In this document: in pieces, positions 1 to 64,000 of the stretch | How positions within the stretch are numbered: position 1 is the first letter of the stretch | How the letters are laid out: every line of letters begins with the position of its first letter | Origin: Actinomycetota bacterium | Lineage (GTDB): Bacteria; Actinomycetota; Thermoleophilia; RBG-16-64-13 | Length of the DNA: 64,000 nucleotides | Reading direction: 5' to 3' | NCBI GenBank assembly: GCA_016278725.1 | Contig: JADQBG010000013.1 | Span: 1-64,000 of the forward strand | Notes under the pieces: model-generated | Database searches by the model: none | Told to the model about the DNA's origin: nothing | Seen by the model: only the letters and a program-made list of their open reading frames with translations | Translations under genes and position numbers: made by a program

Positions 1-220
1 ACACCGATCTCCAGGGTCCGGGGACAATAACGTGTGTGGGCGGTACAGCTAGCCCGCCGTCGGCGGGAGCGCGTTCTGCGAACCCTATGGTAATCGTGAT
101 AGCTACCCCAATGGTGATGGTGATGGCCACGTGATCGTGACCCTGACGGCGACCGAAAGGCTCTGCTCGCGGCCTTGGCCCAGCCCGTTTCGGGCTTGCG
201 GTAGGGTAGTATTGCGCGCT

Positions 221-1090
221 ATGGACGACAGACCGTCAGAGCAAGGGTCGTTCCCCGAGGAGTGGGACCCCGAGGAATACGAACGCGCGCGGCAGGAACG
301 TCTGGCCCGCCGGCAGCAGCGCCGGCGGCCGCGGCGGACCGGACCGGGCGGAGTGCCGCCCATTTTTCTGCTGGCGGCGGTCGTGGTCATCCTTCTGATA
401 GCGCTCTTTGCCCTCTTCTCTTCGTGCGGGGATGAAGACCCGGCCTCGGGGCCCGGGGAGACCTCGGCCTCATCGGATTCCACCGACCCGGGTAACGGCG
501 AGGGCACTGCATCTGCCGGGGAAGAAACCACCTCGGCGACAGCAGAGGCCGGCGCGGCCGGGCCGGCAGATACGGCACCTGATTCGCCGGACGCAACCGC
601 CGAAGTCACGGCGGCCGAGGGCGGAGATGTGGCCGCCGGCGTCGGCGAACCGGTGATGCTTGGGCCGGTGCGGGTCAATGTGACCTCGTTGTCCAGCACC
701 TCCCGGCCCACCGCTCCCCATCGGCCCGTGGACGAAGCCGCCGTCACACCCAGCACCGGCAACTTCGTGCAGGCATTCGTGTACGTCCGGAACGGCGGTG
801 CGGACGCGGTCCGGGTCGAGCCGCAGGACTTCACGCTGGTCGCCGAGGGCCGCGCCTCCGAGCCGCTCTCCGGGCTCACGGGCCCGCCCGCCCGCACCCT
901 GTTACCCGGAGCTTCGCTCGACCTGATCTTGACCTTCCCGGCTCCCGAGGGGGAGATTTCGGGGCTGGTCTACTCACCGGCCTGGTTTCCCGGGAGCCTT
1001 TCGGTGACCGGTGAACTGACGCCGTCGGGAATGAGCGGCGGAAGCGGCTCCGTGGCGCCCGAGGGCGGCACGGAGGCGGGTGGCGAGTGA
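221..1090 (+). CDS. Membrane-anchored DUF4352-like hypothetical protein
   Basis: A 289-residue protein of unknown function. The open frame reaches back to 131, but the ATG at 221 gives a sensible N-terminus: a charged, Arg-rich cytoplasmic stretch (residues 1-45), one membrane helix (about 46-68), then an Asp/Ser/Gly/Thr-rich linker (70-140) and a compact C-terminal domain (about 145-270). That domain has beta-rich spacing reminiscent of DUF4352 extracellular immunoglobulin-like domains; this match is from memory and tentative. A TAGTAT hexamer lies 8 bases before the ATG with no clear Shine-Dalgarno, so a leaderless message is possible. The stop overlaps the next start (GTGA). Confidence 0.7.
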   Translation: MDDRPSEQGSFPEEWDPEEYERARQERLARRQQRRRPRRTGPGGVPPIFLLAAVVVILLIALFALFSSCGDEDPASGPGETSASSDSTDPGNGEGTASAGEETTSATAEAGAAGPADTAPDSPDATAEVTAAEGGDVAAGVGEPVMLGPVRVNVTSLSSTSRPTAPHRPVDEAAVTPSTGNFVQAFVYVRNGGADAVRVEPQDFTLVAEGRASEPLSGLTGPPARTLLPGASLDLILTFPAPEGEISGLVYSPAWFPGSLSVTGELTPSGMSGGSGSVAPEGGTEAGGE

Positions 1091-1515
1091 AACGGGAACT
1101 CTGGGCGGTGGCCGCGCTAGCGCTGCTGGCTGGGCTGGCGGCCTACCTCTACTACTTCGCTTGGAGCGAGCCGCTACTCGAAGGCGAACACATCGAGAGT
1201 TGGGCCTATGGGATCGAGGGACAGAACCTGCGCGACTTCGAGACGGTGGAACGCGGGGACGGCCGTCTCCAACGGATGATCGATCTGATCAACGACGCGC
1301 CGTTGTCCTCGGATCGGGTGTCGCTCGCCAAAGGCGAGTTGTTGGTGGTGCTCTATCGGGAGGACGGACTCCAGTTTCACCTGTTTCGGGGGGGAACGGA
1401 CCAGGTGGGGATCTCCGAAGGAGATCGGAGCTACGTGGGGACGCTCGTCTCCGCTGAACTCGCGGAGATCCTCGAGGGTTTGGCCGCGGAGGTAGGGGCG
1501 GCGCCCGCGGGTTAG
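1087..1515 (+). CDS. Hypothetical protein with N-terminal membrane anchor
   Basis: A 142-residue protein that I do not recognise. A GTG start overlaps the stop of the preceding gene by 4 bases, so the two are translationally coupled and probably work together. Residues 5-25 form a hydrophobic helix, either an uncleaved anchor or a signal peptide; the rest is a small mixed alpha/beta domain, presumably outside the membrane. No Cys lipobox, catalytic motif or repeat is visible. No good terminator follows before the epimerase gene. Confidence 0.65.
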   Translation: MKRELWAVAALALLAGLAAYLYYFAWSEPLLEGEHIESWAYGIEGQNLRDFETVERGDGRLQRMIDLINDAPLSSDRVSLAKGELLVVLYREDGLQFHLFRGGTDQVGISEGDRSYVGTLVSAELAEILEGLAAEVGAAPAG

Positions 1516-1632
1516 ACCGCTTGTCCCCCAGGGGCGTCCCCTCGTCCCCCATCGCCTTGTTGGCCACCCTTTTGGTCTGACATAATCAGCGGCCCGGTCA
1601 GATCAAGGGGCGAAGCTTTTTTCGGGGGAAAG

Positions 1633-2061
1633 ATGCTGGACAAGATCGATCATCTGGGCATAGCGGTCGACGACCTGGACTCGGCCTTGGCGGTGTACTC
1701 CACGACCCTCGGCTTGTCCGTGAAGCGGCGCGAGGTGGTCGAAGAGCAGGGCGTCGAACTGGCGGCGCTGATCGTGGGCGAGACCCTGATCGAGTTGCTC
1801 CGTCCGCTGAGCGAAGATACCCCGGTGGGGCGCTTCTTGTCCAAGAGAGGCCCCGGCCTTCACCATGTGGCCTACCGGGTGGACGACATCGAGGCCGCCC
1901 TGGCCGCGCTTCGCGAAGCGGGCGCCCGGCTGATCGACGAGATTCCTCGCCGGGGAATGGGGGGCTCACGGATTGCTTTCGTGCACCCGTCCGCCACGAC
2001 GGGAGTGCTGACCGAACTGGTCGAGCCGCCAACGGCGGCCGATGCGGCAGCGGCCGAGTAG
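1633..2061 (+). CDS. mce: Methylmalonyl-CoA epimerase
   Basis: This 142-residue VOC/glyoxalase-fold protein interconverts (R)- and (S)-methylmalonyl-CoA. The start DKIDHLGIAV supplies the first metal-ligand His; LHHVAY in the second module supplies another, and the C-terminal LTELVEP supplies the ligand Glu. The length is typical for the family. The ATG follows a GGGGGAAAG Shine-Dalgarno. It lies 62 bases before the mutase catalytic subunit, a conserved pairing in propionate/succinate interconversion, which makes this assignment safer than a generic glyoxalase call. Confidence 0.92.
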   Translation: MLDKIDHLGIAVDDLDSALAVYSTTLGLSVKRREVVEEQGVELAALIVGETLIELLRPLSEDTPVGRFLSKRGPGLHHVAYRVDDIEAALAALREAGARLIDEIPRRGMGGSRIAFVHPSATTGVLTELVEPPTAADAAAAE

Positions 2062-2123
2062 AGCGGGCGGGTTCGAGCCAAAAATACCGGCAGATGTGTC
2101 CAGCGCGCAGTTGGGGGGCGTGA

Positions 2124-3716
<1,593 letters not shown>

Positions 3717-3737
3717 TCAAGGTCTAGGAGGCGGTTG

Positions 3738-4880
3738 GTGGATCTCTACGAGCACCAGGGCAAGGAATTACTGGGCTGTATGGGCGTGCCGGTGCCGGCC
3801 GGCCGGGTGGCCTTCAGCGTGGACGAGGCGGCCGCGGCGGCCGAGGAGTTGGGCGGGCCGGTGGTGGTCAAGGCTCAGGTGCACACCGGAGGCCGGGGTA
3901 AGGCGGGAGGCATCCGAGTGGTTGACGATGCCGCCGGCGCGTCCCGCGCGGCCGCAGACATCCTGGGTATGGACATCAAAGGCCACACGGTCGGGCGGGT
4001 CTACGTCGAGGAAGCCTCCGACATCGCGCGCGAACTCTACGCGGCCGTCGTGTTGGACCGGGCGGAGAAACGCCCGCTGGCCATGCTCTCATCGATGGGG
4101 GGCATGGACGTGGAAGAGATCGCCCGGGAACACCCGGGGGCGATCGCCCGGGTCCACATAGATCCGCTCCTGGGGTGGAGCGACTACTTGGGCCGGCGGC
4201 TGGCGTTTGAGTCGGGACTGGCGGCGGATTTGGGACCTGCGGTTTCGGAGGTGATGGCTCGGCTGTACGAGGCCTTCGTGATCTACGAGGCCACCCTGGT
4301 GGAGGTGAACCCGCTTGCCGTGCTGGCCGACGGGCGGGTGGTGGCCCTCGACTGCAAGCTGACCGCAGACGACAACGCTCTCTTTCGGCATGCCGACATC
4401 GCGGGTATGCGCGACGTGAGCGCGGCAGATCCTCAGGAGCAGATGGCGCGCGACCGCGGGGTCACCTACGTCAAGCTCGATGGTGACGTCGGCGTCCTGG
4501 GGAACGGGGCGGGCCTGGTGATGAGCACGCTGGACGTGGTGGCCAACGCGGGTGGCCGCCCTGCGAACTTCCTGGACGTGGGTGGCGGAGCAAAGGCGGA
4601 AGAGATCGTCCAGGCATTGGAGGTGATCACCTCAGACCCGAAGGTTCGGGTGATCTTCTTCAACATCTTCGGAGGCATCACCCGCTGCGACGAGGTCGCC
4701 CGAGGCATCCTCACCGCCGTCGACCAACTGCGGATCACGCTGCCCATCGTCGTCCGCTTGGATGGGACCAACCAGGAGGAGGGCCGCAGCCTGATCGCCG
4801 AGGCCGGACTGCAGAACGTGTACTCCGAACCGACCATGACCGCGGCCGCCGAGCGCGCGGTCGCGCTGGCAGGAGCTTAG
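3738..4880 (+). CDS. sucC: Succinyl-CoA synthetase beta subunit
   Basis: A 380-residue ATP-grasp subunit of ADP/GDP-forming succinate-CoA ligase. The protein opens with [11 protein letters not shown], the standard SucC N-terminus, and carries the ATP-grasp motif [30 protein letters not shown] near the C-terminus is also characteristic. Two start codons are in frame (TTG 3735 and GTG 3738). The AGGAGG at 3726-3731 is spaced 6 bases from GTG 3738 and too close to 3735, so 3738 is chosen. It is separated from sucD by only 2 bases, and the pair belongs to the epimerase-mutase operon. Confidence 0.95.
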
Positions 4881-4882
4881 CC

Positions 4883-5752
4883 ATGGCCATCTTGATCGAC
4901 GAGAACAGCCGCGTAGTGGTGCAGGGGATCACCGGCCGAGAGGGCTCCTTTCACGCTCTGCGCAACCGCGATTACGGAACCCGGGTGGTGGCGGGCGTAA
5001 CCCCGGGCAAGGGGGGTCAGCAGGTCGAGGGGATACCGGTGTTCGACACCGTGCGCGAGGCGGTCGCGGGCGAAGGGGTCGATACTTCCCTGATCTTCGT
5101 GCCGGCGCGTTTCGCGGCGGACGCGATGTACGAGGCGATCGATGCGGGCGTGGGCGTCGTCGTCACGATTACCGAAGGCATTCCCGTGCACGACATGCTG
5201 CGCGCCTACCATCACGCCCGGGCTCGAGGCGTCACGCTGATCGGCCCCAACTGCCCCGGACTGATCTCTCCAGGCCGCGCCAACGTGGGCATCATCCCCA
5301 CCTCGGTGTTCAAGCAAGGAGGCGTGGGCCTCGTGAGCCGTTCCGGCACCCTGACCTACCAGATCGCTCATGAGCTGACCCGCAGGGGGATCGGTCAGTC
5401 GACCGCGGTGGGGATTGGCGGCGACCCGATCGTGGGCTCTTCCTTCATCGACGTGCTGGAGAGATTCGGGGCAGACGAGCAGACCGAAGCCGTGGTGCTG
5501 GTCGGTGAGATCGGCGGCAGCGAAGAGGAGGCGGCGGCCGGCTGGGCCCAAGAGCACCTGGACAAGCCTGTGGTGGCGTACGTCGCCGGCTTCACCGCGC
5601 CTCCGGGAAAGCAGATGGGGCACGCCGGAGCGATCATCTCCGGTTCGGCGGGCACCGCGCAGGCAAAGCAGCAGGCACTCGAGGCGGCGGGCATCCGCGT
5701 GGGCAAGGATCCGGACGAGGTGGGCGATCTGGTCGCCGAAGTCCTGCGCTAG
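4883..5752 (+). CDS. sucD: Succinyl-CoA synthetase alpha subunit
   Basis: A 289-residue CoA-binding subunit carrying the phosphorylated active-site His. Visible signatures: an N-terminal CoA-binding Rossmann domain ([12 protein letters not shown]), [11 protein letters not shown], and the phosphohistidine motif [18 protein letters not shown]. Length is normal (E. coli 289). ATG 4883 directly follows the sucC stop. The last bases of the gene overlap the end of the convergent small membrane-protein gene on the other strand, sharing a CTAG. Confidence 0.95.
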
Positions 5753-6078
5753 AGCAGCGTGAGCCGGACCAGAAGGGCGAAGACGTAACCCTCGAGAGCG
5801 CAGGAGACGAGTATCAGGGCGAACCCGACGGCCAGGAGCATCAGGCCGTTGCTTTCCCGGTTCACATCCCCCCTCGCTCCCTCGTCCGCCCAGGAGGCGG
5901 ATTCGAAACCCGGTCCGTTCACGGGGACGAGCACCGATAGGCGGGCCAGGCGGCCCACGCCCTGCAGGGTGGCTGCGCCAAAAAGCGCGGTGAAATATCC
6001 GGCCAGGCCGAGCACGATGCCCAGAACCAGCGAAGAGAGAATGAGGTCCAAAGCATTGGAGCCGGGTAGCACTTCCAT
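5749..6078 (-). CDS. Small hypothetical membrane protein
   Basis: A 109-residue protein with two predicted membrane helices (about residues 9-35 and 79-104) joined by a polar loop. No family was recognised. The ATG at 6078 is preceded by TTAAGG. The gene is convergent with sucD and overlaps its end by 4 bases. Hydrophobic composition and the coding-like third-position GC of the strand support it, but the evidence is only moderate. Confidence 0.55.
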
Positions 6079-6134
6079 GAAGTTACCTTAACACCGGCGG
6101 CGGAGACTGTAACCCGAAAATCGGACGGGCGGGC

Positions 6135-6740
6135 ATGAGCGAAGACGCGGGAAAGTATTCTTTTCTGTTGAAGGCGGCCAGAGAGCTGGGCGCAGATGGA
6201 GCGGCGATCATCGAGGCCGGCCAGGTGGTGGTGGACGAGCGCGTGCGCCTGAAGTGCGCGGTTCCGCGCTGCCACGGCTACGGCCGCTATCTCAACTGCC
6301 CCCCCAACACTCTTTCGGTGGCGGAGTTTCGCGAGGTGCTCGGGCGATACTCCAGTGCGATGGTGGTCCAGGTGGAATCGAGCCACTCTTCCCTGGATCT
6401 GGACGACGAGGGACTCGCGGGCAAGGATCTGGCCGCGCTCGAGGAAGAACTGCACGGCGATCAGACCCGGTTGCTCGGCCGGATCCTGGGCGGGCTCGAA
6501 GCGGCCGCGCTCAAGGCGAACTACTACTACGCCACCGGCTTCACCGGGGGGCTCTGTTCGCTCTGCCCGGATTGCGTGGGAATTGCCGGCGGCGAGCCCT
6601 GCCGCCATCCTTTCGAGGCGCGTCCGGCCATGGAAGGCGTGGGCGTTGACGTATTCCGCACGGCGGCGAACGCCGGGCTGCCTATCGCCCTCTCCTCGGA
6701 TCAGCCGGTGCGTTGGACCGGCCTGCTGCTGATCGACTGA
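6135..6740 (+). CDS. DUF2284 predicted metal-binding protein
   Basis: A 201-residue Cys-rich protein matching DUF2284, a family of unknown function found mostly in anaerobes. The diagnostic N-terminal motif KCAVPRCHGYGRYLNCPP and the C-terminal cluster CSLCPDCVGIAGGEPCRHP are both present, followed by the typical MEGVGVDVF segment. The Cys spacing resembles an iron-sulfur or zinc site, but the biochemical role is not established. It stands alone on the plus strand, converging on the DUF6951-like gene, another small Cys protein. Confidence 0.85.
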   Translation: MSEDAGKYSFLLKAARELGADGAAIIEAGQVVVDERVRLKCAVPRCHGYGRYLNCPPNTLSVAEFREVLGRYSSAMVVQVESSHSSLDLDDEGLAGKDLAALEEELHGDQTRLLGRILGGLEAAALKANYYYATGFTGGLCSLCPDCVGIAGGEPCRHPFEARPAMEGVGVDVFRTAANAGLPIALSSDQPVRWTGLLLID

Positions 6741-6758
6741 CCGGGTTGGCGGGCGGGG

Positions 6759-7127
6759 CTACTCTCTCTCGAGCTTGATGCTGACGTCCCGAGGCAGCGC
6801 CAGACCGGCGGCCGCCTCGCATGCCTTGAGTATCCCGGAGCCGATCGGACAGGTAACGTGCCGTACGCATTCGGAAAGCGCTCCGTAGACCTGGCCTTGG
6901 CCCAGGCCCGCCCGGGTCTCCTCGAGCATGTTGACCTCCGGCAGGCGGTCCGCAGCCTTCTGGATGGCGGCGCAGTCACTGGTGATCTCGAGTTTGACCT
7001 TCCGCATGGATTCGGCCTCGGCCACGATGTCGGCGTGAAACCCGCAGACTCCGGGATCCACGGTTGCGCGCACTCGCCCGGTCTGGGCGCCTCTGGTTCT
7101 GGTGCTGTTCTTCTCTGAAGTGCTCAT
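6759..7127 (-). CDS. DUF6951-like small cysteine protein
   Basis: A 122-residue protein with a Ser/Thr/Arg-rich leader followed by a compact domain with conserved-looking cysteines (GVCGFHADI, SDCAAIQ, SECVRHVTCPIGSGILKACE). The pattern resembles the uncharacterised DUF6951 family of anaerobic bacteria and archaea, whose members often lie near corrinoid methyltransferase genes; this identification is from memory. The ATG at 7127 was taken. Function unknown; binding of a metal or metallocofactor is only a guess from the cysteines. Confidence 0.6.
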   Translation of the reverse strand: MSTSEKNSTRTRGAQTGRVRATVDPGVCGFHADIVAEAESMRKVKLEITSDCAAIQKAADRLPEVNMLEETRAGLGQGQVYGALSECVRHVTCPIGSGILKACEAAAGLALPRDVSIKLERE

Positions 7128-7273
7128 GTTGCCATCATACCCCAGGTGGTATTAAAAGGAAGCGATCGACGATAGGCGGAAGCTATGTTCGACAAATAGT
7201 CGTTCCAAACGGACTGCGGTCGGTTAAAGTGCATGGCATCGTATGCTGCGAAATCTGGGCGAGAGGGGGGCGG

Positions 7274-7600
7274 ATGGGCTTTAATCTTTCGTGGACCGGA
7301 CTGGCCGGCAGCGTTCTGGGGATTATTGCGGGCCTGGTGATCTTGGGATTCGACGTGAGCCGGTTGACCGTGGCCGGCTCTGAAGATGCAGCCGTCACCA
7401 TGGGAGTGATCACGATTGGCCTGGGCGTGGTCGGGCTGATCATGGCGTTCCTATCCGAGTCGTCACCGCGCTTTGCCCGCATGGCCTTTCTCGTGCTTGG
7501 GATCGCCGGCTTCCTCGTGGCCGCCATGCTCTGGATCCCCGCCGGCCTTCTCATGCTTTTCGAGGGCCTGTCCGGGTTGTTCGTCCAGGAGGATCAGTAG
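7274..7600 (+). CDS. Small integral membrane protein
   Basis: A 108-residue, strongly hydrophobic protein with three or four membrane helices (about residues 7-26, 42-60 and 69-100). The open frame extends back to 7064, but ATG 7274 follows GAGAGGGGGG and opens directly onto the first helix. The overall pattern is like the DUF4064 type of small membrane proteins; no functional residues are evident. The stop codon lies inside a 20-base tandem duplication (7596-7635). Confidence 0.6.
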   Translation: MGFNLSWTGLAGSVLGIIAGLVILGFDVSRLTVAGSEDAAVTMGVITIGLGVVGLIMAFLSESSPRFARMAFLVLGIAGFLVAAMLWIPAGLLMLFEGLSGLFVQEDQ

Positions 7601-7635
7601 GCGCCTCCCGGGCCGAGTAGGCGCCTCCCGGACCG
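7596..7635. repeat. 20-bp tandem duplication spanning a stop codon
   Basis: Two copies of AGTAGGCGCCTCCCGGGCCG (7596-7615 and 7616-7635) differ at one base. The first copy contains the TAG stop of the preceding gene. Each unit includes the self-complementary GGCGCC, so the RNA could fold. Most likely a replication-slippage duplication. Confidence 0.85.
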
Positions 7636-7640
7636 GCGTG

Positions 7641-7979
7641 TTAGCCGTTGGCGCCGCGGTGGAGGGTCAAGAGAAAGACCATGTTGTCCTTGGCGTCCAC
7701 GGCGTGCTTGAGTTCTGCCGGCATGTAGACATAGGTGCCGGGGCCGGCGTCGTGCCGCTCATCGCCAAGGAGTATGGATGCCGTCCCCTCGAGAACGTGA
7801 ATCGAAGCCGGGACGCTGGCCGTGTGCTCCGAGAGGCACTGCCCGGGGCTGAACGCGAAGAGGACTATCTTGGCCTCCGGGGTGTCGACGATGGTCTTGC
7901 TGACGATCCCGTCCTTGGCGTACTCGATCATCTCGTCGAGGTTTCCGACCCAGCGGGAAGCGCCTTTCGTCTCGGCCAT
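7641..7979 (-). CDS. Cupin-domain protein
   Basis: A 112-residue single-domain cupin. Motif 1 (about residues 42-60, FSPGQCLSEHTASVPASIHV) keeps one His and lacks the second His and Glu of the classical metal-binding set; motif 2 (GPGTYVYMPAELKHAV) keeps its His. Metal binding is therefore uncertain. The frame is open further upstream, but ATG 7979 has an AGGAG Shine-Dalgarno spaced 6 bases. Such small cupins are typically sensors or small-molecule-binding proteins; no substrate can be inferred. It is not clearly in an operon. Confidence 0.8.
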   Translation of the reverse strand: MAETKGASRWVGNLDEMIEYAKDGIVSKTIVDTPEAKIVLFAFSPGQCLSEHTASVPASIHVLEGTASILLGDERHDAGPGTYVYMPAELKHAVDAKDNMVFLLTLHRGANG

Positions 7980-8049
7980 TGACCGCTCCTGTAAGTCGTT
8001 AGTTGGTTGCGCCCGTCTGCCCTGGGCCCACAATGCGGGGGTTAGCCCT

Positions 8050-9042
8050 TCAGTTTCTCCAACCGCTTCGAGAATAGCCTACCTGGAGACCGGTGGCCTC
8101 CCGCACCCGCTCCATTACCGGCTCGGCCACGGCGCGGGCTCGACGCCCACCCTCGACCAACACATCCTCCACATAGCCCGGATCTTGCTCGAGTTCCTTG
8201 CGGCGCTCGCGGAAGGGTCCCAAGTTCTGATCGATCAACTCGAGCAGGCGCTGCTTCACCTCGCCGTAGCCCATGCCGCCGGCGCGGTATCGGGCCTCCC
8301 ACTCGGCCGTCTCGGCGGGGTCGGCCATCAGGCTTAGCAGCAGGAAAGGAGTCGAAGTCTCGGGGTCCTTGGGCTCCTCGACCGGGGTGGGGTCGGTGAC
8401 GATCCCCATCACCTTCTTCTTCAGGGCTTTGCCTTCTTCGAAGATGCCGATCTGGTTGCCGTAGCTCTTGGACATCTTCCGGCCGTCGACACCGGGGACC
8501 ACCGCGGTGTTCTCCAGAATGCGCGCATCGGGAATCACGAAGGTCTCCCCGAACTCGTGGTTGAACTTGGCGGCGATGTCGCGGGTCATCTCGATGTGCT
8601 GCTTCTGGTCCTGGCCCACCGGGACGACCTCGGAGAGGTAGATCAGGATATCGGCCGCCTGCAGCACCGGATAGGCGAAGAGCCCGTGATTGGGGATCAG
8701 GCCCTGAGCCACCTTGTCCTTGTAGCTCACGGCGCGTTCGAGCAGCCCCATGGGAGTGACGCAGGAGAGAATCCAGCAGAGCTCGGTCACTTGAGGCACG
8801 TCGGTCTGGCGGAACAGAGTGGTCTTCCCAGGGTCCAGGCCGAGGGCCAGGTAATCCAGGGCCACGCCGTTGGTCAGCTCGCGCAGCTTGGCCGCGTCGT
8901 GGACGGTGGTGAGCGCGTGATAGCTGGCGATGAAGTAGAAGGCCTCGTTCTCCCGCTGCAACTCGAGGTGCTGCTGCAGAGCACCGAAGTAATTACCGAG
9001 ATGTAGTCGGCCCGAGGGTTGAATGCCGGACAAGACGCGCAT
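8050..9042 (-). CDS. trpS: Tryptophanyl-tRNA synthetase
   Basis: A 330-residue class I aminoacyl-tRNA synthetase charging tRNA-Trp. The N-terminal GIQPSGRLHLGNYFGAL carries the HIGH-type motif (HLGN), and GRKMSKSYGN carries the KMSKS loop. Length and the C-terminal anticodon-recognition helices fit bacterial TrpRS. Monocistronic, with ATG 9042. TATGGT lies 8 bases upstream of the start, again hinting at a short or absent leader. A long GC-rich hairpin (9065-9097) lies just upstream. Confidence 0.96.
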   Translation of the reverse strand: MRVLSGIQPSGRLHLGNYFGALQQHLELQRENEAFYFIASYHALTTVHDAAKLRELTNGVALDYLALGLDPGKTTLFRQTDVPQVTELCWILSCVTPMGLLERAVSYKDKVAQGLIPNHGLFAYPVLQAADILIYLSEVVPVGQDQKQHIEMTRDIAAKFNHEFGETFVIPDARILENTAVVPGVDGRKMSKSYGNQIGIFEEGKALKKKVMGIVTDPTPVEEPKDPETSTPFLLLSLMADPAETAEWEARYRAGGMGYGEVKQRLLELIDQNLGPFRERRKELEQDPGYVEDVLVEGGRRARAVAEPVMERVREATGLQVGYSRSGWRN

Positions 9043-9064
9043 GGCCTAGAACCATAGCGCAACC

Positions 9065-9102
9065 GCGCCGGGCCGCCAATGGCAGCGGGCCCGGCGCCTT
9101 TT
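9065..9102 (+). terminator. Perfect GC hairpin followed by T4 between divergent genes
   Basis: GCGCCGGGCC (9065-9074) pairs perfectly with GGCCCGGCGC (9088-9097). The loop contains a further GCC/GGC pairing, and TTTT follows at 9099-9102 on the plus strand. It looks like a Rho-independent terminator, yet no plus-strand gene lies upstream because trpS is on the minus strand and fumA starts at 9420. It may end an unannotated short or antisense transcript, or act as a structured leader of trpS on the other strand. Confidence 0.5.
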
Positions 9103-9419
9103 GCCGGCCCTTATGCGAATCGGCACCTGTTTGGTCGGACCTTCCATCTCACGGATGACTATGCTAAAACTAGCGCAAGCGTCCGAACGGGCGTCGTAGG
9201 GCTGTTGCTACAGCGACCGTGCCTCGCTCGAGGGCAACCCCCCGGGCAGACGGTACGGTGGAAAGCTCTAGCGATCCAGTGACCTCTCCGTCTCGCGGGG
9301 TGGCTGCTGGATTTTTGCGTTGGGGGGTTTTTGGGTTCTTTGATTTCGCCCGGTGCGATGCCATCTTTGCCTTTGCCTGCGGACCCGCCCAACGCTAGAG
9401 TTGAGCTGAAGGAGGGAGC
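9103..9419. other. Intergenic region without a recognised gene
   Basis: Together with the hairpin above, the 377 bases between the divergent trpS and fumA hold no convincing coding sequence; the short frames on either strand lack Shine-Dalgarno sites and recognisable products. A T/G-rich patch (about 9311-9345) is less GC-rich than its surroundings and may be part of the fum-sdh promoter region, but I cannot identify a clean -35/-10 pair. Confidence 0.5.
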
Positions 9420-10265
9420 ATGAGGGAGCTACAAGCCGCTGCAATCACGGACGCTGTTGCCCGGCTGGCCAAGGAGGCCTGCTACTTTTTACCCAAGGAC
9501 GTGGTCGACAAGTTCGACAGCGCCCTGGAGAGCGAGGAGTCCGAGACCGGAAGGGACATCCTCAGCCAGCTTCGAGAGAACGTGCGCATCGCCGACGCCG
9601 AGGAAGTCCCTCTCTGCCAGGACACCGGCTTCACCGTGGTCTTCATGGAGATCGGTCAGGATGTGCACGTGACCGGTGGCGACCTCAACGAGGCCGTCAA
9701 CGAGGGGGTCCGGCGCGGTTACGAAGAAGGTTATCTGCGTAAGTCGATGGTCACGCAACCCTTCGGCGAGCGCAAGAACACCGGCGACAACACCCCGGCC
9801 ATCATCCACAGCAGCATCGTTCCCGGGGAGCAGGTGAAGATCACCCTGCTGCCCAAAGGCGGGGGGGCCGAGAACATGAGCGCTCTGGCGATGCTGAAAC
9901 CCAGCCAGGGCCGACAGGGAGTCGTCGACTTCGTGCTCAACACCATCAGCAATGCCGGCCCGAACGCCTGCCCTCCGCTGATCATCGGGGTGGGCGTGGG
10001 CGGAAGCTTCGACAAGGTCGCCTACCTGGCGAAGAAGGCGATTCTGCGCGAAGTCGGCTCACAAAACCCCGAACCCCACCTGGCCGAACTGGAGGACGAA
10101 CTCGAGCGCCGGGCCAACGACCTGGGCATCGGTCCCATGGGGATGGGCGGCCGCACCACGGTGATGGATGTCTTCGTCGAGGAATACCCCACGCATATCG
10201 CGGCCCTGCCGGTGGGTGTCAATATCCAGTGCCACTCCGCCCGGCACAAGGAGGTGGTCCTGTGA
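9420..10265 (+). CDS. fumA: Fumarate hydratase class I, alpha (N-terminal) subunit
   Basis: A 281-residue subunit of the oxygen-sensitive [4Fe-4S] fumarase, which interconverts fumarate and malate. VPLCQDTGF holds one cluster Cys. Two others are expected in GPNACPP and in NIQCHSARH near the C-terminus, and both segments are present. ATG 9420 is preceded by GAAGGAGGGA. The beta subunit follows with a 4-base overlap and succinate dehydrogenase after that, so consecutive TCA steps are co-transcribed. Class I tartrate dehydratase is the main alternative; the sdh context favours fumarase. Confidence 0.93.
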   Translation: MRELQAAAITDAVARLAKEACYFLPKDVVDKFDSALESEESETGRDILSQLRENVRIADAEEVPLCQDTGFTVVFMEIGQDVHVTGGDLNEAVNEGVRRGYEEGYLRKSMVTQPFGERKNTGDNTPAIIHSSIVPGEQVKITLLPKGGGAENMSALAMLKPSQGRQGVVDFVLNTISNAGPNACPPLIIGVGVGGSFDKVAYLAKKAILREVGSQNPEPHLAELEDELERRANDLGIGPMGMGGRTTVMDVFVEEYPTHIAALPVGVNIQCHSARHKEVVL

Positions 10266-10831
10266 GCGAGAAGCGCATCACCACGCCCCTCACCGAAGAG
10301 GCGATCGCGGATCTGCGCAGCGGCGACCGCGTGCTCATCTCGGGCAAGATCCTCACCGCCCGCGACGCGGCGCACAAGCGGTTGGTCGAACTCGTGGAAA
10401 AGGGTGAGCCACTCCCGGTCGCGCTGGAAGGCCAGATCGTCTACTTCGTGGGTCCCTCTCCGGCAAAGCCGGGGCAGGTCATCGGCTCGGCCGGACCGAC
10501 CACCTCGGGCCGCATGGACTCCTATTCTCCGGTCCTGCTGGAGTTGGGGCTCAAAGGTATGATCGGGAAGGGCTATCGCAACCAAGAGGTCCGCGACGCC
10601 CTGATCAAGCACAAGGCGGTGTACTTCGGAGCGGTGGGAGGCGCGGCCGCTCTGATCGCCAAGCGCATCTCCTCCGCCAAGATCATCGCTTACGAGGATC
10701 TGGGCGCGGAGGCCATCCGCGAACTCGAGGTGGAGGATTTTCCCGCGGTGGTGGTGAACGACATCTACGGCGGCGACGCCTACCAGGAGGGCCGGGCCCA
10801 ATTCGAGCGGAAGGAGGCGGCGGGCACATGA
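10262..10831 (+). CDS. fumB: Fumarate hydratase class I, beta (C-terminal) subunit
   Basis: A 189-residue beta subunit of class I fumarase. Signatures: LTEEAIADLRSGDRVLISG, VGPSPAKPGQVIGSAGPTTS, and GAVGGAAALIAKRI. The open frame begins at 10229, but GTG 10262 overlaps the alpha-subunit stop (GTGA) and matches the family N-terminus. The stop overlaps the sdhC start (ATGA), showing tight coupling of fumarase with succinate dehydrogenase. Confidence 0.93.
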   Translation: MSEKRITTPLTEEAIADLRSGDRVLISGKILTARDAAHKRLVELVEKGEPLPVALEGQIVYFVGPSPAKPGQVIGSAGPTTSGRMDSYSPVLLELGLKGMIGKGYRNQEVRDALIKHKAVYFGAVGGAAALIAKRISSAKIIAYEDLGAEAIRELEVEDFPAVVVNDIYGGDAYQEGRAQFERKEAAGT

Positions 10832-11229
10832 TCGCCGAGAAAACGCGGCGCCACGAGAATGTCGGCGCCGGTAATTGGAAGGGCTGGGGGATGTGGGCGT
10901 GGATCCTCCACCGCGTCAGCGGACTGGCTCTCGTGCTCTACCTCTTCATGCACATCAGCGTGATCGCCGCTTCATCGCGTGGCGGAGCTGATGAGAACAT
11001 CTTCGAGACCTTCGAGCAGAGCATCTTCGTGGTGCTCGATCTGCTGCTGACGGCGGCGGTGGTCTTTCACGGCCTCAACGGCCTCCGCATCCTGCTGTTC
11101 GATCTGGGCATCGGCACCTACCGCCACAAGAGCCTCTTCTATGGGGTGATGGCGGCGACCGCGGTGGTCCTGGCGGTGTTCGCCTACGCTTCCTTCTATT
11201 ACATCTCGAACGGGGAGGGTCCCTGGTGA
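10828..11229 (+). CDS. sdhC: Succinate dehydrogenase cytochrome b membrane subunit SdhC
   Basis: A 133-residue membrane anchor with three helices. ILHRVSGLALVLYLFMHI is the SdhC family signature near the quinone site, and VFHGLNGLRILLFD carries a probable haem-ligand His in helix 2. ATG 10828 overlaps the fumB stop. Its second half is clearly similar to the next gene product (FHGLNGLRILLFD against FHGLNGVRMVLLD), so the two anchors look like paralogues. Confidence 0.9.
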   Translation: MIAEKTRRHENVGAGNWKGWGMWAWILHRVSGLALVLYLFMHISVIAASSRGGADENIFETFEQSIFVVLDLLLTAAVVFHGLNGLRILLFDLGIGTYRHKSLFYGVMAATAVVLAVFAYASFYYISNGEGPW

Positions 11230-11588
11230 GACAAGAAGTCTTGCGCAAAGGTGAGGGGGGCGTGTGGCCTTGGTTCCTTCAGCGGATAACCGCGGTGCTC
11301 CTGCTCTACGGGCTGACGGTTCACCTGGTCGTACTCCACGTCCTCAATATCGGCCGGCTGACCTTTGACAACATCGGCGACCGACTGGGCTCCGGATTCT
11401 TCATCTTTACCGATTTCCTGCTCCTTTTTGCGGTCGTCTTCCACGGTCTCAATGGAGTGCGGATGGTATTGCTGGACTACGGCTTCGCGGGTTCCAAGCG
11501 CACCGCGCTCGACGCGGCGTTGGTAGTCATCGGGGTCGCGGCGATCGCCTACGGCATCTGGGCGTTCTGGCCCTGGTTGACGGACTAG
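11226..11588 (+). CDS. sdhD: Succinate dehydrogenase membrane subunit SdhD
   Basis: A 120-residue, three-helix anchor. WPWFLQRITAVLLLYGLTVH corresponds to the HRVSG segment of SdhC and VFHGLNGVRMVLLD to its haem region. GTG 11226 overlaps the sdhC stop by 4 bases. Together the anchors would bind haem b and reduce quinone (usually menaquinone in actinobacteria). Eleven bases separate it from sdhA. Confidence 0.88.
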   Translation: MRQEVLRKGEGGVWPWFLQRITAVLLLYGLTVHLVVLHVLNIGRLTFDNIGDRLGSGFFIFTDFLLLFAVVFHGLNGVRMVLLDYGFAGSKRTALDAALVVIGVAAIAYGIWAFWPWLTD

Positions 11589-11599
11589 TAGGGGGGCGG

Positions 11600-13309
11600 A
11601 TGATCTACCACGAGCTAATCGTCGTCGGAGGCGGCCTTGCCGGGCTGCGGGCGGCCATCGAGGCGAAGCGGGCCGGAGTGGACGTGGCGATTCTCTCCCA
11701 GGTCTATCCCGCGCGCAGCCATTCCGGGGCAGCGCAGGGGGGCATCAACTCGGCCCTGGCCAATCACCCCGATTCCGCGGACGACACTCCCGAGAAGCAT
11801 ACTTTCGACACGGTCAAGGGATCCGACTACCTGGCCGATCAGGACGCCGCCAAGCAGATGTGTGAGGACGCGATCCCCATCCTCTACCAGATGGAGCACT
11901 GGGGATGCCCCTTCAGCCGGTTCGACGACGGGCGCATCGCCCAGCGACCCTTCGGCGGCGCGGGATACCCGCGCACCTGTTACGGGGCGGACAAGACCGG
12001 CCACTATCTGCTGCACACCTGCACCAACGAGGCGATCAAGGCGGGAGTACCTTTCTATACCGAGTGGTTCGTCACGGACATCGTCCGTGACGCCGACGGG
12101 CGGGCCTGCGGAGTCGTGGCATACGACATGACCGCCGGTGGGTTCGAGGGCTTCCAGGCCGAGGCCGTGGTCATCGCCACCGGCGGCGCCGGCCGCACCT
12201 ACTCCAACTCGACGAACGCCATCATCTCCACGGGCTTCGGGGCGAGCCTCGCCTACCGGGCGGGGGTGCCTCTGAAGGACATGGAGTTCATTCAGTTCCA
12301 TCCCACCGGCCTGCTTACCACGAACATCCTGATGACCGAGGGTGCCCGCGGCGAAGGCGGTTATCTGATCAACGGTGAGGGCGAGCGTTTCATGGCCAAA
12401 TACGCTCCGAAGGCCATGGAGTTGGCCCCGCGCGACATCACCTCACGGTCGATCTGGACGGAGATTCTCGAGGGCCGGGGCATCGACGGCAAGCAGTTCG
12501 TCTATCTGGATCTGCGCCACCTGGGCCGCGACAAGATCATGGAGCGGTTGCCGGGCATCCGCGATCTCTCTATTCACTTCGAGGGAGTGGACCCGATCGA
12601 CGAGCCCATCCCCATCGTTCCCAGCCAGCACTACACGATGGGTGGAATCGACACCGACATGGACGGGCGCACGGAGGTGCCGGGGCTCTTCGCTGCCGGC
12701 GAGTGCGCCTGCGTTTCGGTGCACGGCGCCAACCGTCTGGGCGGGAACTCCCTGCTCGAGACCCTGGTCTTCGGCCGCCGCAGCGGAGCGGCTGCGTCCG
12801 AGTACCTCAGCGGACTGGCGCAGCATCAACGCGGCGCGGCGGAGGTCGAGCAGTCGCTGACGCGTATGGACGAAAAGCTGGCGGCTCTCACCTTGCGGTC
12901 GGACGGGGAAGACCCCTACGCCGTCCGTACCGAGATGACCGAGACCATGAAAGAGCACTTCGGCATCTATCGCGAAGAACAAATCATGCAGGCGGGGCTG
13001 GACAAACTGCTCGCGCTGAACGAGCGCGTGCACAACATCTACCTGCGCCACAGCGGCCGTGTTTTCAATCTCGACATGATCCGCACCTACGAACTGCAGG
13101 GAATGGTGGAAGTGGCGTTGACGACGGCCGCGGGCGCCCTGAACCGAACCGAATCACGAGGCTCGCACTCGCGCACCGACTATCTCACGCGAGACGACGA
13201 GAATTGGCTGGTCCACACGCTCGCCCACCGCGAGCCGGACGGCCGTCCGAAGCTGGACCAGAAGCCGGTGGCTCTGGGTCTCTACGAACCGCAAGAGCGT
13301 AAGTACTAG
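11600..13309 (+). CDS. sdhA: Succinate dehydrogenase flavoprotein subunit
   Basis: A 569-residue FAD subunit oxidising succinate to fumarate (reversible in some anaerobes). The N-terminal Rossmann motif VVGGGLAGLRAAIEAKRAG is followed by RSHSGAAQGGI, whose His is the covalent FAD attachment site. HPTGL, the catalytic-Arg region (TEGARGEGGYL) and SQHYTMGGI are present. ATG 11600 follows GGGGGGCGG. Start, length and order (sdhCDAB) are typical. Confidence 0.96.
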   Translation: MIYHELIVVGGGLAGLRAAIEAKRAGVDVAILSQVYPARSHSGAAQGGINSALANHPDSADDTPEKHTFDTVKGSDYLADQDAAKQMCEDAIPILYQMEHWGCPFSRFDDGRIAQRPFGGAGYPRTCYGADKTGHYLLHTCTNEAIKAGVPFYTEWFVTDIVRDADGRACGVVAYDMTAGGFEGFQAEAVVIATGGAGRTYSNSTNAIISTGFGASLAYRAGVPLKDMEFIQFHPTGLLTTNILMTEGARGEGGYLINGEGERFMAKYAPKAMELAPRDITSRSIWTEILEGRGIDGKQFVYLDLRHLGRDKIMERLPGIRDLSIHFEGVDPIDEPIPIVPSQHYTMGGIDTDMDGRTEVPGLFAAGECACVSVHGANRLGGNSLLETLVFGRRSGAAASEYLSGLAQHQRGAAEVEQSLTRMDEKLAALTLRSDGEDPYAVRTEMTETMKEHFGIYREEQIMQAGLDKLLALNERVHNIYLRHSGRVFNLDMIRTYELQGMVEVALTTAAGALNRTESRGSHSRTDYLTRDDENWLVHTLAHREPDGRPKLDQKPVALGLYEPQERKY

Positions 13310-13321
13310 GGAGGAGCGCAG

Positions 13322-14041
13322 ATGCCGGAAGCCACCTTCCGCATTCACAGGTACGACCCGGAGCGCGACGGCGACCGCCGCTGGCAGGAATTCACCGTTC
13401 CGTACGAGAACAGCCTCACCGTGTTGGAAGGCCTCTTCTACATCCAGGAGAACCTGGACGGCTCGATTTCTTTTCGCTACTGCTGCCGGGCCGCGGTTTG
13501 CGGTTCCTGCGCCATGTACATCAACGGGCGCTACCGCCTGGCCTGCCAGACGAACGTGAAGAATCTGGAGGACGCTCCCATAACCGTGGAGCCGCTGCCG
13601 CGCATGCCGCTGGTCAAAGACCTGGTGTGCGACATGACCGACTTCTTCGCGAAGTACGAGTACATCAAGCCGTACATCATGCACGAATCACAGTATCCGG
13701 AGAAGGAGACCCTGCAGAGCCCCGAGGACCGGCACAAGCTGGACAACCCGGTGGACTGCATCCTCTGCGGTTCCTGCTACAGTTCCTGCCCCAGCGTGTG
13801 GGGAGAGGACAATTACCTGGGCCCCGCCGCGCTCCTCTGGGCCTACCGCTTCGAGGCCGATACCCGGGACGAGGCCCGCAAGGCCCGTCTGTCGAGTTTC
13901 GACAACGAGCGCGGGGTCTACCGCTGCCACACCATCACCAACTGCGTCGAGGCCTGCCCCAAGGAGTTGAACCCGACGGAGGCCATTCAGTGGCTCAAGG
14001 GAGCAGCCGTACGTAGACGGATTTTCGGACGCTGGAAGTAG
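13322..14041 (+). CDS. sdhB: Succinate dehydrogenase iron-sulfur subunit
   Basis: A 239-residue electron-transfer subunit carrying three clusters: [2Fe-2S] (CCRAAVCGSCAM with a later C), [4Fe-4S] (CILCGSCYSSCP) and [3Fe-4S] (CHTITNCVEACPKELNP). ATG 13322 follows GGGAGGAG. It ends the fum-sdh operon; about 180 bases of non-coding DNA carrying a possible promoter and hairpins separate it from cydA. Confidence 0.96.
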   Translation: MPEATFRIHRYDPERDGDRRWQEFTVPYENSLTVLEGLFYIQENLDGSISFRYCCRAAVCGSCAMYINGRYRLACQTNVKNLEDAPITVEPLPRMPLVKDLVCDMTDFFAKYEYIKPYIMHESQYPEKETLQSPEDRHKLDNPVDCILCGSCYSSCPSVWGEDNYLGPAALLWAYRFEADTRDEARKARLSSFDNERGVYRCHTITNCVEACPKELNPTEAIQWLKGAAVRRRIFGRWK

Positions 14042-14056
14042 TCTGTATGGACGACT

Positions 14057-14084
14057 TTGACGGCCGGCTCTGTTAGGCTATCTG
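14057..14084 (+). promoter_or_regulatory. Candidate sigma-70 promoter for cydAB
   Basis: TTGACG (14057-14062) and TATCTG (14079-14084) are separated by 16 bases. This would start transcription near 14091, giving a leader of about 130 bases. The leader contains a GCGGGGGG...CCCCCCGC hairpin before the AGGAGG of cydA (around 14208). Assigned by eye only. Confidence 0.5.
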
Positions 14085-14222
14085 TGTCCAAGCAGGCACC
14101 GCTAGCACGGGGGACTAGCCGGTGAAGCGGGCGGGGGGCGCAGCCCCCCGCGCCGGGATTCGCGGCTGCAGAGGACGCTCGGGTCTGCTTCATATTCTCG
14201 GCCTATAGGAGGTTCCCCCGCC

Positions 14223-15605
14223 ATGGACGCCGTGATCCTCGCCCGCATTCAGTTCGCCTTCACGATCGGCTTCCACTTCCTCTTCGTGCCCCTCAGCCTG
14301 GGGCTCTCTTTGTTCCTGGTATTGGCCGAGAGGCGCTACTACAAGACAAGGGAAAAGGCCGACCTCGAGGTGGCCAACTTCTGGCTCAAGCTGTTCACTG
14401 CGACCTTCGCCATCGGGGTGGCCACCGGGATAACCATGGAGTTCGCCTTCGGGACCAACTGGGCCGCCTATTCTCGCTTCGTGGGTGACATTTTTGGGGC
14501 TCCGCTCGCCGCCGAGGCCCTCTTCAGTTTCTTCCTGGAATCGACCTTCCTCGGGGTGCTTCTGTTTGGCCGGGGGAAGATTTCGCCCCGCCTGTACTAC
14601 GTGTCGGCCTGGCTTGTGGTCTTCGGAGCCCATCTGTCGGCGCTGTGGATTCTGATCGCGAACTCCTGGCAGCAGACGCCGGCCGGGTACGAAATCCAAG
14701 AGGGCAGAGCGGTCATGACCGACTTCTTCGCCGCCATGTTCAACGACTCCACCCTTCCTCGGTTCTTGCACACGGTGTCTGCCACCTGGGCTGCCGGAGC
14801 CTTCATGGCGGCGGGCATCGCGGCGTTTTATCTTCTGCGCGGCCGCAATCTGGCCTTCGCCCGCCGGACGATGGGCTTCGCCCTGGTCTTTGGTCTCTTG
14901 GTCACCTCGGCCATCCCGGTAATCGGTCACTTCCACGCGGAGCAGGTGATCGCCACCCAACCGGTGAAGATGGCGGCCTACGAGGGCCAGTTCGTTGCCG
15001 GGGAAGCCGACGAACTGATCCTCTGGGGATGGGTGGACGAGAGCGCGGAGGAACTCAGATACGCCGTCGCCGTGCCTGGCCTGATGGGCTTCCTGACCCG
15101 GGGTGCCGATCTGGCCGGCCTCAATGACGTCGCTCCGGCCAACCGTCCGCCTCTGCAATTGACCTTTCAGTCGTACCATCTGATGGTGCTGATCGGGACC
15201 TATTTGGCCGGCGCGATGGCTCTCGGTCTGCTCCTGCATCTCACCAACCGCCTGGAACGCAGCCGCTGGTTCTTGTGGGTGCTCGTGGTATCTGCCCCTC
15301 TACCTATCCTGGCCAGCGAGTTGGGCTGGATGGCGGCGGAGGTCGGCCGGCAACCCTGGATCGTGCAGGGCCTCATGCGCACTTCCGACGCGATCTCCCC
15401 GGTGGTTCCCGCCGGGGAGATCGCGCTGACCCTGGCGCTCTTCGCCGCCGTGTACGCCTTGCTCTTCGTGGTGTTTCTGAGGGTGTTCCTGGGGACGATC
15501 GCGCGAGGTCCCGCGCCCGATGACGGGTCCGCGGCAGACGAGGCGCTCACCGATGTGCCCGGCGGGCCCGGAGATGCCGAGCGTCCCGTACCCGTCGGCG
15601 CCTGA
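14223..15605 (+). CDS. cydA: Cytochrome bd quinol oxidase subunit I
   Basis: A 460-residue, multi-helix subunit of the high-affinity bd-type terminal oxidase. The N-terminus RIQFAFTIGFHFLFVPLSLG holds the first haem His; EAALFSFFLESTFLG-like and MEFAFGTNW segments are present, and GRQPWIVQGLMRT is diagnostic. At 460 residues it is shorter than E. coli CydA (522), so the Q-loop is probably the short type. ATG 14223 follows TAGGAGG. cydB lies 16 bases downstream; no cydCD or cydX was seen. Confidence 0.95.
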   Translation: MDAVILARIQFAFTIGFHFLFVPLSLGLSLFLVLAERRYYKTREKADLEVANFWLKLFTATFAIGVATGITMEFAFGTNWAAYSRFVGDIFGAPLAAEALFSFFLESTFLGVLLFGRGKISPRLYYVSAWLVVFGAHLSALWILIANSWQQTPAGYEIQEGRAVMTDFFAAMFNDSTLPRFLHTVSATWAAGAFMAAGIAAFYLLRGRNLAFARRTMGFALVFGLLVTSAIPVIGHFHAEQVIATQPVKMAAYEGQFVAGEADELILWGWVDESAEELRYAVAVPGLMGFLTRGADLAGLNDVAPANRPPLQLTFQSYHLMVLIGTYLAGAMALGLLLHLTNRLERSRWFLWVLVVSAPLPILASELGWMAAEVGRQPWIVQGLMRTSDAISPVVPAGEIALTLALFAAVYALLFVVFLRVFLGTIARGPAPDDGSAADEALTDVPGGPGDAERPVPVGA

Positions 15606-15621
15606 GAACAGGAGTAGGACC

Positions 15622-16632
15622 ATGGATCTCCAGCTGATTTGGTATCTGCTCATCGGTGTCCTCCTCGCCGGCTACGCGGTGCTCGATGGATACGACTTGG
15701 GCGTCGGGGCCCTCTATCCTTTTGTCACCCGCAATGATCGGGAGAAGGCTGCCCTGAGGAGCGCGATCGGCCCGGTGTGGGACGGCAACGAGGTTTGGCT
15801 GATCACCGGCGCCGGTGCGCTCTTTGCGGCCTTCCCCTTTGTCTACGCGACCGTCTTTAGCGGCTTCTACCTGGCGATCATGCTGTTGCTCTTCTCGCTG
15901 ATCTTCCGGGCGGTATCGATTGAATACCGGGGGAAGGATCCTCGCTGGAGGCGTTTCTGGGACATCGTGTTCTCGGTTTCCAGCACCCTGGCCGCTCTGC
16001 TCTTGGGGGTGGCGGTCGGGAACATCGTGCGGGGCGTGCCTTTGACGCCCGAAGGGGAGTTCGACGGCACCCTCCTCACTCTCCTCCATCCCTACAATCT
16101 CCTGGTGGGAGTGTTGACCCTCGTCTTGTTCGCGGTTCACGGCGCCGCCTGGGGGGTGCTGCGCACCGAAGGAGCTCTCCAGCTACGCCTGGCCCGGGTG
16201 CGGAGCCGCGGGGCGCTTGTGTTCGCCGCGCTGTTCCTGGCCACCACCGCGGCCACCTTCTTTGCTGCGCCCGATCGGGTGGACGGGGTTTTCGGCTCGG
16301 TTATCGGTTGGGCGGCGCTTGCCGTCGTTTTAGGGGGAGTGGCCTTTCCCTTTCTGCGCAGAGATTCGGAGAGGGCGTCCTTTCTGGCTTCCGCGGCGAG
16401 CGTGCTGGGTCTCGTGGGGCTCTGGGCGGTGGGCAACTACCCCAATCTCGTACCTGCCCTCAACAATCCCGACCTCAGCCTGACCACGGCCACCTCCTCC
16501 TCGGACCTCACCCTCAAGGTGATGCTCGTGATCGCCCTGATTGGGGTCCCGATCGTGCTCACGTACACCGTGCTGGTGCATTGGGTGTTCAGTGGAAAGG
16601 TGGAAGCCGAAACCGAGGGCGAAGGGTACTAA
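15622..16632 (+). CDS. cydB: Cytochrome bd quinol oxidase subunit II
   Basis: A 336-residue membrane subunit partnering CydA. Diagnostic segments are LLAGYAVLDGYDLGVGALYP, GPVWDGNEVWLI and FPFVYATVFSGFYLA. The open frame extends back to 15520 inside cydA, but ATG 15622 follows ACAGGAGTAGG and begins at the conserved MDLQLIWY start. About eight helices are predicted. A hairpin follows at 16647. Confidence 0.95.
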   Translation: MDLQLIWYLLIGVLLAGYAVLDGYDLGVGALYPFVTRNDREKAALRSAIGPVWDGNEVWLITGAGALFAAFPFVYATVFSGFYLAIMLLLFSLIFRAVSIEYRGKDPRWRRFWDIVFSVSSTLAALLLGVAVGNIVRGVPLTPEGEFDGTLLTLLHPYNLLVGVLTLVLFAVHGAAWGVLRTEGALQLRLARVRSRGALVFAALFLATTAATFFAAPDRVDGVFGSVIGWAALAVVLGGVAFPFLRRDSERASFLASAASVLGLVGLWAVGNYPNLVPALNNPDLSLTTATSSSDLTLKVMLVIALIGVPIVLTYTVLVHWVFSGKVEAETEGEGY

Positions 16633-16646
16633 GTTGCGCGAGTCGG

Positions 16647-16673
16647 GCCCTCGCGGACTGAATCCGCGAGGGC
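16647..16673 (+). terminator. Hairpin between convergent cydB and ric
   Basis: GCCCTCGCGGA (16647-16657) and TCCGCGAGGGC (16663-16673) form an 11-bp perfect stem with a CTGAA loop. There is no strong T-tract (TTATGCC follows), so it is a weak intrinsic terminator or a simple barrier between the convergent units. Confidence 0.55.
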
Positions 16674-16692
16674 TTATGCCACTCGCGCCGGC

Positions 16693-17418
16693 TTAGGGAG
16701 CGCTCCGAGCCAGCGCGTCCCGCACCTCGGGAATCAGGATGTTGTTCTCGAGGTGCACGTGCCGGTGGATGTCCGCTTCCATCGCGGCGAGGGTCTCGTA
16801 AAGGCCGCCATAGGTTGCGCACGCATCCTCGGGGGTTTGATAGCCATTGGTTAGGGTGCGCATGTCGTGCAGCAGGCGGCCGGCGTCGTCGTGATCCGCT
16901 TCGAGGCCTTCCAGCCACTCGAGGAGTTCGGGCGGTGGCGGCACGGATTCGGCATCATCGTCCCCCAGTGATTCCCGGATAGCGGGAAAGATCACCGACT
17001 CCTCTTGCTCGAGATGAGCCAGCAGGTCGTTCCGCAAGCGCTCGAATACTCTTCCCAGTTCGAAGAGCTCCTCGTGACGGTCGCCGTGGACCTGGATTAC
17101 CTTGGCCAGGGCCGCACCCGCTTTGGGAAGCTTCTCCCGCAGGTACTCGTGGTGCGCTTCTTCGATATGGCGGGTGAGTCCCGCCGGGGAGTAGCGCGAC
17201 CAGTCTTCGTGCAAGGAGTCCTCCTGATCCTGCGCCTGGGCGGCCGCCTCGATCTCCGCGATGAGGTCGCCCACGGAAAGATGCATGCCCTTGACCGCCT
17301 CCGATAAGGGCCGGTCGCCTCCGCAGCAGAAGTCGACACCATATCTCTCGAAGACATCCAAGGAAGCCGGGATGTCGCGGGCCACGTCTCGTATCTTTGA
17401 TGAAGCCGTAATTGTCAT
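16693..17418 (-). CDS. ric: Iron-sulfur cluster repair di-iron protein (Ric/ScdA/YtfE)
   Basis: A 241-residue protein that restores iron-sulfur clusters damaged by nitric oxide or oxidants. The N-terminal ScdA domain carries the FCCGG motif (about residues 30-34), followed by a four-helix hemerythrin-like domain with His/Glu di-iron ligands (HIEEAHHEYLREKLP; HLEQEESVIFPAI; HRHVHLENNILIPE). ATG 17418 follows a GGAGGAGGAGG tract. It converges on cydAB, and cytochrome bd is NO-tolerant, so the neighbourhood looks like a nitrosative-stress respiratory unit. Confidence 0.93.
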   Translation of the reverse strand: MTITASSKIRDVARDIPASLDVFERYGVDFCCGGDRPLSEAVKGMHLSVGDLIAEIEAAAQAQDQEDSLHEDWSRYSPAGLTRHIEEAHHEYLREKLPKAGAALAKVIQVHGDRHEELFELGRVFERLRNDLLAHLEQEESVIFPAIRESLGDDDAESVPPPPELLEWLEGLEADHDDAGRLLHDMRTLTNGYQTPEDACATYGGLYETLAAMEADIHRHVHLENNILIPEVRDALARSAP

Positions 17419-17530
17419 CGAAGCAGCCTCCTCCTCCGACCGGCGGTCGGGTTGGTCTACCTATACCCTCGAGGGGTGGGGCTGGTAACGGACCGACGAA
17501 GAGAGGGCGGCGCCGGCGTTTGGCACATGT

Positions 17531-17568
17531 GACAAAAAGAGGAGTGCCGGGCCCCAGGGGCCCGGCAC
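17531..17568 (-). terminator. Rho-independent terminator of the G3E/methyltransferase operon
   Basis: GTGCCGGGCCCC and GGGGCCCGGCAC (17544-17568) form a 12-bp perfect stem around a single base. Read on the minus strand, the stem is followed by TCCTCTTTTTG (A-run at 17534-17538 on plus). It lies directly downstream of the minus-strand gene ending at 17603. Confidence 0.8.
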
Positions 17569-17602
17569 CGGCTTACGGCTGGGGTTGCGGTCGCGCGCTA
17601 GA

Positions 17603-18673
17603 CTAGCTCAGCGGATAGCGCCCGTATTCCTCGGCCGCTTCCATCATGGCGATCGCATTCAGCAGGGGACCGTTCGGCGGAAACTCACAGCCGGTAGACA
17701 GAATGTAGCCGCCGCCCGGGCCGAGCACCCGGATCTGCTCTTTGCACGCTTCCTTCACCTGCTCGGGAGTGTGGAGAATCATGTCCGGGCTGGGGGGCAT
17801 GTAGCCGATCAGGCAGACCTTGTCCCCGTACTTCTGCTTGAGCTCCTCGGGGGTCTTGCAGTCGTCCGGAAGCCAGGCGAAGGAGATCGCCGCGGGGTCC
17901 ATGGCCTCTATCTGGACGTCGAAGTACACGTCGTTGCCGCAGTTGTGCACGATCGGCAACATGTTGTTCTTCCGGCACCTGTCGGCGATCTCGGTGGTGA
18001 AGGGCCCCTCCATCTTCTTCCAGAGGTCCTTGCTCATGATGGATCCGGAAGCGAACAGAGTGTCCAGCACGATGGCATGGGGTCCGGTTTCGCCCAGGGC
18101 GTCGATTTGCTCGAGGAGAACGTCGGTGATGATCCGGCACGCGGCGATCACCTCGTCCGGGTGCTTCATGCAGTCCAGGAACAGCTTCTCTGCGCTCCGG
18201 AGCATGGCAAGGATGCCGAGCGGCCCGTAGAGGAAGGTCATGACCGCGGTGCGGTCGCCCATGGCCTTCATCACGCCGTCGGTGTAGCTCTGCAGGTACC
18301 GCATCCGCGTGGTCTTGCGGGGGTCGATGTGCTCGAGCTTCTTGTAGTCCTCCACCGTCTTGATGAAGGGATTGCCGTAGACCGGATGGGGCGTGTCCTC
18401 GATCGGGTACACCATCTCCGCCCCGAAGTCCGCCGCCTCGACCGAGAGGTCGACCAACAGCAGCACGCCGTCCATCCCGATGAGCTTCTCGGCATGCACC
18501 ATCGACTCGACTGCGAGGTCCGCGTCCTGGGCCCATTCCTGGTAGGTGATGCCGAGCACCCGCCGGGCCGCTGCGCAGACCAGGGGGCCTGCCGGCACGC
18601 GGTCGGCCTCCTTGAATTGCATCGCGGCGACGACTCGCTCCAATCCGGTCATTTGATCTGTTCTTATTGCCAA
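17603..18673 (-). CDS. Uroporphyrinogen-decarboxylase-fold corrinoid methyltransferase (MtaA/MtbA-like)
   Basis: A 356-residue TIM-barrel protein of the UroD superfamily. It carries the His-x-Cys...Cys zinc site of methylcobamide:thiol methyltransferases: H243-N-C245 and C329 in YILSTGCE. The roughly 84-residue spacing is close to that of MtaA. True UroD lacks this site, so methyl transfer involving a corrinoid protein is more likely than haem synthesis; the acceptor is unknown. ATG 18724, TTG 18673 and ATG 18652 are possible starts; TTG 18673 has GGGGGAG spaced 5 bases and was chosen. Last gene of the minus-strand operon; no corrinoid protein gene is in the window. Confidence 0.8.
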   Translation of the reverse strand: MAIRTDQMTGLERVVAAMQFKEADRVPAGPLVCAAARRVLGITYQEWAQDADLAVESMVHAEKLIGMDGVLLLVDLSVEAADFGAEMVYPIEDTPHPVYGNPFIKTVEDYKKLEHIDPRKTTRMRYLQSYTDGVMKAMGDRTAVMTFLYGPLGILAMLRSAEKLFLDCMKHPDEVIAACRIITDVLLEQIDALGETGPHAIVLDTLFASGSIMSKDLWKKMEGPFTTEIADRCRKNNMLPIVHNCGNDVYFDVQIEAMDPAAISFAWLPDDCKTPEELKQKYGDKVCLIGYMPPSPDMILHTPEQVKEACKEQIRVLGPGGGYILSTGCEFPPNGPLLNAIAMMEAAEEYGRYPLS

Positions 18674-18761
18674 GGTTGCTCCCCCTGTCTCGGGACGCTC
18701 CTGTTCTCGCGCCCCATGTTTCATGTCGGCCGAATCGTTCTCGTATATCTCGTGATAACTC

Positions 18762-19388
18762 CTAGCCCCTTTGTCTCTCCACCTCCTCGCTCGACTCTTC
18801 CAGCAGAGTTGAAATCAGCTCCTCGACGCCCGCTCCCGTGCGGAAGCTAACGCGAAAGAGTTGTCCCCGGGGCCTCGATCCGCGCACCTGCTTTTCGGCG
18901 GCGGCGAGGGCATCCGGTGACGCCCGGTCGGCCTTGGTGAGCGCCACCAGGTCCGCCTGTTGGAGCTGTTGTTCGGTTATGTGTGCCATGTCGGGACCGA
19001 AAGCGTCCTCCCGATTGTTGGGATCGATCAGCAGAAGGATCCGGCCGGCCCGGATCCTTCCCAAGCGATCCGCCCCATCGACCGCAGCCTTGATCTCCCT
19101 GGGGATGACGATCCCCGCGGGCTCGGCCAGGACGTACTCCAGCCCTTCCCGGTAGAGTTCGTTGAGCGCCTTTGCGAAGCTCCCGGCCTCGCTGCAGCCG
19201 ATTCACCCACCGCCGATGCTCCGGACGGGAAACCGCTCCATTACGGCTTCGGTCTCCAACTGGACTTCGCCGGTGTCGTTGATGACCACGCCCGCCCGGC
19301 CCCCGCGGCGGGAGATCTCCTCAAGCGCTGCCAGAATCGCGGTCGACTTTCCCGCGCCCAGTACCCCGATGACCGATAGGACCTTCAC
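18762..19388 (-). CDS. Candidate selenocysteine-containing G3E GTPase (in-frame TGA at codon 62)
   Basis: A 208-residue CobW/HypB-type G3E GTPase if the in-frame TGA at 19203-19205 is read through. GTG 19388 overlaps the upstream stop. Visible: P-loop GVLGAGKST (8-16), NDTGE (37-41), AEPAG, a GTPase TKAD motif and a C-terminal FRVSFRTGAGVEEL stretch. TGA is codon 62 in SIGGG-TGA-IGC, exactly where the paralogue two genes upstream has GGGCICC. Reading frame and homology continue on both sides with no other stop. On the mRNA, GAGGCC (13 nt after TGA) can pair with GGC-G-CUC, leaving a 14-nt loop that begins with GG, a possible SECIS. Pseudogene or sequencing error is the alternative. Confidence 0.65.
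19203..19205 (-). other. In-frame TGA, candidate selenocysteine codon
   Basis: The codon aligns with the first Cys of the G3E metal motif (GGGCxCC). With Sec the local sequence is U-I-G-C, a UxxC motif like those of many redox selenoproteins; the middle Cys of the usual CxCC is Gly here. selA, selB, selD and tRNA-Sec are not in this window. Confidence 0.6.
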
Positions 19389-19903
19389 CGCTGGGGATCT
19401 CCTTTGTCGGGTTCGTTCTCGAACTGCGCCTGGAGTTGGGCTATGTAATCCTCGTCGTTCGCGAAGTCGTATTCGTCGAAGTACAGATGCTCGCGCTCCT
19501 TGACCACGCGCAGCCGGTGCTTCTCGGCCAGACTGTGCGCCGCCCCCAGAGTTGCCTGTTTGACCTCCTCTTCGGAGATGCCCTGAACTATGGAGTTGAT
19601 GGCGACGTAGAGGTCCTTGGCCGGTCCGCGGAGCTCGCCGTGGCTGGCCGCCGGGTGCTTCACCCCGATGGTGTCGGCTTTGAGCGTGCCCTGTGAGCAC
19701 ACCAGGTGGGACTTGATGTGTCCCACAAAACGCGCCCCCCGGTCTACGCAGTCCCGGGCGATCTCGTCCATCATCTCGCGCAGAAGTCCGGCGATTTCCT
19801 CTGCAGGAAGGGGTTCCTCCGCGTGCAGCTTGACCGCAACCCCGTAACCGCTGACACCGTGGTCCAGGTAACAGGCGTCGTCCAACAGTCCGTCGTCGGG
19901 CAA
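19385..19903 (-). CDS. Unrecognised protein between two G3E GTPase genes
   Basis: A 172-residue soluble protein that I do not recognise. The N-terminal part (DDACYLDHGVSGYGVAVKLH) looks like a beta-hairpin start. The middle holds potential ligand or active-site residues (GARFVGHIKSHLVCSQGTLK; GVKHPAASHGE), and the C-terminus is acidic and helical. GTG 19912 and TTG 19903 are both possible; AGGGAGG spaced 8 bases favours TTG 19903. It starts at the stop of the first G3E GTPase gene, and its own stop overlaps the second, so it is embedded in the operon and probably an accessory factor. Confidence 0.7.
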   Translation of the reverse strand: MPDDGLLDDACYLDHGVSGYGVAVKLHAEEPLPAEEIAGLLREMMDEIARDCVDRGARFVGHIKSHLVCSQGTLKADTIGVKHPAASHGELRGPAKDLYVAINSIVQGISEEEVKQATLGAAHSLAEKHRLRVVKEREHLYFDEYDFANDEDYIAQLQAQFENEPDKGDPQR

Positions 19904-19904
19904 G

Positions 19905-20546
19905 TCACTCACCTCCCTGCTGGGTAACCGGTGCGATCCGGTCGAGAAGCTGTTCGATCCCCTGACCGGTGGTCGCCGAAACGGCGATGAATTCGGCGGT
20001 GGGGATGACCTCGCGGGCCGCCGCTTGGGCAAATTCCAGCTGGGCCTTATCGACCGCGTCCGCCTTGGACACCGCCACGATGTCCGCGTCAGAGAGCTGC
20101 GCCGTGACCAGCCGGCCCATGAGTTCCGGATCGAGCAGCTCTTCGGGCCGGGTCGAATCAAACAGCACGATAACGGGGCCGGCTTCCACGGTTGCCGTCC
20201 TCCCGCTCATCTCGGCGGCGGCTTTCACCTGCCGGGGAATCGCCACGCCGGTGGGTTCGACGAGGACCAGATCGGGAGCGAAGGTACGGGCCAGGTCGGA
20301 GAGGGACTTGGCGAAGGTGGTGGCCACCTCGCAGCAGATGCAGCCTCCGCCGATGTCCTTGACCTTCATCCCCGACTCCTCCATCACCTTGCCGTCCACG
20401 GGAATCTCGCCGATCTCGTTGACCACCATGGCGATCTTGAGACCCCGTTCCTCGCTGAGGCGGCGGGAGAGTTGGAGCAGCAGGGTGGTTTTCCCGCTTC
20501 CGAGAAAGCCCGCAATCTGCACTACTCGCAATTTCTGTTTGGCCAT
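19905..20546 (-). CDS. CobW/HypB-type G3E GTPase
   Basis: A 213-residue metal-chaperone GTPase. Motifs: P-loop IAGFLGSGKTT (11-21), NEIGEI (43-48), the metal motif GGGCICC with Cys 69, 71 and 72, EPTGVAIP, and SKAD. The C-terminal CobW_C domain is missing, so it consists of the G domain alone, like HypB/UreG and CooC-neighbour proteins. Such GTPases deliver or load metal into metalloenzymes. Its closest neighbours are a VWA protein upstream (8-base gap) and the unknown protein plus a second G3E GTPase downstream. Confidence 0.88.
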   Translation of the reverse strand: MAKQKLRVVQIAGFLGSGKTTLLLQLSRRLSEERGLKIAMVVNEIGEIPVDGKVMEESGMKVKDIGGGCICCEVATTFAKSLSDLARTFAPDLVLVEPTGVAIPRQVKAAAEMSGRTATVEAGPVIVLFDSTRPEELLDPELMGRLVTAQLSDADIVAVSKADAVDKAQLEFAQAAAREVIPTAEFIAVSATTGQGIEQLLDRIAPVTQQGGE

Positions 20547-20554
20547 GCGTTCTC

Positions 20555-23209
20555 CTAAGCGGTCAGGTTGCGATAGATCCGGGGCAGCCGGGTCGGCAGG
20601 TGGGTGACGTTCTGGATGACCGTGTAGTGATACTCACCGAATAGGTCGTCCAGGTAGGCCGGACCTTTGGGGTCGACCGTAATGCAGAAGGCCTTGATCC
20701 CCTTGCGTCTGGCCTCGGCGAGCGCCATGCGGACGTCTTCGGTGGCATAGCGGACGTCGCCGTACCCCAAGTCGTACGGCCGGCCGTCGCTGAGGAGAAC
20801 CAGCAGGCGCGATTCGGCGGGCTCCCCGGCCAGGTGGTCGGCCGCATGCCGCAGGGCGGCCCCCAGGCGGGTGTACTCCCGCGGCTCGACGCCGCCGATG
20901 CGTCCGGCCACGCGCTCGCCGTAGTCCTCGTCGAATTCCTTGATGGTGAAGATGTCCACCCGGTGGCGGCCCTCGCTGCTGAAGCCCATGATGGCGTAGC
21001 GGTCGTCCAGGCGGTCGATGGCATTGGAAAGCAGCACCAGCCCCTGCTTCTCGACGTCGATAATGCGCCGGCCCTCCACCTTCTCGTCCGTGGAATCGCT
21101 CATGTCGAGCAGGAAGAGCACGGCAACGTCCCGCAACTTCTTGTCCCGCCTGATGTAGAGCTGATCGCTCATGGGAGCGCCCGCCGCCCGGTCCACCAGG
21201 GCGTCGGTCAGGGCGTCCACGTCCAGCTCGTCGCCGTCCGTCTGGCGGAAGTAGCGGCGAATGCGCTCGGGTTTCAGCCGCTCGAACTGCCGCTGGATCA
21301 GATGGACTTCGCCCGAATACTCCTCGAGGGTGTCCTCGGCGAAGGCGGCGCTGCCCGGAGGCAGCCGCCGGCAGCGGACCGTGATCCAATCCTTCTTGTA
21401 GTCGTCCGCCTCGTAATCCCACTCGTCGTATTTGAAGGTGCCGTGCCCCACCTCGTCGTCCGGAGGCGGCTCGTCCGCTAGGAACGGCTCATCCTCGCTC
21501 CCGTCGGTGTCCTTGAACATGATCTCCAGTTCCGGCATCACTTCCGCCGGGTGGAAACTCTCCGGCAGTTCCAAGCTCGAGCCGGGCGTTCCCAGGGTAA
21601 TCGTAGATTCGTCCCCTTCGCCGGCCTGTCCGGCTGCCAACTGCATGCCCAGGGGAAAGTGGTCGTGGAAGGGCGGGTAGGGGACCTCGGCCAGGTCGAA
21701 ATCCTTCATCCTGCGGGGAGAGCTGCCGTTCCCCTCGAGCCAGAGTTGCTCCATTTGCTCGAAGAGCTGCGCAGCCACCGCCAAGCTATCCTCCGGACCC
21801 GTGGACAACTCGCGCAAGGTCCTGGTGGTTTCAGTTATGAGGCGCAGATGGGCGTCGTCGGCCAGCAGGCGAATGCCAAAGGGCAGGGCCACGAGTTGGG
21901 CCCGCAGCGTGGCGGGGGTGAGGCCCACCCGCCGCTCGGTTGGAGGCAAGAACTCAGCATATATTTGCCGGAGGACCAGTTCCGCATCCTGCCGGAGGCC
22001 GGGAAGGGCATGAAAGAGCAGGTAGTCGATGCGGTGGTCCTCGGCGAGCCCGACGAGGAACCGCTCCAGCCGTCTCGATGCCTCCTCGTCGCCGGGCCGT
22101 CTTTTCTCGAGCAGTGCCGCGGCCAGACGTTCATCGCGGAAGCTGCCAAACCGGCTGTGCGCCGCGGAGTGAAGCGCCACCAGTTTGTAGAGCGCGAGCG
22201 GCGAGCGGCCCAGGCAGCCAAGCGTCGGACGGATGTGAATCGCCCGGCCGTTGTTGAACGCGGGCACGTCCGGAGGGATGGTCGTGGGGTCCAGCACGTC
22301 GAACATGCTTCGCACGGTAGCCGGCTCCCCCAGAAAGGCTTCGAGCAGCAGGCTGATCTTGCCCCTGAATGCCGAGAAGGAGGTCTGCCGGCAGAGCAAC
22401 TGCACGGCTTCATGGCTGCGCTTCGAACCGTACGACATGTAGAGGACCAGGTCCTCGTCGCGGGTGGCGACTTCCAGCCCCAGGTCGACCCACTCGTGCA
22501 GTTGTTCCACCGTCATTCCCGCGAGCAGTGCCGGGAGCGCCTGGAACATCCCCTTGACGGCGTGGCGGGAACGCTCTCCCACACGCTTGCCCAGCTCCCC
22601 CAGGACGGGAAGATCCTCGCGCGCCAGCCAGTGCGATCCCTGGCCCACCGCGCTAAGGAACCCCTTGGCGGCACGCCAGTCGGTGTCGAGCAGGAGCAAG
22701 GCCTCGGCATGCCAGTCACGCAGGAAGGCGAGGTCGCGCCGGGCAAGGACGACGGGCGCCTGCTCGAAGTAGGCAGATGCCAGATCGATGTCCCGCGTCA
22801 TTTCGACTCCGCGCGCGGTGACCTCGTTGAACTGCTCGGCGAGAAGGAGCGGTGCCAAGGACCTGGTCATCTGCAGGTAGGCTTGAACCAGGCGCGGGGA
22901 GCGGCGGGCCAGGACGGGTACGGTCTCGTGCACCTTCTCCCGGATCTCGGGGTTTTGCTCGAGTGAGTCGAGGCCCTCCAGGGCATCGGCGAGAAAGGAG
23001 CGCTTGTCCCGGAGGCGTTGAGGGGTCACATAGTCGGCCAGCTCCACCCAAAGGGCGAGGTCTTCGCTGGGCATGACCTGCAGATAGCCCGCCTGCGACT
23101 CCGCGAATCGGCCTACCTCCCCTTCCAGGGAAGTGGCCCGTGCGATCAGCTCATGCCGCTCTGCCGTGGTCTCGGCGGTGCCGGTGGTGTTCTGGACGTT
23201 GCCGCTCAC
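20555..23209 (-). CDS. VWA-domain protein of the NorD/CbbO type
   Basis: An 884-residue protein with a long helical N-terminal region and a C-terminal von Willebrand A domain (from about residue 690). The MIDAS metal site is intact: DMSDST (D-x-S-x-S), the Thr in YTRLGAAL and the Asp in LLSDGRP. NorD, CbbO and chelatase subunits have this layout and act with a MoxR-type AAA+ partner to insert metals or remodel enzymes. That partner is immediately upstream (23230-24132). GTG 23209 has only a modest GGAG. No nitric oxide reductase or RuBisCO gene is nearby, so the client is different. Confidence 0.88.
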   Translation of the reverse strand: MSGNVQNTTGTAETTAERHELIARATSLEGEVGRFAESQAGYLQVMPSEDLALWVELADYVTPQRLRDKRSFLADALEGLDSLEQNPEIREKVHETVPVLARRSPRLVQAYLQMTRSLAPLLLAEQFNEVTARGVEMTRDIDLASAYFEQAPVVLARRDLAFLRDWHAEALLLLDTDWRAAKGFLSAVGQGSHWLAREDLPVLGELGKRVGERSRHAVKGMFQALPALLAGMTVEQLHEWVDLGLEVATRDEDLVLYMSYGSKRSHEAVQLLCRQTSFSAFRGKISLLLEAFLGEPATVRSMFDVLDPTTIPPDVPAFNNGRAIHIRPTLGCLGRSPLALYKLVALHSAAHSRFGSFRDERLAAALLEKRRPGDEEASRRLERFLVGLAEDHRIDYLLFHALPGLRQDAELVLRQIYAEFLPPTERRVGLTPATLRAQLVALPFGIRLLADDAHLRLITETTRTLRELSTGPEDSLAVAAQLFEQMEQLWLEGNGSSPRRMKDFDLAEVPYPPFHDHFPLGMQLAAGQAGEGDESTITLGTPGSSLELPESFHPAEVMPELEIMFKDTDGSEDEPFLADEPPPDDEVGHGTFKYDEWDYEADDYKKDWITVRCRRLPPGSAAFAEDTLEEYSGEVHLIQRQFERLKPERIRRYFRQTDGDELDVDALTDALVDRAAGAPMSDQLYIRRDKKLRDVAVLFLLDMSDSTDEKVEGRRIIDVEKQGLVLLSNAIDRLDDRYAIMGFSSEGRHRVDIFTIKEFDEDYGERVAGRIGGVEPREYTRLGAALRHAADHLAGEPAESRLLVLLSDGRPYDLGYGDVRYATEDVRMALAEARRKGIKAFCITVDPKGPAYLDDLFGEYHYTVIQNVTHLPTRLPRIYRNLTA

Positions 23210-23229
23210 GCGCTTCGACTCCGCTCCTC

Positions 23230-24132
23230 TCAGGAGGGGAAGACCGTTTCAACGAGCTCTTGCAGAGTCTCCAGCATGTCCTCATCGTCGGTAAGTGGCT
23301 TGACCATGGCCGTCTCGGCGGCTCTGCGGGCCGGGACTCCCGCCTGGATCAGCCGGGAGGCGTACACGAGCAGGCGCGTCGAAACCCCTTCTTCTAGCCC
23401 GTGGTCACGCAGGTTGCGAACCATGGCCCCCAGTTCGACCAGCTGCTCCGCCAGTTCTCGGGTGGATCCGGTCTCCTCGACCAGGATCTCGGTTTCGACC
23501 GCCTTGGGCGGGTATTCGAAATCGAGGGCCATGAAACGCTGGCGGGTGGACTGCTTCAGGTCCTTGAGGATGCTCTGATAGCCGGGATTGAAACTGACCA
23601 CCAACATGAAGTCCGGATGGGCCTCGATCAGATGCCCCTTCTTCTCGATGGGCAAGATGCGCCGGTCGTCGCCCAGCGGGTGGATGATGACGGTCGTGTC
23701 CTTGCGCGCCTCGACCAGCTCGTCCAGATAGCAGATGGCGCCGTGGCGGACGGCCGCGGTCAGGGGCCCGTCGATCCACTTGGTCTCGTTCCCGATGAAG
23801 AGGTACCGGCCGACCAGATCGCTCGCCGTTAGGTCCTCGTGGCAGGCCACCGTCACCAGAGGGAGATCGAGCTTAAAGGCCATGTGCTCCAGGAAACGGG
23901 TCTTACCGCTACCGGTGGGCCCTTTGAGCATCACCGGCAGCTTGAGTTCGTGCGCCCGCTCGAATAACTCCACTTCGTCCCGGATGGGGCGGTAGTAGGG
24001 CTCCTCGGCGAGCCGGTAGTCCTCGAGGGAGAGTTCTTGCCCGGGGTGCAGACGTGTCTTCACGAAATTCACCAGCCCGTTGGGGGAGGACGGGGACAGT
24101 TGCTCGCATAAATGGCGCAGAGAAAACGCCAC
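23230..24132 (-). CDS. MoxR-family AAA+ ATPase (NorQ/CbbQ-like)
   Basis: A 300-residue AAA+ ATPase. Walker A is [16 protein letters not shown] (about 75-90) and Walker B is [19 protein letters not shown] supplies the sensor-1/MoxR signature. An N-terminal extension of about 60 residues precedes the ATPase. It forms the hexameric motor that would work with the adjacent VWA protein. GTG 24132 is preceded by TGGAG and by a promoter-like element. First gene of the six-gene minus-strand operon that ends with the MtaA-like methyltransferase. Confidence 0.9.
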
Positions 24133-24149
24133 GCCTCTGCGCTCCAGGA

Positions 24150-24157
24150 ATTGTATA
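24150..24157 (-). promoter_or_regulatory. Candidate -10 element of the MoxR operon
   Basis: On the minus strand TATACAAT occupies 24157-24150, about 18 bases before the MoxR start codon at 24132. An ATAGAC hexamer sits 17 bases further upstream as a weak -35. This suggests that the MoxR-VWA-G3E operon has its own promoter separate from larA. Confidence 0.4.
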
Positions 24158-24320
24158 GGCAGATTCGCCGGAGTCTATTCCTAATCGGCGGAGCGGTCGG
24201 CCTGCTCGGATTGGTGGATAGGGCCGGCGACGGATGGCGATGCATCGTCTTCTAGATTCATCCGGCCCGGCGGAGGCCCGGCCGCGGCCCGTCTCGCCCG
24301 CCGCCTCCCTGGATGGCATC

Positions 24321-25613
24321 CTAGAGCCGGGGAGCGGTGATCATGTCTCTATCCGGGACCCGAGGAACCGTCACCGTTCCGTCGGTGAGCAGCACGACGC
24401 TGGCCGAAGGACCCTTACGGAAGAGGGCCGCATCCACGGCCTTCTGCACGTCGGCGAAAGGCCGGATGAAGGCGGCCTCCATGTCCTCCGGAGGGATGCT
24501 GGTGACTCCCCAGATCTCAGCCTTCTTGGAGATGTGCGCCAGCCGCGCCGCCTTGTGGTAGCCCAGCACATACTCGCCCTTGATCGAATCGAGCACCGCC
24601 TGCGGGGAGGGCTGCTCCGCCAGGAGGTTGAAGAAGGTCTCGTCACCGATCCCGTGGCGGCATTTGCTCACCAGGATGAGAATGCCGTTTTCCTTGAGCA
24701 TGAGGGAGCCGTTCTCGATCGCCTTCTGCGACTGATAGAGGTCGTAGTCCATTGGATACGAAGCCACGGTGATGACGATGTCGGCGGCCTCGGGGACGTC
24801 GACCACATAGTGCATGTCCGCGTGCTCCACGGCATCCGCGAAGCTCTTCTCCAACTCGCCCGCGTGCACGGAGTGAATGCGGTGCTGCCGGTCTAGGACC
24901 ATCTGGATGGAGAAGATGGGCATGTTCCCGGTCTTCTCGCGGAAGATGGCGATACTTTCCACCATGTCTTCGTGAACGGGGTTGCCCTCGAGCGACAGGA
25001 TCTCGGCCTCCGGTTCGAGGGCAAGCCGGTGGTTTGCCTGCACCGTCTCGAAGCCGGCGACGCCCGGGAAGATCGATTTGCGTCCGCCGGTGTACCCCGC
25101 GAAGTAGTGGGGCTCCACCGAGTTGACCAGCACCAGCCTCTCCGCCTCGAGCACGCGGCGGTTGATCCAGAGCGGTACTCCTCGCGAGGTCTCGCCCAGG
25201 TACTCGAGCTCCTCCTTGTTGCGGGCGTCGTGCGCCCAGACGTGGCCGTACCAGTGAGTGCGCACAACGCGGCCCAGGATCTGCTCGAGCTCCTCCTCGC
25301 TCGGCGGCTGGTGGGTGCCGGTGGCTACCAGGAAATCGACGTCGTAGCCCTCGAGGTCCTCTTTGAGAATCTCGAGCAGTTTGGGCGTTGGGGTGGGCCG
25401 AGTGGCGTCGTTGACGATGAAGAGGATCTTGCCGTCGGAAGCGGCCAGGAACTCGGGAAAACTAGGCTGACCGTTGTGGGAGTCGAGAATCGAGTGCAGA
25501 TGGCCGGCCTCTTCGCGAACTCTTACCGTCTTGGGTTCGATGATGCTGCCCAGGCGGCGGCGATCGATCTTCAGCGGAACCGTTCCCATGTCCCAGCGGA
25601 CGTCTATGTACAT
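24321..25613 (-). CDS. larA: LarA-family nickel-dependent lactate racemase
   Basis: A 430-residue protein of the LarA (DUF2088) family, which racemises lactate or related 2-hydroxyacids with a nickel-pincer cofactor. Seen: NDATRPTP and VATGTHQPP in the N-terminal domain, and EPHYFAGYTGGRKSIFPGVA, with the Lys that attaches the pincer. Length is typical. larB, larC and larE, needed to make the cofactor, are not in the window. The upstream gene on the same strand encodes a D-lactate-dehydrogenase-like protein, which supports lactate as the substrate, although LarA paralogues with other substrates exist. Confidence 0.88.
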   Translation of the reverse strand: MYIDVRWDMGTVPLKIDRRRLGSIIEPKTVRVREEAGHLHSILDSHNGQPSFPEFLAASDGKILFIVNDATRPTPTPKLLEILKEDLEGYDVDFLVATGTHQPPSEEELEQILGRVVRTHWYGHVWAHDARNKEELEYLGETSRGVPLWINRRVLEAERLVLVNSVEPHYFAGYTGGRKSIFPGVAGFETVQANHRLALEPEAEILSLEGNPVHEDMVESIAIFREKTGNMPIFSIQMVLDRQHRIHSVHAGELEKSFADAVEHADMHYVVDVPEAADIVITVASYPMDYDLYQSQKAIENGSLMLKENGILILVSKCRHGIGDETFFNLLAEQPSPQAVLDSIKGEYVLGYHKAARLAHISKKAEIWGVTSIPPEDMEAAFIRPFADVQKAVDAALFRKGPSASVVLLTDGTVTVPRVPDRDMITAPRL

Positions 25614-25667
25614 CGTCTCGCCCCTTCGCTCATTGTCATCGTTCTGGCTCCCCTTGCTGCGCCCGCG

Positions 25668-28604
25668 CTAGTGGTCCTGCTCGAGACCGTAGGCCCGGCA
25701 GAGGATCTTCGCCGGATGAATCGCCTTCAGACCCGTGCCGTCTTCCAGCTGCATCCGGCAGGTGCTGCACTCGGTCAGGATCAACTCGGGTTGGACCTGG
25801 GCCACCCGATCAAACAGGGGGCGGCCGCAGTCCATCGAGAGTTCGTAGGTTTCCTTCTTCATACCGAAGGTCCCCGCCATGCCGCAGCAGCCGGCGTTGA
25901 GATCGACGACCTCGAGTCCCGGCACCTCCCGCAACAGATCGAGGAAGGCGGCTCCGGGCTTCTGGACCTTCAGGTGACAGGGCAGATGGTAGGCGACCTT
26001 CATCTCCACCCGGCGGGGCTCGGGCGACCGTTCGGGATGGTCCGCCCGGAATTTGGCCAGGAACTCGCCCAGGTCGCGCGTGGCGGCGGCCACCACGGCC
26101 GCCGCCTGTCCCTGCGCGCTCTCGGTGCCCAGATAGTCGTTGTAGTGCTCCTTGAAGGCAAGTGTGGCCGTGGGTTCGCCGCTCACCAGAAGGGCGCCGC
26201 CCTCGACGGCGGCCTTGGCCCCGCTCACATTTCGGGCTGCGGCCTCCCACGCCTTCTCCCGGTAGCCGTAGAGCATTTCCGGGATCCCGCTCGACTGTTG
26301 GTCGGGGAAGGTCACCTCGATCCCGTGGGCGAGCAGCAATGCCTCCATGCACTCCGCCAACGAAGGATCGTGGTAGTTGGCGTAGAGATCGTAGAAGAAG
26401 GCCACCGAGGCGGGCGGTGCCGCCTCGGCTCGAGGGAAGGCCTTTCCCAGCGCGCCGGCGTCCCGTTCTTCGAGTCGCTGGGCGAAGGTCTTGGCCGCAA
26501 AAGGCGGCATGGTGCGCCGGCGGTCTATTCCGGTAACGCCCTCGGCCATCTTCCGCAGGAACTTCAGGTTGGCCAGCCGCCCCGAGACTGCTGCAGTGCT
26601 GCTTCCCGTCTTGGAGAGGCGTTCCGGGTCGCCGAGCAGCCGGTCGGTGGCGCTGCCGGAATGCGCGTCACGGTAGCGCGCCTTGGCTTCCAACATCAGC
26701 TTGGGGATGTTGACGTTGGAAGGGCACTCCACAGCGCACATTCCACACTCGATGCAGTAATCGGTTATCAGCTTGAGCTCTTCACCCGCGTGCGCGGTCT
26801 TGGGGTCGAGCCGGCCGGAGAGAATGTTCCGCAGCACGTTGGCCTTGGCCCGGGGGGAGGCGTGCTCCCGCTTGAGCGCCTTGTAGGTGGGGCACATGGT
26901 GGTCGCCACCAAGCTCTTGCACTGGGCGCACCCGTGGCACTTCTCCACCTCGGCCTGGTAGGCGCCTTCCCCCCAGGAGAGCACGGTGCTCTGGTCGAAT
27001 GTCCAATAGTCCGCGCCGTAACGCATGTTCTGAGCGGCGCCGCCGCTCATGCCCGGTTGCAGGATCTTCTTGCCGGGGTTCATGATGCCCGCCGGGTCGA
27101 GGGCTTCCTTGACCTCTTGGAACACGCCGTACACCTCTTCGCCGTAAACCATCGGGATCAGCGGCGTGCGCACCAATCCGTCGCCGTGCTCGCCCGAGGG
27201 CGTGCCGCGCAGCTCCAGCACCATCTCGACGACTTCGTCCAGCAGGCGCTGCATTCTGGCCAGGTCCTTCGCGTCCTTGAGATCGAGCAGCGGCCGGGTG
27301 TGGACGTTGCCGTCGCCGGCGTGCCCGTACATGATCCCCGGGATGTCCATTCCCTTGAGAATGCCGTCCAGGTTCTCCATATAGTCGGCCAACACCGAGG
27401 GGTGAATGGTGACGTCCTCGATCACCTCGGCGATCCGCTTGGGCCCGGGGAGCTTCTGCAGCAGGGGGACGGCCGTTTTGCGCACCTGCCAGAGCTCCTC
27501 CTGCTCCGCGGGATCGAGGGCCCGCTTGACCTCGAGGGCGGGCCCTCCGGCAAGCAGGCTTTCCAGGGAGCGCAGGCTCTCGTCGAGCTCGTCGGTGTCC
27601 GCGCCTTCGAATTCGATCAGTAGCGCGGTGTTGGCGCCCGGAGGCAGCATGGCGTCCAGCTTGGGCAGTTGCGTGCGGACGAAGGTCAGGAAGTTGGAAT
27701 CCATTATCTCGAGCGAAGTGGGCTTGAGATCCAGAATGGGGAAGACGGCCTCGCCCGCCGCCCTCACGGCCGGGAAGTAGGCCATGGCGATGGCGCGCTT
27801 GCCGGGCAGGGGCACGAGGTTGAGGGTGGCCTCGGCGATCAGGCCCAGACTGCCCTCGGAGCCGACGAATAGCTTCTGCAGGTTGACTCGGCCGTCCTCG
27901 ATCACCGTCTCGAGCCGGTAGCCGCTGGCGTTCTTCATCACGTGCGGTTGGGCTCGGCGAATAGCCTCGCCCTTGCTCTCGAGCAGCGGCAGGATCCGGC
28001 TGAAGGCGCGGGCGGGGCCACCCGATCCACCGACCAGTTTCTCCAGATCACCGTTGCGCGCGACCGTCTTGGCCTCGAAGAGTTCGCCGCCGCTCAGGGC
28101 CATGCGCAAACCGAGCACGTGGTCGATGGTCATCCCGTATGCGACCGAGCGCGAGCCCGAGGAGTTATTCGCCATCATGCCGCCGAGCGTGCAGTAGTTC
28201 TCGCTCGAGGGGTTGGGCGCGAAGAAGCGGCCGTAAGCTTTGACGTGCGCGTTGAGCTGGCCCATGACCACACCCGGCTGCACCCGCGCCCAGGAGCCGT
28301 CCTCGGCCACCTCCAGGATCTTGTTCATGTGGCGGGTGAAGTCGACCTGCAGCCCGGGACCCACCGCCGCCCCGGCCAGACCAGAACCCGCCCCGCGGGG
28401 CACGAGCGGCACGCCGTTCTCGGTGGCGTAGGCGACCAGCGCGAGGAGATCCTCGGTGTCGCGCGGCGACACCACCCCAACCGGGGTGATCTGGTAAAGC
28501 CCCGCATCGGTGGCGTAGAGGTGACGGGTGAAGCTGTCGAACTCGACGTCGCCACGAAGCTGTCGACGCAGGTCGCGCTCGAGAGCATTGATGCTGGGTC
28601 TCAT
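25668..28604 (-). CDS. FAD-linked D-2-hydroxyacid (D-lactate/glycolate) dehydrogenase with C-terminal Fe-S/CCG domains
   Basis: A 978-residue fusion of a GlcD-like flavoprotein and a GlcF-like iron-sulfur protein. The N-terminal PCMH-type FAD domain contains PLVPRGAGSGLAGAAVGPG and NNSSGSRSVAYG. The middle carries two Cys clusters, CHGCAQCKSLVATTMCP and CIECGMCAVECPSN. The C-terminus has cysteine-rich domains (CHLK...AGCCGMAGTFGM), as in GlcF, LutA and heterodisulfide reductase. It probably oxidises D-lactate and passes electrons to quinone or an electron-transfer flavoprotein. larA follows on the same strand 54 bases downstream. Confidence 0.9.
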   Translation of the reverse strand: MRPSINALERDLRRQLRGDVEFDSFTRHLYATDAGLYQITPVGVVSPRDTEDLLALVAYATENGVPLVPRGAGSGLAGAAVGPGLQVDFTRHMNKILEVAEDGSWARVQPGVVMGQLNAHVKAYGRFFAPNPSSENYCTLGGMMANNSSGSRSVAYGMTIDHVLGLRMALSGGELFEAKTVARNGDLEKLVGGSGGPARAFSRILPLLESKGEAIRRAQPHVMKNASGYRLETVIEDGRVNLQKLFVGSEGSLGLIAEATLNLVPLPGKRAIAMAYFPAVRAAGEAVFPILDLKPTSLEIMDSNFLTFVRTQLPKLDAMLPPGANTALLIEFEGADTDELDESLRSLESLLAGGPALEVKRALDPAEQEELWQVRKTAVPLLQKLPGPKRIAEVIEDVTIHPSVLADYMENLDGILKGMDIPGIMYGHAGDGNVHTRPLLDLKDAKDLARMQRLLDEVVEMVLELRGTPSGEHGDGLVRTPLIPMVYGEEVYGVFQEVKEALDPAGIMNPGKKILQPGMSGGAAQNMRYGADYWTFDQSTVLSWGEGAYQAEVEKCHGCAQCKSLVATTMCPTYKALKREHASPRAKANVLRNILSGRLDPKTAHAGEELKLITDYCIECGMCAVECPSNVNIPKLMLEAKARYRDAHSGSATDRLLGDPERLSKTGSSTAAVSGRLANLKFLRKMAEGVTGIDRRRTMPPFAAKTFAQRLEERDAGALGKAFPRAEAAPPASVAFFYDLYANYHDPSLAECMEALLLAHGIEVTFPDQQSSGIPEMLYGYREKAWEAAARNVSGAKAAVEGGALLVSGEPTATLAFKEHYNDYLGTESAQGQAAAVVAAATRDLGEFLAKFRADHPERSPEPRRVEMKVAYHLPCHLKVQKPGAAFLDLLREVPGLEVVDLNAGCCGMAGTFGMKKETYELSMDCGRPLFDRVAQVQPELILTECSTCRMQLEDGTGLKAIHPAKILCRAYGLEQDH

Positions 28605-28753
28605 AAGCGTCCAACCATCCTGCTGAGCATTAGGGAACTTGCCATACTACCATCGGCCACGTTAGCTATTCATGGTCCATTCTGAGACAATGCGTGCGGT
28701 ACCCGTTGCCAATCGGCGGTCCCGGCCAGGCTCGCGCGGGAGGAGGTGGTCTC

Positions 28754-29686
28754 TTGCTCAACATCTTCAAAACCACGCCCGACGGGCTGGAAAGACGCGA
28801 AGATTTCGAACCGGGCAGCTGGATCGATCTGGTCGATCCCAGCGAGGAAGAGATCCTCCGGGTGAGTCAGGCCCTGGCTATCCCCACCGATTTTCTGCGA
28901 AGCCCTCTGGACCCCGAGGAGAAGTCGCGGATCGACGTCGAGGAAGAAGTGGTGCTGGTCATCGTCGACATTCCGGTGATCACCCGCACCGAGGAGGAAC
29001 AGGGATACGACACCATTCCGCTCGGTATGGTGGTGCACCCCAACTTCTTCATCACGACGACCCTGCAGCCGAACCCAATTCTGGGCGAGTTCGAGCGGGG
29101 CTCCATCCGGGGCTTCTCCACGGCCAAGAAAACCCGCTTCTTACTGCAGATTCTGCAGCAGATCGCGACCTTCTACCTCCGCTACCTGGGCCGCATCAAC
29201 CGGGAGAACGACAAGCTGGAGCGGGAACTGCGCTCCTCCATGCGTAACGCCGAGCTCTTCGATCTGCTTACGCTGGAAAAGGCGCTCGTCTACTTCACCA
29301 CCTCGCTCCGCTCCAACGACGCCGTGCTGACCAAGCTGCTGCGTACCGGCGCGGTCCGCATGTACGAGGAGGACGAAGATCTGCTCGAGGACGTGATCGT
29401 CGAGAACCGGCAGGCGCTCGAGATGAGCCAGATCTACTCCAGCATCCTGTCGGGGATGATGGACGCCTTCGCCTCGGTGATCTCCAACAACCTGAACATG
29501 GTGATGAAGCTGCTGACCTCGATCACCATCATCCTCTCGATTCCGACCATGGTGGCCAGCTTCTACGGCATGAACGTGGATCTTCCTTTCATGGAAAATC
29601 CGTATGCCTTCGTAATCACCATCGGCATCGCCTTCTTCCTCTCGGCTTCGGCCGCCCTTCTTTTCTGGCGGAAGGACTTCCTCTAG
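28754..29686 (+). CDS. corA: CorA-family Mg2+/Co2+ transporter
   Basis: A 310-residue pentameric divalent-cation channel. It has a large cytoplasmic N-terminal domain with a long helix and two C-terminal membrane helices; the first ends in the diagnostic YGMN selectivity motif (FYGMNVDLPF). The frame extends upstream to 28694, but GGGAGGAGG ends 7 bases before TTG 28754, which gives a normal CorA start. It is divergent from the FAD/Fe-S gene. The last residues are basic, as usual. Confidence 0.93.
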   Translation: MLNIFKTTPDGLERREDFEPGSWIDLVDPSEEEILRVSQALAIPTDFLRSPLDPEEKSRIDVEEEVVLVIVDIPVITRTEEEQGYDTIPLGMVVHPNFFITTTLQPNPILGEFERGSIRGFSTAKKTRFLLQILQQIATFYLRYLGRINRENDKLERELRSSMRNAELFDLLTLEKALVYFTTSLRSNDAVLTKLLRTGAVRMYEEDEDLLEDVIVENRQALEMSQIYSSILSGMMDAFASVISNNLNMVMKLLTSITIILSIPTMVASFYGMNVDLPFMENPYAFVITIGIAFFLSASAALLFWRKDFL

Positions 29687-29701
29687 CGCGGAGGCGACAT
29701 C

Positions 29702-30481
29702 GTGGAACTGGTGGTGCTGGGCTCGAGCGGGTGGTTCCCCCGGGGGCCGCGGGCGACGACTTCACTGGCGGTACACGAGGAGAATCGGTTGATCGTGTGC
29801 GATGCCGGCACGGGCATTGCCCACCTGCGCGATGAGGGTTTTCGCCATCTGCTGCCCGAATCCGGCGAGATCCACCTGCTGCTTTCACACCTTCATCTGG
29901 ATCACACCGTCGGCCTGAGTTTTCTCCCGGCCCTGTGGTCTAACCCCACGGTAATTCACGTGCCCGATCAACAGACGACGGGCTATCCTCCCGGCGAGGT
30001 CTTGGACCGCCTGATCGGTCCGCCCTTCTTCCCTCACGGTTTCGCGGAATTCCCGATGGACCTCCGGATCGAGCCTTTGACGGAGGGCGAGTTCGAGATT
30101 CCCCCGCTGCGCGTCCGCGCCAGAAGGCAGAACCATCCGGGCGGTTCCTTCGGCTTTCGCATCGGTGACCGGCTCGTGTTCCTGACGGACACGGTCTACG
30201 ACGAGGGCTCGGCCGATTTCGCCCGGGGAGCGCGCCTGTTGGTTCACGAGGCCTGGATCCGCGGCCATGAGGATCCCGAGCAACTGAAAGCGGGGCTCGA
30301 CGCGCACACCTCGGCGGAAGGGGCCGCCAGAGTCGCCCGAGACGCGGGCGTCGAGGAGCTCCTCCTCAGTCACCTCACCCCGCTGCGCAACGACGGCTTC
30401 CATCAGGAGATGCTGGCCACCGCCCGGGCCATCTTCCCCCGCACGTATCTCTGCAGCGACGGACTCTCCCGCCTGCTCTAG
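29702..30481 (+). CDS. Metallo-beta-lactamase-fold hydrolase (RNase Z-like)
   Basis: A 259-residue MBL-fold protein. LLSHLHLDHTVG is the HxHxDH metal motif; VFLTDTVYDEGSAD and LLSHLTPLRND supply the later Asp and His. The start LVVLGSSGWFPRGPRATTSLAV is typical of the RNase Z/ElaC-like branch, but the His-rich exosite insert of true RNase Z is not evident, so the substrate is unknown. GTG 29702 was used. It lies 15 bases after corA and is likely co-transcribed. Confidence 0.82.
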   Translation: MELVVLGSSGWFPRGPRATTSLAVHEENRLIVCDAGTGIAHLRDEGFRHLLPESGEIHLLLSHLHLDHTVGLSFLPALWSNPTVIHVPDQQTTGYPPGEVLDRLIGPPFFPHGFAEFPMDLRIEPLTEGEFEIPPLRVRARRQNHPGGSFGFRIGDRLVFLTDTVYDEGSADFARGARLLVHEAWIRGHEDPEQLKAGLDAHTSAEGAARVARDAGVEELLLSHLTPLRNDGFHQEMLATARAIFPRTYLCSDGLSRLL

Positions 30482-30518
30482 GGGAGGACGTGAGGGGCCT
30501 CTGCTCGGGACCCCTTGA

Positions 30519-32336
30519 CTAGACGCGGCGAACGCGCGGGGGCGGCGCGGGAACGGCCGCCGGGTTTTCTCTACGCTCCAGAGTCTCCACGGGCAGCAGC
30601 CTGAGTCGGCGCACCCCCATGAGGAGCAGAAAGCCGGCCGTGAGCAGGGCCGTGGCCAACGGTCCGCGCACGCCGTAGGCTCCGGAGACCATCTGCACCA
30701 GCAGGTACCACCAGGCATCCAGCCAGCCCAGGGGGGTTTCCAGGGCCAGGTAGGCGTAAAGCGTGAGCGGTGCGATCAGCCCGGCGAACAGGAGCCCGGC
30801 GTTGTGTCGCAGCCGCGGCCACTGCCCGAAGCTCCAGTATTTGGGCTCGAAGAAGCAGGTGGCCAGGGGCCAGAGCCAGGCGGCGGTAACCGCCGTGAGC
30901 AGACTGAACGGGGAGTGGCTGGCCAGCAGCGCCAGCCCTGCCAAGAGGACGAACAGCCCGCTGCCCAATTTGGCCATCTCGGCCATGACCACGGGCTCTC
31001 GCGGCTTGAGATATCCCAGGAAATGGCGCGATGCGATGAAGGTCAGCAGGCCGACGGCCAGCAGGGCCAGGGTCGGGGGTAACTTGGGATCGGTGGCCGC
31101 CGCCGACGTCCAGGGGGCGGCGCCTTCGAAGCGCGGAACCAGCCCGGCTTGTCCGGCCAGGACGGCCATGCCGAGCACGGCCGCCACCGGGAGCACGAAG
31201 GAGAGCGCGTTGCGGATGTAGCGCAGCCAGGATTCGGGACGTATCTGGATGACCGCCAGCCAGGTGAACGCCATGACTCCCGAGGGCAGAAGCATCAGGT
31301 AGGCGAGCACGTTCAGCGCGCGTTGCGTCAGATAGCGCCCCGAAGGCAGCACGAGCACGGCCGGTGCCGCCTCGGGAACGGCCGTGCCGCGATCAAGCGT
31401 GAGAATCAGCCTCTCGATGGCGGCGCCCTGATTGGCCATGGCCTCCGGCGTCACGGTACCCTCGGTGAGGTCGAACAGCGAGATCGTGGGGATCCCTTTG
31501 GCGAGACCCGCCACCTGTTCCCCCGACTCGAGGCGGAGGGCATGCCCCGCGATCTGGTGGCCCAACCCCGGAAGCTCCAGGCTGATCTCGGCATTCAGCA
31601 GGATCTCCTGGGTGAGCTGCACGTACCAACCCGGCGTCACGGTGTTGTTTCCCATTACTCCGGCCGTGAGATGGGTGCGCTCGGCTTTGCCGAGACCCTG
31701 AATCGACAGCACGCTCTTCACCGGCACGCCGTCCAGCGAGTCCAGGTACTTCTCCAAGCCCAGGCCCCCGTAAGCCCCGCCCTCGGTCGATAGCAACACC
31801 ATGGTCTTCTCGTGGGGACGGCCGAAGAAGGTCTGGGCGAGTTCGAGCAGCATCGCGGTGCCGGAGGCGTTGGCGGCCGGCGAGAGCGGAGTGTCCAGCC
31901 GGTCCCCCCGGGGCGCCGAGATCACGAGGGTCTCGGCGGATTGGCCGGGTAGCGTGACGAAGACGTTGCGCAGTTCTCTGCTTTCTGCGCCGAGGTCGGC
32001 TTCGAAGGTCTGAACCTCCGTCCTCACCCCGAGTTCGCCGAGCCGATCTTCGAACCAGGAGGCGGCCTGAGAGCTCTCCTCGCTGCCGACGGGACGTTTT
32101 GGGTGAGCCGCGGCGAGCTCCGCCGCCGCGCGGTACGCCCGGTCCCCGTCGAAGAAGGTGGGTTCGGTCGAAAGCTCAGGAATCGCTTCCGGCAAGGAAA
32201 TGGAGAGGAAGATCGCGGCGAGGACGAGGGCGGCCAGCCCGGCGCTGATGAAGTAGACCACCTTGCGCCATTGCCAGATGTAGTCGGTCAGGCGTCGTCT
32301 GACTGTTGGATGATGAATACCGCGCCGGGAAGCCAT
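30519..32336 (-). CDS. Polytopic membrane protein with degenerate M28 peptidase-like domain
   Basis: A 605-residue protein: a cytoplasmic tail, one helix (about 28-48), an extracytoplasmic M28-like domain (about 70-320), then about eight membrane helices. The M28 metal-binding sequences are altered: SAPRGDRLDTPL replaces the usual GHxDS segment, AANASGTA replaces GADDNASG, and STEGGAYG replaces the paired-Glu segment. Zinc-dependent peptidase activity is therefore doubtful. The architecture (M28-like ectodomain plus multi-helix C-terminus) is like the GPAA1 subunit of GPI transamidase, but no functional link is claimed. Confidence 0.75.
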   Translation of the reverse strand: MASRRGIHHPTVRRRLTDYIWQWRKVVYFISAGLAALVLAAIFLSISLPEAIPELSTEPTFFDGDRAYRAAAELAAAHPKRPVGSEESSQAASWFEDRLGELGVRTEVQTFEADLGAESRELRNVFVTLPGQSAETLVISAPRGDRLDTPLSPAANASGTAMLLELAQTFFGRPHEKTMVLLSTEGGAYGGLGLEKYLDSLDGVPVKSVLSIQGLGKAERTHLTAGVMGNNTVTPGWYVQLTQEILLNAEISLELPGLGHQIAGHALRLESGEQVAGLAKGIPTISLFDLTEGTVTPEAMANQGAAIERLILTLDRGTAVPEAAPAVLVLPSGRYLTQRALNVLAYLMLLPSGVMAFTWLAVIQIRPESWLRYIRNALSFVLPVAAVLGMAVLAGQAGLVPRFEGAAPWTSAAATDPKLPPTLALLAVGLLTFIASRHFLGYLKPREPVVMAEMAKLGSGLFVLLAGLALLASHSPFSLLTAVTAAWLWPLATCFFEPKYWSFGQWPRLRHNAGLLFAGLIAPLTLYAYLALETPLGWLDAWWYLLVQMVSGAYGVRGPLATALLTAGFLLLMGVRRLRLLPVETLERRENPAAVPAPPPRVRRV

Positions 32337-32461
32337 AGGGACCCATTCTAGTCGTTACGGAGACGGTGGGCCAAATGCGCACCCCGGTGGCGGGTGCTGG
32401 AGGGCTGCGCCGGAGCAGGGGGCAGAGGGGGGGCTCCTACGTCACCAGTTACGCAGGCCCT

Positions 32462-32746
32462 TTAGTTCGTCTCGGTTCGGTCCACGCTCTCTTCGTAGCG
32501 GCCGGAGATCTGGTCGCAGAGAGCGCGCCCGATCATCTTGTCGGCCAGCATCTCGGGAGGGATCTCGTATCCATCGCCGGAAAGCAGTTCGCGCAGGCTC
32601 TTGATGCGCACAGTCCGAATCTCCGGGCTGAGGCCATGAGGCCCCGCGTTGCCGCCTCCTCCAGGCTGAGTCCGGAGCTGTTCTCGGGCATCGGGCGCGG
32701 ATAGATAATGCAGGCATTTAAGAATCTGGTCGGTCGAAATGATCAC
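32462..32746 (-). CDS. FlgM-like anti-sigma factor
   Basis: A 94-residue protein whose central segment (VRIKSLRELLSGDGYEIPPEMLADKMIGRAL) has the FlgM pattern: a short helix, a sG-Y-x-(V/I) turn and a second helix that binds the flagellar sigma factor. No flagellar or sigma-28 gene is nearby, so the partner may be an alternative sigma factor encoded elsewhere. ATG 32746. It is divergent from moeA with about 100 bases between them. The assignment rests on pattern only. Confidence 0.6.
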   Translation of the reverse strand: MIISTDQILKCLHYLSAPDAREQLRTQPGGGGNAGPHGLSPEIRTVRIKSLRELLSGDGYEIPPEMLADKMIGRALCDQISGRYEESVDRTETN

Positions 32747-32849
32747 GCGTTCTCCCTCGGGGGCCTAGCGAGCGCCTCATGTTATTCTGGCTTATCGGCC
32801 CTGCTCGGCACCTTCTTTACACTCATCGTGCAAACAGGAGGACCCCATT

Positions 32850-34067
32850 TTGATCTCGATCGGGGAAGCTCTAGACCTCATCCTTGGCCAAGTGCGGGTT
32901 CTCCCGCCAACCCGCCTTCCTTTGACCGAGTCTCTCGGGCGCGCACTCGCCGAGGACGTCTTTTCGCCGGACGATATCCCGCCCTTCGACAACTCGGCCA
33001 TGGATGGATTTGCCGTGCGGGCAGAGGATCTGCGCGGCGCGACGGCGGCCGCGCCTGCGGCTCTGCGGTTGACCGAGACTATTCAGGCGGGCGGCTACAG
33101 CGAGCGGCCGGTGCAGTCCGGGGAGGCCGCGAAGATCATGACCGGGGCGCCCGTGCCTCCGGGGGCCGATACCGTGGTCAAGGTCGAGGTGACCGAAGAG
33201 CGCGAGGGCCGGGTGTTCATTTCTGAGGATCCCGGCAAAGGCGCGAATATTCGGCGGGCCGGGGAGGACATCGGGGCCGGGGATCGGGTGCTGGAGCGCG
33301 GAGACCCCATACGTCCCGCCGAAATGGGACTGCTCGCCAGCGTGGGCCGGGCCGAGGTGGAGGTCCATGGGGCGCCGCGGATCGCCATCATCGCGACTGG
33401 GAGCGAATTGGTGCCGCCCGGGAATCCGCTCGGCGCGGGTCAGATCAGGGATTCGAACAGCTACACCCTGTTCTCTCTGTGCCGCGAGATTGGACTGGAG
33501 CCGGAGAGGTTGGGCATCGCCCCCGACGAGTACTCGGCCACTCGGCAGATGATCGAGGTCGGACTCGACTACGATGTGCTGCTGACCTCGGGAGGGGTCT
33601 CGGTGGGCGAGTTCGATTTCGTCAAAGAGGTGCAGGACGATCTCGGGGTCGAGCGCCTGCTTTGGAAGGTGGCGATGAAGCCGGGCAAACCTCTGGTCTT
33701 CGGGCGGCGGGGAGACTCGCTAGTCTTCGGCACTCCCGGCAATCCGGTGGCGGTGATGGTGGCTTTCGAGGTCTTCATTCGCCCTGCGCTGCTCAAGATG
33801 ATGGGATTCTCGAGGTACCGGCGCCCTGTGCGCCGGGCGCTGCTCGACGAGGCCGTGCGCAACCGGCACGGACGCGTTCACGTCATGCGGGTGCGGGCCC
33901 GCGAAGAGGATGGGCGATGGCACGTGCGCTCGACCGGGCCTCAAGGGTCGGGGATCCTCCGCTCGATGCACCTGGCCAACGGCCTTATCTTCATCCCCAC
34001 GGATCGCCCGCAGTTGGAACCCGGGGAGGAAGTCGACCTCGTGCTTCTGCGGGACGACCTCGTCTGA
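32850..34067 (+). CDS. moeA: Molybdopterin molybdenumtransferase MoeA
   Basis: A 405-residue enzyme inserting molybdate or tungstate into adenylylated molybdopterin. Diagnostic segments: LPLTESLGRALAEDV, PPFDNSAMDGFAVRAED, IMTGAPVPPGADTVV, SGGVSVGEFDFVKE and FGTPGNPVAVMVAFE. TTG 32850 is 8 bases after AGGAGG and matches the MoeA N-terminus. It implies that the organism makes molybdo- or tungsto-enzymes, which suits an anaerobic lifestyle; no such enzyme is in the window. Confidence 0.95.
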   Translation: MISIGEALDLILGQVRVLPPTRLPLTESLGRALAEDVFSPDDIPPFDNSAMDGFAVRAEDLRGATAAAPAALRLTETIQAGGYSERPVQSGEAAKIMTGAPVPPGADTVVKVEVTEEREGRVFISEDPGKGANIRRAGEDIGAGDRVLERGDPIRPAEMGLLASVGRAEVEVHGAPRIAIIATGSELVPPGNPLGAGQIRDSNSYTLFSLCREIGLEPERLGIAPDEYSATRQMIEVGLDYDVLLTSGGVSVGEFDFVKEVQDDLGVERLLWKVAMKPGKPLVFGRRGDSLVFGTPGNPVAVMVAFEVFIRPALLKMMGFSRYRRPVRRALLDEAVRNRHGRVHVMRVRAREEDGRWHVRSTGPQGSGILRSMHLANGLIFIPTDRPQLEPGEEVDLVLLRDDLV

Positions 34068-34120
34068 CCGGGGTTCGTCCGGCGGAGCGGTTATCTAGGT
34101 CACGTTTTCTTAACGTTGCG

Positions 34121-34149
34121 TTGAAGTATCCCGTCGACGGGAATACAAT
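34121..34149 (+). promoter_or_regulatory. Consensus-like promoter with a 12-bp palindrome in its spacer
   Basis: TTGAAG (34121-34126) and TACAAT (34144-34149) are spaced by exactly 17 bases. The spacer contains the perfect palindrome CCCGTCGACGGG (34130-34141), flanked by near-symmetric GTAT and AATAC, as expected for an operator bound by a dimeric repressor. It would direct transcription from about 34156. Confidence 0.7.
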
Positions 34150-34155
34150 GTTCAT

Positions 34156-34275
34156 CATGAATGCCGCCACGGATCGGAGGAGGGTCCCAGATAAGACGGG
34201 ATCCTTGCGGGAAGCCTCCTTTGGGGGTGCGTTTATTTGAGGCCTGGTAGCCCCGTGCTGCCGGGCCTTTTTCGT
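34156..34275 (+). ncRNA. Structured leader or small RNA ending in an intrinsic terminator
   Basis: From the predicted start, the RNA can form a two-tier hairpin: GGAGG (34176-34180) with CCTCC (34215-34219), enclosing GGGTCCC (34182-34188) with GGGATCC (34198-34204). A terminator follows: GGCCTGG...CCGGGCC (34241-34267) and TTTTT. It fits either a free small RNA of about 115 nt or an attenuator/riboswitch-type leader of the next gene. The same stretch encodes a possible 27-codon leader peptide (ATG 34158 to TGA 34240). I could not match it to a known riboswitch class. Confidence 0.5.
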
Positions 34276-34317
34276 TCCGGACGGCCCAACGGCTGAACAC
34301 CACGGAAAGGAGCGGTG

Positions 34318-34503
34318 ATGGCGAACCACTTCACCCCGGAGGAACTGGCAAGAGAGTTTGGTTTGGAGACGAAGGAGATCGTCCAGTTCTGCTTCCGTGA
34401 AGGGATTCCCATCTACAAGGGCAAGGTCGACCGCAGTCTGCTGAGCGTGGTCATGGACGCCAGGGGCGTCAAACCGGCCGACAGGGAGGCCGCCACCGTC
34501 TAG
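34318..34503 (+). CDS. Small putative helix-turn-helix protein
   Basis: A 61-residue protein (ATG 34318, preceded by AAAGGAG). The segment HFTPEELAREFGLETKEIVQF, then REGIPIYKGKVDRSLL, looks like a winged-helix or excisionase/IF2-N-like DNA-binding module with a beta-hairpin wing. It lies immediately downstream of the regulated leader above and is followed by its own terminator, so it may be a stand-alone small regulator. Function otherwise unknown. Confidence 0.65.
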   Translation: MANHFTPEELAREFGLETKEIVQFCFREGIPIYKGKVDRSLLSVVMDARGVKPADREAATV

Positions 34504-34557
34504 ACAGTGGCCCCGCAGACAACGGGGGACAAAGGGGACAATCAGGAATCTGGCAAA

Positions 34558-34588
34558 GGGGGCCCTGCCGTGGGCCCCTCTTCTTTGG
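34558..34588 (+). terminator. Intrinsic terminator after the small HTH gene
   Basis: GGGGCCC (34559-34565) pairs with GGGCCCC (34572-34578) around TGCCGT, followed by TCTTCTTT. It lies between the plus-strand small gene and the convergent exonuclease-UvrC gene. Confidence 0.7.
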
Positions 34589-34615
34589 TGTCGGTGCCCC
34601 CGGCAGAGCGCCGTC

Positions 34616-36547
34616 TTAGAGCAGGTCCTCCAAATTACGGAGGATGGCCTCCCGCCAGCCGCCCGCGCGATCGCCGGCCGATGAGGGAGAGTTGCCATTC
34701 GGAAGGTTGACCAGCACGGCACCTTTCGCGCCCTCTTTGACCCAACGCCGCACCGCCATGACGCCGTCGAGTTCGGTCTGTTCCAGCGAGATCAGCGGCC
34801 CGGGTGACTCCGACTCGAAATCCAAGGTCCGCAGAACGCGTCCTATCTCGAGTGAGGCGGTCGCCCGGGTGACGTTGAAAGCCGCACTCAGTTGCCCGTC
34901 CCAGACGAGGTTTACCCGCGCCTCCCGCCCGCGGCTTCCGTCTACATGAGGCCATAGAGCGGCGAAGCGCAGCGAGCAGGCGTCGCGTAGGGCCCGATGG
35001 GAGTGTCTCAGGCCCTGCAGCGCCTCGACCCCCTCGCGGACTTTGCCCGCCTCCTCGTACCTCTGCTCGCGTGACAGGCGGCGCATCAACCGGTCGGCGC
35101 GGGCCTGCGGAGTCTCCTCCAGTTCAGCCGGCTCGCCTCTCAGCCAAGCCGCCAACCGATATGCGAGTTCATCGTGGCGTACCTTGTGTTCTTCGCTCGA
35201 GCAGGGCCGTAAGCAGCGGTCCGTCTGACCATAGATGCAGGGGGTGACCGCCGGGCTCTGACAGCGCCTCAGGGGATAACAGCGCTGCAGCAATTCGATC
35301 GCGGCGTTGACGCGGGAACGGCCCCGATAGGGACCGCAGGCCTCGACTGTGGGGGCAGCGCCGTTGTTGTGCTCGCTCCGGCTGGACCGGCGGTCGCTGA
35401 CGTAGAGGCGTATCCCCGCCTCCTCCTGCGCCAGTTTGACGTAGACGTAGTTCTCCGGCCGCCGCCCGTAGATGTTGGCGGGTGGGCGATGCTCCAGGAT
35501 GAGTTGCTGTTCTTTGACCACGGCTTCGAGGGAGGTTCCCAGAGGCTCGTGCGTCACCCGGGAGAGCTTCTTGATGGCCTGGCGCACCTTGCGCGAGTGC
35601 GCGGATCCGGAGAGGAAGTAGGAACGCACCCGCTCGCGCAGGTTCTCGGCCTTGCCCACATAGAGCGGATTGCCTTCGGCATCGAGGAACAGGTATACCC
35701 CGGGCGCTTTGGGCAGGTCCTGGGTCAGAGCCAGTTTGTGCCGGTCGCCCTTGTGGGTGGGGTCGGCGAAACTCCGAAGCTCGCCCAATCTGGTAATTCC
35801 CTGCTCCTGGAGCCGGCCCACCAGATGCGCGAAGACGTGAGCGGTGGCCTGCGCGTCGGCGAGGGCGCGGTGGCATGCCTGCACCGGCGAACCCAGGCTG
35901 GCAGCCACGGTCCCCAGCCGGTAGTTGGGAAGGCCGGGCGCCGCCCGCCGGGCCAGGGAGACCGTGTCGATGGCGGCATCCCCCAGGCGCCTGCCGTTGA
36001 GGCGGCCCAGTTCGTAGTTGAGGAAGCTCAGGTCGAAGGTGGGATTGTGCGCGACGATCACCGCACCTCTGAGGAAGTCCAGGAAGTGCGGCATCACCTG
36101 CTCGATCCGCGGAGAGTTGACCACCATCTGCGGGGTGATCCCGGTGATCTCGACCACCTTGGGGTGGATGGGCCGCTGAGGATTGACCAGCGTCTCGAAG
36201 GTGGCGACCTCCCGGAGGCCCTCGAGGCGGACCGCGCCGATCTCCGTGATCTTGCCGATCCCCGGGCGCATGCCCGTGGTCTCCAGGTCGAGAACCACGA
36301 AAGCGATCTCACTCAGGTCGGGATCTTGGATCTTCCAACTTGCCAGGCTGAGCGTATTGGGGCTGCTCCAGGCAAAGCGGTGATCGCTCCTGACGATGGC
36401 ATCCATCGCCTCGCGGCAGATCTGTTCCGGGGCCGCTTTGAGCGCCAGCAGCCGGGAGGCGGCTTCAACATGGTCCACCGGCTCCCCGCGAAGGAGGAGC
36501 ATGTCATAGAGATCGTCAGCCAGTCCTAGAGCAAGCTGGAGCTGCAA
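34616..36547 (-). CDS. DEDD exonuclease / UvrC-type GIY-YIG nuclease fusion
   Basis: A 643-residue DNA-repair-type nuclease. After a 75-residue N-terminal extension comes a DnaQ-like DEDDh 3'-5' exonuclease (VVLDLETTG; AHNPTFDLSFLNYEL; CHRALADAQAT). Next is a GIY-YIG domain (APGVYLFLDAEGNPLYVGKA) and a UvrC-like region with a UVR-type coiled segment (SREQRYEEAGKVREGVEAL). The UvrC endonuclease and HhH C-terminus are absent, as in Cho-like proteins. This fusion is common in actinobacteria. TTG 36547 lies 4 bases after the upstream stop, suggesting coupling; ATG 36505 is an alternative start. Confidence 0.85.
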   Translation of the reverse strand: MQLQLALGLADDLYDMLLLRGEPVDHVEAASRLLALKAAPEQICREAMDAIVRSDHRFAWSSPNTLSLASWKIQDPDLSEIAFVVLDLETTGMRPGIGKITEIGAVRLEGLREVATFETLVNPQRPIHPKVVEITGITPQMVVNSPRIEQVMPHFLDFLRGAVIVAHNPTFDLSFLNYELGRLNGRRLGDAAIDTVSLARRAAPGLPNYRLGTVAASLGSPVQACHRALADAQATAHVFAHLVGRLQEQGITRLGELRSFADPTHKGDRHKLALTQDLPKAPGVYLFLDAEGNPLYVGKAENLRERVRSYFLSGSAHSRKVRQAIKKLSRVTHEPLGTSLEAVVKEQQLILEHRPPANIYGRRPENYVYVKLAQEEAGIRLYVSDRRSSRSEHNNGAAPTVEACGPYRGRSRVNAAIELLQRCYPLRRCQSPAVTPCIYGQTDRCLRPCSSEEHKVRHDELAYRLAAWLRGEPAELEETPQARADRLMRRLSREQRYEEAGKVREGVEALQGLRHSHRALRDACSLRFAALWPHVDGSRGREARVNLVWDGQLSAAFNVTRATASLEIGRVLRTLDFESESPGPLISLEQTELDGVMAVRRWVKEGAKGAVLVNLPNGNSPSSAGDRAGGWREAILRNLEDLL

Positions 36548-36551
36548 AGGA

Positions 36552-37211
36552 TCAGCCGGCGTTCGCGTAATCCGGAGCGGTCTGCATCAAGATGCGCTGG
36601 GCTTCCGCCTGCTCGGCTTCCAGCCGGGCCTCGAGTTCGGCGATCCTCGACCGCGCGAGGCGCTGGGCCTCCTCGGCGCTCAAGGAACTCGCGTTGATCT
36701 TGGCGTTTCGCAGGGAGCCGCGCGCGGAAGCCTCGGCCAGGTCCATCGCCGCGATCAGGTCGCCCATCACCGCCATGCTGACGGCGGGGATGGTCTGTGC
36801 GGCCATGGCGTACACCTCCAGGCTGGCCGTCGCCAGTTGCAACGGGATCTCGATCGCCTGGAGCAGGGCCGTGTCCAGAGCGGCGCGGCGCTCCTCTCGT
36901 TCCTGCCGGTTGCTCTGGGGCAGGCGTAATGCCCGTTTCACCTGCTGGTAGGCGACCACATCCTCGTCGATCAGATTCTCGATGCGGTGAAGCAGAGGAT
37001 CGACCGAGATATGGCAGTGACCGACGGTCTCTTCGTCCTGCTGGGAGCGGCCATCGGTGCGGGAGGCGAGGTGACAGGCCAGGCTGACCAGTGCCGCGGC
37101 CGAGGCGCCGGCCACGGCGAGCGCAGACCCGCCGGCAACCTCGTGGGATCTGCCCGATAGGCTCAGCAAGAACGAGCGCAAGGAATCGTCGACGTAGCTA
37201 GGCGCAGACAC
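36552..37211 (-). CDS. fchA: Cyclodeaminase/cyclohydrolase family protein (FchA-like)
   Basis: A 219-residue, all-helical protein of the formiminotransferase-cyclodeaminase family, the one-carbon branch that converts formimino- or methenyl-tetrahydrofolate. Signatures: SGRSHEVAGGSALAVAGASA near the N-terminus, and AVMGDLIAAMDLAEASARGS with NAKIN. The frame extends to 37247, but GTG 37211 has GGGAGGGAG spaced about 8 bases. No folD or formiminotransferase gene adjoins it; it precedes the exonuclease-UvrC gene on the same strand. Confidence 0.85.
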   Translation of the reverse strand: MSAPSYVDDSLRSFLLSLSGRSHEVAGGSALAVAGASAAALVSLACHLASRTDGRSQQDEETVGHCHISVDPLLHRIENLIDEDVVAYQQVKRALRLPQSNRQEREERRAALDTALLQAIEIPLQLATASLEVYAMAAQTIPAVSMAVMGDLIAAMDLAEASARGSLRNAKINASSLSAEEAQRLARSRIAELEARLEAEQAEAQRILMQTAPDYANAG

Positions 37212-37399
37212 GTTAGGCTCTCCCTCCCATACTTCGGCTGCAGCCACCTACAAACAGGTGCAAGGCTACTCCACCAATCGGACGGAAACCAGACTCCGCT
37301 TGCATTTACCCGTGCTCTCGGGCTTAATTAGGAACGCTTTCTGGCCCGGCGGTGGGAAACGGCTCCGCCGGGTCTTACACTTTTCCAGGGGTGCACCTC

Positions 37400-37831
37400 A
37401 TGCTCGACAAGCAGCAGATCGAAGAAATCCTTCCTCACCGCGACCCCTTTCTCTGGCTGGACCGGGTGCTCGAACTCGATCCGGGCAAGCGGGTGGTGGC
37501 CGAGAAAACCCTGACCGGCGAGGAAGACGTCTTTCGGGGGCACTTCCCCGGTCATCCCGTCTTTCCGGGCGTGCTGCAGATCGAGGCCCTGGCCCAAACC
37601 GGCGCCGTAGCGGTGCTCTCTCTCGAAGATAATCGGGGCAAGATCGCGCTCTTTGCGGCGGTGGACGACGTTCGCTTCAAGCGGCAGGTGGTCCCCGGCG
37701 AGACGCTGCGGTTCGAGGTCGAGCTCACCCGGCTGCGGGGGACCATCGGTAAGGGGAAAGGCATCGCCTACGTGGGCGAGGAGGTGGCCTGCTCGGCCGG
37801 CCTCACTTTCGCCCTGCTCGACCCGGCCTGA
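37400..37831 (+). CDS. fabZ: 3-hydroxyacyl-ACP dehydratase FabZ
   Basis: A 143-residue hot-dog-fold dehydratase of type II fatty-acid synthesis. [18 protein letters not shown] and the catalytic His/Glu segment [20 protein letters not shown] are unmistakable. ATG 37400 begins at the standard [14 protein letters not shown] start (the frame runs back to 37352). It is the first gene of the fab-acc cluster, with 25 bases to fabH. Confidence 0.95.
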
Positions 37832-37856
37832 GCGGAGCGGGAAGGGAACCTACGAC

Positions 37857-38858
37857 GTGAGCATGCTGCAAGGACGGCCGGTGGCACTGGCGGCGCTCGG
37901 CACCTGGGTTCCGCCGCGGGCGGTGGGCAACAAAGACCTGCCTGCGCATCTGGAGACTTCGGACGAGTGGATTTCGCAAAGGACGGGCATCCGCTCCCGC
38001 CGGATTGCGGACTCGGGCACACCGGCCTCCGAACTGGGGATCGAAGCGGCACGTGAAGCTCTTACCGCCAGCGGCACCGATCCGGGCGACATCGGCCTGG
38101 TGATTTGCGCCAGCGTATCCCCCGACCAATTGATGCCGGCCACGGCCGCCCGCATCGCGGCGGCGGTGGGTGCCGGCAATGCCGGAGCCTACGACGTGCT
38201 CGCGGGCTGCACCGGCTTCATCTACGCCCTTGGGGCTGCGGCGTCTTCCGTGGCCGCCGGCTTGGCCGAACGGGTGCTGGTGGTGGGTGCGGAGGTGATC
38301 TCGAGCATTCTCGACTGGGAGGACCGTTCCACCTGCGTGCTTTTTGGGGACGGGGCCGGGGCGGCGATCGTGGCCCCGGCCGAGGGCCGGGGGCGGCTGC
38401 TGGGCTTTGACCTGGGAAACGACGGCACGGGGGCCGATCTTCTCGAAGTCCCTGCCGGGGGCTCGCGGCTGCCGGCCAGCGCCCAAACCGTGCAGCAACG
38501 GTTGCACTTCCTGCGCATGAACGGTCGGGAGGTCTACCGCTTCGCCACCCGGGTGGTGCCGGAATCGGCCGAGCGAATCCTGGCTGAGGCGGGCCGCAGC
38601 GTCGCCGAGGTGGATCTCTTCGTCCCCCATCAGGCGAACCAGAGGATCATCGACGTGGCCGCGAAGAAGCTCGGCATTCCCGAAGACCGCGTGCTCAGCA
38701 GCTTGGCCGAGTACGGGAACACTTCCTGCGCCTCCATCCCCATCTCGCTGGCGCACGCCCTGGAACAGGACCGCCTGCACGACGGCGACTTGGTGCTGCT
38801 AACCGGTTTTGGCGCCGGCCTCAGTTGGGGTTCGTGCCTCCTGGAATGGGGAGCTTAA
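37857..38858 (+). CDS. fabH: Beta-ketoacyl-ACP synthase III
   Basis: A 333-residue initiating condensing enzyme joining acetyl-CoA (or a branched acyl-CoA) to malonyl-ACP. The catalytic triad is visible: Cys in LAGCTGFIYAL, His in FVPHQANQR and Asn in EYGNTSCAS. The frame starts far upstream in fabZ; GTG 37857, after GAAGGGAACC, is chosen, with ATG 37863 as alternative. The stop lies just before fabD. Confidence 0.95.
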   Translation: MSMLQGRPVALAALGTWVPPRAVGNKDLPAHLETSDEWISQRTGIRSRRIADSGTPASELGIEAAREALTASGTDPGDIGLVICASVSPDQLMPATAARIAAAVGAGNAGAYDVLAGCTGFIYALGAAASSVAAGLAERVLVVGAEVISSILDWEDRSTCVLFGDGAGAAIVAPAEGRGRLLGFDLGNDGTGADLLEVPAGGSRLPASAQTVQQRLHFLRMNGREVYRFATRVVPESAERILAEAGRSVAEVDLFVPHQANQRIIDVAAKKLGIPEDRVLSSLAEYGNTSCASIPISLAHALEQDRLHDGDLVLLTGFGAGLSWGSCLLEWGA

Positions 38859-38866
38859 AGCCTGCG

Positions 38867-39790
38867 ATGTTGTTGTTGTTTCCGGGACAGGGCAGCCAGA
38901 AAGTGGGCATGGGCCGCCATCTGTGGGAGGAGTATCCCCAGGCGGAGGCCACTTTTGCCGAGGCCGAAGAATTTCTCGGCTGGGATTTACGGAAGCTCTG
39001 CGCCGAGGGCCCGCAGGAAGAACTCACGCGGACCGACAAAGCCCAACCTGCGATTTTCGTCACCGGCGTCGCCGCGTACCGAGTGCTGCGGGATCTGGGG
39101 CTTTCCTTCGACGTGGCCGCCGGGCACTCCTTGGGCGAGTACGGCGCCTTGGTGGCCTGCGGTCAGCTGAGCTTCGCCGACGCGCTGGCCGTCGTGGCCG
39201 CGCGCGGGAAGGCCATGTGGCGATGTGGGCTGGAGCAGTCCGGGACCATGGCGGCCATCGTCGGCCTGGACGAGGCCGAGGTGGAGGCGATCTGCGCGGT
39301 GGTCGAGGGAGCCTGGCCCGCCAACTACAATAGTCCTGGTCAGGTGGTGCTTTCAGGGAGCCGCGAGGGTGTGGAGCGGGCGATGGCCGAGGCCAAGGAG
39401 CGGGGAGCGAAGAGGGTGCTCCCCCTGGCGGTCTCCGGAGCTTTCCACAGTCCGCTTGTAGCCGGGGCAGCCAAGGAACTGGCCGAGGTGCTGCATCGGG
39501 TGCAGGTGCGGGAGGCCGAGGGCGCCCGTTTCTTCTCGACGATCGAGGTGCGATATCCTGACGCGTCTGAGATCCGCGAGATCCTTGTGCGCCAGTTGAC
39601 TTCGCCGGTGAAGTTCACCCAAAGCCTGCGCCTGCTCCTGAAGGGGGAGAGCGCGGCGGTGGAGACGGGACCGGGAACCGTGCTGGCGGGTTTGGTCAAA
39701 CGGATCGACCGGCGCTTTCCTGTGTACTCGGCCGACGACAGGGAATCTCTCGCCGCGGTGCCGTTCCGCGAGGGCGGAGCAAGCCGGTGA
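38867..39790 (+). CDS. fabD: Malonyl-CoA:ACP transacylase
   Basis: A 307-residue transacylase. LLLFPGQGSQKVGMGRHLW is the standard N-terminus, GHSLGEYGALV has the nucleophilic Ser, and SGAFHSPLV the active-site His. ATG 38867 gives the family start, although upstream in-frame starts (38846, 38825) exist. It begins 8 bases after the fabH stop, with GGGGAG overlapping the end of fabH. Confidence 0.94.
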   Translation: MLLLFPGQGSQKVGMGRHLWEEYPQAEATFAEAEEFLGWDLRKLCAEGPQEELTRTDKAQPAIFVTGVAAYRVLRDLGLSFDVAAGHSLGEYGALVACGQLSFADALAVVAARGKAMWRCGLEQSGTMAAIVGLDEAEVEAICAVVEGAWPANYNSPGQVVLSGSREGVERAMAEAKERGAKRVLPLAVSGAFHSPLVAGAAKELAEVLHRVQVREAEGARFFSTIEVRYPDASEIREILVRQLTSPVKFTQSLRLLLKGESAAVETGPGTVLAGLVKRIDRRFPVYSADDRESLAAVPFREGGASR

Positions 39791-39845
39791 CGCAGCTTGG
39801 CCACCCACGATTCTTCAATCAAATCCACAAGGGAGACCACTGGAC

Positions 39846-40619
39846 ATGAGCCCCGAACTCAACCATGACTTCAGATCGCTGGGGGGCCGGGTGGCCCTGG
39901 TCACCGGGGCGGCTCGGGGAATCGGGCGCGAGATAGCTCTGCGGCTGGCAGCGCTGGGCGCCGACGTGGCCGTCAACGATGTCCCGTCGGCCCAGGAAGG
40001 CGCGGAAGAGACCGCCGCCGCGATCCGCGAACTCGGCCGGAAGTCGGCCGTCACCCTGGGCAGCGTCGCGAACGGAGACGACGCTGCGCGGATGATCTCC
40101 GAGGTCGAGGAGGCCTTGGGCGGTCTTGACATCTTGGTCAACAACGCCGGACTTACGCGAGACGGGCTGTTCGTGCGCATGACCGAAGAGGATTGGGACC
40201 TGGTGGTCGACGTGAGCCTCAAAGGCAGTTTCTTGATGAGCAAGGCGGCCGCTCGCGGCATGATGAAGCGCCGCCGGGGGGCTATCGTGAATCTCTCGAG
40301 CGTGGTCGGCCGCCGCGGGAACGCCGGACAGGCCAACTACTCCGCGGCCAAAGCTGGCCTGATCGGGTTGACCAAGACGCTGGCCCGCGAACTGGCCTCG
40401 AGAAACGTCAGGGTGAACGCGGTCGCCCCCGGCTACATCCAGACGGAGATGACCGCGGCATTGCCCGAAGAGGTCCGGGGGCAGATCGCCGGGAACACGC
40501 CGCTGGCCCGGCTCGGCGAACCGAGCGACGTGGCCGAGGCGGTCGCCTTCCTCGCCGGCGACGGAGCGGGCTTCGTCACCGGCGTCGTGCTACCGGTCGA
40601 CGGCGGCCTGGGCATCTAG
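39846..40619 (+). CDS. fabG: 3-oxoacyl-ACP reductase
   Basis: A 257-residue short-chain dehydrogenase. ALVTGAARGIGREIA is the NADP(H)-binding motif, LVNNAGLTRDGLF the NNAG motif, and S-Y-x-x-x-K is present (NLSSVVG and YSAAKAG). The position between fabD and fabF makes FabG much more likely than another reductase. The family C-terminus (GVVLPVDGGLGI) is present. ATG 39846. Confidence 0.93.
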   Translation: MSPELNHDFRSLGGRVALVTGAARGIGREIALRLAALGADVAVNDVPSAQEGAEETAAAIRELGRKSAVTLGSVANGDDAARMISEVEEALGGLDILVNNAGLTRDGLFVRMTEEDWDLVVDVSLKGSFLMSKAAARGMMKRRRGAIVNLSSVVGRRGNAGQANYSAAKAGLIGLTKTLARELASRNVRVNAVAPGYIQTEMTAALPEEVRGQIAGNTPLARLGEPSDVAEAVAFLAGDGAGFVTGVVLPVDGGLGI

Positions 40620-40639
40620 CTGCGATGGGAGGAGCATCC

Positions 40640-41899
40640 GTGGGGCAGCAGCACATCAACGGGCGCCGGGTGGTGGTGACCGGAATTGGGGCGGTATCGC
40701 CCGTGGGCCTGGGCAAGGCCGACTTTTTCAACTCGCTTGTCGAGGGCCGCTCGGGAGTGGGTTGCGTCACCCGCTTCGACACCGAAGGTTATGCGGTGAG
40801 GATCGGGGCCGAGGTCAAGGACTTCAATGCCGCAGACTTCGTGGAGCGCAAGGCGGCTAAACGCATGGATCGCTACGCCCAGTACGCGGTCGCCGCTGCC
40901 CGTATGGCGCTCGAGGACGGGCAGTTGGATCTTTCCGTGGAGGACCCCTACGCGGTGGGCGCTTTCATCGGCTCGGGGATCGGCGGCCTGGACACCTTCT
41001 TCGATCAGACCAAGATCTTGATCGAACGGGGCCCGGACCGGGTCAGCCCCTTCTTCATTCCCATGATGATCCCGAACATGGCTTCGGCCAACGTCTCCAT
41101 CACTCTGGGACTCAAAGGTCCGGTCACGGCGACTTCCACCGCCTGTGCGGCCAGTACTCACGCGATCGGAGACTCACTTGAACTGATCCGGCGCGGAGCC
41201 GCCGACGTGATGCTGGCGGGGGGCTCGGAAGCCCCCATCGGCCCCATCGGCCTCAGCGCTTTCGCCGCGCTGCGCGCGCTCTCTACGCGCAACGACGATC
41301 CGGCCGCGGCAAGCCGGCCTTTCGACGTCGACCGCGACGGTTTCGTGATGGGCGAAGGTGCTGCTGTGCTGATCCTGGAGGAGCGCGAACACGCCCTCGC
41401 TCGGGGGGCGCACGTCTATGCCGAACTCGTGGGCTACGGCATGACCGGCGACGCCAGCCATCTGACCGAGCCCGATGAGAGCGGAGAGCCCGCGGCGCGC
41501 GCGCTTACCGGAGCCATGCTCATGGGAGGCTGCCCGCCCGAGGAGCTCGACTACATAAACGCGCACGGCACCTCGACCCCGCTCGGCGATGTCATGGAGA
41601 CCCGCGCCATCCACCTGGCTCTGGGGGATTCGGCCAAACGAGTGATGGTGAGTTCGACCAAGAGTATGATTGGCCATTGTCTGGGAGCGGCCGGCGCACT
41701 CGAGGCAGCGGTGACCGTGCTCGCCATTTCCGAAGGCAAGGTGCCGCCGACGATCAATTTGGACGAGCAGGATCCCAGGTGCGATCTGGACTACGTCCCC
41801 AATCAGATGCGGGAGGCGGAGCTGCGCTACGCTGCTTCTAACAGCTTCGGTTTTGGCGGTCACAACGCGTCCGTGGTCTTCCGCCGGCACGAAGCATAG
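40640..41899 (+). CDS. fabF: Beta-ketoacyl-ACP synthase II
   Basis: A 419-residue elongation condensing enzyme. The catalytic triad is Cys in TSTACAASTHAIG, His in NAHGTSTPLGD and His in KSMIGHCLGAAGALE. The open frame begins inside fabG, but GTG 40640 follows GGGAGGAG spaced 5 bases and gives the normal VVVTGIGAVSPVG start. No acpP lies between fabG and fabF, its usual place. The stop codon is inside a 13-bp tandem repeat. Confidence 0.95.
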   Translation: MGQQHINGRRVVVTGIGAVSPVGLGKADFFNSLVEGRSGVGCVTRFDTEGYAVRIGAEVKDFNAADFVERKAAKRMDRYAQYAVAAARMALEDGQLDLSVEDPYAVGAFIGSGIGGLDTFFDQTKILIERGPDRVSPFFIPMMIPNMASANVSITLGLKGPVTATSTACAASTHAIGDSLELIRRGAADVMLAGGSEAPIGPIGLSAFAALRALSTRNDDPAAASRPFDVDRDGFVMGEGAAVLILEEREHALARGAHVYAELVGYGMTGDASHLTEPDESGEPAARALTGAMLMGGCPPEELDYINAHGTSTPLGDVMETRAIHLALGDSAKRVMVSSTKSMIGHCLGAAGALEAAVTVLAISEGKVPPTINLDEQDPRCDLDYVPNQMREAELRYAASNSFGFGGHNASVVFRRHEA

Positions 41900-41911
41900 G
41901 CACGAAGCGTA
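41886..41911. repeat. 13-bp tandem duplication at the fabF stop codon
   Basis: GGCACGAAGCATA (41886-41898) is followed directly by GGCACGAAGCGTA (41899-41911), 12 of 13 bases identical. The fabF TAG (41897-41899) straddles the junction. It resembles the duplication at 7596-7635, which also involves a stop codon. Confidence 0.8.
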
Positions 41912-41963
41912 AGAGCGCGCCCCGCCCGCGGGGGGCGTCGCGATTCCGACTGGATCCGAGTAG

Positions 41964-42941
41964 ATGAACAAGTACGTCACAGTTCAGATAACCCAAAAAG
42001 GGGCGGTTCCCAGCGAACCGGCCGCACAGGGGAAGCACTGCCCCGCGTGCGGCATCCCGCTCACGCAAGAGGTTCTCGAGGAGTCGCTCTTCGTCTGCCC
42101 GGGCTGCGAGCACCACCTGCCGCTGGATGCGCCCGGCCGTATCCACGCGCTCGCCGACGCAGGCTCCTGGCTGGAGGTGGCGGGGGAAGTCAGACCAAGC
42201 GATCCGCTGGCCTTCGAGGACGTGCGTCTCTACAGCGAGCGTCTGGACGACGCTCAGGCCGAGACCGGCCTCTCGGAGGCATTTCTCACGGGGACCTGCC
42301 GCATAAACGGGGTTCCCGCCGCGCTGGGGGTCATGGACTTCCGTTTTCTGGGCGGGTCTATGGGCTCGGTGGTGGGGGAGCGCTTCCATCAGCTGGTGCT
42401 GGCCGCGATCGACGAGCACCGCCCGCTGGTGGTGGTCACCTCTTCCGGGGGCGCGCGCATGCAGGAGGGCATTCTCTCGCTGATGCAGATGCCCAAAACC
42501 GTGGTCGCCCTCGACCTCCTGGCCGAGGCGGGTCTGCCCTTTGTATCCGTCCTGGCGCATCCGACGACGGGCGGGGTGCTCGCCAGCTTCGCCACGCTGG
42601 CCGATGTGATCATGGCCGAACCCGGCGCCCTGCTTTGTTTCGCCGGCCCCCGGGTGATCGAGCAGACCACTAGGGAGAAGCTTCCCGAAGGCTTCGGCCG
42701 GTCCGAGGCCAACCTGCAGCACGGTCAGATCGACATGGTCGTACACCGCCGCGACATCAAGGAGCGCGTGGTGGAGATCCTCAGGCTGTTGGAGGGGGGT
42801 GTGATCTGTCGACTTGAAGAACCCGTTCGAGAGGATGAGGAAGTCCTACCATGGGGAAGCAGCCCGTTTGCTCAAGCGTTTGCACGAGCTAAAGAGCTTG
42901 CCGTCGCTTCCCGGGGTTGGTTACTCGGAAGAGATACGTAG
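41964..42941 (+). CDS. accD: Acetyl-CoA carboxylase carboxyltransferase beta subunit
   Basis: A 325-residue subunit transferring CO2 from biotin to acetyl-CoA. The N-terminal zinc ribbon (CPAC...CPGC, about residues 25-50) precedes the crotonase-fold domain (MDFRFLGGSMGSVVGERF; SSGGARMQEGILSLMQM). The C-terminal 40 residues lie beyond the conserved domain and are encoded in DNA that overlaps accA by 128 bases in another frame. Confidence 0.93.
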   Translation: MNKYVTVQITQKGAVPSEPAAQGKHCPACGIPLTQEVLEESLFVCPGCEHHLPLDAPGRIHALADAGSWLEVAGEVRPSDPLAFEDVRLYSERLDDAQAETGLSEAFLTGTCRINGVPAALGVMDFRFLGGSMGSVVGERFHQLVLAAIDEHRPLVVVTSSGGARMQEGILSLMQMPKTVVALDLLAEAGLPFVSVLAHPTTGGVLASFATLADVIMAEPGALLCFAGPRVIEQTTREKLPEGFGRSEANLQHGQIDMVVHRRDIKERVVEILRLLEGGVICRLEEPVREDEEVLPWGSSPFAQAFARAKELAVASRGWLLGRDT

Positions 42942-43779
42942 CCTCGAGGAGCGCCTCGAGGAGCTGCGCGAGCGCCAACCCTCGACCGCGGTCTGGAAGG
43001 TGGTGGAGCGCGCGCGGAACCCCCATCGGCCACAGACCCTCGACTATGTCGAGCACATTTTTTCCGACTTCCAGGAGTTGCGAGGTGACCGCGTTTCGGC
43101 GGACGATCCCGCGATCATCGGGGGAATGGGCACGCTCGCGGGCCGCTCGGTGATGCTCATCGGGCAACAAAAGGGCCACGATCTCAAAGAGCGGCAACGC
43201 CACAACTTCGGCATGGCTCGGCCCGAGGGCTACCGCAAGGCTCAGCGCTTGGCGCGTCTGGCGGAGAAGTTCCACATGCCGGTGATCAGTTTCGTGGACA
43301 CTCCGGGAGCGTTTCCCGGTGCCGACGCCGAGGAAGGCGGACAGGCGGGCACCATTGCGCGCACCCTGCAGGTGTTCAGCGGCCTCACGGTGCCCACGCT
43401 CTCCGTGATCCTGGGCGAGGGGGGTTCCGGGGGGGCGGTTGCCCTGGCGCTGACCGACCGGGTCTACATGCTCGAGAATTCCATCTATTCGGTCATAACT
43501 CCGGAGGGGTGCGCGGCCATTCTCTGGCGGGATGCCTCCGAGGCAGGCAGTGCCGCGGACGCCTTGCGGATAACCGCCCAGGACCTGCTGGAGCTGGGGG
43601 TGATCGACGAAATCATTCCCGAGCCGCGAAAGGGCGCGCACAAGGCGCACCGGGCGACCGCCAAGAAACTGGCTCGGGCGCTGGAAGCGGGTTTGAGTGA
43701 ATTGGAGGAGCTCAGCCCCTCAGAGCGCAGGCGCCTACGCCGGGAAAAGTACCTGCAAATGGGGCAGGTGGCTTCCTAA
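42814..43779 (+). CDS. accA: Acetyl-CoA carboxylase carboxyltransferase alpha subunit
   Basis: A 321-residue alpha subunit. Family signatures: RPQTLDYVEHIF, GQQKGHDLKERQRHNFGMA, FVDTPGAFPGADAEEGGQ, ILGEGGSGGAVALAL and SVITPEGCAAILW. About 60 residues precede the WKVVERARNPHRP segment, matching the spacing in E. coli AccA. This supports a start near TTG 42814 (ATG 42835 is an alternative) and hence a long overlap with accD. accB and accC are not in the window. Confidence 0.92.
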   Translation: MKNPFERMRKSYHGEAARLLKRLHELKSLPSLPGVGYSEEIRSLEERLEELRERQPSTAVWKVVERARNPHRPQTLDYVEHIFSDFQELRGDRVSADDPAIIGGMGTLAGRSVMLIGQQKGHDLKERQRHNFGMARPEGYRKAQRLARLAEKFHMPVISFVDTPGAFPGADAEEGGQAGTIARTLQVFSGLTVPTLSVILGEGGSGGAVALALTDRVYMLENSIYSVITPEGCAAILWRDASEAGSAADALRITAQDLLELGVIDEIIPEPRKGAHKAHRATAKKLARALEAGLSELEELSPSERRRLRREKYLQMGQVAS

Positions 43780-44204
43780 GCGCCCGGCTGCAGCGGCGCG
43801 GCCTGGCGACTACGGGCGCGGCCGGCCTCCCGCACCTCCAGCGCGTGTCTCACGGTTTCGGTCAATTCGGCCACGCGGAAGGGTTTCATCACGAAGTGGT
43901 CCGCCCCCTCATCGAGCGCGCGCAGCGTGGTGTTCGGGTGGCTGAGGCAGGAGATCATTACCACCGCCGGGTCAAGATCGGTGCGCTCCCTGATCTGCCG
44001 TAGCACCTCGATGCCGCTCATGCCCGGCATCATAATGTCGAGCAGAACCAGGTCCGGCCGGAGGGCATCCACCTGGGCCAGCGCGGTGCGCCCGTTCTCG
44101 GCCCAAGAGCATCGGTAACCGCATTCGCCCAGGAGATCAGCGAGGAAGTTGCGGATATCCGCTTCGTCGTCCACGATGAGAACGACTTTGTCCTGGGGTT
44201 CCAA
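43776..44204 (-). CDS. Single-domain response regulator (receiver only)
   Basis: A 142-residue CheY-like receiver with no output domain. The acidic pair D12-D13 (IVDDEAD), the phosphoacceptor D56 (LLDIMMPGM), a conserved Ser (VMISCLS) and Lys (FVMKPF) are intact. The frame reaches 44237, but TTG 44204 has GGGAGG spaced 8 bases. No histidine kinase is adjacent. It converges on accA, overlapping its end by 4 bases. Confidence 0.88.
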   Translation of the reverse strand: MEPQDKVVLIVDDEADIRNFLADLLGECGYRCSWAENGRTALAQVDALRPDLVLLDIMMPGMSGIEVLRQIRERTDLDPAVVMISCLSHPNTTLRALDEGADHFVMKPFRVAELTETVRHALEVREAGRARSRQAAPLQPGA

Positions 44205-44284
44205 CGTGCGGGCCTCCCACGCGCTTTTTTCCGACAATGCCTGTATCGGTCAACGCAATCGGAGGCTTGAGGGTTCGGCCGGGC

Positions 44285-44788
44285 TCAGGCCACGGCCTGC
44301 TCCAGATAAGGCTGCCAGGACTCGGGGATGATGGGCGAGGCCACCAGAAAATCGGTCAGCGAGGGAGGCTTGGGTTTGGTCTGAAGCACCATCCCGATCT
44401 CGTGAGGCAACTTGGAGCCCTTGCGCAGATTGCAGGGTGCGCAGGAGGTGACGATGTTCTCCCAACTGGTGTCGCCCCCACGGCTGCGGGGCACGACGTG
44501 GTCCATGGTCAGATGCCGGGTGCTCCCGCAGTATTGACAGGAGTAACCGTCCCGGGCCAGCACCGCCCTGCGCGATATGCGCCGGCGTTCGCCGCGCGGC
44601 ACCTTCACGTAGTACTTGAGTCGCACCACCAGCGGAGAATCGAAGCAGAAGCGTTCGGAGCGGAGTGTGTGGGGGCCGGAGGCGACAACCTCGGCCTTTT
44701 CCTTGAGGACGAGCACCAGCGCGCGCTTGAAAGAGCAAACATTGATCGGCTCGTATGTTGCGTTAAGGACCAGTACCTTGCGCGGCAA
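44285..44788 (-). CDS. HNH endonuclease family protein
   Basis: A 167-residue HNH nuclease of the widespread stand-alone bacterial type. The N-terminal VLVLNATYEPINVCSFKRAL is characteristic; the HNH core has CQYCG, HLTMDHVVPRSRGG, NIVTSCAPCN. TTG 44788 follows GAGAGAGG. Its cellular function is not established; it is not linked to phage or mobile genes here. Divergent from rarA. Confidence 0.9.
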   Translation of the reverse strand: MPRKVLVLNATYEPINVCSFKRALVLVLKEKAEVVASGPHTLRSERFCFDSPLVVRLKYYVKVPRGERRRISRRAVLARDGYSCQYCGSTRHLTMDHVVPRSRGGDTSWENIVTSCAPCNLRKGSKLPHEIGMVLQTKPKPPSLTDFLVASPIIPESWQPYLEQAVA

Positions 44789-44906
44789 CCGACCTCTCTC
44801 CCGCAGCGCTGACCTGCACGCATTCTACCCGAGGGCCGCAGTCGGCTCAAGCAGTGCTCTGCCCCGGGCTTCCTTCCCCCGGCTGCCCCCGGCGTCGCGC
44901 GTCCGT

Positions 44907-44912
44907 TACTAT
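44907..44912 (+). promoter_or_regulatory. Candidate -10 element for a leaderless rarA transcript
   Basis: TACTAT ends six bases before the rarA ATG at 44919, with no Shine-Dalgarno between them. Transcription would begin at or next to the start codon, the arrangement of leaderless messages common in actinobacteria. No clear -35 is seen. Confidence 0.5.
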
Positions 44913-44918
44913 GGGCAG

Positions 44919-46253
44919 ATGCACGAACCCGATTTGTTCTCCAGCCGGTTGGCCGAGGAACTGGCCCGCAACGCGCCTCTTGCCACGCGCATGCGGCCCC
45001 GCACCCTCGATGAGGTGGCCGGCCAATCCGAACTGCTCGGTCCCGAGGGCCCCTTGCGCCGTTCTCTGGCGAGCGGCACTGCAGGATCCATGATTCTCTT
45101 CGGCCCTCCAGGCACGGGTAAGACCACGGTCGCGCGCTTGGTGGCGGAGGAGTTGGGCGCCGCCTTCTCGGAGCTCTCCGCGGTCAACTCCGGGGTGGCC
45201 GATGTGCGCCGGGTTCTGCAGGAGGCCGAACAAAGGCGCGGCGAGCGGGGCCGCCGGACCGTGCTCTTCATCGACGAAATCCACCGTTTCTCCAAGTCGC
45301 AGCAGGATGCCCTGCTCCACGCCGTCGAGGACGGGATCGTCACCCTGGTGGGGGCAACCACCGAGAACCCGTACTTCGAGGTGATAGCTCCTCTGGTTTC
45401 GCGCTCGGATCTCTATCGCTTCCATCAACTGTCGGTGGATGAGTTGTCGGGTCTTCTCGACCGAGCGCTTCAGGACGAAGAGCGGGGCATCACCGGGGTC
45501 GACGTTCCTCCGGAAATCAGACATGCGGTTGCCGAGGCGGCCCTTGGGGACGCCCGCCGGGCGCTCAACAGCCTCGAGCGCGCCGTTGCCCTGGCCCGCG
45601 CCAAAGGATTGGCCGTCTTGGACGAGCAGACCCTGTACGAGGCGGTCCAGCGCAAACTGGTTCTCTACGACAAGGACGCCGACGCTCACTACGACACCAT
45701 CTCCGCTTTCATCAAGAGCCTGCGCGGGTCGGACCCAGACGCGGCCCTCTACTATCTGGCGGTGATGCTGAGTGGCGGAGAGGATCCCAAGTTCATCGCC
45801 CGGAGGCTGATCATCTTTGCCAGTGAGGACGTGGGCAATGCCGATCCCCGCGGAATTGAATTGGCGATCGCCGTGGCGCGGGCGGTGGAGTTCGTCGGCC
45901 TGCCCGAAGCGCGGATCAACCTGGCCCAAGCGGTGACCTATCTGGCGCTCGCGCCGAAATCCAATGCCGCCTATGTGGGGATCAACGAGGCTTTGGCCGA
46001 AGTCGAGCGCAACGGCGCCGAGGCTCCGCCCGCTCATCTGCGCGACACCCACTACTCGGGAGCGGAAGCCCTGGGGCATGGCGCCGGCTACGTCTATCCC
46101 CACGATCACGGAGGTTACGTGGGCCAGCAGCACCTGCCGGAAAAGCTTTGGGGCCGCCGTTTCTACCGGCCCACCCAGGAAGGCGTCGAGGCGCGGTTGT
46201 CCGCCTTTCTGGAGCGGATGCGCTCCCTGCGGGGGGAGGGGAAGGACCTATGA
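44919..46253 (+). CDS. rarA: Replication-associated recombination AAA+ ATPase RarA/MgsA
   Basis: A 444-residue clamp-loader-like ATPase acting at stalled replication forks. Motifs: MRPRTLDEVAGQSELLG, Walker A FGPPGTGKTT, Walker B VLFIDEIHRFSKSQQD, and the C-terminal MgsA domain (FIKSLRGSDPDAALYYLAVM; SEDVGNADP). The open frame begins at 44616, but ATG 44919 gives the family start. It overlaps the next gene by 4 bases. Confidence 0.95.
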   Translation: MHEPDLFSSRLAEELARNAPLATRMRPRTLDEVAGQSELLGPEGPLRRSLASGTAGSMILFGPPGTGKTTVARLVAEELGAAFSELSAVNSGVADVRRVLQEAEQRRGERGRRTVLFIDEIHRFSKSQQDALLHAVEDGIVTLVGATTENPYFEVIAPLVSRSDLYRFHQLSVDELSGLLDRALQDEERGITGVDVPPEIRHAVAEAALGDARRALNSLERAVALARAKGLAVLDEQTLYEAVQRKLVLYDKDADAHYDTISAFIKSLRGSDPDAALYYLAVMLSGGEDPKFIARRLIIFASEDVGNADPRGIELAIAVARAVEFVGLPEARINLAQAVTYLALAPKSNAAYVGINEALAEVERNGAEAPPAHLRDTHYSGAEALGHGAGYVYPHDHGGYVGQQHLPEKLWGRRFYRPTQEGVEARLSAFLERMRSLRGEGKDL

Positions 46254-46714
46254 GCACTTCGTTGGTGCTGCTCAGCCTGATTCTGCTGGTGCTGCTCTTC
46301 ACCGGCTATTACGTCTTTCGCTTGGTCTCCGCGCGGCGCGAGTTCACTCGGCGGCAGGGGCAGCGGCCGGCCTTGGGCGCCAGGGACGCGGGCGGTTCCG
46401 GCTCTCCGCCGCTCATGTCGGCGCGGGCGCAGGAGGCCATCCGCGGTACCGCGGAAGTCCGGGTTCATGATGCACCGCTGGGGCTTAGGCGGATTTCCCA
46501 GGAGCCCATCTTCGTGCGCAAGCGCAAAGACGGCGAGACCACGGTGCAACTCGAGCAGCGGCCTGCCGCTCCTCTGCGATACATCCTCGATCCGGTGACA
46601 CGGCACGTCCTGGAGCAGCTGGTAGCGAGGGCGGATTCAGACTATGGTGACGCGTGGTCGGTCTTGGCCGAAGAAGATGACGAGGGACGGCTCAGGCTGA
46701 CCAGGCTGGGCTGA
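46250..46714 (+). CDS. Hypothetical protein with N-terminal membrane helix
   Basis: A 154-residue protein starting with a membrane helix (about residues 4-24), then a basic linker and a small conserved-looking domain (EPIFVRKRKDGETTVQLEQR; YGDAWSVLAEEDDEGRL). No family recognised. ATG 46250 overlaps the rarA stop (ATGA), so it is translationally coupled to rarA. The DNA between 46715 and 46881 holds no convincing gene. Confidence 0.65.
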   Translation: MSTSLVLLSLILLVLLFTGYYVFRLVSARREFTRRQGQRPALGARDAGGSGSPPLMSARAQEAIRGTAEVRVHDAPLGLRRISQEPIFVRKRKDGETTVQLEQRPAAPLRYILDPVTRHVLEQLVARADSDYGDAWSVLAEEDDEGRLRLTRLG

Positions 46715-46881
46715 ATGGCAGTGCGGGAGGAGAGACGTCTGGGTCGGCGAAGAGAGCGAGAGCGTTGCCTCTGGCGCACGGACGCGTTTGAGAGTTAAGG
46801 CAAGGTGCTCACGGCACGTTTTCCAAGAAGCGGGTGTTAGTATGACGGCGAGCACGAATCTCGCGGAATTGCAGGTGTTTG

Positions 46882-48423
46882 ATGGCCGGTAAAGGAGGGG
46901 GCGGTCCTATGGGCGGCTACGGCAAGTTCTTCTTCGGCGGACTCCTGGGGGCCCTCTTTGGGTTCCTGGTATCCCCCAAGCGTGCTCAGAAGGTTCGCGA
47001 TGCGCTGCTGGGGGGTGCGCGGCAGCAGGTGGACCAGGCGTCGAATCGGCTCCTCGAATCTCCTTACTCTCCCCCCGAGCCTTTCGACTGGAGGGAGGCG
47101 GTGCCGACGATCGTCGAGACCCCCGCGGAGCCGGAAGCGGAGCCGGAAGAGGAATCGGAAGCGCAGTTAGAAGCGGAGTTGGAATCGGCCCCCGAGGTCC
47201 CGGAAGAAGCGGAAGAGACCGCGACTTGGGAATCAGTCGCACACGAGGAACTTCCGGAAGAGCTGGCCGAGGCGCCTGAATACGAACTGCAGCACCCGGC
47301 CGACGACTCTGAGGAGCCCGAGGCCGCGGAGCCCGAAACGCCGGAGGCAGTCACGGCTGTCGCCGCCGAACCGCAGGAGATCGAGGAACTCAGCGCTGAG
47401 CAAGAAGAGGCCCCGGTCTTTGTGGAGGAAGAGCAGGGGGAGGAGCCCGAAGAACAGTCCGGTGTCCTCACGGAAGAGTCGGAGGTCGTCTACGCGGAAG
47501 ATTCGGCGACCTACACCGCCGACTCTTCGGCAGAGGAGCTGCCGATCTGGACCGTCCCGGTGGACGACGAGGAGATCGGGGCGTTTTCCGCTTCCGCCCC
47601 CGAAGGAGCTCACGAGGAAACCCAGGCATCGGCGGCCGAACCCGAACCCCCACGGGATCTGGAGCCGGAAGCCGAGGCCCCGCCGGCCGTCGTCCCCGAG
47701 CCCGAACTCGAACTCGAGACCGAGCTGGACCTCGCCCCCGAGCCGGAACCCGAGCCTGAGCCCGAACCCGAGACCGAGCCCGAGACCGAGCCCGAACTCG
47801 AGACCGCTGACTTTGCGGAGACGGCTGCCGAGCCCGAACTCGAGACCGAGCCAATACTGGAAGCGGCGCCTGAGCCCACCCCCGAGCCGGTGAGCGAATC
47901 GGCTCCCGAGCCGGAGCCTGCCACGGTTACCCCGGGCGCGGTTGCGCCCGCGGACCTCAAGGCGCGCATCGAGGAAACCCGGCGCAGGATTCAACAGGAA
48001 CTGGAGCAGCCTTTCGCCGAGGCCGAATCCCCTACGCCGGTCAGCTTCGAGCCTCCGCGCGAGGAGGATTTCTATCCCGAACCGAGCGCCGAATCCCCGA
48101 GGAAAGAGGAGGTCGAGCAACCAGAGGCGGAGGAAGCCGCCCTGTTGGGTGAGATTCCGTCGGAGCCCGAGGAGTCCGCGCCTGCGGCCGCTCCGGCACT
48201 CGACCCCGCCACCGGCGAATTCGATCAGGAGGCCATGCGCCGGCGTATCGAAGAAACCCGCTCCCGGCTAAAGGCGAAGGCGTTCGATGCGATGATGAGC
48301 GGCGAAGGGGCTCTGCTCGGTCGCTATGAGGGCAAGAGCGCCCCCGCCCAGGGGAACAAGGTTCATGTCGATACCGAAGTCGACCATACGATCGAATCGA
48401 CCCTGACCGAAGAGGAATTCTAG
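46882..48423 (+). CDS. Glu/Pro-rich low-complexity protein with YtxH-like N-terminus
   Basis: A 513-residue acidic protein. Residues 1-50 (GGLLGALFGFLVSPKRAQKVRDAL) resemble the Gly-rich hydrophobic segment of YtxH-type proteins. About residues 60-350 are a disordered Glu/Pro/Ala tract including a dense EPEPE-type repeat (47740-47900). The C-terminus carries two related helices, ARIEETRRRIQQEL and MRRRIEETRSRLKAK, separated by another acidic linker. It could tether a coiled-coil module to the membrane across a long charged spacer. Function unknown. A terminator follows. Confidence 0.75.
   Translation: MAGKGGGGPMGGYGKFFFGGLLGALFGFLVSPKRAQKVRDALLGGARQQVDQASNRLLESPYSPPEPFDWREAVPTIVETPAEPEAEPEEESEAQLEAELESAPEVPEEAEETATWESVAHEELPEELAEAPEYELQHPADDSEEPEAAEPETPEAVTAVAAEPQEIEELSAEQEEAPVFVEEEQGEEPEEQSGVLTEESEVVYAEDSATYTADSSAEELPIWTVPVDDEEIGAFSASAPEGAHEETQASAAEPEPPRDLEPEAEAPPAVVPEPELELETELDLAPEPEPEPEPEPETEPETEPELETADFAETAAEPELETEPILEAAPEPTPEPVSESAPEPEPATVTPGAVAPADLKARIEETRRRIQQELEQPFAEAESPTPVSFEPPREEDFYPEPSAESPRKEEVEQPEAEEAALLGEIPSEPEESAPAAAPALDPATGEFDQEAMRRRIEETRSRLKAKAFDAMMSGEGALLGRYEGKSAPAQGNKVHVDTEVDHTIESTLTEEEF
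47700..47905 (+). repeat. Glu-Pro codon repeat region
   Basis: Imperfect repeats of GAGCCC/GAACCC/GAGCCG codons encode runs of Glu-Pro, Glu-Thr-Glu-Pro and Leu-Glu-Thr. The repeat probably expands and contracts by slippage. Long open frames on the opposite strand here (Arg/Ser-rich) are artefacts of this composition. Confidence 0.8.
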
Positions 48424-48495
48424 GAGAGCGCGCCCTCTTGCGGAAAACCGCGCGCGAAGCGGCGCGGCCTTCGGTCCAAGTCGCAGACCACATGC

Positions 48496-48529
48496 AGAGC
48501 GCTCCTTGCGGGGGGCGCTCTTCTCTTTG
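48496..48529 (+). terminator. Intrinsic terminator after the Glu/Pro-rich gene
   Basis: AGAGCGCTCC (48496-48505) pairs with GGGGCGCTCT (48512-48521) with one wobble, followed by TCTCTTTG. It separates this gene from the convergent YhaM-like gene. Confidence 0.75.
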
Positions 48530-48548
48530 ACCTCGGGTCAGCGCGGGG

Positions 48549-49613
48549 TCAGCGGGGGTCTTCCTGCGGCGGCAGGAAATCCTCCTCTTGGTGAGCCGCC
48601 TGCGGCACGTGCAGCGGCCGGCGGAACAGATTTCGCAGATCCGTCCATGGCGCGGTGCGGGAGCCCTCGACGATTTCGAGAAAGCCTTTGACCTTGGCAT
48701 CCAGATTGTCCACGTGATGCAGGATAAGCGCCTCGATCGTCTTGGGCCGCTTGGGTGAGCCCCACTCGAGTTCGCCGTGATGGCTGGCCAGGCAGTGCAG
48801 AACCAGGTGGAGCTTGTCCTCAGGAAAGCCCTCCAGCCCGCGCGCCCGCTCGGCCACCATATTGAGGCCCAGAACCGTGTGCCCCAGGAAACGCCCTGCG
48901 CTGCTGAAGTCGATGGTGGTGCCGTAGGTCAGCTCCTCGACCTTACCGATGTCGTGCAGCAGGCCGGCGGTTATCAGCAGGTCGCGGTTGATGCGCGAGT
49001 ATTGCTGCGCGATATGGTCGCTGAGGGCGGCCACCGAAACGGTATGTTCGAGCAGGCCGCCCAGGTAGGCGTGGTGGTTCTGCTTGGCCGCCGGGGCGGT
49101 GACGAACCGCTCGAGAAATTCCGGGTCCCCGAAGAAGGCATCCAGCAATCGCCGCAGGTCGGAGTCGTATACGGACTCGATATGGAACGCGAGAAAGCCT
49201 CTCAACTCGTCGACGTCGCGGTAGGTGCGGGGGAGGAAGTCGGAGGGATCGATCAGATGATCCTCGACTCGGCGTATCTGCGCCGCTTCGATTTGGATCT
49301 GGCCGTCGAACTCGGTTACGCGCCCCTCGACCCAAACCACGTCGCCCCCCTCGAAGCCGGAGGCCAGAGACTCGACGTCGTCCCAGACCATGCACACCAC
49401 CTGACCATCCCGATCGGCCAGCTTGAGCCGCATGTAGGGCTTGCCGTTCTTGGCGGTGCGCAGGTCTTTGGCGTTGACCAGGTAGGTTTCCTTGAGCCTT
49501 AGACCCACTTGGAGCCCCGCCGTCCCGTGGCGGTCCGGCGCGCCGTCGGGTTTATCATTGGCGCTGTTGGGCGCGCCCGCCCCGTGGGATTGTCCGAAGT
49601 CGAGTTGTGCCAC
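48549..49613 (-). CDS. YhaM-type 3'-5' exoribonuclease (OB-fold plus HD domain)
   Basis: A 354-residue protein. After about 35 disordered residues there is an OB-fold nucleic-acid-binding domain (YLVNAKDLRTAKNGKPYMRL...VWVEGRVTEFDGQIQIE) and then an HD phosphohydrolase-type domain (HHAYLGGLLEHTVSV; AGLLHDIGKVEEL; CLASHHGELEWGSP; HHVDNLDAK), the hallmark of YhaM/Cbf1 nucleases. It is single-copy and monocistronic. Confidence 0.9.
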   Translation of the reverse strand: MAQLDFGQSHGAGAPNSANDKPDGAPDRHGTAGLQVGLRLKETYLVNAKDLRTAKNGKPYMRLKLADRDGQVVCMVWDDVESLASGFEGGDVVWVEGRVTEFDGQIQIEAAQIRRVEDHLIDPSDFLPRTYRDVDELRGFLAFHIESVYDSDLRRLLDAFFGDPEFLERFVTAPAAKQNHHAYLGGLLEHTVSVAALSDHIAQQYSRINRDLLITAGLLHDIGKVEELTYGTTIDFSSAGRFLGHTVLGLNMVAERARGLEGFPEDKLHLVLHCLASHHGELEWGSPKRPKTIEALILHHVDNLDAKVKGFLEIVEGSRTAPWTDLRNLFRRPLHVPQAAHQEEDFLPPQEDPR

Positions 49614-49696
49614 CGATCTACCTCCTGATTGGCGGCGATTCTACCAGCCCGGGAGGATAGAGCGGTGAGGTTCGGGGCAACAGGCTCTCCCGAGAC

Positions 49697-51166
49697 TCAG
49701 CGGGCGGCGCGGCGCCCAAACCACAAGGTGGCCGCGATCCCCGCAAGGGCGACGAGCGCGGCTACGAGGAAGAATTCGGAGTAGACCGCGCGAAGGGCGG
49801 CGGCCACGGTTTCGTCGTAGGCTGCGACCAGCGCCTGGTACTCCGGCTCCCGCATACCCTCGGCTCGCAGCGGGAGCGGTTCGTCGGCCATCAGTCCGTT
49901 GAAGCGGCGGATTCCCCAGGAGCTGAGCGCCGCGAGCCCGACCATCATGCCCACCATCCGCGAAACCGTGACCAGGGCGGACCCGGTGGCCATCCAGGCC
50001 GCGCCCGCGGCCCGGATCACCGTCGCGCCGATCGGCGGGATGACCAAACCGAAGCCGAAGCCGGTGATAAGCAGATCCCTGGTCATGACAGCGTTGCCCG
50101 GGTGCGCCGGCCAGCGCGAAATCAGCAGGTAGCCGAGCGCCGTGACCAGAAAGCCGGCGGCGGCCACCGGCCGATATCCCAACCGATCGGCCAGATAGCC
50201 GCCGATCAGCGCGCCCACGGGGATCATCACGGTCATCCTGATGAGGAGCAGACCGCCTTCGATCTGGCTCATGCCGAGCAGCGAATAGGCGTACAGCGGC
50301 ACCTCGACCATCCCGACGATGAGGGCGACGCCCACCGCGAAGTTGGCCAGATTGGCGGCGGAGAAGGCGGCGGAACGGAAGAGCCTCAGATTGACCAGGG
50401 CCTGGGCGCGTCCCGATTGATGGAAGAGGAAGGCGCCGAAAGCGGCGGCGGCGAGCACCAGCCAGACCGGTCTGACCGCGGCGGAGCCGGTCTCCGTGTT
50501 GCCCGCCAGGCCGACGGCGAGGCCGGTGAGACTGACCGCGAGGATCGCGGCGCCGACCCAATCCACGCGCGTATGGGCCTCGTCCTCGCCGGTGTGGCCG
50601 GGCACCAGCCGCCAGATGGTCCACGCGAGAAGCAGACCGAGGGGGACGTTTGCCAGGAAGACTCCCCGCCAGCCGAGGACTTCGGCCAGAGCCGCCCCGT
50701 AAAGCGGTCCGAGAACTCCGCCTGCCTCCGCGCTGGCGCCGATCACCCCCAGGGAGAAAGCCAGCCGCTGCGGCGGGTAGAGGTAGGCGGCCACCGCCAT
50801 GGCGATCGGTACCAGGGCTCCCCCGCCCGCAGCCTGTACGACCCGGGCTGCCACCAGGGTCCGCAGGTCTGGAGCCAGCACGCAGAGGACGCTGCCGACG
50901 CCGAAGATCGCCAGAGAAATCAGGTAGAGCAGGCGACGGCCACGCACGTCCGCGATGCGCCCGAACAGGGGCATCGCCACCGTGTAGCCCAAGAGGTAGC
51001 CCGTGATTATCCAGGCGGCGTCATCCAGCCGGGTGACGGGAATGCGCAGGTCCCGCAGAATGGACGGCAGGATGGTGACCACCATGGTCTGGTCCAGAGC
51101 GGCCAAGAAGACGCCGGCCGAGACCGCCGCGAGGGACAGGCCTGGACCTCTGGCCAACGGGCGCAT
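49697..51166 (-). CDS. DHA2-family MFS exporter (P55/Rv1410-like)
   Basis: A 489-residue transporter with about 14 membrane helices. SAGVFLAALDQTMVVTILPSI carries the Asp of TM1 motif D1, GRIADVRGRR is the A-motif loop, and PLYGAALAEVLGWRGVFLAN the antiporter motif C region. The frame is longer, but ATG 51166 lies 16 bases after the upstream lipoprotein gene. A DHA2 exporter directly behind an LppX/LprG-type lipoprotein reproduces the mycobacterial lprG-p55 arrangement, in which the pair exports lipids; drug efflux is the generic alternative. Confidence 0.88.
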   Translation of the reverse strand: MRPLARGPGLSLAAVSAGVFLAALDQTMVVTILPSILRDLRIPVTRLDDAAWIITGYLLGYTVAMPLFGRIADVRGRRLLYLISLAIFGVGSVLCVLAPDLRTLVAARVVQAAGGGALVPIAMAVAAYLYPPQRLAFSLGVIGASAEAGGVLGPLYGAALAEVLGWRGVFLANVPLGLLLAWTIWRLVPGHTGEDEAHTRVDWVGAAILAVSLTGLAVGLAGNTETGSAAVRPVWLVLAAAAFGAFLFHQSGRAQALVNLRLFRSAAFSAANLANFAVGVALIVGMVEVPLYAYSLLGMSQIEGGLLLIRMTVMIPVGALIGGYLADRLGYRPVAAAGFLVTALGYLLISRWPAHPGNAVMTRDLLITGFGFGLVIPPIGATVIRAAGAAWMATGSALVTVSRMVGMMVGLAALSSWGIRRFNGLMADEPLPLRAEGMREPEYQALVAAYDETVAAALRAVYSEFFLVAALVALAGIAATLWFGRRAAR

Positions 51167-51182
51167 GCGCGGCCCCGGTGCC

Positions 51183-51941
51183 TTAACCGGTGGTCTCGGG
51201 ACTCGCCGAACCGCCCTCGCCGTCCGGGGCCTCAATGGTGATCTCTTGGCCGAAATCGGAGAGGGCAAGGTGGCGGACGGTTGCTTCCGGCTCTCCCGAG
51301 GTGGCCGCGCCTTCCAGACGGATCTGCCGCACGAGCTTGTCGTCGACCCCGATCCAGACCTCGGTGAGGAAGGGTTCTGCGCGGTCCACCGCCTGCACGA
51401 TGGCCTCTACCTCCTGGGCAGGAGTGGAGCCGCCAAAGTGGTAGGTCTCGGTGCCATCGACCTCTTCGCGCCCCAGGTACTCCGGCTCTTCGATCTGCTG
51501 GAGAATGCCGATCATGCCTTCGCCCAGGTTGAGGTTGCCCACCGGGCTGAACGCCGCCGGCACCGCCTGCCAGGACGAGGCTCCGGGAGAACGCAGGTAG
51601 TGAGTATCCTCGAGTGCCACGAATTCGATCTCGATTGGGACCCCGTTCTGCAGGAGGTCGACGTTCGCCCGCATGCGGCCCTCGACCGCGACATCGCCCT
51701 CGAGGGCGACCACATCAAAGCCTTCCGGTGGCTTCGCGTCCGAGGGTTTCTCGACCTCGTAGGTGAAGTGGAAGGACTCCTGGGCCTGCATCGCCTCGAC
51801 CGAGTCGGCGAACACCTCCTGCGGAACCACGGATTCCTCGTCGTTTCCGGAGCAGGACCAGGTCGTAAAAGAGCCGAGCGCGAGCAGCAGCGCCATTGCC
51901 GTCAGCGCCAGCGGGAGCCGGGGTTCAAAGCTCGTCTTCAT
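51183..51941 (-). CDS. LprG/LppX-like lipoprotein
   Basis: A 252-residue secreted lipoprotein candidate. From ATG 51941 the signal peptide (LPLALTAMALLLALGSFTTWSC) ends at a Cys about residue 30, although the lipobox TWSC is non-canonical. The mature part (DSVEAMQAQESFHFTYEVEK; YLRSPGASSWQAVP; TEVWIGVDDKLVRQIRLEG) follows the LolA-like fold of the LppX_LprAFG family, which carries hydrophobic lipids. The 14-segment MFS gene follows immediately. The identification is by pattern and neighbour. Confidence 0.8.
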   Translation of the reverse strand: MKTSFEPRLPLALTAMALLLALGSFTTWSCSGNDEESVVPQEVFADSVEAMQAQESFHFTYEVEKPSDAKPPEGFDVVALEGDVAVEGRMRANVDLLQNGVPIEIEFVALEDTHYLRSPGASSWQAVPAAFSPVGNLNLGEGMIGILQQIEEPEYLGREEVDGTETYHFGGSTPAQEVEAIVQAVDRAEPFLTEVWIGVDDKLVRQIRLEGAATSGEPEATVRHLALSDFGQEITIEAPDGEGGSASPETTG

Positions 51942-52033
51942 GCGAGTCCACCTTGTCGGAGCGGGTGAGCCGGGGTTAAGGATAGGGGTATTATGGGCGG
52001 GCGACGGCATTGGAAACAAGCGGGAGGCAAACG

Positions 52034-52603
52034 GTGGAGGCCACGAGGGAGTTACCCGACGATCTGAAAAGGGCGCTCGAATTTCACGGGCATCTCTGCC
52101 CCGGCCTTCTGATCGGCTACCGCGCAGCTATGGCGGCGTCCCACGCCCTTGGGGTGGGTGCATCGGCGGACGAGGAACTGGTCCTCATCGCGGAGAACGA
52201 CAGCTGTTCGGTGGACGCCTTTCAAGCGATGCTCTCCACCACTTTCGGGAAGGGGAATCTGATCTTCCGGGATTACGGAAAACAGGTGTTCACCCTGGGG
52301 GAGCGCGGGTCGGGCCGGGCCGTGAGGGTCGCGCTTCGCCAGGACGCGCTGGACGCCGGGACGCCGGCAGCCGGAATGCTGGACCGCGACGAAAAGATCG
52401 ACCGCCTGCTGCGCGCGGAGGAGCAGGATCTCTTCAACATCAATTCGGTTCGCCTCGAGCTTCCGGCCAAGGCCAGCATTCATGCCACGGTTCCCTGCAG
52501 CCGTTGCGGCGAAGGGGCCATGGAGACGCGGACGATCAGGAGCGGAGGGAGCTCCTTCTGCCTGCCCTGCGCCGGCGACCTGGGGCTTTCCGCCGGCAGT
52601 TGA
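52034..52603 (+). CDS. FmdE family protein with C-terminal zinc ribbon
   Basis: A 189-residue protein of the FmdE family, named after a gene in a methanogen formylmethanofuran dehydrogenase operon; many bacterial members have no known substrate. The N-terminal LEFHGHLCPGLLIGYRAAM is the signature (His and Cys as likely metal ligands), NDSCSVDAFQAMLSTTFGKGN continues the core, and CSRCGE...CLPC is a treble-clef zinc site. GTG 52034 has GGGAGG spaced 6 bases. A TATTAT hexamer at 51989 may be its -10. Divergent from the lprG-like gene. Confidence 0.85.
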   Translation: MEATRELPDDLKRALEFHGHLCPGLLIGYRAAMAASHALGVGASADEELVLIAENDSCSVDAFQAMLSTTFGKGNLIFRDYGKQVFTLGERGSGRAVRVALRQDALDAGTPAAGMLDRDEKIDRLLRAEEQDLFNINSVRLELPAKASIHATVPCSRCGEGAMETRTIRSGGSSFCLPCAGDLGLSAGS

Positions 52604-52732
52604 TCCTCCGCAGTCTGCGCGAACCGGCCAGGCCCGCCCTGACCGTTCGTCTTTTTCCGACCCCGGCCGTTTAACCCTGACCGCCGATTGAAACAATGCC
52701 CGAGAAGAGGACTGCATTGCGGGGGGTATCTC

Positions 52733-53206
52733 ATGGCCCGAGAAGGACGCAACGGCCATCCCAATTATTTTTCCGGTGAGGACTACATCCTCGAGTTTCG
52801 CAGCTTCCGTTACGGCTTCAACCGTACGGATTTCCGTCAACGGGTGGAGCAGGCGGCGGTGGAACTCGAGCTGGTGCGGCCGGGAACGCTCGACGAGGAC
52901 GAATGCGCCGATCTGGTTCAACTCGTTGCCAGCGGCGCCATCGGCAACCCGGTGAGCACCATGGGCGACTATCTGCTGGACGAGGGGAAGTCCGTCATCA
53001 GCCATGGGGGAGAATGTCTGATCTATTGGTTGAGGGAGCTGGTCTTCCGCGGGGCCTGGCTGGACCAGCGGTTGCTGGACAACCAACTCGAAGTGGTATT
53101 CGACGAAGCTGATGGCGCTTTCCATTACTTCCCGCGGGGTCATCGCTCCCGTCAGATAGGACCGCCGCCCCACCCGTCCTGGGTGGAGGTCGCTTACGAG
53201 AAGTGA
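52733..53206 (+). CDS. Hypothetical protein, conserved-looking acidic domain
   Basis: A 157-residue soluble protein that I do not recognise. ATG 52733 follows GGGGGG and is preferred to the upstream 52688. The N-terminus is basic and aromatic (NYFSGEDYILEFRSFRYGFN); the remainder is acidic and helical and ends in a His/Pro/Arg segment. Its stop overlaps the next start by 4 bases (GTGA), so the two are coupled. No transmembrane segment or Cys cluster. Confidence 0.6.
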   Translation: MAREGRNGHPNYFSGEDYILEFRSFRYGFNRTDFRQRVEQAAVELELVRPGTLDEDECADLVQLVASGAIGNPVSTMGDYLLDEGKSVISHGGECLIYWLRELVFRGAWLDQRLLDNQLEVVFDEADGAFHYFPRGHRSRQIGPPPHPSWVEVAYEK

Positions 53207-53529
53207 CCATGCAAGGCTCGCTCTCCGATCTTCGCCTTAAGCTAAAGCGGGTATTCGCCCGCTACTATCTGGATCTCTGCTCCCCGGCGATCCCCGACCC
53301 TTCGCCCGCCTATGATGCATGCCGCCGGTATCTGGACGCCTGGTCCGAGTCGGCTGAGTACGGGTTGGTCGAAGGTGAGCTCAGCGATGAGGTCGAGAGG
53401 CTCTCGGGAGAGATAGAGCAAGACCTGCGGCAGAAGCACAAGGAGCTCGACGAGTGCTTTCGTGACGAGCCCTTGGAAGAACGCTTTTGGGAAGTGGTTC
53501 AGCAGAGCCGAAGAGCCGCGCGCCGCTGA
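53203..53529 (+). CDS. Hypothetical protein
   Basis: A 108-residue, largely helical charged protein. GTG 53203 overlaps the upstream stop; ATG 53209 is an alternative. It begins with an amphipathic basic helix (LRLKLKRVFARYYLD) and ends Arg-rich. No family recognised. A 24-bp perfect palindrome follows its stop. Confidence 0.55.
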   Translation: MTMQGSLSDLRLKLKRVFARYYLDLCSPAIPDPSPAYDACRRYLDAWSESAEYGLVEGELSDEVERLSGEIEQDLRQKHKELDECFRDEPLEERFWEVVQQSRRAARR

Positions 53530-53546
53530 GGCAGCGGTCTGGGTGG

Positions 53547-53570
53547 CGTAACCACCGGCCGGTGGTTACG
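53547..53570. promoter_or_regulatory. 24-bp perfect palindrome
   Basis: CGTAACCACCGG (53547-53558) is followed immediately by its exact reverse complement CCGGTGGTTACG (53559-53570). As RNA it forms a long stem but is followed only by TTCTAG, so it is a weak terminator at best. As DNA it is a perfect two-fold operator lying about 50 bases upstream of the AAGGAGG of the next gene. Confidence 0.7.
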
Positions 53571-53623
53571 TTCTAGCGGTAGGAAGCCTCCTCGCTGGGG
53601 GATTACGACGTAAGGAGGTGCGA

Positions 53624-54316
53624 ATGTTGCGAAGCATTGGCGGCCACAAGGCCGTGCTCGCCCTACTCTTGGCCTTTCTGCTTGCCCTGACCCTGGGGGC
53701 GACGGCGTACGCTCAAGAGGACGAGGGCGAGGGTGGGTCTGACGACGCGGTGACCGACGTCCTGTCTGACGAGGGGGAAGCGACCGACGAAGAAGGGTTA
53801 CCGGAGGGGGATACAGAAGTGACGGGCGAGGATACGACCTGGAGCGAGAACCTCTCCACCGACAGCTTCGGCCTCGTGGTCACTTTCAGCAAGATAACCT
53901 TGACCGCGGACGGCGACCAGCTTCCCCCGATCACCGTGGGCGCACCTTTCAACCACGGCAGCTACGTGAGTGCCCTTGCCCACGAGGCGCCCAAAGGCCC
54001 GCTCCACGGCTCTGTGGTCAGCCTGTTGGCGAAGAGCGATGTGGGTAAGAAAGGCTTCGTGCCGGAAAGCTCCGATACCGGCGGGCACGAGGGCGAGGGT
54101 GAGGTGGATCCGCCCGCAACCGAGGACATGGGCGACGACGACACCACCGCGACGCCCGAGACCGTGGCGCCCGCCGCCGCGATGACCGCAGGGGCGAAGG
54201 CGGCGAAGGTGGGCAAAGCCGAGAAGTTGAAGCCGGCCAAGAGCCAGGCGGTGGCCAAGCAAAAGCCGGCAAAGCAGTCGGCGAAGTCCTCGGCGTCGAA
54301 GGGCAAGAAGAAGTAA
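53624..54316 (+). CDS. Secreted hypothetical protein with Lys/Ala-rich tail
   Basis: A 230-residue protein. ATG 53624 lies 5 bases after TAAGGAGG. It has a clear Sec signal peptide (HKAVLALLLAFLLALTLGA, cleavage near AYA-QE at about residue 29), then an acidic low-complexity stretch and a beta-rich segment (DSFGLVVTFSKITLTADGDQ). A Pro/Thr/Ala linker follows, and the last 40 residues are Lys/Ala-rich. The basic tail could bind nucleic acid, teichoic acid or peptidoglycan. No family recognised. Confidence 0.65.
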   Translation: MLRSIGGHKAVLALLLAFLLALTLGATAYAQEDEGEGGSDDAVTDVLSDEGEATDEEGLPEGDTEVTGEDTTWSENLSTDSFGLVVTFSKITLTADGDQLPPITVGAPFNHGSYVSALAHEAPKGPLHGSVVSLLAKSDVGKKGFVPESSDTGGHEGEGEVDPPATEDMGDDDTTATPETVAPAAAMTAGAKAAKVGKAEKLKPAKSQAVAKQKPAKQSAKSSASKGKKK

Positions 54317-54342
54317 CCGAGGGATCTGCTTCCGCCTCAACC

Positions 54343-54376
54343 GGGGCGCGGCCGGACGGCCGCGCCCCTGCTTTCT
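54343..54376 (+). terminator. Intrinsic terminator between convergent genes
   Basis: GGGGCGCGGCC (54343-54353) pairs perfectly with GGCCGCGCCCC (54358-54368) around GGAC, followed by TGCTTTCT on the plus strand. Confidence 0.8.
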
Positions 54377-55309
54377 CTAGACCAGCACCTCGAGAGCGGC
54401 CGGCACCGCCCGCGCCCAGAAGGGTGCGGACCCCGGGTGTTCCCCGTCCATCTCCAGTGGAATGAGCGGCTCTCCCTGCCCCTGGCCGTCCCCCTCGATG
54501 GTCACCTCCGACCCGACGAAGTGAGCAATGCGGGGGTGGTCCAGATGGCGCCCGGCGTACAGCCGGCGAAGATTGAGCAGGAGGTCCCGGCGGGTCACGT
54601 CGCCGATGGCGATGACGTCCAGCAGGCCGTCGTCCACCCGGGCGTCCGGGGCCATCCGCATCCCTCCCGCGAAGTACTGCCCGTTGGCCACCACTATGCT
54701 GGCGCTCGGTCCCTCGAACCGGAGCCGTCCGTCGACGGACAGCCTCAGCTCCCGATTCTCGTAGGTCCAGAAGGCGGTCAGGATCGCGCTCAGAAACGAA
54801 GCGAAGCCGCCGAAGGCCTTGCTGCGGGAATCGACCAATTCGGCAACCCGCCCACCCAGGCCCACGTCGCTGATGTTGAGGAAGTGGCGGCGGGTCGCCG
54901 CGCCGCTCCGGCCGACGAAGGTGCACTCGACCACGTCGATTGTCCGAGCGCGGCGCCGGCGAAGCCGCGCCGCCGCCGCTTCCAGACCGCGGCCCAGATC
55001 GAGGCCCCGGGGGAAGTCGCCGCCGGTGCCGCGGGGTACGGCCGCGAGCTGCGGCCTGTCCTGGCGCGGGAGCGCCAGGATTCCGTTCGCCACCTCGTTG
55101 GCGGTGCCGTCTCCGCCTACGTAACCAATGACCGCGTATCCTTGACCGGAGCCTCTCTGAGCCAGTTCCGCCGCGTGCCCGGAATGCGCGGTCACGGTGT
55201 GGTCGAAATCCACACCCAGTGCCTCCAGGCGGCGGGAGAGTTCCGGCCATCGCCTGCCGGTCGCCCCGTTATCGGAGGCCGGGTTGACGATGAGTAAGAT
55301 CTCGGTCAT
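54377..55309 (-). CDS. Diacylglycerol/lipid kinase family protein (YegS/DagK)
   Basis: A 310-residue lipid kinase. LLIVNPASDNGATGRRW starts the nucleotide-binding domain, GYVGGDGTANEVANGI is the GGDGT catalytic motif, and PRGTGGDFPRGL is the GTGNDF-type motif with Gly in place of Asn. A C-terminal beta-sandwich follows (VVANGQYFAGGMRMAPDARV; DGLLDVIAI). The frame extends far upstream; ATG 55309 gives the family start. Divergent from the PEP carboxylase gene. Confidence 0.88.
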   Translation of the reverse strand: MTEILLIVNPASDNGATGRRWPELSRRLEALGVDFDHTVTAHSGHAAELAQRGSGQGYAVIGYVGGDGTANEVANGILALPRQDRPQLAAVPRGTGGDFPRGLDLGRGLEAAAARLRRRRARTIDVVECTFVGRSGAATRRHFLNISDVGLGGRVAELVDSRSKAFGGFASFLSAILTAFWTYENRELRLSVDGRLRFEGPSASIVVANGQYFAGGMRMAPDARVDDGLLDVIAIGDVTRRDLLLNLRRLYAGRHLDHPRIAHFVGSEVTIEGDGQGQGEPLIPLEMDGEHPGSAPFWARAVPAALEVLV

Positions 55310-55402
55310 GAGCGCAAGTAAAGCAGAAGGATAGAGAAATCGGCATCGCCCCCGCGGGTGGAAAGCGGCGCCAACGTTGCCGAAGACAAAGGAGACGCGG
55401 GC

Positions 55403-57013
55403 TTGGATTTGCAGGAACGGAGTACGGTGGCCAAGATCCCGCGCACCATGGCCACGCAGCACCCGGACTCGGCCGCGCGCTACGTGGGCATTCAGGAAGA
55501 GGCCGAAGAAGCGGTGAACGCGCTCTCGCCTCCCCCCCTGGGTCTGGGCATCGAAGAGATCATGATCGACTTCGAGGGGAAGCTCACCCCCTATCACCAG
55601 ACCAACCAGATAGCCCAGGGGCTGCTCGACCGGGGCGTAGTCCCCGGCCGGGACGTCTGGATCACCCCGCGTATCTCTTCGGCCACCGAAGAGACTGCCT
55701 TCAGGCAGCTGATGGCTCTGATGAGCGTGATCGAGGCCACCTACCAGGCCGGCCAGCGCGAGCCGGAGGCCCGCGTGGAGGAGGTCATTATCCCCATGGT
55801 CCAGAGCTGGGGAGACCTGGTGAAGGTTCGCGACCGCATCCGCGACGTGATCTATCTGGGTCACAAGGAGTTCCGGCTGCCCTACGAGCCGGATTCCCTG
55901 CAGCTGGTCCCTCTCTTGGAAGAAGTGCCCAATCTGCTCTGTGCGGCGGATCTGCTGCGCGGTTACGTCAGGGGATGCGCCGAGCAGGGTTTTGGCGTGA
56001 CGCGCCTGCGCGTCATGATCGGGCGAAGCGACGCCGCCCTCTCCTACGGCCATCTGGCTTCGGCTTTGTGCGCGCGGATTGCTCTGTCGCAGATCTATCA
56101 CGCCGCCGATCAGGTCGAGTTGGAGGCCGCCCCCATCCTGGGCGCGGGCTACCTTCCCTTCCGGGGCGGCGTCATGCTCAGCAATCTGGAACGCTTGGTC
56201 TCGGTCTATCCCGGGCTGAAGACCATTACCATCCAGAGCGGCATCCGCTACGACACCGGCGAAGCCGCGGAGGCCGTGTCCCGGATCCACGAGCTGCTTT
56301 CGGGCGAGCCCGCGGGGGAACCTCGGCTGGAAGCCGAACTCGAGAGCTTTCTGCACAACGTCGTCGGGGCGGTCAGCCTGCCCTACCTGCGCACCTTCGA
56401 CAAGCTGCTGAATCTGGTAAGGCCGCTCTCCGACATGATGCCGGCCCAGCGTGACCGGTTGGCCCGCAAGGGCAGCGCCGGCTACGCGCGCGCAGCAGCG
56501 GAACCCAAGGCGATCGCCGATCTGGTCGATGACGCCGACCTGGCCCGGGATCTGCGCGATCTAAGGCTTACCGCGGTCACCGACCTGCCCCGCGCCATCA
56601 GCTTCACCGGTGCCCTTTACTCTGTGGGCCTTCCGCCGGAACTCATCGGCTTGGGCCGCGGCCTCGACGAGGTGCGCAGACGCTGGGGAGACGACGCGTT
56701 GGTCCGCACCCTCGAGGTGTATCCGGCGGTCGAGGACGATCTCAAGTGGGCCTTCCGCTATCTGAACCTGTCCGTGGCGGAGAAGGTGCTGCCCGATGAA
56801 GCCTTTGACGAGGTCCGCCAGGACGTGGAGCTTGCCGCGGAGATCGTCGGCGTGCCTTTCTGCGAGCCGTCCGGGGACTACCATCTCCTGCTTGAGACGA
56901 TACAGCCCATGTTGCGCACTCTGATCAACGGTCACGAGTTACCTCCGGCGGATCTCGACCTGGTGCGGAGTTGGCTAGCGCGCTTGGGAGTGCTTAGGGG
57001 CAGCCTCGGATGA
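55403..57013 (+). CDS. ppcA: Archaeal-type phosphoenolpyruvate carboxylase
   Basis: A 536-residue enzyme forming oxaloacetate from PEP and bicarbonate. It is the short archaeal form rather than the 900-residue bacterial one: IPRTMATQHPDSA at the N-terminus, IDFEGKLTPYHQTNQIA, ITPRISSATEETAFRQL, YGHLASALCARIA and a conserved C-terminal region. The frame opens at GTG 55358, but TTG 55403 has AAAGGAG spaced 8 bases. This form is uncommon in bacteria. It feeds the dicarboxylate branch formed by fumarase, Sdh and SucCD encoded elsewhere in the window. Confidence 0.9.
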   Translation: MDLQERSTVAKIPRTMATQHPDSAARYVGIQEEAEEAVNALSPPPLGLGIEEIMIDFEGKLTPYHQTNQIAQGLLDRGVVPGRDVWITPRISSATEETAFRQLMALMSVIEATYQAGQREPEARVEEVIIPMVQSWGDLVKVRDRIRDVIYLGHKEFRLPYEPDSLQLVPLLEEVPNLLCAADLLRGYVRGCAEQGFGVTRLRVMIGRSDAALSYGHLASALCARIALSQIYHAADQVELEAAPILGAGYLPFRGGVMLSNLERLVSVYPGLKTITIQSGIRYDTGEAAEAVSRIHELLSGEPAGEPRLEAELESFLHNVVGAVSLPYLRTFDKLLNLVRPLSDMMPAQRDRLARKGSAGYARAAAEPKAIADLVDDADLARDLRDLRLTAVTDLPRAISFTGALYSVGLPPELIGLGRGLDEVRRRWGDDALVRTLEVYPAVEDDLKWAFRYLNLSVAEKVLPDEAFDEVRQDVELAAEIVGVPFCEPSGDYHLLLETIQPMLRTLINGHELPPADLDLVRSWLARLGVLRGSLG

Positions 57014-57182
57014 GTGCGCCCTGGCGGGCGGCTCGAAACCGGCGGGTTTCCAATTTGGCCTATATGGTTGTAGCATTCAGGGCTGGAGGATCGCCCTGCG
57101 GAACGGAAAAGCTCCTTGGGATTACCCGGCATAACGCCGCGAGCCGACCACAGTCTTCCCCCAACAGAGTAGAGGTAGCGCA

Positions 57183-57749
57183 ATGAGCACCCCCCTGACC
57201 GAGGCCTTTGCCGAGCGGATGCAGAGCGTCGGCGGCCGCATCTCCTACACCACCGCCGAGGCACTTGTCGAGACACTAGACGGGCTCGTGGAGCGCGACC
57301 GCCCGGTTCTGTTCACACCAGAACTCCGGGACCTGGCGCGCCAGTTGCACGATGCCGGTCATGAGGCCTATGTCGGTACCCGCGAAGGCGTGGCCGAGCA
57401 CAGCGAGGCCGAGTTCGAGGAAGTCCTGGAGCGGGCAGGCACCGGCGTCTCCGGGTCGCTTCTCGGCATTTCTTCTACCGGTTCGATAGCCGTGGGGCCG
57501 GGTGGCGGCAACGGCGGTCTGCTGATTGCCTTTCCTCCTCACAGCATAATCGTTCTGCAGGCGGACAGTCTTCGCAAGAATCTCGCCGAGGCCCTGCCCG
57601 AGATCGAACGCCGTTTTGGGGAAATCGGCGGAGAGGTGGTTTTCGTGAGCGGCCCCTCGCGCACGGCGGACATCGAGATGCTGAGCGTGGTGGGAGTGCA
57701 CGGCCCCACCGGTCTGGACGTGGTCATCGTTGACGGGAAGGAGGCGTAG
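57183..57749 (+). CDS. lutC: Lactate utilisation protein C (LUD domain)
   Basis: A 188-residue LutC/YkgG-like subunit of the LutABC L-lactate oxidation complex. LLGISSTGSIAVGPGGGNG and the C-terminal signature GPSRTADIEMLSVVGVHGPT are family hallmarks. ATG 57183. The next gene starts at the base after its stop, forming a two-gene lut operon. Confidence 0.9.
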   Translation: MSTPLTEAFAERMQSVGGRISYTTAEALVETLDGLVERDRPVLFTPELRDLARQLHDAGHEAYVGTREGVAEHSEAEFEEVLERAGTGVSGSLLGISSTGSIAVGPGGGNGGLLIAFPPHSIIVLQADSLRKNLAEALPEIERRFGEIGGEVVFVSGPSRTADIEMLSVVGVHGPTGLDVVIVDGKEA

Positions 57750-59906
57750 GTGGCTACCACCAGCAAGCGCAACCTGCGCGAAGAGATACACCGCTCGCTC
57801 GAGGACAAGACGCTGCAACGCGCGATCACCAGCGCCATGGACACCCTTTTCGAGCGGCGCAAAGGGGCTCTCGAGAGCATCGACTTCGAAGGGACCCGGC
57901 GCGAGGCCAGGAGGCTCAAGGAGGAGGCGCTCGAGCACAATCCCGAGCTCTTGGAGCAGTTGATCAAGACGGTCGAGGGCTACGGGGGCAAGGTCTTCCT
58001 CGCCAAGGACGCTGAAGCTGCCCGCACCTACATCGCCGATCTCGCGGTCGAGAAGGGCGTGAAGACGGTGGTCAAATCCAAATCGATGGTCTCGGAAGAG
58101 GTTCATCTGAACACCGCCCTCGAAGAAGAGGGCATCGAGGTCATCGAGACCGATCTGGGCGAGCGCATCATCCAACTGGCCCACGAGCGGCCCAGCCACC
58201 TGATCGTGCCCGCGGTCCATAAGACCAAGGATCAGATCATCGAACTCTTCGCCCGCACCATGGGGGTGGAGAATCCCCCGACCGAGGCCGAGGATCTCAC
58301 CCGGCTGGTCCGTGACGATCTGCGCCCGCGCTTCATGAAGGCCGACATGGGGGTGACCGGAGCCAACTTCGTGCTCGCCGACACGGGCACGCTGGTCATC
58401 GTCGAAAACGAAGGCAACGCCCGCCTATCGACGCAACTGCCGCCGATTCATGTGGCCATCACCGGTATTGAGAAGCTCATCCCCTCGATGGAGCAGTTGG
58501 GCACTTTCCTCGAGCTCCTGCCCCGCAGCGGCACGGGCCAACTCCTCACCGCGTACGTCTCGCTGATCACGGGCAGGCCTTCCACCGACACCATCGACAT
58601 GGGCCGGGCCAACGCCGGACAGGTCACGGAACGTGAGTTCCATCTGGTGCTGGTCGACAATGGCCGGAGTGAGGCCCGGGAAGATCCGGAGCTCCGCGAA
58701 GCCCTGTATTGCGTGCGCTGTGGAGCCTGCTTGAACGCCTGCGCGCCCTACAACCAGGTGGGCGGCCATGTCTACGGCGTCGATCCCTATCCCGGCGGCA
58801 TCGGCTGTGCCTGGACCTGGATCACCAAGGGCCCCGACTCCGCCAAGGAGATCAACGGGCTCTGCACGACCTGCTCGCGCTGCACCGAGGTGTGTCCGAG
58901 CATGATCGACATCCCCTGGCTAAACACGGTGATCAAGCAGCGGAACAACGAGCGTCTGGGGATGAAACTAAGAGATCGGGTCTTCGCCCGGGCCGATCTT
59001 CTGGGCGACGTCTCCAGTCCGTTCGCCCCGCTGGTAAATGCCGCCATGAAGACACCGATGGCCAAGATATCCATGGGCAGCATCGGCATCGACCGCACCC
59101 GAAAGATGCCCGAATATGTCCGGGGCACCTTCGAGGACTGGTTCCAAGAGCGCGGTCAGGTCACCGTGCGCCAACCCCGCCGCTCAGCGGCCATGTTCGT
59201 GGATTGTTTCATCAACCACAACAAGCCCTACGTGGGCGAAGCCGCGGTTCAGGTCCTGGAGCGGGTGGGTGTCAAACTGGAACTCGCGCACAACGAGTGC
59301 TGCGGCCGGCCCGCGCTCAGCCAAGGAGCGCTCGACAAGCCCCGGGCCTGGGCCAAGAAGAATATCGAACGCCTCCACCGGCTGGTGCAGGAAGATAAGG
59401 ACATCCTCTTCATCGAGCCCTCCTGCCTGTCGTCGGTTCGCGACGATTACCGGCGCCTCCTGGAAAACGAGGGCGACGAGATGCTGCGCAAGTTGGACGA
59501 CATCGAAGAGCGCAGCTGGGACGTGACCGAGTACTTCCTGCATCTGGTGAAGGAAGACAAGCTGGACCTGCACCTGCGGCCGCTCGCCGAGACTTTCGTG
59601 GTGCACGGCCATTGCCACCAGAAGTCCTTGGGAATCGGCAGCGTGCCGGGAGAGGCCCTGCGGTTGATCCCGGAGGCCGAGGTCATCGATGTCAACGCCC
59701 TCTGCTGCGGGATGGTGGGCTCCTTTGGCTATAAGGAGGAGTACAGCGAGCTGTCACGGGCCATCGGGCAGCGGCTGTTTGACAAGCTGAACGCGCACGA
59801 AGGGACCGTGGTGGCCTCGGGCATCTCCTGTCAGTCGCAGATAGGCGAAGGCACGGAGCGCGAGCCCAAGCACCCCATGGAGATCCTGATCAGGGCCTTC
59901 GCCTAG
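57750..59906 (+). CDS. lutB: LutB-LutA fusion: iron-sulfur L-lactate dehydrogenase subunit
   Basis: A 718-residue protein joining LutB and LutA functions. The N-terminal LUD domain (VKSKSMVSEEVHLNTALEEE) is followed by two ferredoxin-type clusters (CVRCGACLNACAPYNQ; CTTCSRCTEVCPSMIDIP). The C-terminal third has two CCG domains (CCGRPALSQGALDKPR; CCGMVGSFGYKEEY), which in B. subtilis belong to the separate protein LutA. GTG 57750 directly follows lutC. A strong terminator ends the operon. Confidence 0.9.
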   Translation: MATTSKRNLREEIHRSLEDKTLQRAITSAMDTLFERRKGALESIDFEGTRREARRLKEEALEHNPELLEQLIKTVEGYGGKVFLAKDAEAARTYIADLAVEKGVKTVVKSKSMVSEEVHLNTALEEEGIEVIETDLGERIIQLAHERPSHLIVPAVHKTKDQIIELFARTMGVENPPTEAEDLTRLVRDDLRPRFMKADMGVTGANFVLADTGTLVIVENEGNARLSTQLPPIHVAITGIEKLIPSMEQLGTFLELLPRSGTGQLLTAYVSLITGRPSTDTIDMGRANAGQVTEREFHLVLVDNGRSEAREDPELREALYCVRCGACLNACAPYNQVGGHVYGVDPYPGGIGCAWTWITKGPDSAKEINGLCTTCSRCTEVCPSMIDIPWLNTVIKQRNNERLGMKLRDRVFARADLLGDVSSPFAPLVNAAMKTPMAKISMGSIGIDRTRKMPEYVRGTFEDWFQERGQVTVRQPRRSAAMFVDCFINHNKPYVGEAAVQVLERVGVKLELAHNECCGRPALSQGALDKPRAWAKKNIERLHRLVQEDKDILFIEPSCLSSVRDDYRRLLENEGDEMLRKLDDIEERSWDVTEYFLHLVKEDKLDLHLRPLAETFVVHGHCHQKSLGIGSVPGEALRLIPEAEVIDVNALCCGMVGSFGYKEEYSELSRAIGQRLFDKLNAHEGTVVASGISCQSQIGEGTEREPKHPMEILIRAFA

Positions 59907-59909
59907 ACT

Positions 59910-59956
59910 GATCCGGCGCCGGGAGACTTCGGCTCCCGGCGCCGGATCTTGCTTCT
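59910..59956 (+). terminator. Strong terminator of the lut operon
   Basis: GATCCGGCGCCGGGAG (59910-59925) pairs perfectly over 16 bp with CTCCCGGCGCCGGATC (59933-59948) around ACTTCGG, followed by TTGCTTCT. Confidence 0.85.
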
Positions 59957-60049
59957 CGGGTATACTCTGCGCAGGCCTGCGGCGGCCGTCGGGCCTGCTG
60001 CACGGCTCATCATTGATGGTGTATCTCACCGCCCGTTAAGGAGTAGTAG

Positions 60050-61210
60050 ATGTCGTCCTTCTTCCAGCGTCGCACGAACTTCGTCGTGCTCTTCATTGCG
60101 GGCGCAATCTTCTTCACGGCTCTGGGCTTCTTCGTCGCCACCGGCGTAGATCAGCCTCCGCAGATCCAGGCGCAGGAGCTTTGGACTGAGGGCTCCGGCC
60201 TCTCCGACGGACAGCGCGACGTCCCGAGTTTCGCGCCCATCGCCAAGCAGATGCGAAAGACCGTCGTTCGCATCGAGGTAATGGGCAGCGCCGCGGCATC
60301 GACTACCCCGTCGGTGCCGGAGGGACAGGCGCCGGACGACGGTTTCCATGATCCCAATAACCCCGGTGGCCAGCTGCCCGAGGACCATCCCTCCGTGCCT
60401 TCCGAGGGCTCGGGGGTCATCATCCGGTCGGACGGCTACATCCTGACCAACAACCACGTGGTCGAAGGCGGCGAGAGCATCATCGTCTTCCTTTCCGAGG
60501 GAGAGAGCTACGACGCCCAGGTCATCGGCGCCGACGCCCGCGACGATCTGGCTCTGATAAAGGTGGAGCCGGAGGGCGAGCTCTCGGTGGCTCCCCTGGG
60601 CGACTCAGAAGCCATGGAGATCGGCGACTGGGTAATGGCCATGGGTAATCCGCTGGGCTTTCAGTATTCCGCCACGGTGGGAGTGGTGAGCGGCAAGGGG
60701 CGCGCCCTGCCGGCCAGCAATTTCCGCGACTATATTCAGACCGACGCCGCCATCTACCCGGGAAACAGCGGCGGCCCCCTGTTCAACCTGGCCGGAGAGG
60801 TGATCGGCATCAACACCGCGGTGATCCCCGATACGAATCTGGGCTTCGCCGTGCCGATCAATTCCGCAAAAGAGATCCTGCCCGACCTGCTCGAGTCGGG
60901 GAGCGTGACCCGCGGCTACCTGGGCGTGACCATTATGGACGTGGCCGACAACCCGGAGGCGCCGGAGGGCGTGAGCCAGGGGGCGTATGTCCAAGCCGTG
61001 CACGAAGGTGCTCCCGCGGCCGAGGGCGGCATCCAGGAGGGTGACGTCATCGTCGAGTTCGACGGGCAAGAGGTGGTGGATTCGACTCAGCTCACGAACC
61101 TGGTGACCCGGACTGCGCCGGATTCCAAGGTCGAGATGGTGGTCGTCCGTGACGGCGAGCGCAAGACCCTCGAGATCACCATCGGGAAGCTTCCCGGCAC
61201 GCTGGAGTAG
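60050..61210 (+). CDS. htrA: HtrA/DegP-type membrane-anchored serine protease
   Basis: A 386-residue quality-control protease outside the membrane. Residues 11-32 are a signal anchor; the trypsin-like domain has the triad His (TNNHVVEGG), Asp (DARDDLALIKV) and Ser (YPGNSGGPLFN); one PDZ domain follows (YVQAVHEGAPAAEGGIQEGD). An acidic Pro/Gly-rich insert lies between the anchor and the protease domain. ATG 60050 follows TTAAGGAG. TATACT (59961) is a possible -10. A DUF368 transporter gene starts 16 bases after its stop. Confidence 0.92.
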   Translation: MSSFFQRRTNFVVLFIAGAIFFTALGFFVATGVDQPPQIQAQELWTEGSGLSDGQRDVPSFAPIAKQMRKTVVRIEVMGSAAASTTPSVPEGQAPDDGFHDPNNPGGQLPEDHPSVPSEGSGVIIRSDGYILTNNHVVEGGESIIVFLSEGESYDAQVIGADARDDLALIKVEPEGELSVAPLGDSEAMEIGDWVMAMGNPLGFQYSATVGVVSGKGRALPASNFRDYIQTDAAIYPGNSGGPLFNLAGEVIGINTAVIPDTNLGFAVPINSAKEILPDLLESGSVTRGYLGVTIMDVADNPEAPEGVSQGAYVQAVHEGAPAAEGGIQEGDVIVEFDGQEVVDSTQLTNLVTRTAPDSKVEMVVVRDGERKTLEITIGKLPGTLE

Positions 61211-61226
61211 TCTCCTGGAAGAGATC

Positions 61227-62216
61227 ATGAAGCCGCCGGAGGCACGAAACCCGGCTTCCTCCGGCGAGGCTGCGCTGGGGCGGGAGGAATCGCTCTCCTG
61301 GGTGGGCGTGTTCCTTCGCGGGCTCTTCATGGGCTCGGCGGACGCGGTGCCCGGCGTCTCCGGGGGAACCATCGCTTTGATCACCGGGATCTACGAGCGC
61401 CTCATCGGCGCGATCACGGGGGTCGGCCCCTGGTTGGTGCGCGATCTGCCCAAGCTGAGAGACCCCGGCGCCCGGCGTGATTACTGGCGGGCCCTGCAGA
61501 AGATGGATCTGATTTTTCTGATGGTCCTGGGCGCGGGTATCGTCGGCGCCGTCATCACCGTCGCCCGGTTGCTCAACGTGGCTCTCGAGGACTACCCGGC
61601 TCCGACCTACGCCTTCTTCTTCGGTCTCATCGCCGCCTCGGCTTACGTCCTCTACCACGAGGTCTCTCTGTCGACGGGCGGACGGATCGCGGCGGGTGTT
61701 GCCGGGCTCTCTTTCGGTTTCATCCTCACGGGGATCACCGCCGAGGCGGGATTGCCTCACAATCCCTTGATCATCTTCGGCGCGGGGATTCTGTCCCTGA
61801 GCGCCATGATCCTGCCTGGGATTTCCGGAGCCTTCGTGCTTCTCATCCTCGGCCAGTACCCCTATCTAACGGGCAAGCTCGAGGAGCTGACCGACGGCCT
61901 CGTGGGATTGGTTTCCGGAGGTGGCGGTCCGGTGGTGCGGCCCGCGCTGGTGGTGGCGGCATTTCTCAGCGGAGGGGTCTTGGGTCTGCTGTCCATGTCC
62001 CGTTTCGTCAAATGGTCGTTGGAGCACTATCGGCAGGCCACTCTCACCTTTCTGGTGAGCCTCATGCTGGGCGCGCTTCGGCTGCCGGCGGAGAAGGTGA
62101 TTGCCTCGACCGAGGCGTGGAGCGCGGGCGTCATCGGGGTTACGCTGGCCGCGGCTGTGGTGGGCGCCGGTCTGGTGCTGGTCATCGAGCGCTTGGCCGG
62201 GGGCATCGAGGTCTAG
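61227..62216 (+). CDS. popT: DUF368 (PopT-type) polyprenyl-phosphate transporter
   Basis: A 329-residue multi-helix protein of the DUF368 family, members of which recycle undecaprenyl phosphate across the membrane for cell-wall synthesis. It contains the family's two related signatures: GSADAVPGVSGGTIALITGI (N-terminal repeat) and ILPGISGAFVLLILGQY (C-terminal repeat). The frame is longer, but ATG 61227 follows GGAAGAG. Proximity to htrA suggests an envelope-maintenance unit. Confidence 0.88.
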   Translation: MKPPEARNPASSGEAALGREESLSWVGVFLRGLFMGSADAVPGVSGGTIALITGIYERLIGAITGVGPWLVRDLPKLRDPGARRDYWRALQKMDLIFLMVLGAGIVGAVITVARLLNVALEDYPAPTYAFFFGLIAASAYVLYHEVSLSTGGRIAAGVAGLSFGFILTGITAEAGLPHNPLIIFGAGILSLSAMILPGISGAFVLLILGQYPYLTGKLEELTDGLVGLVSGGGGPVVRPALVVAAFLSGGVLGLLSMSRFVKWSLEHYRQATLTFLVSLMLGALRLPAEKVIASTEAWSAGVIGVTLAAAVVGAGLVLVIERLAGGIEV

Positions 62217-62250
62217 GCTCGGCGCCGAGCCCGTGCAGCGGGGGATCCCG

Positions 62251-62985
62251 CTAGAGCACCATCCCCAGGAACTTCTGCGTGCGCTCCTCGCGCGGGTTCT
62301 CGATCATCACCCGGGGGTCGCCTTCCTCCACAACCAAGCCCTCGTCCATGAAGATCAGGCGCGACCCTACCTCGCGGGCGAAGCCCATCTCGTGGGTGAC
62401 CACGACCATGGTCATCCCCTCGAGCGCCAGCGTCTTCATCACGTTCAGCACGTCGGCGACCAGTTCGGGGTCGAGGGCGGAGGTGACTTCGTCGAACAGC
62501 ATCATGTCCGGCTGCATCGCCAGCGCCCGGGCGATGGCCACCCGCTGCTGCTGCCCGCCGGAAAGCGTGCCTGGATAATCGTCTGCCTTCTCGGAGAGAC
62601 CCACCTTATCCAGCAGGTCGCGGGCGATCTGCTCGGCTTCGCTTCGGGACTTACCCTGGACCTTCATCGGCGAGAGCGTCAGATTCTCTATTGCGGTCTT
62701 GTGGGGGAAGAGGTTGAACTGCTGAAAGACCATTCCCGCCTTCTGGCGGATCTGGTTGATGTCGGTCTTCGAACTGGTGATATCGACGCCCTCGATGAAG
62801 ATCCTGCCGCCCTGAATGGGCTCCAGGCCGTTGATGCAGCGCAGCATGGTGGACTTGCCGGAACCCGAGGGCCCGATTATGACCACCACCTCGCTGCGCC
62901 GGACCTCGAGGTCGATGCCCCGCAGCACTTCGAGATCGCCGAAGCGTTTGTGCACACCCTCGAGCCTTATCAGAGGCTGATCCAT
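62251..62985 (-). CDS. Polar amino acid ABC transporter ATP-binding protein
   Basis: A 244-residue ATPase of the GlnQ/HisP family. Walker [10 protein letters not shown], signature [15 protein letters not shown], Walker [15 protein letters not shown] and the switch His ([10 protein letters not shown]) are all present. It lies 8 bases downstream of the permease gene and powers import by the adjacent membrane subunit. The substrate cannot be fixed from the ATPase. Confidence 0.95.
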
Positions 62986-62993
62986 CGTTCCCC

Positions 62994-63701
62994 CTACATT
63001 CCTATCGGCCGCGTGCCCTTGCCAAAGCGCTTTTCGAGGCGCGAGGCAACGCGGATGAGGGGCAGGGTGAAGATCAGGTAGGCGATCGCAGCCGCGGTCA
63101 GCGGGGTGGGATTGGCCACCCGGCCCATGATCTCGCGGCTCTTCTGCAGCACTTCGGGGACGGTGATAACCGAGGCGAGGGCGGTGTCCTTGATCATGGC
63201 GATCAATTCGTTGGTCAGGGGCGGAACCACCACGCGAATGGCCTGAGGCAGCACGATGTAGCGCATCGACTGGGTGTTGGTCATTCCCAGTGAGCGCGCC
63301 GCCTCCATCTGCCCGTGGGGTATGGAGCCAATTCCCGCGCGAAAGATTTCCGCCGAGTAGGCGCTGTAGGTGAGGGTGATGGCGAGAACCGCCGCGGGAA
63401 TGGGATCCAGGATGAGGAAGTCGAGACCCGCCTCCGAGCCTACGAGCGCCAGTCCATAGTAGATGTAGGTCAGGACCAGTAGGAGGGGCAGTCCCCGGAA
63501 GAGGTCGATGTAGATACCCGCCAGCCAGCGGAACACGCGGATGCGCGAAATGCGCAGCAGGGCCAGGATCAGGCCTCCGACAAAGGAAAAGAGCAGGGCG
63601 AAAAAAAGGATTTCGGCGACCACCACGAGCGCCCGCAGCAGCTGAGGCACGGTGTCGGCGAGAATCTCCGTGTTGAAGTAGTACTTGATGACCTGGTCCA
63701 C
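62994..63701 (-). CDS. Polar amino acid ABC transporter permease
   Basis: A 235-residue HisM/GlnP-type permease with five membrane helices. The coupling motif [23 protein letters not shown] and [25 protein letters not shown] are diagnostic. The frame starts at 63734, but GTG 63701 has GGGGGAAA spaced 4-5 bases. It sits between the binding-protein and ATPase genes, the standard order. Confidence 0.94.
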
Positions 63702-63730
63702 TGGTTTCCCCCTGGGCCGGTGCTGATAAA

Positions 63731-63764
63731 GCAACGGGGACTGGAACTACCCAGCCCCCGTTGC
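63731..63764 (-). terminator. Attenuator-like hairpin between binding-protein and permease genes
   Basis: GCAACGGGG (63731-63739) pairs with CCCCGTTGC (63756-63764), extended by CTGG/CCAG inside. On the minus strand it is followed by TTTATC. A leaky terminator here would give more binding protein than permease, as is common in such operons. Confidence 0.65.
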
Positions 63765-63815
63765 GTTCCTTCTCAGAAGCTCAGTCTAAGCGACGGTGAG
63801 CGGTGCTCGCTGTCG

Positions 63816-64000
63816 TTACTGCTGGGTCGCCGGCAGCTCGCCGAACCACTTCATGAAGATCTTGTCGTACAGGCCATCGTCTTTGACTTCCTGCAGCGCC
63901 TGGTTGATGGCGGTCTGCAGCTCCGTGTTTTCCTGCTTGATCCCGTAGCCGTAGACGTCGCCGGTCTCGATGGTGCCGGTGTTCTCGTAATCCGGCAGCT
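63816..64000 (-). CDS. Polar amino acid ABC transporter substrate-binding protein (C-terminal fragment)
   Basis: Only the last 61 codons are in the window; the gene continues beyond the right edge. The sequence GDVYGYGIKQENTELQTAIN, followed by LQEVKDDGLYDKIFMKWFGE and a TAA at 63816-63818, is the typical C-terminus of SBP_bac_3 periplasmic or lipid-anchored binding proteins. Its position upstream of the permease completes the transporter. Confidence 0.88.
   Translation of the reverse strand, partial: LPDYENTGTIETGDVYGYGIKQENTELQTAINQALQEVKDDGLYDKIFMKWFGELPATQQ

Follow-up and report, generated by a model that had tools for sequence, protein, structure and literature searches.

The G3E (CobW/HypB/UreG) GTPases include the COG0523 metal chaperones, such as CobW, YeiR, YjiA and ZigA, which are characterized by a CxCC motif. 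CobW shows GTP-dependent binding of Co(II) at a thiol-rich tetrahedral site, probably via this motif (PMC7895991). A CobW-related selenoprotein with a UxxC motif, where U denotes selenocysteine (Sec), is already catalogued (review PMC13188914, citing Zhang and Gladyshev, 2007), and the corresponding NCBIfam equivalog family is NF041053, with a curated cut-off of 180 bits. Other related systems are UreG, HypB and MeaB, all single-domain GTPases whose clients are metallo- or B12 enzymes, and the CbbQ/NorQ-type systems, in which a MoxR-type AAA ATPase is paired with a protein carrying a vWA domain. Such MoxR/vWA pairs serve unrelated enzymes too.

The locus analyzed here lies in a 64,000-nucleotide stretch of actinobacterial DNA (the window) within contig C20 of a 2.7-Mb genome that is 99.65% complete, and its features are listed in Table 1. 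Its Sec GTPase resembles the COG0523 chaperones in the G3E fold, in the nucleotide motifs and in the position of U62, which falls on the first Cys of CxCC. However, it has Sec for that Cys and Gly for the second, and it is a bare GTPase domain with no CobW_C fused to it; the motif is U-x-G-C rather than CxCC in all six Sec GTPases found. The solved folds nearest to its predicted structure in a Foldseek search are UreG, HypB and MeaB, whereas these have another metal motif, no Sec and different client enzymes. With NF041053 it shares a short CobW-like GTPase domain, Sec in UxxC and a full-length profile match, although the proteins described here score below the cut-off, group with their own Cys twin, are actinobacterial and are encoded in a tandem Sec/Cys arrangement with the GHIK protein and an AAA/vWA pair. 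Finally, as in the CbbQ/NorQ-type systems, each copy of the unit places an AAA_5 plus CbbQ_C protein next to one with a vWA domain, but here the pair is tied to two G3E GTPases and the GHIK protein.

Table 1. Features of the five-gene unit and its flank in the window.
Feature	Coordinates	Strand	Remarks
MoxR/CbbQ/NorQ-type AAA ATPase	23230..24132	-	start of the five-gene unit
884-aa protein	20555..23209	-	C-terminal vWA domain
G3E GTPase, Cys twin	19905..20546	-	adjoining paralogue of the Sec GTPase; ordinary CICC
GHIK protein	19385..19912	-	175 aa; predicted ferredoxin-like fold
G3E (CobW/HypB/UreG) GTPase, very probable selenoprotein (Sec GTPase)	18762..19388	-	208 aa; motif IGGG-U-IGC
TGA codon, very probably read as selenocysteine (U62)	19203..19205	-	first Cys position of CxCC
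Putative bSECIS hairpin, GCGAGGC-CGGGA-GCTTCGC	19174..19192	-	+11 to +29; fits published bSECIS model; conserved in six genomes
URO-D family methyltransferase	17603..18724	-	MtaA/CmuA-like; below NCBIfam cut-offs

The apparent stop codon in the last gene of the unit very probably encodes selenocysteine, as judged from sequence comparison. The minus-strand frame runs from GTG at 19388 to TAG at 18762 and contains one internal TGA only, at residue 62 (19205-19203), exactly as given in an earlier sequence-only reading of this DNA. The GTG start is preceded by GGAG and overlaps the TGA stop of the gene before it within the sequence GTGA, as is seen where the translation of operon genes is coupled. 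The assignment of the product to the G3E GTPases in that reading is borne out by the Pfam model cobW (PF02492), which matches residues 3-176 with 83 bits against a gathering score of 20.7. Likewise, the reported homology to the neighbouring GTPase runs through the TGA, at about 36% identity over 197 residues, and residue 62 pairs with the first Cys of CICC in E. coli YjiA, so that Sec at this position yields the proposed UxxC. The Cys twin has CICC where the Sec GTPase has U-I-G-C; therefore, the middle Cys has been lost and replaced by Gly. A standard annotation that reads the TGA as a stop would present this as a GTPase gene that is broken or cut short.

All six genomes that carry the Sec GTPase have the genes in the order MoxR-type AAA, vWA protein, Cys GTPase, GHIK protein and Sec GTPase. 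The MoxR/CbbQ-type AAA and vWA genes (20555-24132) are always upstream of both GTPase genes. The GHIK copies are 71-91% identical to that of the window, far more conserved than the Sec GTPase, and eleven Cys/His residues are invariant in their six-genome alignment. Searches of Pfam, NCBIfam and PHROGs with the GHIK protein gave no credible match. Its structural model (pLDDT 74) retrieves ferredoxin-like folds; the highest-ranking Foldseek matches include YjiA, and they are weak (best E 1.4e-3, Z < 9). Distant GHIK homologues directly adjoin other G3E GTPases; one genome (locus L143) has a natural 343-aa GTPase-GHIK fusion; and a homologue on contig C7 of the window's own genome (L136) ends in a long His-rich tail. 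The GHIK protein therefore looks like a C-terminal partner domain that has become separated from a CobW-like chaperone, seemingly a split domain not described before. Near the five-gene unit, or near related GTPase-GHIK pairs, are genes for URO-D methyltransferases, MtrH, RACo, a pterin-binding methyltransferase, DUF1638 and DGC, and these neighbours point to a context of corrinoid methyl transfer. In addition, another G3E GTPase, with CobW_C, is located directly beside a RACo-like activator and close to a URO-D methyltransferase elsewhere in this genome (L138:651-7132; G000:C18). The finding also defines an uncharacterised AAA, vWA, Cys GTPase, GHIK and Sec GTPase unit near methyl-transfer genes.

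What might this unit do? The Sec GTPase may be a GTP-gated metallochaperone, a proposal that we consider about evenly balanced between right and wrong. By analogy with CobW, it would hold its metal through the Se of U62 (as selenolate), the S of Cys65 and other ligands; it would work with the Cys twin, which keeps the standard CICC motif, with the GHIK protein and with the MoxR/vWA ATPase; and the metal (Co, Zn or Ni) would be loaded into the corrinoid/URO-D methyltransferases encoded nearby. Sec would be a softer and more easily oxidised ligand, which could change the metal preference or allow redox-triggered release. Alternatively, the role of the protein may be mainly redox, with the UxxC forming a selenenyl-sulfide/thiol pair that reactivates an oxidised corrinoid protein or methyltransferase instead of delivering metal. 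UxxC is the classic redox motif; besides, a three-thiolate site is weaker once the middle Cys is gone, and genes for RACo reductive activators occur in these neighbourhoods. However, the GTPase motifs are kept in the Sec GTPases, the Sec site coincides with the established metal motif of COG0523, and the His-rich-tailed GHIK homologue suggests metal handling, so that a mainly redox role appears somewhat unlikely. The majority of selenoproteins catalogued so far are regarded as redox proteins. A G3E GTPase with Sec at its metal site and an adjacent Cys paralogue, with shared ancestry and a shared operon, make a natural pair for testing the role of selenium in metal handling.

As for origin, the sequences indicate that the Sec GTPase gene arose by duplication and shares its ancestry with the CICC GTPase gene next to it. 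Among 61 GTPases placed in a tree, the six with Sec fall into one group (100/100), which is joined to the six Cys twins (100/100); the tree is compatible with a position of this group beside the twins and with one inside them. A speculative scenario, somewhat less likely than not, is that this actinobacterial lineage acquired Sec independently, once a CxCC GTPase had been duplicated in tandem. The result would be a split metallochaperone of two GTPases, one with Cys and one with Sec, that includes a GHIK subunit and an AAA/vWA insertase and is devoted to corrinoid methyl transfer. Selenium would then tune a metal delivery step.

Could the gene instead be an ordinary NF041053 member, acquired by horizontal transfer? 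The family is the same, the UxxC is present (U62-I-G-C65), and NF041053 is the best NCBIfam match of the window's protein. However, that match reaches 103.8 bits, and all six Sec GTPases score 92-126 bits against the cut-off of 180; by that test they are therefore not members, but they are proteins of the same kind. Their Cys twins reach similar or better scores (117-137 bits). The tree, which contains no NF041053 reference member, joins the Sec clade to its own twin, and among 396 Actinomycetota genomes no NF041053 member above the cut-off was found. Consequently, horizontal spread of an ordinary NF041053 member seems unlikely. When 14 control genomes were searched with NF041053, only M. acetivorans matched at E<=1e-30, below the cut-off, a match that fits a link to methyl-transfer metabolism. 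The sequence-only reading called the gene a candidate new selenoprotein. The conserved TGA and the decoding machinery uphold 'selenoprotein', but 'new' is not supported in its broad sense, because the CobW-related UxxC family is already catalogued, and as a whole that reading is partly supported. Of the three outcomes that it named as refuting, none was encountered in so far as they could be checked; as to a sequencing error, six independent genomes agree on the TGA. New here are the clade in actinobacteria, the tandem arrangement of a Sec and a Cys GTPase, the GHIK protein and the unit with AAA and vWA genes, for none of which did a literature search of limited extent find a description.

The machinery that the selenoprotein reading calls for is present. 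The window's genome has a tRNA-Sec (74.9 bits, anticodon TCA, i.e., UCA), a SelA of 556 bits and a SelB over its cut-off, the latter two encoded by adjacent genes on contig C18. SelA, SelB and SelD are above their cut-offs in all six Sec GTPase genomes. The selD gene has an in-frame TGA of its own in each of the six (G000:C26:106754-107677 in the window's genome), and SelD is thus likely itself a selenoprotein in this genome and its five relatives. A TGA that lies so clearly within a coding frame might also be read as Trp or another ordinary residue, by reassignment or general readthrough. This is very improbable, since TGA is the stop of 20 of the 55 gene calls of a crude caller in the window, as well as of the GHIK gene, and terminates the Sec GTPase gene itself in the orthologue genomes G006, G012 and G004; moreover, the paralogues have Cys in this column and the genome has the Sec machinery.

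The orthologues were sought in the window's genome and 60 relatives. Six genomes, including the window's, have a Sec GTPase, each with exactly one TGA, in the same column in all six. The other five proteins are 42-83% identical to that of the window. These genomes represent four genera of one actinobacterial family, 6 of the 18 genomes examined of that family. Profile searches across the class (399 genomes) and the phylum (396 genomes) revealed no TGA-bearing copy beyond the six; they ranked the six Sec GTPases first, then their own Cys twins, and then much weaker GTPases. A scan of genome contigs gave a single match, a congener in an 'Actinomycetes bacterium' metagenome assembly (Actinomycetota), and the viral contigs and plasmids searched held no useful relatives. 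In all 15 pairs of the six orthologues pN is lower than pS in the part that precedes the TGA and in the part that follows it, with dN/dS of 0.11-0.60; that is, purifying selection acts on both sides. A stop in a duplicated copy would be an ordinary outcome and the Sec group has a long branch, with 2.15 changes per column, but a decaying pseudogene, with the TGA a true nonsense mutation, is extremely improbable given an identical TGA in genomes down to 42% identity, 139-158 downstream codons free of any other disruption and this selection. It should be noted that a scan of the whole window for conserved TGA codons against the congener alone was dropped as non-discriminating. In that comparison of the two closest genomes, other window frames, mostly antisense, also pass the TGA and pN/pS filter; therefore, the weight is placed on the six divergent genomes and on the two-sided homology.

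SelB and tRNA-Sec would decode UGA62 with the aid of the hairpin listed in Table 1. The stem proposed in the sequence-only reading, GAGGCC/GGCGCTC, was discarded: its 14-nt loop exceeds the 3-9 nt of the published bSECIS model (PMC13188914), and it shows no compensatory change. The hairpin that replaces it fits the constraints of that model, with a 7-bp stem, a 5-nt loop (CGGGA) with G second, an apical loop 17 nt past the UGA and a core energy of -11.1 kcal/mol in the window; the corresponding values for orthologue G012 are -7.3 for the 24-nt core and -15.9 for 45 nt. The folding energy lies within the ordinary range for a sequence so rich in G+C (z -0.49), an Rfam search of the region gave no match, and the covariation is modest, with two pairs changed on both sides, a count reached by 262 of 500 shuffles (the covariation score by 55 of 500). 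None of the six genomes varies in the loop nucleotides or in the codons GCC GGG AGC TTC. Among invariant residues, a single codon is used at 6 of 8 in codons +1 to +9 versus 12 of 49 elsewhere (P=0.009).

Elsewhere in the window, at 24321-28604, a LarA-like nickel-pincer racemase (best match NF052593, 347 bits against a cut-off of 500) is encoded beside a 978-aa FAD/Fe-S/CCG oxidase; these are perhaps a 2-hydroxyacid racemase and dehydrogenase pair.
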